Source: Spirochaetia bacterium (GTDB taxonomy: Bacteria; Spirochaetota; Spirochaetia; B11-G9). From it: a stretch of DNA of 37,589 bases. Each line of letters starts with the position of its first letter. Positions within the stretch are counted from its first letter, which is position 1. Made by a program: the position numbers and the translations under genes. Location of the stretch: positions 13,527 through 51,115 of the forward strand of contig JAOZPU010000005.1 of the NCBI GenBank assembly GCA_029932585.1. The letters are read 5' to 3'. The notes beneath the pieces are model-generated. The model was not told the DNA's origin. It saw only the letters and a program-made list of their open reading frames with translations, and did not search any database. Positions 1 to 37,589 of this stretch are shown in pieces.

Positions 1-1
1 A

Positions 2-43
2 GATAAAATGGGTGACACGTAGTGTTAGAGACCTATTTTAGTC
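2..43 (+). promoter_or_regulatory. Candidate structured leader / intergenic hairpin element, copy A (upstream of SBP gene)
   Basis: gataaaatgggtgacacgtagtgttagagacctattttagtc; 34/42 identical to 32724..32765; outer stem GATAAAATGGG/CTATTTTAGTC with one bulged G, inner 5-bp stem GACAC-GTA-GTGTT; lies 8 nt before the GGAG SD. Confidence 0.6.
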
Positions 44-61
44 AAGAAAAAGGAGTGCATT

Positions 62-1312
62 ATGAGTAAAAGATTATTAATTTTGCTGGTTGTTTTTTTA
101 ATTATCGGCAGCAGTTTCAGTTTATTTGCTGTTGGGGCAAAAGAGGTTCCTGTTGATTATCCAGCAGAGATGGATGCCTGGCTTCAGGAAGCTAAGCTTG
201 GACCATATGAAGGAGAGCAGGACTGGGACGAAATAGAGAGACTGGCAAATGCAGAAGGAGAACTGGTTGTTTATTCTTCATCATCCAGGGTTGAAAAAGT
301 TGCTGCTGAATTTGAGAAGAAATATCCAGGGATCAAGGTTATGAGCCACGATCTTGGATCGGTAGGTACAGTAGAAAAAACAATAAATGAACAGGATGCA
401 AATCTGTTTAATGCAGATCTTATTACAACTGGAGGATCTGGTCAGGTTATACATGAATTGCTGAACAATTTTAGAATTGTAAATTTTGTTCCATCCATGT
501 TTGTGGATCAGATACCGGAAGAGTATAGAGAACCTCTTTTAAACAGAATTGTTGAAGGTTATGTTTTAATGTACAACAGAGAATTCTATGGAGATACACC
601 TCCAATTTCTAATGTATGGGAACTTACAGAAGAAAAATGGAGAGGTAAGATTGTTTTAAAAGATCCTATGGCTTCTCTTTCAAATAAAATGGGTCTGTGG
701 ACTATGGTTCAGCATGCAGATGAGTTTGCAAAAGCCTATAAAGATCTGACAGGTAATAAAGTTGAACTTCACGAAGGCGTTCCAGATGCCGGATATGAGT
801 TTATCTACAGACTTCTTCATAATGATCTTATAATACTGGGTTCAGGCAGCAAGGTTGCCAAAGCTTCCGGTGCAAAGGGCCAGACTAATCCTCCAATTTC
901 AATTACCGGTTATACATATATCAGGTACAATGAGTCTAAGGGCTATGTAAATGCACTTGTAACACCCCTTGCACCTTTTGAAAATATTATTACACCTGTA
1001 TATACAGCTATTGCACGACAGGCTGCTCATCCTAATGCAGCAAAACTTTTTACAGCTTTTCTTCTTGGGGACATTAGTATTACTCAGGACACTGTAATTT
1101 CCCAACCTTACAATGAGGGAGAAAGTGCAAAATTGCTTCAGGGACTTGGTCCTTATTATTCACCCGGATCAAAAAGCCCACGTGATACAGTTCCTGTAGC
1201 TGCTGGTGGTGAAAAATGGTATGACCTGGACAGCTGGTTTGTAGATCCTGATTTTATGTGGTTTGAAGGACAGAAAGTTCAGGACTTCTGGGTTCAGGAA
1301 GTTGGGAACTAG
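62..1312 (+). CDS. ABC transporter substrate-binding protein (family 1 / Fe3+-type)
   Basis: Signal peptide MSKRLLILLVVFLIIGSSFSLFAVGAKE; 'EGELVVYSSSSRVEKVAAEFEKKYPGIKV' typical of iron-type SBPs; SD aaggag; followed by an ABC ATPase. Confidence 0.85.
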   Translation: MSKRLLILLVVFLIIGSSFSLFAVGAKEVPVDYPAEMDAWLQEAKLGPYEGEQDWDEIERLANAEGELVVYSSSSRVEKVAAEFEKKYPGIKVMSHDLGSVGTVEKTINEQDANLFNADLITTGGSGQVIHELLNNFRIVNFVPSMFVDQIPEEYREPLLNRIVEGYVLMYNREFYGDTPPISNVWELTEEKWRGKIVLKDPMASLSNKMGLWTMVQHADEFAKAYKDLTGNKVELHEGVPDAGYEFIYRLLHNDLIILGSGSKVAKASGAKGQTNPPISITGYTYIRYNESKGYVNALVTPLAPFENIITPVYTAIARQAAHPNAAKLFTAFLLGDISITQDTVISQPYNEGESAKLLQGLGPYYSPGSKSPRDTVPVAAGGEKWYDLDSWFVDPDFMWFEGQKVQDFWVQEVGN

Positions 1313-1323
1313 AGGAAAAAATC

Positions 1324-2415
1324 TTGGATAAGATAATACTTTCAAATATAAGTAAATCGTACAGCGGTATTCCTGCTGTACGAAATTTAACACTTAATAT
1401 CAGAGAGGGTGAGTTTCTCACCCTCCTGGGTCCTTCTGGTTGTGGTAAAACTACAACTTTAAGGATGATAGCTGGCCTTGAAGATGCTGATACCGGGGAA
1501 ATAATTGTAGGAGAGCAAACTTTTTTTTCTCTTGCAAAAGGACTATACGTTCCTCCTGAGAAAAGAGATTTAGGCTTTATTTTTCAGAGTTATGCTTTAT
1601 GGCCCCATATGACAGTCAGAAAAAATATATCTTTAGGTCTGGAAGAGAAAAAGGTTGCTAAAGATAAAATTGAGGCAACTGTTAAAAATGCCCTAAAAAA
1701 GGTGCAGCTTGAAGGTCTGGAAGAGAGGTACCCCTCAGAATTATCCGGGGGACAGCAGCAGAGAGTTGCTGTAGCACGAATGGTTGCTGCAGAACCTCAA
1801 ATTTTTCTTATGGATGAGCCGTTGTCTAATCTGGATGCAATGCTTCGAATTGGTATGAGGGCAGAGCTGAAGCATCTTCACTATGAATTAGGTGCAACTA
1901 CTGTGTATGTTACACATGATCAGAATGAAGCCTTAACATTATCGGATAGGATAGTAGTTATGGAGTCAGGAGTTCTAAGGCAGATAGGAACACCTGAGGA
2001 GATATACAAAAAATCTGCAGACCTCTTTGTTGCAAGATTTGTAGGATCCCCTCAAATAAATATTATGAAAGGGCGTATTAAACTTGAAAATAATGAGCAG
2101 TTTTTTATAAGTGGGCCTATTAAGAAAAAAATATCTATTGATAAAAAATATCTCGATAAAGATCTTACTGTTACTATTCGCCCTGAAGAGATTAAAATTA
2201 AGAGTGAAAAAGATATGGCCTGGTTGGAATGTACAATTTATTCGGTACTTCCTGCAGGTTCGGAAACAATTATAACTGTAAAAAAAGATGATATGGATCT
2301 TACTCTTAAAATAAATGGTTTTGCTGCATTTAAAGTTAATGATAAGGTCTGGATTGATTTTGGTGCTGACCGTATGAACTATTATGATCCTAAGACTGAA
2401 AAATTGTTATTTTAA
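1324..2415 (+). CDS. ABC transporter ATP-binding protein (Fe3+/polyamine type, TOBE-like C-terminus)
   Basis: Walker A GPSGCGKTT, signature LSGGQQQRVAVARM, Walker B IFLMDEPLSNLDA; TTG start. Confidence 0.93.
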   Translation: MDKIILSNISKSYSGIPAVRNLTLNIREGEFLTLLGPSGCGKTTTLRMIAGLEDADTGEIIVGEQTFFSLAKGLYVPPEKRDLGFIFQSYALWPHMTVRKNISLGLEEKKVAKDKIEATVKNALKKVQLEGLEERYPSELSGGQQQRVAVARMVAAEPQIFLMDEPLSNLDAMLRIGMRAELKHLHYELGATTVYVTHDQNEALTLSDRIVVMESGVLRQIGTPEEIYKKSADLFVARFVGSPQINIMKGRIKLENNEQFFISGPIKKKISIDKKYLDKDLTVTIRPEEIKIKSEKDMAWLECTIYSVLPAGSETIITVKKDDMDLTLKINGFAAFKVNDKVWIDFGADRMNYYDPKTEKLLF

Positions 2416-2476
2416 TTGATAATTGGAAAAAGCATGCTTATATTATAGATCACAAAATTGTTTAAGGAGCACAACT

Positions 2477-3178
2477 ATGATATACGGCAATGAACAAACA
2501 TTTTCCAGGGCAGCAGACAGGGATAGAAGCCTAATAAAAAATGTGTACCTTTGGATGACAGCAGGCCTTGCTCTTACAGGTGTTGTGTCTTTTGGTCTGT
2601 CTTCTAATCAGTCTCTTATGATTGCACTGGTGTCGAATACTTTTCTATTTTTTGGAATAATTATTGCTGAACTGGCACTTGTTATGTATCTCTCTGCTCG
2701 TATACAAAAAATGAGCACTACAGCAGCAACCATGGCTTTTGCATTATATGCATTTCTAAATGGTGTAACTATGTCTGTAATATTCTTAGCATATACAGGG
2801 GCTACTATTTCTTTGGCCTTTTTTACCACAGCAGCAACTTTTGGTGCCATGAGCCTCTATGCTATGACAACTAAAAGAGATCTCTCGGGAGTGGGCCATT
2901 ATTTAATGATGGGAGTTTTTGGGATAATTATAGTATCAGTTATAAATATTTTTTTAAAAAGCCCTGCAGTATACTACTTAATTTCTTATGTCGGAGTTCT
3001 GGTTTTTATGGGTTTAACAGCTTATGATACCCAGAATATACTTAAGATGAGTGCCCAGGCTGGTTCTGCATCCGAAGAACAATATATTAAATTTTCAATT
3101 ATGGGTGCTTTAAAACTATATCTGGATTTTATAAATATATTTCTTTTTATGTTAAGAATCTTTGGCAGAAGAAGGTAA
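2477..3178 (+). CDS. Bax inhibitor-1 / YccA family membrane protein
   Basis: Multiple TM helices; 'GLTAYDTQNILKM...GALKLYLDFINIFLFMLRIFGRRR' is a BI-1 family signature; start moved from 2423 to ATG 2477 preceded by SD aaggag. Confidence 0.92.
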   Translation: MIYGNEQTFSRAADRDRSLIKNVYLWMTAGLALTGVVSFGLSSNQSLMIALVSNTFLFFGIIIAELALVMYLSARIQKMSTTAATMAFALYAFLNGVTMSVIFLAYTGATISLAFFTTAATFGAMSLYAMTTKRDLSGVGHYLMMGVFGIIIVSVINIFLKSPAVYYLISYVGVLVFMGLTAYDTQNILKMSAQAGSASEEQYIKFSIMGALKLYLDFINIFLFMLRIFGRRR

Positions 3179-3180
3179 CT

Positions 3181-3245
3181 TCGATACATTTGTAGGGGCA
3201 GGTATTATTTTGTAGGGGCAGGTCGCGACCTGCCCCTACGAAATA
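3181..3245. repeat. Palindromic intergenic repeat (28-bp perfect palindrome plus upstream half-copy)
   Basis: gtaggggcaggtcgcgacctgcccctac at 3212..3239 is perfectly self-complementary; direct half copy tgtaggggcagg at 3191..3202; preceded by tcgatacattt. Confidence 0.85.
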
Positions 3246-3336
3246 AATAAATATCTCTACTACAGTTAATATTGCTTACCTATTTCCCGATAAAATTAAA
3301 GTAGGTTTTTGTATTTTAATTAATTGTGGAGATAAT

Positions 3337-5559
3337 ATGGATACTAAAGTTTTAAAAAATGTATATATCTGGTTTATAGGTGCATTTCTCATGCCTCCTA
3401 TGGCCTGGCTTTTTCTTGCATGGTTTGCTCAAATTTGGAATTTTTCAGAACTTATACAGATAGTTGCTTCATTTCCAATATGGATATATAGTTTTGCTTT
3501 TCTAGGTGTTGCTGTAGGCTTTCTTCATTATAAACTAAAAATTATATCCAGATTTATAAAATCGGAAAATCCTGGGTCTATAAAGTTAGCTATGCCTGTA
3601 ATTAATTCTCTACCAGGATTATTTTCTTTTGGTGTTATTATTTATATTGCCATTGGTCCTTTTGTTGTTCTTTATGGTATGGACTTTATAAGTACCAGAG
3701 AGTTGTGGCTGGCTGAAGCAATTGGACTTCCTATTATTTTTCTTTTTGCTGCTCCTTTTTATATCCAGTTTTTAAAATCCATTGAATTGGCTACTAAAGG
3801 GTTGAAAATTGCAGATTCCTATTTTTTATATAAAATCAGAGGTAAAATGACAATGACTCTTGGTTTTACAAATGTAGGAATTATAGCACTCCTTGCAGTA
3901 ATTGCTGTTTCAGTAGTTAATTATAATCATGCTTTAACAGGAGATGACATTTTTCAACGTTTATTGTTTAAGAATGTTATTGGTGGGATTATTGCATTTA
4001 TTGTTCAAATGATGAATATTTTCTTTATTATAAAAATGGTAAACAGGCCTATTAATCTATTTGAAGGCAGCCTGGATTCAATGCTCAAGGATATTGATAA
4101 TGGAGTTGCAGATCTAACAGTCAGTATTGATCGTTCTACCTTGGATGAACTGGGTGTAATAACAGCCAAGTTTAACAATCTAATATTAAATATAAAAAAT
4201 CTGATCAATAATATTAAGGAAAATGCTGCAAAACTTAGTTATGCTTCAGATAATTTAACTGTTACAAGTAGTGAACTATCTAAGCAGGCTGATGGTATGA
4301 GCTCTCAGTCTGCACAGGTTGCTTCAGCTGCTGAGCAGATGGATATGAATATGAATACCATGGCTGCTACAACCGAAGAGATGAGTATGAACATAAGCTC
4401 TGTTTCATCTGCGTCCGAAGAGATGTCAAAAAATATTGGTATGTTAGCAGAAACAGTCGAAATGGTATCAGCATCTATGGATGGTATTTCAACAAGTGCC
4501 AGTGAATCTCATGAAATATCTGCTAATGCAGAGACCCTTGCTGTAAAAGCTATATCTACTATGGAAATTCTTGACAAAGCTGCCAATGAGATTGGCGTTG
4601 TAACAGATATGATAAAAAGAGTTGCAGAAAAAACAAATCTTCTTGCTCTAAATGCAACTATTGAAGCCGCATCAGCCGGGGATGCTGGAAAAGGCTTTGC
4701 TGTTGTTGCTTCGGAGATAAAAGAACTTGCAAATCAAAGTGCAGATGCAGCAGAAGATATTGCACAAAAAATTGAAGGTGTTCAAACAAATACAAGTAAT
4801 ACAAATGAGGCTATTAGGGCTGTTTCCAGTATAATTAGTCAGATATCAAAATCTTCAGAAGAGATAAATATTTCTGTAAAACAGCAGGCAACTGCCATGG
4901 AAAATATCTCCACAAATATTAGTGAAACCGAGAATGGAGTAAAAAATATTGCACGGTCAGTACATGAATTAACTATTGGAAGTAATGAAGTTTCTTCTAA
5001 TGCACAGGAAGCAGCTAAGGGAGTTAGTAATATTGCTGAAAATATTCAAACAATGAACAGTACTCTTATAAATAATAAAACCAACACCGGTAAATTGAAT
5101 TTTCTTTCTACAGAACTATTTGGTATAGCTGAACATATGGTTAAATCTGTTAGTTTATTTGTTATCGATGAGGTCGAAGTTGGAGTTACAATTCAGGGTG
5201 ATAATCTTGGAGTTGAAGAAATTCAAAAAAGTATTCTTGCGCATACTGCAAAGGGCGGGAAGTTGGAAAACATGCTAAATGGAGGCCCCGTTGTTCTTCC
5301 TATAGATTCCCATCATTGTGCATTTGCCAAATGGTACTATGGCCAGGGAAGCGAAAAGTGGAAACATCTTCCAGAATATGTGTCTATTGAGGAGCCTCAT
5401 GAAAATATACATAAACTAATGCAGGAGGTTTATAATCTTCATCAGGCTAATGATATTGATTTGGCCAGAGAAAAAATGTCTCAGTGGGAATCTTTATCAA
5501 ATCAGATTAAAACTACAACTAATCGTTTTCTGAATTTAATTCAGAACAATAAAGCTTAG
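3337..5559 (+). CDS. Methyl-accepting chemotaxis protein with polytopic N-terminal membrane domain and C-terminal CZB zinc-binding domain
   Basis: About six hydrophobic helices before residue ~235, HAMP-like segment, MCP hairpin '[47 protein letters not shown]', CZB-like '[34 protein letters not shown]'. Confidence 0.93.
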
Positions 5560-5569
5560 AGGTTAGATA

Positions 5570-6931
5570 ATGGGAAATTCTAGTAACATTGATAAGATTC
5601 TTGACAGGAATGAGATGTCCTTCCTTCAATATATTTCAACTGAAGATAAGCAAAATCTAAGAGATCAAAAAGGTGCTGAAAAATTAAATCTTCTTTTATC
5701 CCTTGTTAGAAAAGGAACTGAAAAAGAGTACGAGAAAAAAATATTACAGAATTTTGATAATCTTGTTGATATCAACTTTATGCCCAGAGTATATAATTAT
5801 TTGGCAGAAGAAAAACAAGATCTGATTGACGAGAGTAAAAATCCTTCAGATATCGATGATATGTTTAATAGATTAAAAAGGGTTTATCATCACCAAATTC
5901 AGTTCTGGAAATCTTTAGTAGATTTTATTCCGTCACCGGTCTTTATTATAAACAGAGACCGAAGTTTTAAATATTTTAATGATACATTTGTACAGTTTTC
6001 CGGGTGGGAAAGGGCTGAACTTTTTAATGTTGCCGGTGCCAGCGCTATATTCTGGCCACATGACCCCAAAAACTGCCCGGTTTGTGGAGTTGTCAAAAAG
6101 TATGATATGATATTAAAAAAAGCAGGAGTTGAAGAGTCCAGAATGATGAATAAAAATAAACAGGAAATACCTGTATATATTTTTGTTGTTCCTGTTTACC
6201 ATGAAGATGGATCTCTTCTTTATACTTTTGGAATTGTTCAGGATCGCTTTGAAGAATTTAAAAAACGTTCAGAATTTCTTAATATGGAAATTAGTCCTAT
6301 TGTTGATATCCTTGGTAAAATTGCTTCCAGAGATATAACCGGGCATCTGGAAATGGATCCTAAAAGTGAACTCTTTGCTCTTCAAAAACCTGTTAATGAG
6401 ATTATAAGTAATTTAACCAATATTATCTCTTCAATTTCTAATTCGACGGATTCTGTTGTTAATATGTCAGGGTCAGCAAAAAAATCTTTGAGTGATCTTT
6501 CTCATTGGTATAATGATAATTATTTATCCATACAGAATTCTCTTACCGGACTTGGAGAGGATCTGGGTTCATCAATTGATAAAATTGTTAAAATTATTAA
6601 TCTTATCCAGAATATTGCAGACAGAACTAATTTACTCTCTTTAAATGCATCCATTGTTGCAAATAAAGCTGGAGATTCAGGAAGAGGTTTTGCAGTTGTT
6701 GCTTCAGAAGTAAGACAGCTGGCAAAAAAGAGCTATGATGCTGCTAATGAGGTTGCAGGAATAATTAGTGAAATACAGGGCAACCAGCAGAATATGTCTG
6801 GTAAAATAGAGGAATCAAATAAGGAGAATCTTGTCCTTGAAAACTATATTCAATCTATTGAAAATAACTTTTCAAAAGTACAGGAAACAACTGTAGATCT
6901 TGCTGGTAATATTAAAGGTTTTACTTTATAG
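5570..6931 (+). CDS. Soluble PAS-domain methyl-accepting chemotaxis-type signalling protein
   Basis: PAS 'PVFIINRDRSFKYFNDTFVQFSGWERAELFNVAGASAIFWPHDPKNCPVCG'; MCP tip-like '[47 protein letters not shown]'; no TM segment. Confidence 0.9.
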   Translation: MGNSSNIDKILDRNEMSFLQYISTEDKQNLRDQKGAEKLNLLLSLVRKGTEKEYEKKILQNFDNLVDINFMPRVYNYLAEEKQDLIDESKNPSDIDDMFNRLKRVYHHQIQFWKSLVDFIPSPVFIINRDRSFKYFNDTFVQFSGWERAELFNVAGASAIFWPHDPKNCPVCGVVKKYDMILKKAGVEESRMMNKNKQEIPVYIFVVPVYHEDGSLLYTFGIVQDRFEEFKKRSEFLNMEISPIVDILGKIASRDITGHLEMDPKSELFALQKPVNEIISNLTNIISSISNSTDSVVNMSGSAKKSLSDLSHWYNDNYLSIQNSLTGLGEDLGSSIDKIVKIINLIQNIADRTNLLSLNASIVANKAGDSGRGFAVVASEVRQLAKKSYDAANEVAGIISEIQGNQQNMSGKIEESNKENLVLENYIQSIENNFSKVQETTVDLAGNIKGFTL

Positions 6932-6942
6932 GATATTTATAG

Positions 6943-9900
6943 ATGAGTGATATTGATGATGAAATGCTTAATGATTTTATTGAAGAATCTGAAGAGTTAT
7001 TAGATAGTATTGAAGAAGATTTTCTTTCTCTTGAAACTGCAGGTAATGATTCTGAACTGATAAATAGACTTTTTAGAGCTGTACATACTATTAAAGGAAC
7101 AGCAGGGTTTATTGGTTTAGCAAATATTGGGAAATTAAGTCATTCCATGGAAACTCTATTAGGATTTTTCCGGGAAGGGAAAGAGAAACCTTCAAAAGTA
7201 TATATAGATGCTCTCTTGTTAGGATCTGATAAATTAAACGAAAGTGACGGTATGGATATTACTGTTGAAAATGATTTATTGGTCAGGCTTAATAAACAAA
7301 TTGAAAATGGTGAACCTCCTCAGGCTCAGGTATCCGTCCCCCCTCTACCAAAACCTGAAAATTCTTCTATTACAAAATCAAATAATAACATAGATAATTT
7401 AGACAAAAAATTAGTTAGTTTATTTACAGTACAAGCTACAGAAGTTTTAGATTCTATTGATGGGTTTTTAGAAAATTTTCACAAATCAGATATGAAGTCA
7501 TCCGAATCTGAATTGAAACAAAAATGTAATAAAATTAAAGTTATTCAAGGTAGTTCTTCATATTTAGGTCTGGATTCAATATCAGAAATTGCTAAGTATT
7601 TAGAATTACAATTATCTGTATTGGGTACAGATAATTCAAAATCCATTGAAAATGAGCTAAAAATATTATTTGAAATTAAAGATAAAATGCAATTGCTGAT
7701 TGATGATGTATATAGTAGCGATAAAGAGGATATTAAAGATTTTATTAATAAAATTTCCAGTAATAACAATTTGCAGGGTAATAAAGACTTAGATTCTGCA
7801 GCTCCCGTTGAAGTTGTACAGGGTAATAAAGATGTACAAAATAAACCCAACACAACTCCCAAAAAAGAAAGTCTGCGGATTTCTGTTACTTTAATTGATC
7901 AGTTAATGAGACTTGCAGGAGAATTGGTTCTTATCCGTAATCAGCAATCACTTCAATTTAGAGAAGAGGCCATAGGGAGCAGGGAGTCCATTCAAAGACT
8001 TGACTCTGTAACTTCTGAACTGCAGGAATCTATAATGCATACCAGGCTCCAGCCTATAAGTAATGTTTTAAATAAATTTCCAAGAGTTGTACGTGATCTG
8101 GGTAATTCCCTTGGTAAGGATGTTGAATTAATTATTGAAGGTGGAGAAGTCGAGCTGGATAAGACCATAGTTGAACAGTTGGCAGGTCCTATGACTCATC
8201 TTGTAAGGAATTCAATTGATCATGGTATAGAGACGCCGGATGTTCGAAGGGGTAATGGCAAATCACCTACAGGCTCACTAACTCTTTCTGCTGTACATGA
8301 AGGTGGTATTATAACAATAACTATTAAAGATGATGGTAGTGGGATAAATACTGAATTTCTCAAAAATAAAGTATTGTCCAAAGGCCTTTTGCCCTCTACT
8401 GTTTTGGAAAAAATGTCAAAGGATGAACTTTTAAATTTAATTTTCCTTCCGGGGTTTTCTACAAATGAAGCTGTTTCAAGTGTATCTGGTCGTGGTGTAG
8501 GGATGGATGTTGTTAAAACAGCTGTAGAGGCTCTTAGTGGTTCTATAAAAATTGATTCTGTAATTGGCCAGGGGACTTCAATAATTCTTAAACTTCCCTT
8601 AACACTTTCAATTATTCCTTCACTTCTTATTAGATCATATAAACAGGTATTTGCTATACCTCAGGTTAACCTTGAAATTCTTGTTTCCCTCTCTTCTGAA
8701 GAAATTGCTGGTAAAATTGAAAAAGCAGGTTCTGAAGAGATATATAGAATACAGGATACTCTACTTCCTCTTGTAAGATTAAATGAAATATTAGCACGGA
8801 AAAATAGATTGTCTCTTGAAGATAAGTATGAAATAGTAAAAAAATATCATAAGGATGATGAATTAAATAGTACGAAAACACCTATGGTAATTGCTGTTCT
8901 GGGAGCAGGGAACAGCCGTTTTGGACTTATTGTTGATGAAGTTATAGGTGCTGAGGAAATTGTTGTTAATCCAATGCATCCTGCAATTAAGAATATTAAT
9001 ATATACTCAGGTGCTGCAATTATGGGCGATGGCTCTGTTGCATTGATTCTTAATGCTGATGGTCTTGCTTTTCATTCCAATGTCGAATTTAATGTAGATG
9101 AAAAAAGTGATCTTTTTGATCAGGATGATAAAGAACCCAGGGAATCGATTCTCTTATTTACTAATAGCAATGAGAGTGAACGATATGGAGTTTCTCTTTC
9201 TATTATTAAAAGAATAGTCGAAGTTGAACCTGAAGAGATTCAGAATCTAAGTGAAAAAGATTATGTAAGCATTGATAATAATCCTTGCCGGGTTGTCCGG
9301 TTGAATGAAGTTTTAGATGTCTCTCCAAATACAGATAATAAGCGCCAATTTTTAATAATTTTTAAACAAATTAAAAAACCTCTCGGTTTACTGGTTTCTG
9401 ATCTTCGGGATATTGCAGATGTAAGTATTGATATTGAAAACTCTGGATATATTCAAAATGGTATTCTGGGATCTGATGTTATAAATAATAAAATTACCAT
9501 GTTTATTGATATCAATGCAATTTTTTCAATGGCAGAACCCAAATGGTTTGAAGATTCCAGTCCTGTAATAAGCAGTTTTGATAAAACTAAAAAGAAAATT
9601 TATGTAGTAGATGATTCTTCAATATTCAGGCAGATGATTACTAAATATCTTAAAGAAGAGGGCTATATATTAAGTGTAGGTAAAAATGGAAGAGAAGCAT
9701 ATAACGCACTGGAACTTGAGGATTATGATATGCTTGTTTCCGATATTGAAATGCCGGAAATGAATGGTTATGAATTAATTAAAGCAGTTAGAAAGGGTTC
9801 CAAAAATCAAAATATAACTGCCCTTGCTTTATCCTCTCTAAAAATAGAAGAAGCCAGGGCTCCTGCAATTGCATTAGGGTTTGATGATTATCAGGTTAAA

Positions 9901-9963
9901 CTTGAGAAGAAAGATTTTGTTCAGAAGGTAGAATCCATGTTACTACAGGAGCATAAAATATGA
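6943..9963 (+). CDS. cheA: Hybrid chemotaxis histidine kinase CheA with C-terminal receiver domain
   Basis: Hpt 'AVHTIKGTAGFIGL'; N-box 'LVRNSIDHGIE'; 'GRGVGMDVVKTAVEALSG'; CheW-like segments; C-terminal REC 'KKIYVVDDSSIFRQMI...DMLVSDIEMPEMNGYE'. Confidence 0.96.
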   Translation: MSDIDDEMLNDFIEESEELLDSIEEDFLSLETAGNDSELINRLFRAVHTIKGTAGFIGLANIGKLSHSMETLLGFFREGKEKPSKVYIDALLLGSDKLNESDGMDITVENDLLVRLNKQIENGEPPQAQVSVPPLPKPENSSITKSNNNIDNLDKKLVSLFTVQATEVLDSIDGFLENFHKSDMKSSESELKQKCNKIKVIQGSSSYLGLDSISEIAKYLELQLSVLGTDNSKSIENELKILFEIKDKMQLLIDDVYSSDKEDIKDFINKISSNNNLQGNKDLDSAAPVEVVQGNKDVQNKPNTTPKKESLRISVTLIDQLMRLAGELVLIRNQQSLQFREEAIGSRESIQRLDSVTSELQESIMHTRLQPISNVLNKFPRVVRDLGNSLGKDVELIIEGGEVELDKTIVEQLAGPMTHLVRNSIDHGIETPDVRRGNGKSPTGSLTLSAVHEGGIITITIKDDGSGINTEFLKNKVLSKGLLPSTVLEKMSKDELLNLIFLPGFSTNEAVSSVSGRGVGMDVVKTAVEALSGSIKIDSVIGQGTSIILKLPLTLSIIPSLLIRSYKQVFAIPQVNLEILVSLSSEEIAGKIEKAGSEEIYRIQDTLLPLVRLNEILARKNRLSLEDKYEIVKKYHKDDELNSTKTPMVIAVLGAGNSRFGLIVDEVIGAEEIVVNPMHPAIKNINIYSGAAIMGDGSVALILNADGLAFHSNVEFNVDEKSDLFDQDDKEPRESILLFTNSNESERYGVSLSIIKRIVEVEPEEIQNLSEKDYVSIDNNPCRVVRLNEVLDVSPNTDNKRQFLIIFKQIKKPLGLLVSDLRDIADVSIDIENSGYIQNGILGSDVINNKITMFIDINAIFSMAEPKWFEDSSPVISSFDKTKKKIYVVDDSSIFRQMITKYLKEEGYILSVGKNGREAYNALELEDYDMLVSDIEMPEMNGYELIKAVRKGSKNQNITALALSSLKIEEARAPAIALGFDDYQVKLEKKDFVQKVESMLLQEHKI

Positions 9964-10457
9964 GTTCCGCCAAAAATGAAATAAATAAGAGCCGAAGACA
10001 ACAGTTTGTTACTTTTAGTATGGAAGGCAGTCTTTATGGAGTAGATATCTTAACAGTTAAAGAAGTAAGTTCTGATTATAATCTTACTCCAATTTATCAT
10101 GCTCCTGATACAGTTAAAGGCTATGTGAATTTAAGGGGTGAGATCTATCTTATCCTGGATTTAACTGTTGCTTTGGGGTTTGAAAATAGTTTGGAAAAAA
10201 AATCCAAGTTAATTATTTTTAAGAATATTGTTGATGATCCCTTTGGTATTATTGTTAATACAAGTGGTGATGTTGTTAGCATCGAAGAAGATCAGTTCCA
10301 GAAATTTAATTCTTCAGATACTCAAAATAATTTAAACACACTACATGATAAGCAAATTATCAATGGATTGTTTAAAACAGAAAATAATTTAATTATTAGT
10401 ATTGATGCCTACAAAATACTTTCTATATTAGATGAAGAAGGTGTGGAGGCGAAATGA
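9960..10457 (+). CDS. cheW: Chemotaxis coupling protein CheW
   Basis: 'QFVTFSMEGSLYGVDILTVKEV...IYHAPDTVKGYVNLRGEIYLILDLTVALG' CheW signature; overlaps cheA stop (ATGA). Confidence 0.95.
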   Translation: MSSAKNEINKSRRQQFVTFSMEGSLYGVDILTVKEVSSDYNLTPIYHAPDTVKGYVNLRGEIYLILDLTVALGFENSLEKKSKLIIFKNIVDDPFGIIVNTSGDVVSIEEDQFQKFNSSDTQNNLNTLHDKQIINGLFKTENNLIISIDAYKILSILDEEGVEAK

Positions 10458-11515
10458 CTAATAGAATACTTATTGTTGATGATTCAATATTATTTAGAAA
10501 GAGCCTTGAAAAAGTATTCTTAGAGATAAGTGAAATAGTTATTATAGATTCTGTGTGGAATGGTAAACTTGTCCTGCCCTATCTTACTAAAGATAAAAAA
10601 CCGGATTTAATTACTTTAGACATAGAAATGCCTGAAATGGATGGGCTTGAGACTTTAAAACATATTCAGAAATTTAATAATACTCTTATTCCTGAAGAAC
10701 GAATTGAGATATTAATGATTAGTTCAAAGACTGTCACTGGTGGAGCGATAACAATGAAAGCACTCAATTTGGGTGCTTTTGATTTTATTTTGAAACCAGC
10801 AGGTGAGAATCCTGAACAGAACTTACAATTACTAAGAATTCAGGTAGAAAATAAAATAGAGTTATTTCGAACTATTAAAAAAGATTCAACTGGAGTAGAA
10901 GCAAAAAATCCCCATAAATATTCTGAAATATTAGATAGTAAAAATAAATTTTCACTTATCGCTATTGGCATATCTACAGGAGGCCCTAAGGCTCTCATGG
11001 ATCTTTTGCCAGACTTAAGTAAAGCTACAGATCTTCCAATTATTATTGCTCAGCATATGCCTGAAGGGTTTACAAAATCTCTTGCAAGTATGTTGGATAA
11101 AGTTTGCGGGCATACTGTAGTTGAAGGTCGAGATGGAATGGATATAGAGAAAGGGAATATATATCTGGCTCCTGGTGGTTTCAATTTATTATTAAAAAAA
11201 ATAGATGACAAAGTTCATATAGCTATAAATAAAAATATTGCACAAAATAAGTATTCTCCTTCAGTTGATCAATTGTTTAGATCCGTAGCCTCCATATATC
11301 GGGACGAGCTTATTTCAATTATAATGACAGGGATGGGAAATGATGGAACAGCTGGTATATCAACAGTTAAACGTTTAGGAGGATATATTATTGCTCAGGA
11401 TAAAGAGAGCTCTATTGTATGGGGAATGCCTGGCAGAGCTATTGAAACTGGTCATGTAGATATAGTTTTAGGTATAAAAGATATTGCTGAACATATTAGT
11501 ACATTGTGTAGATGA
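10454..11515 (+). CDS. cheB: Chemotaxis response regulator protein-glutamate methylesterase CheB
   Basis: REC 'RILIVDDSILFRKSLEKV...LITLDIEMPEMDGLETL' plus methylesterase 'GISTGGPKAL...QHMPEGFTKSLA...LAPGGFN...MTGMGNDGTAG'. Confidence 0.97.
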   Translation: MTNRILIVDDSILFRKSLEKVFLEISEIVIIDSVWNGKLVLPYLTKDKKPDLITLDIEMPEMDGLETLKHIQKFNNTLIPEERIEILMISSKTVTGGAITMKALNLGAFDFILKPAGENPEQNLQLLRIQVENKIELFRTIKKDSTGVEAKNPHKYSEILDSKNKFSLIAIGISTGGPKALMDLLPDLSKATDLPIIIAQHMPEGFTKSLASMLDKVCGHTVVEGRDGMDIEKGNIYLAPGGFNLLLKKIDDKVHIAINKNIAQNKYSPSVDQLFRSVASIYRDELISIIMTGMGNDGTAGISTVKRLGGYIIAQDKESSIVWGMPGRAIETGHVDIVLGIKDIAEHISTLCR

Positions 11516-11523
11516 GTATATAA

Positions 11524-12360
11524 ATGGAAGATATAATTACTAAAACAGATTTTAAAATTATATCTGGGTTTATTAAAAAAATCTGTGGTATTTCACTGGA
11601 CTATAATAAAGAATATCTTATTAGACACAGATTATGTTCTCTTCTGGAAAAAAAGGGTTTTGATTCATATAGCAGATTTTCAAAATTTTTGGAGACGAAT
11701 TGTACAACTTCTTTTAATGAAGAATTGATTTCTTCAATTACTGTCAATGAGTCAATGTTTTTTAGAGATATGCATCCTTTTGATGCTCTTTCCGGAACTA
11801 TTTTGAAGGAGTTGTTTAGAGATAGAAAGAAGATAAATATCTGGAGCGCTGGTTGCTCTACTGGACAGGAACCTTATTCCATTGCCATGGTCATTGATAT
11901 TTTTGTTAAGGAAAACTCTCCTGAATTTGATGATGTCAAATATACAATAATTGCAAGTGATATAGATCCAAAGGTTTTGGCTTATGCTGAATCTGGTATC
12001 TATTCAAAATTTGAAGTTTCCCGTGGTCTAGATGATGAAAAACTGGCTCAGTATTTTACTAAGCAAAATAATGGTTATTATAAAATTAAGAGTTTTCTTA
12101 AAGAACATATAAAATTTGTTAAAGTAAATTTTAAAGATATGGATATTGAAATATTTCCAATGTTTCATCTTATAATGCTTCGAAATGTTTTAATTTATTT
12201 TTGTGGCGATTTGAAAACAAAAATTATTAAACAGGTTGAAAATATTTTGCATGAAGATGGTTATTTAATAATTGGATCTTCGGAAAACCTTTATAGTCTC
12301 CAACATAATTTCAAATATGAAATTATTGGTAATACATATTCTTTTAGAAAAATAGTTTGA
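11524..12360 (+). CDS. cheR: Chemotaxis protein methyltransferase CheR
   Basis: 'INIWSAGCSTGQEPYSIAMV', 'IIASDIDPKVLAYAESGIY', 'LIMLRNVLIYF' CheR motifs. Confidence 0.96.
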   Translation: MEDIITKTDFKIISGFIKKICGISLDYNKEYLIRHRLCSLLEKKGFDSYSRFSKFLETNCTTSFNEELISSITVNESMFFRDMHPFDALSGTILKELFRDRKKINIWSAGCSTGQEPYSIAMVIDIFVKENSPEFDDVKYTIIASDIDPKVLAYAESGIYSKFEVSRGLDDEKLAQYFTKQNNGYYKIKSFLKEHIKFVKVNFKDMDIEIFPMFHLIMLRNVLIYFCGDLKTKIIKQVENILHEDGYLIIGSSENLYSLQHNFKYEIIGNTYSFRKIV

Positions 12361-12367
12361 GGTAAAT

Positions 12368-14032
12368 ATGGATAGATTGTCTTCAATAGCTTTGCTAAGT
12401 AATAATGAATTAAGTAAAGCCATAATAGGTTTAGAAGTAAAAAAACAAAATTTGGATTTTGCAGCCTATTCAAATACAAATGAAGTTTATGCAAATACCG
12501 GAAAACTTCTAATTATTGATATGGACAGTATAGAAGAATCTGCTTGTAGAACTATTCTTGAATCGATTAAGAAGGACGCAATTTATAATTTTACCTGTTT
12601 AACATTCAGTTCTGAGAGCAGTGGTCTTGATGCAGACTATATTCTCGAGAATGATTTTAGTAATTTAAAAGAAATCCTTTTAGATACAGATTCAAAAAAA
12701 ATAGCTTTGTCTCTACAAGATAATACATTGCCCTCTAAAATTAATTTAGAAGTTGATTATATTCAAAACAATTTTAATAATTTAAAAGAAATCCTTCTGG
12801 AAATTAAGGATAAACTATATATAAATCAGGGAGGAGTTAGTTCTGATATAGTTGTAGAAAAAAAAGAAGTAAAGCCCGAAGTAAAACCAGAAGTTACCAT
12901 ATCAAAAGTAAGAAGTATACGTGCAGCAAATACAGGTAAAACAACACCCGGTACATCTGTTATAGGTAATTTAAGTGTATTTTCAGAATCCTCTGAAAAT
13001 ACACATATACTACTTGCAGATGATAGTAAACCTGTTAGAAAATTTGTGACAAAAATTTTGGAGGAACAAAACTTTGATGTAACTACATTTGTAAATGGAC
13101 AGGAATTAATTGATTTTCTGAATGAAGGAAATGGTGGTGATATAATTTTGCTGGATAATCAAATGCCTGTAAAAGATGGTATGACAACTTTGCAGGAGAT
13201 AAAGGGTCATGAAAGCTGGAAAGATATTCCTATTCTCTTTTTATCTGCTATTACTGCAAAGGATCAGGTTGTTGAAGCACTTGTTCTTGGCGCAGATGAT
13301 TACATGGAGAAACCATTTAATAATAAGGAATTTTTAGCAAGAATAAATGTTCATGTTCGTATTGATCAATTGAAAAAAGCCATTGTTAAAGAAAAAGAAA
13401 AATCAGATAAATTAATTCTTAATACACTTCCTAAAAAAATTGTTGACGATCTTAAAATGTTTGGTAAAACATCACCGGAAACTTTTGAAGATGTAACGGT
13501 ATATTTTTCTGATATTGTTTCATTTACGAACCATTCTACAGGAATGGAACCTGCAGCCTTAATTGATGAATTAAATATTCTATTTACTGAATATGACACA
13601 ATAATGGAAAATCATGGTTGTGAGAGAATTAAAACAATAGGTGATGCTTATTTAGCTGTTAGCGGAATGCCTGTTGCAAATAAAAATCATGCATACAATA
13701 TGGCCATGGCCTCAATTGAAATTGCCCGTTTTATGCAGAATCGTTTTGATTCCCGTGAAAATGGCTGGGAATTAAGAATAGGGTTGCATACAGGTTCTGT
13801 TGTAGGTGGAATTGTAGGGGAGAAAAAATATCTCTATGATGTTTTTGGGGATACTATAAATACTTCTTCAAGAATGGAAAGCAATTCTCTTCCAATGCAT
13901 ATTAATGTTTCAGAAACTACATATGAATTATTAAAAGATGATTTTCCTTTTATAAAACGTGATTCTTTAAACGTAAAAGGGAAGGGCGAGATGGTTATGT
14001 ATTTTCTTGATTGGCCTAAGGTTGAAATCTAG
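12368..14032 (+). CDS. Response regulator with class III adenylate/guanylate cyclase catalytic domain
   Basis: REC 'HILLADDSKPVRKFVTKIL...DIILLDNQMPVKDGM...YMEKPF'; cyclase 'VTVYFSDIVSFTNHS...ERIKTIGDAYLAVSGMP...YDVFGDTINTSSRMES'. Confidence 0.95.
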   Translation: MDRLSSIALLSNNELSKAIIGLEVKKQNLDFAAYSNTNEVYANTGKLLIIDMDSIEESACRTILESIKKDAIYNFTCLTFSSESSGLDADYILENDFSNLKEILLDTDSKKIALSLQDNTLPSKINLEVDYIQNNFNNLKEILLEIKDKLYINQGGVSSDIVVEKKEVKPEVKPEVTISKVRSIRAANTGKTTPGTSVIGNLSVFSESSENTHILLADDSKPVRKFVTKILEEQNFDVTTFVNGQELIDFLNEGNGGDIILLDNQMPVKDGMTTLQEIKGHESWKDIPILFLSAITAKDQVVEALVLGADDYMEKPFNNKEFLARINVHVRIDQLKKAIVKEKEKSDKLILNTLPKKIVDDLKMFGKTSPETFEDVTVYFSDIVSFTNHSTGMEPAALIDELNILFTEYDTIMENHGCERIKTIGDAYLAVSGMPVANKNHAYNMAMASIEIARFMQNRFDSRENGWELRIGLHTGSVVGGIVGEKKYLYDVFGDTINTSSRMESNSLPMHINVSETTYELLKDDFPFIKRDSLNVKGKGEMVMYFLDWPKVEI

Positions 14033-14768
14033 TAATTTTATTTATTAATTCAGGATCCCTGTTAGGAATTATTTCGGGTATTTCTCCTGACAACCCAATC
14101 TTGTTACCCTTAATAATTATTAATCCCAGAATATCCGGAATAGCAGATATCTTATTAAGAACCTTTTGAATATCACTTATTTTTTTTACCATATTACATG
14201 CCCTTGTGGCAGCAGCATCTGCAAGAGCTCCTGATTTTGAAAATACTGTAACAAGATCGCAGTTTCCCAGGCTATGCGAATGTCCCATAGTACTGGAAGA
14301 TGAGCAGACAGCCAGAGGTGTGTCTTCCGGTTTTATCAGGAATGCAAGTTTTCCTTCCAAAGATGCAACTCCAGAGTGAATTCCCAGAATAAGTTCATTT
14401 TTAAGGATCATAAAAATATCCCCGCCATTTTCTACAATAGCTTCTGTCTTATTTGAGTTTAGAAATGAACCTCCGTCCCCATTGGTAGCTCCTTTTTCTG
14501 CTGAAAGTTGAGCTATTGATCCAGCTACAGCAGCCATTGGGCCTACATTTGTCATATATGCTGCTTTTTGCATTATTTTGGCAATATGAGGGGAGTCTTC
14601 AGATAGCGGAGAAACAGGTATTAAGGACTCATAAAAATCCTGATTATTCACAATAAATTTTTCCAGAGTTTCTCTTTGAGTAATTATTGTATCTGTCACA
14701 GACTGCAGGTGCTCTGAAGCTATTCTATAATCAGCGTTTCTGTATGAAAATCTGGTAAAAGACCTCAT
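14016..14768 (-). CDS. UPF0280 (COG2122) family protein
   Basis: 'AAYMTNVGPMAAVAGSIAQ', 'VENGGDIFM', 'GIHSGV', 'SSSTMGHSHSLGNCDLVTVFSKSGALADAAAT' match UPF0280 as recalled; adjacent to NIL-ferredoxin and DUF39 genes. Confidence 0.85.
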   Translation of the reverse strand: MRSFTRFSYRNADYRIASEHLQSVTDTIITQRETLEKFIVNNQDFYESLIPVSPLSEDSPHIAKIMQKAAYMTNVGPMAAVAGSIAQLSAEKGATNGDGGSFLNSNKTEAIVENGGDIFMILKNELILGIHSGVASLEGKLAFLIKPEDTPLAVCSSSSTMGHSHSLGNCDLVTVFSKSGALADAAATRACNMVKKISDIQKVLNKISAIPDILGLIIIKGNKIGLSGEIPEIIPNRDPELINKITRFQP

Positions 14769-14785
14769 TGCTGGTTTTTAACCAT

Positions 14786-15220
14786 CTACTTATCCTGAAA
14801 AATTGAACCACAGGCTCCAAAAGGGCAGTTTGGAATGCATCCCATACAATCGATACATAGATCCCGATCAAATTCTACTTTCATAGTATTTCTATCTTTT
14901 ATATGGAGTGCATCTACCGGACAATGGGTAAGGCAGTTACCACAGGAGGTACATATAGATTCATCCCACCTAAAAGCTTTCTGGGCATCATCAATTTTTA
15001 CACCTTCAGCAACAATAAATTTTATACCTTCTTCAATTTTGGCCGCTGAACCTGTAATATCCAGGACCATAAACCCTTCCTCTTCCTCAGTTATACTTGC
15101 TCTGTACAAATTAATTATCAGATCAAAATCTTTAACAAGATGGTAAACTATTGGTTTCTCTACAACTTTTTTGTTAAAAGTTAAAAGTAGTTTTTTTGTT
15201 TCCATAAAATTATTCACCAA
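14786..15220 (-). CDS. NIL-domain / 4Fe-4S ferredoxin protein
   Basis: N-terminal NIL-like segment plus two CxxCxxCxxxCP clusters 'CTSCGNCLTHCPVDAL' and 'CIDCMGCIPNCPFGA'. Confidence 0.88.
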   Translation of the reverse strand: MVNNFMETKKLLLTFNKKVVEKPIVYHLVKDFDLIINLYRASITEEEEGFMVLDITGSAAKIEEGIKFIVAEGVKIDDAQKAFRWDESICTSCGNCLTHCPVDALHIKDRNTMKVEFDRDLCIDCMGCIPNCPFGACGSIFQDK

Positions 15221-16400
15221 CCTTCATGGATTTCATCCCCTGGTTTGGAGGAAGTGCCATATATGGTTTATTAAGGGTAAAAGAACCATCCTTAATTTCT
15301 GATTTTAATATCTCTGCAATAGTAATTGCTTTTTCATAAGAGGAAAGTGATGCAGTTTCTACTTCTTTTCCAAGAATATTTGCAGTTCCTGATTTTAATT
15401 CTTCATAATTTACAGTTGATAGGACTTTACCAGTTTTCATAGGGTAATCCATGGAATAATCAATTACCTGAGCTCGTATATCTCTATCTCTAATGGTAGT
15501 TTTAAGTAGAATTTCTTCATTTAATATGGGAATAGGTATACCTACTCCAAGAGCCAGAGAAACACCATAACCTTTAAAACTTACACCTCTGACATAATCT
15601 GCATCCATTTTTTTCATATCCCCGGTAAGAGCCAATGTCCCTGCTCCTTCTGCAGGAACATCATTTGCTGTTCGCTCAACTGCAGATGCATGCTGGGTTC
15701 CTTCTGAATAAACATGACCTTTGGCACCTGCAAGCCACACAGATGTTCCAACTCCTATGGTTTGATACAGTGGGTCATTTAAAAGGGGGGATAACTGCCC
15801 TGCTGATGAATAAGTAAGATTTCCCATATTAGGTTTAAGTTTGCCAAGATAGGTATATATAGTTTTATTTGATGTATTAATTGCTACATTATAGTTCTGA
15901 TAACAGTTTCTGGGATTTACCATAGTAGCCTGATTTAAGTCATCAATGGTGAACCGGGTTCTAATTTCTTTAAGGGGATACTCATCAGTACCGTAAGACA
16001 GAGCAAATAGCTGAAGTTCCTCACCTCTAATTAATTTTTCTATAACATGACCACCACCAAATTTGAATTCTCCAGGGTAATCTAAATTTGCAGGATCATT
16101 ATGACGAAGCTGAGTTGCTCCCATATAAAGATCTACTGCGGCAATTCCTGAATATGCAAGTACATCATCAATCCACGCTTCTGTAATTCTTATTTTAGGC
16201 TGGCTGTGTCCAAAGTTCATAAAACAACCAGAGGAACACATGGGGCCAAATGTTGCTGTTGTAACAACATCAACCTCTTTTGCAGCTTTCTCAATACCCT
16301 TTTCTTCTACATATTCAATTATTTCAGCAGCTGTAAGTACAACAGCTTTTTTTGAAACAATTTTTTCGTTTATTTCTTCATAAGTTTTCATTGACAACAT
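15210..16400 (-). CDS. Homocysteine biosynthesis protein (COG1900/DUF39, HcyBio)
   Basis: 'TTATFGPMCSSGCFMNFGHSQPKIRI', 'YMGATQL', 'FGGGHVIEKLIRGEELQLFALSYGTDEYP', 'MVNPRNCYQNYNVAIN' characteristic of the DUF39 family. Confidence 0.9.
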   Translation of the reverse strand: MLSMKTYEEINEKIVSKKAVVLTAAEIIEYVEEKGIEKAAKEVDVVTTATFGPMCSSGCFMNFGHSQPKIRITEAWIDDVLAYSGIAAVDLYMGATQLRHNDPANLDYPGEFKFGGGHVIEKLIRGEELQLFALSYGTDEYPLKEIRTRFTIDDLNQATMVNPRNCYQNYNVAINTSNKTIYTYLGKLKPNMGNLTYSSAGQLSPLLNDPLYQTIGVGTSVWLAGAKGHVYSEGTQHASAVERTANDVPAEGAGTLALTGDMKKMDADYVRGVSFKGYGVSLALGVGIPIPILNEEILLKTTIRDRDIRAQVIDYSMDYPMKTGKVLSTVNYEELKSGTANILGKEVETASLSSYEKAITIAEILKSEIKDGSFTLNKPYMALPPNQGMKSMKVGE

Positions 16401-16446
16401 GCTATCAGATTATTAAAAAAATATCAATTTTACTCTTGCTAATACT

Positions 16447-16474
16447 TTGTAAACTATTACACTGATAATATAAT
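16447..16474 (+). promoter_or_regulatory. Putative sigma-70-type promoter for the CheY-like gene
   Basis: TTGTAA (16447..16452), 16-nt spacer, TATAAT (16469..16474); gggagg SD and TTG start follow. Confidence 0.5.
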
Positions 16475-16496
16475 AAAAACTCGGGAGGAAATTGTA

Positions 16497-16922
16497 TTGC
16501 AAACAGAAATTTTAGATAATATTGGTAGTAGTGGTATTAAACAGGATGGAACTCCTTATAGAGTTTTAATAGTAGATGATTCAAAATTTGTTAAGAAACA
16601 ACTTGGTAAAATTCTTGAATCAGAAGGATATGAAATTATAAGTACTGCTGCTCATGGAGCAGAAGCTGTTGATAAATATAAAGAGTTAAAAGAAAGTATA
16701 GATCTTGTCACTATGGATATTACTATGCCTGGAATGGATGGTGTTACAGCAATGGAAAAAATTGTTCAGTTTGACAATTCTGCCAAGGTTGTAATGGTCA
16801 GTGCCCTTGGAAAGCATGATCTTGTAAAAAAGTCCTTTATGCTTGGAGCAAGTAATTATATTGTAAAACCATTGAATCGTGATAAAGTTGTAGAAAGACT
16901 TAGTTATGTTCTGAATAATTAA
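16497..16922 (+). CDS. Stand-alone receiver (CheY-like) response regulator
   Basis: 'YRVLIVDDSKFVKKQLGKILESEGYEI...IDLVTMDITMPGMDGVTAMEKI...VMVSALGKHDLVKKSFMLGASNYIVKPLNRDKV'; TTG start with SD gggagg. Confidence 0.93.
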   Translation: MQTEILDNIGSSGIKQDGTPYRVLIVDDSKFVKKQLGKILESEGYEIISTAAHGAEAVDKYKELKESIDLVTMDITMPGMDGVTAMEKIVQFDNSAKVVMVSALGKHDLVKKSFMLGASNYIVKPLNRDKVVERLSYVLNN

Positions 16923-16930
16923 ATGTTTAC

Positions 16931-16980
16931 CTCGATTGTCTCGATACATTTTGCCGGGGCAAAACACTCGACCACCGATG
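16931..16980. repeat. Imperfect palindromic intergenic repeat
   Basis: ctcgattgtctcgatacattttgccggggcaaaacactcgaccaccgatg; core ttttgcc-gg-ggcaaaa (16949..16964), flanked by TCGA boxes (16941..16944, 16968..16971); shares TCGATACATTT with 3181. Confidence 0.7.
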
Positions 16981-17009
16981 TTTAGCAGGAAAGTGAGGAA
17001 TAGATAGAA

Positions 17010-17468
17010 ATGAAGAAAATAATTATAACAGTATCTGTGTTGATATTGCTGGCACTCTCTTCGTGTACTACTATGAAGGCAGTACCCAATGAAAAAGCAA
17101 TAGAAAGATTTATTGAATTATACAATACAGGAGATGCTATTCGTATAACAGAGATGACATCAATTCCTATGCTTATTGATGGTGAAATTGTTGCAAGAGA
17201 TAGTGATGCCGATTCCTTTTGGAATAGTCTTGCAAAAGCAGGATTTACCTTAAATGGAACAGAATCTTATACTGTAGAACCTTTAAATCCAAAATCCAGC
17301 TTGTACTTTGGAGATTCAATGGAAGTTTCTACATTTTTTACAAAGTATGTTCCGAAAACGGCTGTACTTGTAAGGGTAGAAGGTCCTGGAGGAGATTTTA
17401 TACTTCTCCTTTCAGGTAGAAAAGGTCCTTATCCATTCATTTTTGGTTTTACGGGGCCTTTATTATGA
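17010..17468 (+). CDS. Putative lipoprotein of unknown function
   Basis: MKKIIITVSVLILLALSSC lipobox; overlaps the following FecR gene by 4 nt. Confidence 0.75.
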   Translation: MKKIIITVSVLILLALSSCTTMKAVPNEKAIERFIELYNTGDAIRITEMTSIPMLIDGEIVARDSDADSFWNSLAKAGFTLNGTESYTVEPLNPKSSLYFGDSMEVSTFFTKYVPKTAVLVRVEGPGGDFILLLSGRKGPYPFIFGFTGPLL

Positions 17469-18478
17469 AAAATATATTTTTAATTATTTTTACAATTGTT
17501 ATTGTATTAACAGCTTCCGGCCAGAATGCAGATTTAGTTTATGTTGATGGGTGGGTTGATATTAGGTCTGGTGGTGAAGTTTATGAAGCTTTACCTGGTG
17601 ATGTCCTAAGAGCAGGTGATTCGGTAATTACAAGTTCAGACAGTATTGCAGAATTGGAGCAGAAGGATCGAAGTAAAATAATAGTAAAACCTGATTCGAT
17701 TTTTACTATACGTGAAATTGAAACTGATTCAGGAAAAGAGACTGTTCTTGCAACAACAGTTGGAGCTGTTTCATTTAAATTTGGAAAACTTTTTGGTAAA
17801 GAACCTATTCTTGCCACTCCCAGTATGGTTGCAGGAATAAGAGGGACAGAGCTTACTGTTTATGCAGGAGAGGATGGATCTACGCTTATTGCAGTAGACA
17901 GTGGACTTGTTACAGTTGAATCCATGGGTGTTTCAGTTGATTTAGTAAAAGATGAGGGTGTAGAAGTGCTTCCTGGAGAGGTCCCTGGAGAAAAATTCAG
18001 TCTGCTGGGCAGAAATCTGGATTTTTCCAGTTGGAACGCGGAGAAATATGAAGACCTTATTGCTGAACCTATCCTGGGGCTTGAGCATCTGGGGAAACAG
18101 CTGGGAGAGTATATTAAGAAAATTGATAGTCATAATGATCTTTTTAATAACCTAAAATCTGAAAAAGAAGCTGCAAAAGAAGATTTACAGAAAATTATTG
18201 ATGAAAAAGGAAAGGATCAGGGGCGAATCTTTTTTAATGAGAATATTCATCCTATTGATTTAAAAACAAATAGATTGTTTTTAAATATAAGGTACTATAG
18301 CCTATCATCCCTTTCTTTTAGACGTTATATTTTGGGCAGATTGTATTTAGATATGAAGGGGCGATTTATTATGGATTCCAAAAATCCAGAATATATTCAA
18401 TTTTTATCAATTTATCAGGAAAAAATGAGTCTTTTTGAGGATAAGGTGGTACCTTTTCTTGATGTAAATGATATCTAA
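17465..18478 (+). CDS. Secreted FecR-domain protein
   Basis: Signal peptide; 'ADLVYVDGWVDIRSGGEVYEALPGDVLRAGDSVITSSDSIAELE...GIRGTELTVYAGEDGSTLIAVDSGLVTVES' FecR pattern. Confidence 0.85.
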   Translation: MKNIFLIIFTIVIVLTASGQNADLVYVDGWVDIRSGGEVYEALPGDVLRAGDSVITSSDSIAELEQKDRSKIIVKPDSIFTIREIETDSGKETVLATTVGAVSFKFGKLFGKEPILATPSMVAGIRGTELTVYAGEDGSTLIAVDSGLVTVESMGVSVDLVKDEGVEVLPGEVPGEKFSLLGRNLDFSSWNAEKYEDLIAEPILGLEHLGKQLGEYIKKIDSHNDLFNNLKSEKEAAKEDLQKIIDEKGKDQGRIFFNENIHPIDLKTNRLFLNIRYYSLSSLSFRRYILGRLYLDMKGRFIMDSKNPEYIQFLSIYQEKMSLFEDKVVPFLDVNDI

Positions 18479-18488
18479 GGGGATAATT

Positions 18489-18902
18489 ATGTATAAAAGA
18501 GTTTTTTTATTAGCGATTATTGCAATTTTGGCATTTATTATGAGTTCTTGTGGTGCTTTTTTAGGCGTAAGTATTGAAGATAGAATTACCCAGTTTGAAT
18601 CTGATTTAAATGGAAATAGAAGTAATATAATTGATAATTTTAGTGAAAGTTGTGATGATTATCCTGGGATGAACACATTAGCTTATTGGAATGATAGTGG
18701 TTCGTTTGATGATGATTATAAAAACTTTAATATTACTATACCAAGTAATCCTGATTCTACTTTCACTACTAGTTTTTCAGATACTTCTGGGGGAGGTCCT
18801 TATACAATAAAGTTTTATCTGATTGATGAAGGGGATTTCTTTTTAGGAGAAAACTGGAGAATCAGAAATATTTGGATTAGTGATACACTCTATATTGATT
18901 AG
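18489..18902 (+). CDS. Putative lipoprotein of unknown function
   Basis: MYKRVFLLAIIAILAFIMSSC lipobox; start at 18489 preferred over 18468 because it follows SD aagggg. Confidence 0.7.
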   Translation: MYKRVFLLAIIAILAFIMSSCGAFLGVSIEDRITQFESDLNGNRSNIIDNFSESCDDYPGMNTLAYWNDSGSFDDDYKNFNITIPSNPDSTFTTSFSDTSGGGPYTIKFYLIDEGDFFLGENWRIRNIWISDTLYID

Positions 18903-18941
18903 ATCGGGTAGTGAAAAATATATTTATTTGCGGAGTCAATT

Positions 18942-19172
18942 TTGAAGAAAAAAAAGAAGCTTGTAGAAATTGATACAGACTTTGATGCAACTTTCATGGA
19001 TGGTATCTTGAATGAAAAAGAGATACCCCATGTAATGGTTTCCTACTCAACTTCCGCCTTCATCAATCTATTCCAAACTCAGAGTGGGTGGGGGCATATA
19101 AGTGCTCCCTCTGAGTTTCTAAAGGAAATAGAAAACATTTACGAAGAATTTAAACAATCACATGCAGAATAA
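18942..19172 (+). CDS. Small conserved-looking protein, possibly DUF2007-like
   Basis: 76 aa, TTG start with upstream cggag; 'EIPHVMVSYSTSAFINLFQTQSGWGHISAPSEFLKEIENIYEEF'; family assignment tentative. Confidence 0.6.
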   Translation: MKKKKKLVEIDTDFDATFMDGILNEKEIPHVMVSYSTSAFINLFQTQSGWGHISAPSEFLKEIENIYEEFKQSHAE

Positions 19173-19193
19173 TAATTATTATACTGTTCTAAT

Positions 19194-19222
19194 TTGAAAA
19201 ATTTACTTAAATGAGATATATT
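19194..19222 (+). promoter_or_regulatory. Putative promoter of the FecR/TPR gene
   Basis: TTGAAA (19194..19199), 17-nt spacer, TATATT (19217..19222), upstream of SD ctggagg. Confidence 0.45.
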
Positions 19223-19262
19223 ATACTACGTTACTTTTTCTACTGATCTCTGGAGGTTAACA

Positions 19263-20141
19263 TTGAAAAGAAATATATTTGTGATAATTCTATTATTTTC
19301 TATATTATTCTGTGCTGCAGCAGATGATTTTCTTCTTGTATATGCAGAAGGTGATATTTTTGAAAGTGAAAACGGAACATGGTATGAACTGTTTATAGGT
19401 GATATGCTGACTGATAGCAGTACAATTAAAGTTGGACCTGATTCCATGGTAGAGATTGATGCAAATGGTAATACCCTGCTGTTAAATAAACCGGGAACTT
19501 ATAAACTGGGCGAACTTATTACCAAAACCAGTAAAGTTTCTGCATGGGGCAATAACCCTGTTTTTAAGAAATTCCTATCAGGTGATAATTCCCGTTCAGG
19601 TGTACAAACTGCAGTTATGGGAGTTAGAGGTTCTGCTACTGAAACAGATGATGTCGAATGGCTTTCTGAAGACAGCATGATAATTGATGAGGCTATTGAA
19701 ATGATAGAAGATGGTTCTTTTAATGATGCCATAGATTTCCTTTCTGAGGAGATGGAGTTTGCGTTTGATGAAGATCTTTCTGTTTATAATTATTATATAG
19801 GATACAGCTATTATATGCTGGGAGCTTCCGGAAGATCACTTTCCTATCTGGATGAAGTTGAGAGTGATTATGATGCCGAGTATTATCCTGATTTTGTAGT
19901 ATTAAAGGGAAGTTTGCTCCTGGAATCACTTGCTTATAATGATGCGCTGGATCTTTTTAATGATTTTCTAAGAAATGATGATTTTTCGGAGACTGCTCAG
20001 GCTGTAAATTATCTAAGCGCCAGTGCACTAAAAGGTCTTGGGAAGGATAGTGATGCAAAAAAGAAACTGGAAATTACTGTAAAAATGAATCCATCCAGTG
20101 ACATTGGAAAATCTGCGGATACTTTGCTAAATAATTTATAA
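19263..20141 (+). CDS. Secreted FecR-like protein with C-terminal TPR-like repeats
   Basis: Signal peptide; 'LLVYAEGDIFESENGTWYELFIGDMLTDSSTIKVGPDSMVEID', 'GVRGSATE'; repetitive helical C-terminus; TTG start. Confidence 0.8.
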   Translation: MKRNIFVIILLFSILFCAAADDFLLVYAEGDIFESENGTWYELFIGDMLTDSSTIKVGPDSMVEIDANGNTLLLNKPGTYKLGELITKTSKVSAWGNNPVFKKFLSGDNSRSGVQTAVMGVRGSATETDDVEWLSEDSMIIDEAIEMIEDGSFNDAIDFLSEEMEFAFDEDLSVYNYYIGYSYYMLGASGRSLSYLDEVESDYDAEYYPDFVVLKGSLLLESLAYNDALDLFNDFLRNDDFSETAQAVNYLSASALKGLGKDSDAKKKLEITVKMNPSSDIGKSADTLLNNL

Positions 20142-20155
20142 ATTTATATTTATTT

Positions 20156-20193
20156 TTTCAAAAAACCCGGCAATCAATAGTCGGGTTTTTTTT
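20156..20193 (+). terminator. Rho-independent terminator after FecR/TPR gene
   Basis: aaaaaacccg-gcaatcaatagt-cgggttttttttt: GC stem followed by T-run. Confidence 0.8.
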
Positions 20194-20267
20194 ATCGCAA
20201 AAAAAAATATATTCTTGAAAATTATTTTTTTTTAACATAACATACAACTATAAGAGGGAGGAGTTTT

Positions 20268-20555
20268 ATGATAACTCAGGTATCAAGGTTTTATGTCAGG
20301 GTAAAAGAAGATCTGGAGAAGGCATTTACTGATTTTTTCCCCCATATGTCTTCAAATTATATTAAAATGGCAAATTTATTTGATAAAGATAAATGTTATC
20401 CTGTTTTGGCAGTTGAGAAAGTAGTTGTTTTTACAATTGATGGTTCAGAAGTAGAATCTGCACGTTTCCTTGTTCCTTCCGAAAATGGGAATTTTATATG
20501 GATTCAGTCAGAAATATTTGATTTTATGGGTTTTGAGGGTGCCTGCGGAGATTAG
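20268..20555 (+). CDS. Hypothetical 95-aa protein
   Basis: Good SD gggaggag before ATG; own intergenic space after terminator; no family recognised. Confidence 0.65.
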   Translation: MITQVSRFYVRVKEDLEKAFTDFFPHMSSNYIKMANLFDKDKCYPVLAVEKVVVFTIDGSEVESARFLVPSENGNFIWIQSEIFDFMGFEGACGD

Positions 20556-20562
20556 ATCTGTT

Positions 20563-21852
20563 TTAGGTCTCATTTGTAATGTATTCTTTCAGTTTGTTAT
20601 AAACCTTAACAGGGACTCTTGCTTTTATAATTGATCCTGTTTCCTTATAATCTTCATCAAGAACTGTTCCTTCTCTATGGATCATTGAAATTAAATCGTA
20701 CCTGTCGGTTGGAATTAATAAAGATATGATATGCTTGTCTTTGTTGAGTATTTCTTCAACTTTTTCAAAAATTTTTTCTAACCCCTTTTCTGTTTTTGCA
20801 GATATATATAATGCATCCGGGTTGTCTATTTCTATGTTTAAGCTATCTGTAGTATTTGTATCCAAATCTATTTTATTAAAGACCAGTATCATTGGTTTTT
20901 CACCAGCACCCAGTTCATTCAGAACTTCCATTGTAATTCTATACTGTTCTTCCACTTCCGGATGAGATAAATCCAGTACATGGATCAGAAAATCTGCAAG
21001 AACTGTTTCCTCCAATGTTGATCTGAATGCATCTACCAGATCATGGGGTAGTTTCCTAATAAAACCTACGGTATCTGTCAGAAGAATTTTATGTCCTCCA
21101 GGCAGGACTACTTTTCTGGTGGTGGGATCAAGTGTAGCAAAGAGTTTGTCTTCAACAAAGGCATTGGAACCTGTAAGTGCATTTAATAGAGATGATTTCC
21201 CTGCATTTGTATAGCCTACAAGAGCTCCTGTAGGAATAGAGAGGGCAGACCTTTGTTTTCGTAATGTATCTCTATGAAGCCGCACTTTTAAAAGTTCTTT
21301 CTTTAAGCGGGTTATTTTGTTCATAACAATACGTCTGTCGACTTCAAGCTGGGTTTCCCCTTCTCCTCGTGTTCCCTTGGATCCTCCCCTTTGTCTTGAT
21401 AAATGTGTCCATGCCCTTGTAAGCCTTGGAAGACTATATTCCATTCTTGCAAGACCTACCTGTAGAACCGCTTCTCTTGTAGTTGCTCTTCCTGCAAAAA
21501 TATCCAAAATAACTTCGTGTCTGTCAATTACAGCTTTCCCTGAAAGTTCTTCAAAATTTCTTTGCTGGCCAGGAGAAAGATCATTATCAAAGATTATTAC
21601 TTCAGCTGATAATTTTTTTGCAAATTCTGTTATTTCATCAGCTTTCCCTGTTCCAACGAAAAACTTAGGGTTTCTTTTTTTTAGGGGTACAACCAAAGAT
21701 TTTACAGTTTCGGCTCCCATTGTATCTACAAGGCTTTCCAATTCTTTTAGGTGAATAAGTGCTTCTCCCTTACTCATTTCCGGGTATTGCATACAAACTA
21801 AAACAGCTTTTTGTTTTAATTCGGTGTCTGTTAAATTTATATTTATTTCCAT
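20563..21852 (-). CDS. hflX: GTPase HflX
   Basis: 'VIFDNDLSPGQQRNFEEL', 'DRHEVILDIFAGRATTREA', 'RQRGGSKGTRGEGETQLEVDRR', 'VGYTNAGKSSLLNALTG', 'DTVGFIRKLPHDLVDAFRSTLEE'. Confidence 0.97.
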   Translation of the reverse strand: MEININLTDTELKQKAVLVCMQYPEMSKGEALIHLKELESLVDTMGAETVKSLVVPLKKRNPKFFVGTGKADEITEFAKKLSAEVIIFDNDLSPGQQRNFEELSGKAVIDRHEVILDIFAGRATTREAVLQVGLARMEYSLPRLTRAWTHLSRQRGGSKGTRGEGETQLEVDRRIVMNKITRLKKELLKVRLHRDTLRKQRSALSIPTGALVGYTNAGKSSLLNALTGSNAFVEDKLFATLDPTTRKVVLPGGHKILLTDTVGFIRKLPHDLVDAFRSTLEETVLADFLIHVLDLSHPEVEEQYRITMEVLNELGAGEKPMILVFNKIDLDTNTTDSLNIEIDNPDALYISAKTEKGLEKIFEKVEEILNKDKHIISLLIPTDRYDLISMIHREGTVLDEDYKETGSIIKARVPVKVYNKLKEYITNET

Positions 21853-21893
21853 ATTGATTTATATACTACCCGGGACTACAATGTGTGTCTATT

Positions 21894-22082
21894 ATGAACG
21901 TACCTGACCGCCCACCAAATTGTCTTAAATGTATATATTTTGCAGTAACATGGGAACCCAATTTTCCCAGAAGTTGTAAGATGTTTGGTGTAAAATCAAA
22001 AAATCTTCCATCCTTAGTCGTAAAAAGAGCAACAGGTAAAAATTGTCCTGCTTTTAAAAAATCTCCAAAAATAAAAGATTAG
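21894..22082 (+). CDS. Small four-cysteine protein of unknown function
   Basis: 'MNVPDRPPNCLKCIYFAVTWEPNFPRSCKMFGVKSKNLPSLVVKRATGKNCPAF': CxxC...C...C pattern, possible metal site; GTG start at 21885 also possible. Confidence 0.65.
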   Translation: MNVPDRPPNCLKCIYFAVTWEPNFPRSCKMFGVKSKNLPSLVVKRATGKNCPAFKKSPKIKD

Positions 22083-22088
22083 TATTAT

Positions 22089-22874
22089 TTAACCGTAACT
22101 ATGTAATCCTGATAGCACAAAATTAACACCAAAAAATGTAAAAATTGTAAACACAAACCCTACAATGGCAAGAATTGCAGAAATTTTCCCTCTTAAACTT
22201 TTTACCAGTCTTGAGTGGAGATATGCCGTGTAGACCAACCATGTAATCAATGCCCATGTTTCTTTAGGGTCCCAGCTCCAGTAAGATCCCCATGCCGATT
22301 CTGCCCAGATAGCACCAAAAATAAGTGCTCCAGCAGTATAAATTGGATATCCTATGGCAATTGCGGTATATGTTAATCTGTCTGCATTAAGCTTTTTCTC
22401 TGCATCTTTTGTAAGCAAGTAATAAATAGCAGTAATAAAACTTAAAGCAAAAAAAGATTCTCCTATAAATGAAAAAGTTACATGAAGAACCAGCCACATT
22501 GATTGAAGTGCTGGAATAGGTGGTTGAATATCTTTCGGGGCTATAGGGGAGGAGGCTATTGCCAGTAAAATTAATGCTACAATTGTACTCCCGAATAATA
22601 TAAACTGAAGAACCTTCCACTTTTTTTGAATACGATAAAAATAAAGCAAGAGTGCAATTATACCAGAAAAGAATACAAGTGATTCAAAAGTATTTGTTAC
22701 GGCAACAAAATTTATTTGTATACTTCTTTGTATATTTGTTGCCAGAAGTAATAGAGCGCCTGCCAGTAAAAAATAATGTGAAAATGGATCAGGTTTATCT
22801 GTTTTTTTTAAAAGAAAGAAAATCTGAATTACAGCAGCAATACTCAGCATAAAAAAAGCAATAGTTGGCATCAT
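22089..22874 (-). CDS. ccsA: Cytochrome c biogenesis protein CcsA
   Basis: Polytopic; WWD-type motif 'WAESAWGSYWSWDPKETWALITWLVYTAYLHSRL'. Confidence 0.93.
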   Translation of the reverse strand: MMPTIAFFMLSIAAVIQIFFLLKKTDKPDPFSHYFLLAGALLLLATNIQRSIQINFVAVTNTFESLVFFSGIIALLLYFYRIQKKWKVLQFILFGSTIVALILLAIASSPIAPKDIQPPIPALQSMWLVLHVTFSFIGESFFALSFITAIYYLLTKDAEKKLNADRLTYTAIAIGYPIYTAGALIFGAIWAESAWGSYWSWDPKETWALITWLVYTAYLHSRLVKSLRGKISAILAIVGFVFTIFTFFGVNFVLSGLHSYG

Positions 22875-23851
22875 AGTATGTCATCTCCCAATTTTTGATA
22901 GTAAGTTAAAAAAAGTCCAATTGTTAGTAAAATAAGGCCTATAAGAACTGTATAGTATCCAGGATCACTTACAATCTGGAGCCCTGTACTTAATTTAGTG
23001 TCAGTTCCTATTATTGTATAAATATCAATTTTATCTGCAATAGACAGGCTTACAGGGCCTTCTCCTTTGTTATTGACCCATTTTTCAAATATTATTGTAT
23101 TTTTTTCAGAGTCAGAGGGATCTATAATAATATCATTAAAAATAAGTCCGTAATCGCCAGCAGGTATCAATTGGCCAGGCTTGAGTTGGTATATCGTATT
23201 TGATGAGTCAGATATAAATAGTATATTTTTAGATGTATAAGATATTTGATATATTTTTTTATTTCCAGCTTTTAAAGGAGTGTTAACTTCAATAGAATAA
23301 GAGTCTTTAATTAGTTGTCCATTTTTATTTAGATCTACTGTAGATATCCAGTCTTTTGGTCTGCCATTTTCATATTTTAGAAATTCAAAATTTTTAAGTG
23401 TTAAAGTGTAGCCACCTGTCAGGTTTATTGTTTCACCCTCTTCCATTCTTACAAATGCTTCAGTCCTTCCTAAAAAAGTAATCATACCCCCAATAATTAG
23501 TAAAAGAAGTCCAATATGTAATATGTCAGGACCAAATCTCTTTTTTGCTTTCCTTTGAAGTCTTCCTTTTAGTCTGTCAAAAGTACATACAAAAAGATTA
23601 ATAAAAAACAAAACAGATGGTATAATAAAAATAAAGGATCTGAAAAAATTATTGAAACCTGTAGTTAAAATAAGCCAGGTCGCAAAAGAATTATAGGTTT
23701 CAGTATAAAAAACCAGATCTTTATTTTGTGGAATGAAAGTAGAGATAATAGCTGTTAATGTAATAATTAGAATTAATACTATAGCAAGTTTAACTGAGCG
23801 GAAAAATTTAAATATGCCTCCTGCCCAATTTTTGGATGTATTGTTACTCAT
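22871..23851 (-). CDS. resB: Cytochrome c biogenesis protein ResB/Ccs1
   Basis: 'FFRSVKLAIVLILIITLTAIISTFIPQ' N-terminus, large extracytoplasmic loop, C-terminal TM; overlaps ccsA. Confidence 0.88.
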   Translation of the reverse strand: MSNNTSKNWAGGIFKFFRSVKLAIVLILIITLTAIISTFIPQNKDLVFYTETYNSFATWLILTTGFNNFFRSFIFIIPSVLFFINLFVCTFDRLKGRLQRKAKKRFGPDILHIGLLLLIIGGMITFLGRTEAFVRMEEGETINLTGGYTLTLKNFEFLKYENGRPKDWISTVDLNKNGQLIKDSYSIEVNTPLKAGNKKIYQISYTSKNILFISDSSNTIYQLKPGQLIPAGDYGLIFNDIIIDPSDSEKNTIIFEKWVNNKGEGPVSLSIADKIDIYTIIGTDTKLSTGLQIVSDPGYYTVLIGLILLTIGLFLTYYQKLGDDIL

Positions 23852-24000
23852 ATTACATCTCCCCTTATATAGTATTAAATATGACTCTGCTAGTAATGTA
23901 TATTATAAATTAAATAGAATTTAGTCAAACGAAATGTATAAATATTAAAAAAACTGTAACAATAATATTAGAAAAGTATAATTATTATTAATAATAATTC

Positions 24001-25029
24001 TTAAAAATCAACAAGTGAAAAATTTGAGGATTTTAGCTGAAAGTATTCTTCCAGACCAGAACTTACAAATATCTTTTTATCTTTTGTTATAAAAATTCCT
24101 TCTAATTTGTCTGTAGACTCCAATATTTCCATACCCCTTATAAGGCCTGCTGAAAATACGACGGTTGAATATGCATCAGCCATTATTCCATTATGAGCTA
24201 CTATTGTTATGCTAAGCAAATTGTTCTCAACTGGATAGCCTGAATCCGGATCAAGAATGTGGTGGTATCTGTTACCATTTTTTTCGAAATAGCGTTCATA
24301 TATACCAGACGTAACTACTGCTGACTCGTCTGTTTCTATGGTCCCAATATATTGACCTCTGGAATCAATAGGATTCTGAATACCAATTTTCCAGAGTGTT
24401 TCCTTATTTTTTTTACCAAAGGTAAGTACATTACCACCAAGATTTATAATCCCCTTAGTAAACCCTTTATTAAGGAGGAACTCCTTTAAAATATCTGCAG
24501 CATAACCTTTTGCAATACCACCCAGGTCTATAGCCATATTTTTGTATTGCAGAAATACTGTTTTTTCATTGTTATTCAATAAAATATTTTGAGATCCAAT
24601 AAATGGGAGAACAGCTTCAATTGTATGAGTTTCAGGTACATTCTGCTTTTCAGTTCCTATTGCCCAAAGGTTAACAAGAGGTCCAATAGTAATATCAAAT
24701 TTACTTCCTGGTAAATTTGCATATTTTATTCCTTCTTCTATTACAAAAAATGTATCTTCGGATACTTTAACAGGATTAATACCTGCATTGGAATTTATCT
24801 GATCAAGTTCAGAATTTAATATTACCGGACTCATTTTATTTTCTATATTTTGAATAATTTTAAATGCTTCCTGAAAGGAAAAATCATTATTTTTCTCATA
24901 TAGAGTAATGGAACATACAGTGCCTAAAGCAAAGCTGGTTTCAGAATAAGGTTTTACATTATTACTATTACAGGACATAACAGTAAGAGAGATAACAAAC
25001 AGGATAAAAATTGAGTTAATCTTTTTCAT
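24001..25029 (-). CDS. apbE: FAD:protein FMN transferase ApbE (lipoprotein)
   Basis: Lipobox VMSC; 'DLGGIAKGYAADILKEFLLNKGFTKGIINLGGNVLTFG', 'HHILDPDSGYPV', 'ADAYSTVVFSAG' ApbE motifs. Confidence 0.95.
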   Translation of the reverse strand: MKKINSIFILFVISLTVMSCNSNNVKPYSETSFALGTVCSITLYEKNNDFSFQEAFKIIQNIENKMSPVILNSELDQINSNAGINPVKVSEDTFFVIEEGIKYANLPGSKFDITIGPLVNLWAIGTEKQNVPETHTIEAVLPFIGSQNILLNNNEKTVFLQYKNMAIDLGGIAKGYAADILKEFLLNKGFTKGIINLGGNVLTFGKKNKETLWKIGIQNPIDSRGQYIGTIETDESAVVTSGIYERYFEKNGNRYHHILDPDSGYPVENNLLSITIVAHNGIMADAYSTVVFSAGLIRGMEILESTDKLEGIFITKDKKIFVSSGLEEYFQLKSSNFSLVDF

Positions 25030-25170
25030 AGTTTTAAAACTCTAACATATTGGACTCAAGGTTTGCAATTACTGATTGGAGAGGGGGACGGGGGGGCCAA
25101 TAAAAATCTATATTTGCCAATAACTATATTCCTATGCTACTATGGTACAAATTATCAATGTGGAGTTCTT

Positions 25171-26166
25171 ATGTTAAATGCAATAACAGATATTCCCGGC
25201 ATTAAAGTCGGTCATGCTCAAAATATAGATGCAGGTACCGGCTGTACTGTAATTATTTGTGAAGATGGTGCTGTAACAGGTGTCGATGTAAGGGGTGGAG
25301 GCCCTGGTACTCGTGAGATAGCTGCACTTGATCCTGTAAACCTTGTTACCAAAGCTCATGCAGTATTTTTAGGTGGGGGAAGTGCTTACGGGCTGGATGG
25401 TGCTGCAGGAGTAATGCAGTATCTGGAGGAGAAGGAGATTGGTTTCAATGTTGGTGTAGGTGTTGTTCCCATAGTACCGGGGGCAGTGTTGTTTGATTTT
25501 TTTGTAGGTGATTATAAAATACGTCCGGATAAGGAAATGGGATACAAAGCATGTCTGGATGCTAAAGATAATAACAAGGCCGAAGGAAATATTGGAGCCG
25601 GAACCGGTGCTGCTGTTGGAAAGATAAAAGGCCCTGATTATTTTATGAAGAGCGGTATTGGTACAGCAAGCAGGCAAGTAGGAGATTTAATTGTTGGTGC
25701 CATTGTTGCTGTAAACTCTTTTGGGGATGTTATATGTCCCTTTACAGGACGAATAATTGCAGGGACTCTGGATGAGGAAAAGAAAAATCTTGCAGATACT
25801 ATGTCAATAATGTCTTCAACAGATGCCAGTGAGAGTACTGCTTTTTCAGGGAATACTACAATTGGGTGTATTGCTGTAAATGCCAATTTAACTAAAGCAG
25901 AAGCTACAAAAGTATCAATGATGGCTCATGACGGGTTTGCAAGAGCTATAAATCCAATACATACCATGTATGATGGAGATACTATTTTTTGTATGGCAAC
26001 AGGAAAAGTTAAGTCTGATCCTACAATAATAGGCGCTTTAGCCGCGGAAGTTATGGCAGATGCTATAGTAAATGCTGTTAAAAGTGCAGAAACAGCTTAT
26101 GGTATACCCTGTTATAATGATATTGCCAGAGAAGAGAGAAAAGAGAGGGACGGAGGTTCATTATGA
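25171..26166 (+). CDS. P1 family peptidase (DmpA/aminopeptidase-type)
   Basis: 'ITDIPGIKVGHAQN', 'VDVRGGGPGTRE', 'LGGGSAYGLDGAAGVM', 'GNTTIGCIAVNANLTKAEATKVSMMAHDGFARAINPIHTMYDGDTIFCMATG'; start at 25171 (SD tggag) preferred over 25063. Confidence 0.92.
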   Translation: MLNAITDIPGIKVGHAQNIDAGTGCTVIICEDGAVTGVDVRGGGPGTREIAALDPVNLVTKAHAVFLGGGSAYGLDGAAGVMQYLEEKEIGFNVGVGVVPIVPGAVLFDFFVGDYKIRPDKEMGYKACLDAKDNNKAEGNIGAGTGAAVGKIKGPDYFMKSGIGTASRQVGDLIVGAIVAVNSFGDVICPFTGRIIAGTLDEEKKNLADTMSIMSSTDASESTAFSGNTTIGCIAVNANLTKAEATKVSMMAHDGFARAINPIHTMYDGDTIFCMATGKVKSDPTIIGALAAEVMADAIVNAVKSAETAYGIPCYNDIAREERKERDGGSL

Positions 26167-27104
26167 AAATATCAATAATCGGAGCAGGAGCTATGGGCTC
26201 ACTGTACGGTGGAAAATTATCCCTGTCTGGTAATGATGTTGTTCTCTACGATATTAATAAAGCTCATGTTGATACTATCAATTCAAAAGGTCTTATTATT
26301 GAGGAATCTGATACTGGAGAAAAAATAACTGCTCATCCAACAGCATCTTCTAATCCAGAGGATGTTTCAGGATCAGATTTGTTGATAATTTTTGTTAAAT
26401 CAACAGCAACTAAATTAGTTTCTGAGCAATTTGTAAAATATGCAAAACCTGAAACTATTGCTCTGACCCTCCAGAATGGTTTAGGTAATGAGGATATTAT
26501 AAGGGATTCCTTTGGAGCCGAAAGAACTGCAGCCGGAGTTACTTCCCAGGGTGCCACATTTCTTGGACCGGGGAAAATACGTCATGCTGGAAATGGCCCT
26601 ACTCACATTTGTATGTCAAATAAAGATAACACTAAACTTAAAGAAGTTATACGGGTTTTTTCAGAAAGCGGCTTTGAAATTCATATTGAAGAAAATATAG
26701 CAGATCTTGTTTGGAGCAAACTTGTAATTAATGTGGGAATTAACGCAGTAACAGCTCTTTCAGGTCTTGAAAATGGCAAACTTCTTGATTATTCCGATAT
26801 GAAATCTCTAATGGCAGATCTTGTTGGAGAAGCGGTAACGGTCGCTGAAAAAAAGGGAATAAAGCTTAGCTACGATGATCCTTTGCAGATTGTATACGAT
26901 GTTTCTGAAAAAACTGCTCTTAATAGGTCTTCCATGTTACAGGATTTTGATCGGGGAAGTCTTACGGAGATAGATTTTATTAATTATGCTATAGTAAGGG
27001 AAGGGGCAAAACTTGGAATTGCCACTCCGTTTAATAGTGCAATTTCAAAACTTGTTAAATCTATGGAACTTGTAAACAGGAGTAGGAAGGTTACAGATGC
27101 TTAG
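26163..27104 (+). CDS. Ketopantoate reductase family protein (2-dehydropantoate 2-reductase-like)
   Basis: 'MKISIIGAGAMGSLYGGKLSLSGNDVVLYD', 'LTLQNGLGNEDII', 'VWSKLVINVGINAVTALSGLENGKLL'; ATGA overlap with upstream gene. Confidence 0.9.
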   Translation: MKISIIGAGAMGSLYGGKLSLSGNDVVLYDINKAHVDTINSKGLIIEESDTGEKITAHPTASSNPEDVSGSDLLIIFVKSTATKLVSEQFVKYAKPETIALTLQNGLGNEDIIRDSFGAERTAAGVTSQGATFLGPGKIRHAGNGPTHICMSNKDNTKLKEVIRVFSESGFEIHIEENIADLVWSKLVINVGINAVTALSGLENGKLLDYSDMKSLMADLVGEAVTVAEKKGIKLSYDDPLQIVYDVSEKTALNRSSMLQDFDRGSLTEIDFINYAIVREGAKLGIATPFNSAISKLVKSMELVNRSRKVTDA

Positions 27105-28320
27105 TGATTTCGAAAAAAATCTTTTTAACTATATTGATGAAAATGAGCTTGTTGAACTTACTCGAAATTTGATCAAAATTGATTCTGTTATTCGTCCTGA
27201 AACAGGAAATACAGAAGCAAAGGTTGTTGAATTTATTGCAAACTGGATTAGAACAGAATTGGAACTGGAACCTGAAATTAATGAAGTTTTACCTGGAAGA
27301 GAAAATATTATTCTAAAAATTGATTCAGGAAGACCTGGTAAAACACTTATGTTTGAAGGTCATACTGATGTTGTTTCTGAAGGTGTAATCTCTCTTTGGA
27401 AGCATGATCCCTTTGGCGCAGTAATTGAAGATGGAAAGATCTATGGCCGTGGATCATGTGATATGAAAGCTGGAGTTGCAGTTAACCTGCTAACTGTAAA
27501 AGCTATGCTTAAATCTAAAGTTGAATTTAGCGGTAGAATAATTCTTGGTATTCTTTGTGATGAAGAAGATCTTATGCTTGGTGTTCAGGATTTTATTAAA
27601 CAGGGTCATGCTGATAATGTTGATGCCTGCCTTGTTTCAGAACCTGAGGAAAATCAGTTATGTATAAGTATGAAAGGAGCTCTTCGAATTAAACTTACAG
27701 TTCATGGGAAAATGGCCCATGGTGCTATGCCTCTTGCAGGAATAAATCCTAATACCAGACTTGCCTGGATAATTCTTGCATTTCAGGAATATGAGGAAAG
27801 CCTTAAAGAAGAATTTGGTGAGGATGAATATCTTGGCTGGCCTTCAGTAACTTTTACAGTTATTCAATCACCTCCACCACCAGAGCCTCCCCAGTTAAAT
27901 GTAATGCCTGGTGAATCTGTTGCATATGTAGATATTAGAACTATTCCCGGGCAGGACCATAAAGAGATAAAAGAAGCTTTAGGAAATATTCTAAAAGAAC
28001 TTGGTAATCAGGATCCTGATTTCAATGTTACAATGGACTATCTGGCAGACAAACCAGTGGTGAGTATGAGTAAGGATGAGCCCATTGTTCTTACTGCAGC
28101 AGCTGTTTATAAAGATCTGACAGGAAAAGAACCTGTTTATAATGGTGTTCCCGGAGCAACAGATGGTACATATCTTAGAGATCTAAAAGGTATTCCATGC
28201 CTTGTAAATGGACCAGGCCCCAGACATATTCCTCATCAGACAGATGAATATGTAGAAATTGATGAATTAGTAGAATCACTAAAACTGTATGTTTTAACAA
28301 CTTATAGGTTTTTAAATTAG
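27097..28320 (+). CDS. M20 family metallopeptidase (ArgE/DapE-like)
   Basis: 'FEGHTDVVSEG', 'GRGSCDMKAGVAV', 'CDEEDLMLGVQDFI', 'KMAHGAMPLAGINPNTRLA'. Confidence 0.93.
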   Translation: MLSDFEKNLFNYIDENELVELTRNLIKIDSVIRPETGNTEAKVVEFIANWIRTELELEPEINEVLPGRENIILKIDSGRPGKTLMFEGHTDVVSEGVISLWKHDPFGAVIEDGKIYGRGSCDMKAGVAVNLLTVKAMLKSKVEFSGRIILGILCDEEDLMLGVQDFIKQGHADNVDACLVSEPEENQLCISMKGALRIKLTVHGKMAHGAMPLAGINPNTRLAWIILAFQEYEESLKEEFGEDEYLGWPSVTFTVIQSPPPPEPPQLNVMPGESVAYVDIRTIPGQDHKEIKEALGNILKELGNQDPDFNVTMDYLADKPVVSMSKDEPIVLTAAAVYKDLTGKEPVYNGVPGATDGTYLRDLKGIPCLVNGPGPRHIPHQTDEYVEIDELVESLKLYVLTTYRFLN

Positions 28321-28385
28321 GCTTTTATAATGTTGCACAGCACAAAAAGCTATAAATGAGAGAAATTTGAAATAAAAGGATTTTT

Positions 28386-29078
28386 ATGTCGGGTGGAAAG
28401 AAATATATATGGTTTGATCTTGGGTATACTCTACTTAAATTGAAGAGAGAAGAGAGTTTTAGGAATATTCTTTCAGATCTTGGTTTCGAAGTATCAATTA
28501 GTCAAATTGAAAAAGCTTTTCATCTTACAGATAAACTTTTTATGAGAAAGTATCCAGGTGTTCTTGGCAAGAGTAGGGCGTTCTATATGCCTATGTATCT
28601 TGGGAATATGATATATGCTCTTGGTTTACGGACAGATATCTGTCCTCTTTTTTTGGAATGGAAGAAAAAACTTGAAAATCCATTTAAGGTCTGGGCTCCT
28701 TTTGATAATGTAAAAAATGAACTTAAAAATCTTGTCTCAGAAGGTTATCGTCTTGGAGTAATCTCCAATTGGGATAAAACTGCAGTTCCATTACTGGATC
28801 AGTTTGAACTTACCTCTTTTTTTGACAATATAATAATATCGTCAGAAGTAGGATGTGAAAAACCTGATATAAAGATATTCCAAATTGCTCTGGATAAGGC
28901 TTCAGTTCCTGTAGAGGATTGTCTTTATGTTGGAGACAATTATTATGATGATGGAATTGGAAGTAAGAATATTGGAATGGATTTTGTAATTATAAATGCA
29001 TATAGCGATCTGGGTGTTGAGGAACTGGATGATTGTAATATAATTACTGATATAACTCAGCTTAGGGAGTATTTATGA
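28386..29078 (+). CDS. HAD family hydrolase
   Basis: 'WFDLGYTLLKL', 'LGVISNWD', 'SSEVGCEKPDIKIFQIAL', 'LYVGDNYYDDGIGSKNIGM'. Confidence 0.9.
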   Translation: MSGGKKYIWFDLGYTLLKLKREESFRNILSDLGFEVSISQIEKAFHLTDKLFMRKYPGVLGKSRAFYMPMYLGNMIYALGLRTDICPLFLEWKKKLENPFKVWAPFDNVKNELKNLVSEGYRLGVISNWDKTAVPLLDQFELTSFFDNIIISSEVGCEKPDIKIFQIALDKASVPVEDCLYVGDNYYDDGIGSKNIGMDFVIINAYSDLGVEELDDCNIITDITQLREYL

Positions 29079-29806
29079 AACTAACTGTAGTTGGTCACTG
29101 GGGAGCATATCCCGGCCCGGGAGGAGCCAGTTCCGGTTATTTATTAGAAGAGAACAATGAAAGTTTGTTGTTGGACTGTGGGTCGGGTGTGCTTGCAAAA
29201 CTGTATGAATATACTGATATCAGCCAGTTGAATAATGTTGTATTATCTCATTATCATTCAGATCATATAGCAGATATTGGATGTCTCCAGTATGCATCAA
29301 AGGTACAGTTAAGTCTTGGTGAGAGAATAGATCCCATATCTATTTATGGACACACACTTTCAGATTTTTTTAATAAATTAAGTTATGAAAATGCTTCAGT
29401 TGGAAAGCCTATACAAGAGGGTACCTCTGTTAGTATTGGCCCCATAACTCTTCATTTTAAGCATACAACCCATCCTGCTCCTGCTTTAGCAATGCGGATT
29501 GAATCTGAAAATGGTTCTATGGGTTATACAGCAGATACCGGGTGGAATGATTCTCTTATAGATTTTTTTAGTGGAGTAGATTTACTTCTTTGTGAATCAA
29601 GTCTATATAATAAATATAAGGGGAGAGTTGAAGGACATCTTACTGCTGGAGAAGCTGGTCTTCTTGCTAAAGAGGCCGGTGTCGGGCAGTTAGTTCTTAC
29701 TCATATGCCACATTTTGGTGATCATAATGAACTTAAAATAGAGGCTGGAAATGTCTATAGTGGAAAAATAGAACTTGCAGAGAGTGGTAAAGTCTGGATA
29801 ATCTGA
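29075..29806 (+). CDS. MBL-fold metallo-hydrolase
   Basis: 'LLLDCGSGVLAKL', 'VLSHYHSDHIADIG' (HxHxDH), 'YTADTGWND', 'LLCESSLYN', 'HLTAGEAGLLAKEAGVGQLVLTH'. Confidence 0.93.
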   Translation: MKLTVVGHWGAYPGPGGASSGYLLEENNESLLLDCGSGVLAKLYEYTDISQLNNVVLSHYHSDHIADIGCLQYASKVQLSLGERIDPISIYGHTLSDFFNKLSYENASVGKPIQEGTSVSIGPITLHFKHTTHPAPALAMRIESENGSMGYTADTGWNDSLIDFFSGVDLLLCESSLYNKYKGRVEGHLTAGEAGLLAKEAGVGQLVLTHMPHFGDHNELKIEAGNVYSGKIELAESGKVWII

Positions 29807-29873
29807 AATTGTGAGAATTATATAGAAATGTATTTGTCTAATATATGATTTTTATGGCATACTTAGGGGTAAT

Positions 29874-30800
29874 ATGGAATTATTGTTATTTATTGTAAGA
29901 CGTTTTCTCAGATTGGTATTAACTATTCTTATTATCTCTACAATTATTTTTTTCGTGATAAGGGTTATTCCTGGTGATCCTGCTCTTGTAGTTGCAGGCA
30001 TTGATGCCTCGGATGATGATATTCAGGCTATTCGTGTTCGTCTCGGGACAGATGTTCCTGTAGGTGTTCAGTATGTACGGTGGTTATCGGATATTGTTCG
30101 TTTTGATTTTGGTGAATCCATGATATCCGGTGCTTCAGTTAATAAGCTTATTTTAGAGCGTTTTCCTTTAACACTTACTCTTGCTGTTTTAGGAATTATG
30201 CTGGGTATTATTGTTGCAATTCCTCTTGGGGTTCTTTCGGCTGTACATAGGTGGTCCTTTTGGGATTACTTTGGGATGGTATATTCACAGATGGGTATGG
30301 CCATACCAAGTTTCTGGCTGGGACTGATTCTATTACTTGTTTTTGCTGTAAAAATACCTCTGTTTCCACTGTTTGGGTCGGATAGTCTTAAACATTTAAT
30401 TCTACCTGCAATTGCTCTTGGTTTTGCCCGTGCTGCGGTTATTCTTAGACTAACCAGAGCTGCTATGGTGGAGGAACTAAGTAGAGAATATATTATAACC
30501 GCAAGAGCAAAAGGTCTGACAGACAGAATGATTCGATACAAGCATGCACTGCGAAATGCAATGATAGCTGTTGTAACTATAACAGGGATTCAGTTTGGCT
30601 ATATGCTTGGTGGAGCAATTATTGTTGAGCAGGTTTTTTCTCTGCCTGGTCTTGGTAGATTATTTTTATATGCAATTTATCAACGTGATTTCCCTTTAAT
30701 TCAGGGTGGTGTTGTTTTTATAGCTATTGTTTTTTCTCTGGTTAACTTTGCTGTAGATATTCTTTACAGTGTGCTTAATCCTAAGATAAGGATTTCATAG
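29874..30800 (+). CDS. Peptide ABC transporter permease (DppB/OppB type)
   Basis: 'VIRVIPGDPALVVAG', 'YIITARAKGLTDRMIRYKHALRNAMIAVVTI', 'VEQVFSLPGLGRLFLYAI'. Confidence 0.94.
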   Translation: MELLLFIVRRFLRLVLTILIISTIIFFVIRVIPGDPALVVAGIDASDDDIQAIRVRLGTDVPVGVQYVRWLSDIVRFDFGESMISGASVNKLILERFPLTLTLAVLGIMLGIIVAIPLGVLSAVHRWSFWDYFGMVYSQMGMAIPSFWLGLILLLVFAVKIPLFPLFGSDSLKHLILPAIALGFARAAVILRLTRAAMVEELSREYIITARAKGLTDRMIRYKHALRNAMIAVVTITGIQFGYMLGGAIIVEQVFSLPGLGRLFLYAIYQRDFPLIQGGVVFIAIVFSLVNFAVDILYSVLNPKIRIS

Positions 30801-31786
30801 TGCTTGAAATAAAAAATCTTAACATAAGTTTCGTCCAGGGAGAAAAAGAGGCTAATGCACTTAGAGGTATTAGTTTAAGTCTTAAACGAAATGAAGTACA
30901 TTCTCTTGTTGGTGAATCCGGATCAGGAAAAACAGTAACATCTACCTGTATAATGGGACTTCTCCCTACACCTCCTGGTCGTATAAATTCCGGTCAGATT
31001 ATTCTTAATAATCAGGATCTTCTTCTTCTGGAGGAAAAGGATCAAAGGCAAATTAGAGGTAAAGAGATTGCTATGGTTTTTCAGGAACCTGCACGATATC
31101 TAAATCCCACTTTAAAGGTTGGAGATCAAATTACGGAGATGTTAATTCTTCATCTTGGTATGAGTAATATTGAGGCTGTAGATCGGGCACTAGAGATACT
31201 TGAACTTGTTGGCCTTGAAGGTGGCAAACGAATTCTTGACAGTTATCCTCATGAACTTTCAGGTGGAATGAAACAGCGAATTATGATAGCTATAGCTATA
31301 AGTTGTAATCCTGCTTTTTTAATTGCAGATGAACCAACAACAGCCCTGGATGTAACTCTTCAGCTTCAGATACTTAATCTTATGCTAAGTTTGAAAAACA
31401 CTCTGGATATGGGAATTTTATTTATTTCACATGATTTGCGAGTTGTTCATGATATTTCTGACTGGGTTTCGGTAATATATGCAGGAAGAATTGTTGAATC
31501 AACGTCTCGTAAAGAGCTATTTACGAATCCGAAACATCCATATACACGACTTCTTCTTGAATCTATTCCTGATGCAGATAAAAGAGGTCAAAGGCTTCAG
31601 ACTATACCAGGAAAAGTTCCTGATGCAGAGAATATACCTGGGGGTTGTGCTTTTCATACAAGATGTCCTATTGCAGAGGATATTTGCAAAACAGACTTAC
31701 CTGAGACAAAAGAAGTAGGTTCGGATAATTCTGGTACCTCTCATACAGCAGCATGTCACTTTATTGGAAAACAATGGAAAAATTAA
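30800..31786 (+). CDS. Peptide ABC transporter ATP-binding protein (DppD/OppD type)
   Basis: Walker A 'GESGSGKT', 'LSGGMKQRIMIAIAIS', 'LIADEPTTALDVT', C-terminal 'GGCAFHTRCPIAEDIC'; GTG start. Confidence 0.95.
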   Translation: MLEIKNLNISFVQGEKEANALRGISLSLKRNEVHSLVGESGSGKTVTSTCIMGLLPTPPGRINSGQIILNNQDLLLLEEKDQRQIRGKEIAMVFQEPARYLNPTLKVGDQITEMLILHLGMSNIEAVDRALEILELVGLEGGKRILDSYPHELSGGMKQRIMIAIAISCNPAFLIADEPTTALDVTLQLQILNLMLSLKNTLDMGILFISHDLRVVHDISDWVSVIYAGRIVESTSRKELFTNPKHPYTRLLLESIPDADKRGQRLQTIPGKVPDAENIPGGCAFHTRCPIAEDICKTDLPETKEVGSDNSGTSHTAACHFIGKQWKN

Positions 31787-32703
31787 TTGAATTAAAAAAT
31801 ATTATCAAGGTTTTCAAAAGCCACAAACTCATATCTGTAAAAAAGGATAACTACGTAGCTGTCAATAATGTAAGTCTTGATATACAGAAAAATACTATTT
31901 TCGGTCTGGTTGGTGAGTCTGGTTGTGGAAAAACAACTCTTGCCAGATCTGTAATGATGCTGGATCCTCCCAGTTCCGGAGAAATCATTTACAATGGGAA
32001 AAATATTTCAGGCATTTCAAGAAAAGAACTCCATCCATACAGGTCAAGAATGCAGATCGTCTTTCAGGATCCAAATAGCGCCCTTAATCCTAAAATGTCC
32101 ATATATAACTGTATGAAAGAAGGTTTGGTAAACAGAAAGTTTCCAAAAGATAAGATGGATAGTAAAATTAAGAGTTTGCTTGATCTTGTTGGAATTTCTC
32201 CAAATCATGTAAATCGATTTCCACACGAATTTTCAGGAGGGCAAAAGCAGAGAATTGTTATTGCCCGGGCACTTTCCATGGAACCGGAATTTCTTGTTTT
32301 GGATGAACCTGTTTCTAATCTTGATGTATCAATTCAGGCTCAAATAATAAATCTTTTACTGGATTTAAAAGATGAGTTTTCATTGACGTATCTTTTTATC
32401 TCCCATGACCTTAATCTTGTTTCATATTTAAGTGATGAGGTTGCTGTGATGTATAAAGGAGAGATTGTGGAGACTGCTAAAACAGAAAAAATTATGAAGA
32501 AACCCATGCATCCATATACTCTCAAATTGTTTTCATCTGCTCCAGGTAAAGATAGTAATAATCTTTTTGAAGCAGATGATAGCTACAGAGAAGGGTTACC
32601 TGAAAAATTTACATATTTCCCTCCAAATCCTGATTCTACTTTGCAGCTAATAGATATTGGAGAAGATCACAGAGTTGGTTGTTATACATTAAACGGATCG
32701 TAG
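31774..32703 (+). CDS. Peptide ABC transporter ATP-binding protein (DppF/OppF type)
   Basis: Walker A 'GESGCGKTT', 'FSGGQKQRIVIARAL', 'LVLDEPVSNLDVSIQ'; start 31774 (MEKLIELKN) preferred over 31753. Confidence 0.94.
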   Translation: MEKLIELKNIIKVFKSHKLISVKKDNYVAVNNVSLDIQKNTIFGLVGESGCGKTTLARSVMMLDPPSSGEIIYNGKNISGISRKELHPYRSRMQIVFQDPNSALNPKMSIYNCMKEGLVNRKFPKDKMDSKIKSLLDLVGISPNHVNRFPHEFSGGQKQRIVIARALSMEPEFLVLDEPVSNLDVSIQAQIINLLLDLKDEFSLTYLFISHDLNLVSYLSDEVAVMYKGEIVETAKTEKIMKKPMHPYTLKLFSSAPGKDSNNLFEADDSYREGLPEKFTYFPPNPDSTLQLIDIGEDHRVGCYTLNGS

Positions 32704-32721
32704 ATTCGTAAAAAATATATA

Positions 32722-32767
32722 TCGATAAAATGGGCGATACGAAGTGTCAAGGTTCTATTTTAGTCGA
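32722..32767 (+). promoter_or_regulatory. Candidate structured leader / intercistronic hairpin element, copy B (upstream of SBP gene)
   Basis: tcgataaaatgggcgatacgaagtgtcaaggttctattttagtcga; 34/42 identical to copy A; outer stem extended by TCGA ends; inner stem GATAC-GAA-GTGTC; 3 nt before SD ggag. Confidence 0.6.
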
Positions 32768-32780
32768 AAAGGAGTAACAT

Positions 32781-34286
32781 ATGAGAAAGGCAGCAAAATT
32801 TGGATTATTTCTTGTCATGATTATGCTTATGACAGGGATGCTGTTTGCAGCTGGGAGTAAAGAGGTTAAACCCCTCAATTTTGCTTTGGCTGGAAATCCT
32901 GATACATTAGATCCTCACAAAACTTCGGGGACTCTTACGTTTCAAACAGTTAAGAGTGTTTACGATACACTGGCAGAACCAGATGAAAATGGTGTTATTG
33001 TACCGGCTCTTGCTGAAAGTTGGGATGTCTCAGCTGATTCACTTACATGGACCTTTCATTTAAGAAAGGGTGTAAAATTTCATAATGGTGATGCTTTTAC
33101 ATCTGCAGATGTTAAGGCTTCTTTTGAAAGAGTTCTGGCAGAAGAAACAGCTTCTCCTCATAGAAAAGAGATGGGTATTATTGCATCTATGGATACACCT
33201 GATGATTTAACAATTGTATTTAATCTTTCTGGCCCACATGCTCCTTTTCTTGCAACCCTTGCTTCCGGTTGGAGTGCAATTCTTCCTAAGAGTCTGATTG
33301 ATACAGGTCATGATTTTGACTCTCTTCCTGTAGGAACCGGACCTTTTAAACTGGAAGAATGGGTTCGTGACAGTAAGGTTGTATTTTCAAAGAATGATGA
33401 TTACTGGATGAAAGGACTACCAAAACTGGATAAGGTTATTCTTCACATTATACCAGAGACATCTGTTGTTGTTCAGGGACTTATTTCCGGTCAGATAGAT
33501 GTAGTTTATATTGTTGACAGTGATGATATTCCAATGCTTGAAGCAAGTCCTGATGTTACACTGAAGGAGAATCTTACATCCCTTATAATGGTTATGCCAA
33601 TGAACACCAGCAAACCTCCTCTTGATGATATTAGAGTACGTCAGGCTATTAACTATGCTATTGATAAGCAGAAAATACTTGATATTGCATATGGTGGTGG
33701 TGAAACTATTGGAACATTTATGGATCGTGGGAATGCATACTATAAAGATTTTACAGATCTTTATCCATATAATCCCGAAAAGGCTAAAGCACTTCTAAAA
33801 GAAGCCGGTGTTGGTAATGATGTTGAATTAAAACTGTATCTTCCCCAAAATTATACCCTTCATGTTAAAGCTGGAGAGATGTATCAGGAGATGCTTACCA
33901 AGGTTGGCCTAAATGTAAAAATTCAGTTAATTGACTGGTCTACATGGATTAGTGATGTTTATAGAGCTAGTAAGTTTGACTTAACAGTTATTGGACATAC
34001 TGGAAAACTTGATCCTGATGGTACTCTTGGTGGTTATGGCGAAGGTAAATATGTTCAATGGTTTAATGATGATGCTGCAGGACTTATAAAGAAAGCAGCT
34101 GCAACAATTGGATATGAAGAAAGAAAGGTAATGTATGACCAGGTTCTTGAAATAATGGCAAAAGAAGTTCCTTTTGTTTACCTTGGTTCTTCCTATAGAA
34201 CAACTGCTTATCGATCTAATGTAACTGGATTTAGGATTACTCCGAACCTGGATACATTTGACTTCAGGTGGACAGAGTTTAAATAG
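32781..34286 (+). CDS. Peptide ABC transporter substrate-binding protein (SBP family 5)
   Basis: Signal peptide ending 'LFAAGSKEV'; 'NPDTLDPHKTSGTLTFQTVKSVYDTLAE', 'LRKGVKFHNGDAFTSADVKASFERVL', 'PVGTGPFKLEEW'. Confidence 0.95.
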   Translation: MRKAAKFGLFLVMIMLMTGMLFAAGSKEVKPLNFALAGNPDTLDPHKTSGTLTFQTVKSVYDTLAEPDENGVIVPALAESWDVSADSLTWTFHLRKGVKFHNGDAFTSADVKASFERVLAEETASPHRKEMGIIASMDTPDDLTIVFNLSGPHAPFLATLASGWSAILPKSLIDTGHDFDSLPVGTGPFKLEEWVRDSKVVFSKNDDYWMKGLPKLDKVILHIIPETSVVVQGLISGQIDVVYIVDSDDIPMLEASPDVTLKENLTSLIMVMPMNTSKPPLDDIRVRQAINYAIDKQKILDIAYGGGETIGTFMDRGNAYYKDFTDLYPYNPEKAKALLKEAGVGNDVELKLYLPQNYTLHVKAGEMYQEMLTKVGLNVKIQLIDWSTWISDVYRASKFDLTVIGHTGKLDPDGTLGGYGEGKYVQWFNDDAAGLIKKAAATIGYEERKVMYDQVLEIMAKEVPFVYLGSSYRTTAYRSNVTGFRITPNLDTFDFRWTEFK

Positions 34287-35105
34287 ATGATAATAAAAGG
34301 AAAGAACTGGGTTTTTAATATTTCAGTTCTGTTTATAATTCTTTTAGGGGCGGCTGCAATTGCAGCCCCCCTGGTTTCTCCATATAGTCCTACTGATCAG
34401 AATATTGATCGTAGGTTTTCAGCACCGGATTCTATTAATATTCTTGGTACAGATAATTTTGGAAGAGATATTCTTAGTCGAATTATTTATGGTTCCAGAT
34501 CTGCACTCCTTGTAGGAATAGTTTCTGCTTCCATAGCTGTTACTATTGGAATGACTGTAGGGCTTATTGCCGGCCTTGGAGGTAATTGGGTAGATAACCT
34601 GCTTATGCTCCTTATGGATTCGCTTTTATCGTTTCCTACAATTTTACTTGCAATTACGGTTGTTTCCTTTTTTGGCTACGGCCTCGTACAGGTTATGTCT
34701 GCTATTGGAATAATATACAGTCCTGTTTTTGCAAGGCTTGTAAGGGCAGAAACACTGGCTATAAAAACAGAGAGTTATATTGAAGCATCCCGTGCATTGG
34801 GTACACCTGTTATTAAACGGGTTTTTATTCACATTATTCCTAATCTTCTGGGAAAAGTTATAGTTCAGCTTACAATTACTTTTGCTCTTGCAGTTGTTAT
34901 TGAAGCATCTCTCTCTTATTTGGGTTTAGGTACTCAACCACCTGCACCAAGCTGGGGGTTAATGCTTAAAGATGCAAAGAATTATCTAATACAGGCACCA
35001 TGGATGGCAATATATCCTGGTCTTGCACTGGCTTTTACTGTATTTGCTTTTAATTTGATTGGTGATACTTTTGCCGAAAAACTTAATCCCAGAGTTCTAA
35101 AGTAG
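34287..35105 (+). CDS. Peptide ABC transporter permease (DppC/OppC type)
   Basis: 'LGTDNFGRDILSRIIYGSRSALLVGI', 'YIEASRALGTPVIKRVFIHIIPNLLGKV', 'EASLSYLGLGTQPPAPSWGLML'. Confidence 0.95.
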   Translation: MIIKGKNWVFNISVLFIILLGAAAIAAPLVSPYSPTDQNIDRRFSAPDSINILGTDNFGRDILSRIIYGSRSALLVGIVSASIAVTIGMTVGLIAGLGGNWVDNLLMLLMDSLLSFPTILLAITVVSFFGYGLVQVMSAIGIIYSPVFARLVRAETLAIKTESYIEASRALGTPVIKRVFIHIIPNLLGKVIVQLTITFALAVVIEASLSYLGLGTQPPAPSWGLMLKDAKNYLIQAPWMAIYPGLALAFTVFAFNLIGDTFAEKLNPRVLK

Positions 35106-35119
35106 AGCGGGAACTGGCA

Positions 35120-35938
35120 ATGAAAATAGGTATACTCTCTGATATCCATGTTGATATAAATTTTACAGATAAGGATATTATTACTCCATCAATCTGCAAT
35201 AATATTAAAGATAATGCTCTGGATATGATAATTATTGCCGGAGATGTTGCCAGCAATTATAAACTTATTCTAACAACTCTTGAAGAGATTGAAAAACAGA
35301 CAAATATTCCCTGTCTCTATGTCCCGGGTAATCACGATATCTGGGTAGAAAATTATCCTGAAAAGACATCCTGGGAAATTTATGAATTATTAAAATCTTA
35401 TCCCCACAATCTTGCAAATGGACCTTATGTTATAAATAATGACTGGGTAGTTATTGGAGATCTTGGTTGGTATGATTTTAGTTTTGGAGATTCAAATAAA
35501 TACAGTTTTGATGATTTTAGTAATATGAAATATGAAGAGAGAGTTTGGCAGGACAGTATTAAAGCTGTATGGAATAAGTCCACTCAGGATATGCATAGAT
35601 ATTTTATGGATAAACTGGAAAAACAGTTAAAAATGTACCAGAATAAAAATATTATAGTTGTCACTCATGTTCTTCCTATAATTGATTTTACAGTTCAACC
35701 TCCGTCCCCAATGTGGGAATATATGAATGCCTTTTTAGGAAGCTCAGAATATGGAGAGTTAATTTTAAAGTATCCAAATGTAAAATATGCTGTTTCGGGG
35801 CATGTCCATTACAGAAAACGTAAAAAAATAAATGAAACTGAGTTTATCTGTAATTGCCTTGGATACAAAAATGAGTGGTATAAGAATGATGATGCGGAAG
35901 TTGAAGTTGATAAGGCTTTGATGACTATTGGTATTTAA
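35120..35938 (+). CDS. Calcineurin-like metallophosphoesterase
   Basis: 'GILSDIHVD', 'IIAGDVASN', 'PGNHDIW', 'VVTHVLP', 'VSGHVHYRKR' metallophosphoesterase motifs. Confidence 0.92.
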   Translation: MKIGILSDIHVDINFTDKDIITPSICNNIKDNALDMIIIAGDVASNYKLILTTLEEIEKQTNIPCLYVPGNHDIWVENYPEKTSWEIYELLKSYPHNLANGPYVINNDWVVIGDLGWYDFSFGDSNKYSFDDFSNMKYEERVWQDSIKAVWNKSTQDMHRYFMDKLEKQLKMYQNKNIIVVTHVLPIIDFTVQPPSPMWEYMNAFLGSSEYGELILKYPNVKYAVSGHVHYRKRKKINETEFICNCLGYKNEWYKNDDAEVEVDKALMTIGI

Positions 35939-36009
35939 TTTTGTTGATATCCTTCTTTAATATATAAATAATAGACTGGCGCAAAAAGTTTTTATAACAT
36001 TCTTACTAC

Positions 36010-36037
36010 TTGACTAATATAGCCCGTAGGCTATAAT
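36010..36037 (+). promoter_or_regulatory. higBA promoter with embedded operator palindrome
   Basis: -35 TTGACT (36010..36015), 16-nt spacer, -10 TATAAT (36032..36037); palindrome TATAGCC-CGTA-GGCTATA (36018..36035) overlaps spacer and -10. Confidence 0.75.
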
Positions 36038-36043
36038 TATACT

Positions 36044-36397
36044 ATGTGGCAAATTGAATATACAGATGAATTTGAGCTGTGGTGGAGAAGTCTATCTGAG
36101 CATGAACAAATTGATCTGGTAGCAAGTATTGATCTTTTGGAACAAATTGGACCCAATTTGGCCCGACCTTATTCAGATACATTAAGAGGTTCAAAACATA
36201 CAAATATGAAAGAGCTAAGAACTCAGAGTAAAGGAAAACCACTACGAACTTTTTATGCATTTGATTCTCGTCGATCTGCTATTTTATTAATTGGTGGAGA
36301 TAAAACCGGAGATGATCGTTTCTATGAAAGAATGATACCTCTGGCAGATCGTTTATATGATGAACATCTTAGAGATATTAAAAGAGAGGAGTTCTAA
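36044..36397 (+). CDS. higB: HigB/RelE-superfamily toxin (phage Gp49-like)
   Basis: 'EYTDEFELWWRSLSEHEQ...LARPYSDTLRGSKHTNMKELRTQSKGKPLRTFYAFDSRRSAILLIGGDKTGDDRFYERMIPLADRLYDEHL'. Confidence 0.92.
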   Translation: MWQIEYTDEFELWWRSLSEHEQIDLVASIDLLEQIGPNLARPYSDTLRGSKHTNMKELRTQSKGKPLRTFYAFDSRRSAILLIGGDKTGDDRFYERMIPLADRLYDEHLRDIKREEF

Positions 36398-36399
36398 TA

Positions 36400-36702
36400 A
36401 TGGCTCAAAAATTTGAAAAACTTAAGAAAGAGATGAAACTGGAAAATATTCAAAAAGCAAAGATTAAAACAAATGAAATGATGGCAGAGATGTTGTTGAC
36501 TGAAATTCGTAAGGAAGCTGGTTTTACTCAAAAAAATCTGGCAGAAACAATGGGAGTTAAACAACCCAGTTTATCAAAACTTGAATCTCAGAATGATATG
36601 CAGATAAGTACACTTCAACGCCTTGTTAAAGCTCTTGGAGGGCAATTAGAAATGATTGCCCATATGCCTACTGGTGACATTAGATTAAGACAGTTTAAAT
36701 AA
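36400..36702 (+). CDS. higA: XRE-family antitoxin HigA-like
   Basis: HTH 'EIRKEAGFTQKNLAETMGVKQPSLSKLESQNDMQISTLQRLVKALGGQLEM'; immediately downstream of toxin. Confidence 0.93.
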   Translation: MAQKFEKLKKEMKLENIQKAKIKTNEMMAEMLLTEIRKEAGFTQKNLAETMGVKQPSLSKLESQNDMQISTLQRLVKALGGQLEMIAHMPTGDIRLRQFK

Positions 36703-36912
36703 AAAGCTCTATTGACTAGTTCCTTTTTACAGTATATTCTGCTTTTATCCCTACTTAGTTTATCAATAATTTAGTTATTTTGCAATTTTTAGCAGTAAAA
36801 GTTGTAAATACCTATAAATTTATTAATAAATTAGAAAGGATATGATTGTGTCAAATCTTATAACATAGAATACAGGTTCTAAAAATCTGTAAGAATAAAA
36901 GGAGAAATTAAT

Positions 36913-37589
36913 ATGAGTGACGTTATTATAAAAAATTCAAGAAACACGGAAAATGCACCCAAAAGTTCTTTTTCTACACAAACTGTAGCTTTTTCTCATT
37001 ACAATAATATTTCAGCTCAATTACCTGTAGACCCTAAAACCGGTAAAATTGTAGCTGGTGGAGCTAAAGAGCAGGCAAAGCAGTGCTTAGCAAATATTAA
37101 AGCAATTGTACACAGTATTGACCATGTTATGGATGATGCTGTTAAAATTACTGTATTTCTTAAGAATATCTCAGATATTGATGCTGTAGATGAAGTTTAT
37201 ACATCATTCTTTCACAGTGATCTTCCTACACGGACAACAGTTGCAGTTGCAGCTTTACCTATGGATGCTTTAGTACAAATTGAAGCAGTTATTTCCAACG
37301 GTGAAGGTACACATCCACAAGCGAGCTTAGATCTAATAAAAGTTTCAAGAAACACAGAAAATGCTCCAAAAGGTGTATATTCTCAAACTGCAGCTTTTTC
37401 TCATTACAATAATATTTCATCTCAACTACCTGTTGATCCAAAATCTGGTAAAATTGTAGCTGGTGGAGTAAAAGAGCAGGCAACCCAGTGTTTAAACAAC
37501 ATTAAAGCAATTTTAGAAAGTATTAACCACGTTATGGGCGATATAGTTAAAACAACTATATATCTTAAAAACATCTCTGATATTGAAGC
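36913..37589 (+). CDS. Tandem RidA (YjgF/YER057c) family protein, incomplete at window end
   Basis: Own translation: MSDVIIKNSRNTENAPKSSFSTQTVAFSHYNNISAQLPVDPKTGKIVAGGAKEQAKQCLANIKAIVHSIDHVMDDAVKITVFLKNISDIDAVDEVYTSFFHSDLPTRTTVAVAALPMDALVQIEAVISNGEGTHPQASLDLIKVSRNTENAPKGVYSQTAAFSHYNNISSQLPVDPKSGKIVAGGVKEQ...; SD aaggag; no stop before 37589; missing from ORF track. Confidence 0.9.
   Translation, partial: MSDVIIKNSRNTENAPKSSFSTQTVAFSHYNNISAQLPVDPKTGKIVAGGAKEQAKQCLANIKAIVHSIDHVMDDAVKITVFLKNISDIDAVDEVYTSFFHSDLPTRTTVAVAALPMDALVQIEAVISNGEGTHPQASLDLIKVSRNTENAPKGVYSQTAAFSHYNNISSQLPVDPKSGKIVAGGVKEQATQCLNNIKAILESINHVMGDIVKTTIYLKNISDIE

Follow-up and report, generated by a model that had tools for sequence, protein, structure and literature searches.

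Two solute-binding protein (SBP) genes, one AfuA-like and one dppA-like, are each preceded by nearly the same short structured sequence in the window (the whole stretch of 37,589 nt of Spirochaetia DNA analysed here). Is this sequence a leader that serves SBP genes, or has it reached both places by some other route? Both copies (A and B, Table 1) lie exactly where the original prediction had placed them, align without gaps and are identical at 34 of 42 bases. A chance match is most improbable, as a pattern spanning both copies matches the window twice and has no match in 100 dinucleotide shuffles. The proposed closeness to translation signals also holds: a Shine-Dalgarno sequence (SD) follows each 3' end by a few nucleotides, with the start codon 18 nt downstream of copy A and 15 nt downstream of copy B. 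The position table confirms the placement of copy B between dppF-like and dppA-like genes. The left side of copy A is hidden by a 100-N scaffold gap (G000:C112:13427-13526) that abuts window position 1.

Table 1. Coordinates of the two repeat copies (E1, see text) and of the adjoining features in the window
Feature	Position	Strand	Basis
E1 copy A, palindromic repeat, 5' of AfuA-like (SBP_bac_11 / SBP_bac_1-like) solute-binding protein gene	2..43	+	
Copy A outer stem, 5' arm	2..12	+	
Copy A outer stem, 3' arm, one bulged base	32..43	+	
Copy A inner hairpin GACAC-GTA-GTGTT	14..26	+	
AAGGAG Shine-Dalgarno immediately 3' of copy A	50..55	+	sequence
Solute-binding protein gene 3' of copy A	62..1312	+	
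dppF-like ATPase gene; stop codon 20 nt ahead of copy B	31753..32703	+	
E1 copy B, palindromic repeat, dppF-like/dppA-like intergenic	32724..32765	+	
Copy B outer stem, 5' arm	32724..32734	+	
Copy B outer stem, 3' arm, one bulged base	32754..32765	+	
Copy B inner hairpin GATAC-GAA-GTGTC	32736..32748	+	
AAGGAG Shine-Dalgarno immediately 3' of copy B	32769..32774	+	sequence
dppA-like solute-binding protein gene 3' of copy B	32781..34286	+	

The predicted fold, an outer stem with one bulge and an inner 5-bp stem with a triloop, is present in both copies: all 16 pairs form, whereas sliding the partner leaves 36-47% of cells paired. Relative to shuffled sequences, copy A folds better (z -3.3) and copy B weakly so (z -1.7), and the minimum-energy folds of both leaders leave the SD unpaired. 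The three substitutions said to keep pairing do occur; all of them, however, are one-sided and hence weak evidence from two copies alone. Across the wider family, hereafter E1, double-sided changes are found at 14 of the 16 pairs (58 matches aligned to the model). In these matches 96.5% of cells are paired, a figure biased upward because the alignment was fitted to the structure, versus 33-42% with the partner slid. Compensatory change is plain even in single copies (e.g., GATAAAATGGG..CCCATTCTTAGTC vs GATAATACGGG..CCCGTATTAGTC). The consensus, GATAAAATGGGCGACACGAAGTGTCGGGGACCCATTCTTAGTC, starts with GATAA, ends with TTAGTC(G) and describes an element of 42-44 nt with nested 11+5-bp stems and a triloop. 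On inspection, readings of E1 as a promoter or a terminator were set aside: the -10-like letters vary among copies, and no T-run follows the element. At a site common to two species, the copy in G001:C99 has lost several pairs (vs G005:C251), an indication that structure is not strongly selected for in many of the copies; a regulatory role is therefore judged unproven and probably secondary.

The covariance-model search proposed in the original prediction, started from the two window copies, finds many further copies in the genus: 6, 8, 1, 12, 14, and 20 in its six members G000-G005, respectively, and none in the sister genera G006 and G007. The host genus belongs to Spirochaetaceae, its named records being Spirochaetaceae or Spirochaetes metagenome bins (CSMAG_505, CSMAG_1928, GH26, and Dive100_bin10.36), and the names of the isolates point to cold seeps or other sites on the seafloor as the habitat. 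Covariance-model searches also detected a few, spottily distributed copies in one other spirochaete family. The class-wide model search was insensitive, missing even the window's own genome, and therefore shows presence in the second family rather than absence elsewhere. Pattern searches allowing few mismatches recovered copies A and B only, and one allowing three mismatches found no relatives; since the covariance model finds what such a pattern misses, absence by pattern alone is no evidence. A scan of viral contigs with one core pattern gave no match. The assemblies are fragmented metagenome bins, and all counts are lower bounds: E1 stands at the very start of two contigs (G003:C102 and G004:C308), and a run of N occupies a position in G000 (L231, G000:C133) where relatives carry the element; E1 thus probably breaks assemblies, so that copy numbers are underestimated.

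As E1 is asymmetric, the covariance model assigns its orientation blind to the flanks. In one fixed orientation, an SD-preceded start codon lies no more than 80 nt downstream at 42 of the 61 genus sites, 29 of these having the start codon 12-18 nt past the E1 end; in the reverse orientation, no site (0 of 61) has such a start within 80 nt. The 61 sites outnumber independent events, because orthologous sites were counted separately, and the 42:0 split is insensitive to this. According to the original prediction, many copies scattered in both orientations away from gene starts would mark a plain REP or MITE repeat: the copies are indeed many, but they do not occur before SD-preceded starts in both orientations. 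The upstream gene is usually co-directional and often ends a few nucleotides before E1 or inside its GATAA. Right flanks are 79% purine against a background of 53%, a value that includes the SDs themselves, and average only 73% at the 13 listed sites that have no start close by.

The genes that follow show no preference for transporters. Ten scanned downstream genes are gnd, rplI, rpmA, dnaN, yidC, trxA, fliQ, and those for a desulfoferrodoxin, a NifU-like protein, and a POTRA-domain protein: mostly unrelated housekeeping genes without an SBP theme. Orthologous SBP genes within the same genus lack E1, and the proposed link to SBP genes is not supported; the element probably sits by chance before the two transporter genes of the window. 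E1 might instead be an intercistronic hairpin that stabilises or processes mRNA and so raises SBP over permease expression, as the location of both window copies before SBP genes in ABC operons would suggest. The assorted genes downstream elsewhere and the E1-free SBP orthologues argue against this reading, which is very improbable.

Sister species lack E1 at many orthologous junctions. It is absent from the junction orthologous to that of copy A in L009, L011, and L013 and from that of copy B in L029, L030, L031, and L033. The SBP gene in these relatives (L009, L011, L013, and L029-L031) starts at most a few tens of nucleotides after the permease or dppF-like gene, from which it follows that E1 makes up most of the intergenic gap at copy B. 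A search with 18 concatenated flanks, followed by alignment, revealed further empty junctions in sister species (e.g., at nuoF, rpmA, trxA, fliQ, and ilvB). Clear comparisons of occupied and empty sites give an insert of 50-53 nt for a single E1, 102 nt (2 x 51) for two tandem copies in nuoF, and 90-93 nt for E1 carrying a second palindrome; comparisons with diverged or partly occupied sites yield 24-49. With E1 itself measuring 42-44 nt, about 7-8 nt are left over, in keeping with duplication of the target.

Such a duplication is most apparent in the nuoF-family gene of G005, where TAAGGGA stands before, between, and after two tandem copies of E1; the empty gene of G000 has a single native TAAGGGA. 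In G002:C225, TAAAGGGA precedes the element and TAAAGGAG follows it. Over 41 copies outside tandems, the similarity between left and right flank is 3.88, compared with 3.59 +/- 0.13 after shuffling (a value reached by 86 of 5000 shuffles), a signal that is modest outside tandem copies, with the test weakened by left flanks that are mostly A-rich or drifted. No clear target duplication was seen in the flanks of copy B.

E1 also occurs inside coding sequences. The sequence GDKTGDTECRDPVLSRKG is present twice, in frame, in the nuoF-family protein of G005, and GDKTADAEHRRPVLSRQG once, in frame, in acetolactate synthase (ilvB) of G002. In these two cases the element lies at AAGGGA/CAGGGG-type motifs, oriented as it is at SDs, and E1 plus the duplication amounts to 51 nt with an open frame. 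Of the two remaining frames of the unit, one is stop-free and one has several stops (examples translated); frame choice is therefore only partly constrained.

The in-gene copies bear directly on whether E1 could be a small ligand-binding cis-regulatory RNA, such as a riboswitch or a leader. A conserved structured leader adjoining the SD would suit this possibility, whereas several observations contradict it: E1 lies inside coding sequence, orthologous genes lack it, some copies are interrupted by another palindrome, and the downstream genes share no common pathway. Moreover, no Rfam family reaches its gathering score in the window, and permissive thresholds give chance-level matches only. With in-gene copies and spotty presence both speaking against it, the riboswitch or leader reading is largely refuted and has next to no chance of being correct.

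Taken as a whole, E1 is probably a non-autonomous palindromic insertion element. It would insert into polypurine tracts resembling an SD (AAGGRG, TAAGGRA), always the same way round, and copy about 7-8 bp of its target in doing so. Of the two resulting duplicates, the one on the 3' side would be the SD, still intact, from which the gene downstream is translated; the 5' duplicate would be free to drift, often towards A-rich sequence. Duplication of the tract would explain why E1 is found between co-directional genes, after a stop codon and before an SD, and a 51-nt unit (duplication included) with an open frame would allow insertions within genes to stay in frame. We infer transposition as the mode of movement. 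No E1 transposase or autonomous partner was found, nor, in a non-exhaustive search, an insertion sequence carrying the imperfect inverted-repeat ends of E1.

More tentative, and in our estimate slightly less than an even prospect, is the proposal that the SD itself is the target: a predicted enzyme would recognise AAGGRG-type tracts, insert the element one way only and regenerate the SD on the 3' side. If so, E1 could colonise operons without harm to translation and would occasionally add a 17-residue peptide to enzymes. To our knowledge, which here covers the open-access literature, no element has been described with the SD as its insertion target.

The main rival to targeted insertion is an account by selection only, where position is set not by the target but by survival: E1 would insert widely, and only copies just 5' of an SD, in the harmless or useful orientation, would be kept. 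The hairpin might, for instance, protect or stabilise the mRNA that follows it, or prevent the SD from being closed by pairing. The 42:0 orientation bias, the unpaired SD in the folds and the strong covariation of base pairs would all be expected under such selection. On the other hand, the nuoF-family and ilvB insertions (two cases) share the AAGGGA/CAGGGG motif and the orientation without any SD function, sister species retain the same operons without E1, and the G001:C99 copy has lost several pairs at the site shared with G005:C251. Selection alone is thus considered rather unlikely.

The original prediction had listed a REP-like repeat among its options, and this alternative proved essentially right, in that E1 is a multi-copy dispersed palindrome missing from the orthologous junctions of sister species. 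It is nevertheless improbable that E1 is a classical REP or REPIN mobilised by a REP-associated tyrosine transposase (RAYT). The element is short, palindromic and dispersed, and Y1 transposase-family genes are present in all six genus members; however, the R2 model has no match at any of 30 Y1 loci, taken with flanks of about 1.5 kb from incomplete bins, and the R3 model has none at 19 of those loci. E1 also has no GTAG tag, and its tandems run head-to-tail. A further point against this origin is that transposition of the IS200/IS605 type would not be expected to duplicate 7 bp of its target.

Among described repeats, the closest known kin are the CGTC-tagged REPs and the Rickettsia palindromic elements (RPE) (PMC3733652), which have been reported from Spirochaetes too. 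Like E1, these are short dispersed palindromes, some of them in frame within genes of known proteins, for which no dedicated transposase has been found. They differ in ending with a CGTC tag, which E1 lacks, in having a single stem of 8-9 bp with a 4-5-nt loop rather than nested 11+5-bp stems, and in forming head-to-head dimers where E1 tandems are head-to-tail; moreover, they lie near the upstream stop at a variable distance from the downstream gene, whereas E1 is at a nearly fixed distance from the downstream SD and start. GTAG REPs and REPINs (PMC3733652, PMC3116915) resemble E1 as miniature dispersed palindromes that are common between co-directional genes and can provide the stop of the upstream gene. 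Unlike those that occur with RAYTs, E1 has no GTAG and is not associated with the Y1 loci searched; its strict orientation to the downstream gene is another difference.

Pneumococcal BOX, RUP, and SPRITE repeats (PMC3049150) are likewise small, of parasitic type, nested in each other and located in operons. They are enriched between convergent genes, in contrast to E1, which lies between co-directional genes beside the SD and has no known autonomous IS partner. With MITEs, by definition 70-300 bp long (PMC3733652), E1 shares imperfect terminal inverted repeats and a target duplication (TAAGGGA at nuoF; modest elsewhere). Unlike them, it has only about 43 nt, is near 50% GC in most copies and is fixed in orientation to its target. 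The TAACTGA repeats of marine Beggiatoaceae (PMC4679880) are similar in being dispersed in one orientation just 5' of start codons, before genes without a common function, but they are arrays of a non-palindromic heptamer that mostly replace the SD, while the E1 hairpin keeps the SD on its 3' side.

Among the small palindromic repeats that are so common in bacteria, and especially among families without a known transposase, E1 constitutes an unusually clean case for asking how such repeats move and what directs their landing: it combines a defined target motif, a fixed orientation, an insert length that can be measured, sites left empty in sister species and in-frame insertions in metabolic enzymes. 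If the SD is indeed the target, the element would follow a safe-haven strategy within operons and would show how short hairpins can come to fixation between cistrons; such hairpins may later gain a function in stabilising mRNA or in translation. Any effect of E1 on expression would probably be secondary.

Other repeats accompany E1. Inside some copies lies a second palindromic repeat (CTGGTCGCAAACAAGTTTGCTGCTCGCCCATGCATCC and variants), inserted on one or the other shoulder of the inner hairpin, so that nested forms of 84 nt or longer result (L107, L103, L094, L096, L167, L168, and others). A third (GCGACAGAGACTTTC ... GAAAGTGCTCGAAAGC) often lies directly 3' of E1 (L069, L081, L166, L169, and L087), as it also does in the second spirochaete family (e.g., L054 and L153). 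Neither palindrome showed a general link to RAYT loci, one of which contains a copy of the second. In G004, E1 is part of a larger MITE-like repeat in about nine places (length roughly 190-230 bp, inverted ends GAGCTTTTTGCGCTGT / ACATCGCAAATGCCTC), and these copies are uninformative on the target of E1 itself. Loci with the larger repeat include L061, L066, L071, L076, L078, L079, and L082, some of which also contain the second palindrome in reverse. A similar repeat end occurs once in the window, at about 28336 on the minus strand, between M20 peptidase and HAD genes. Two small adjoining genes at 36044-36702 of the window resemble, from their sequences, a RelE/HigB-type toxin and an HTH antitoxin, and the coding sequence from about 36900 to 37589, which runs off the window end, appears to contain two tandem RidA-like domains.
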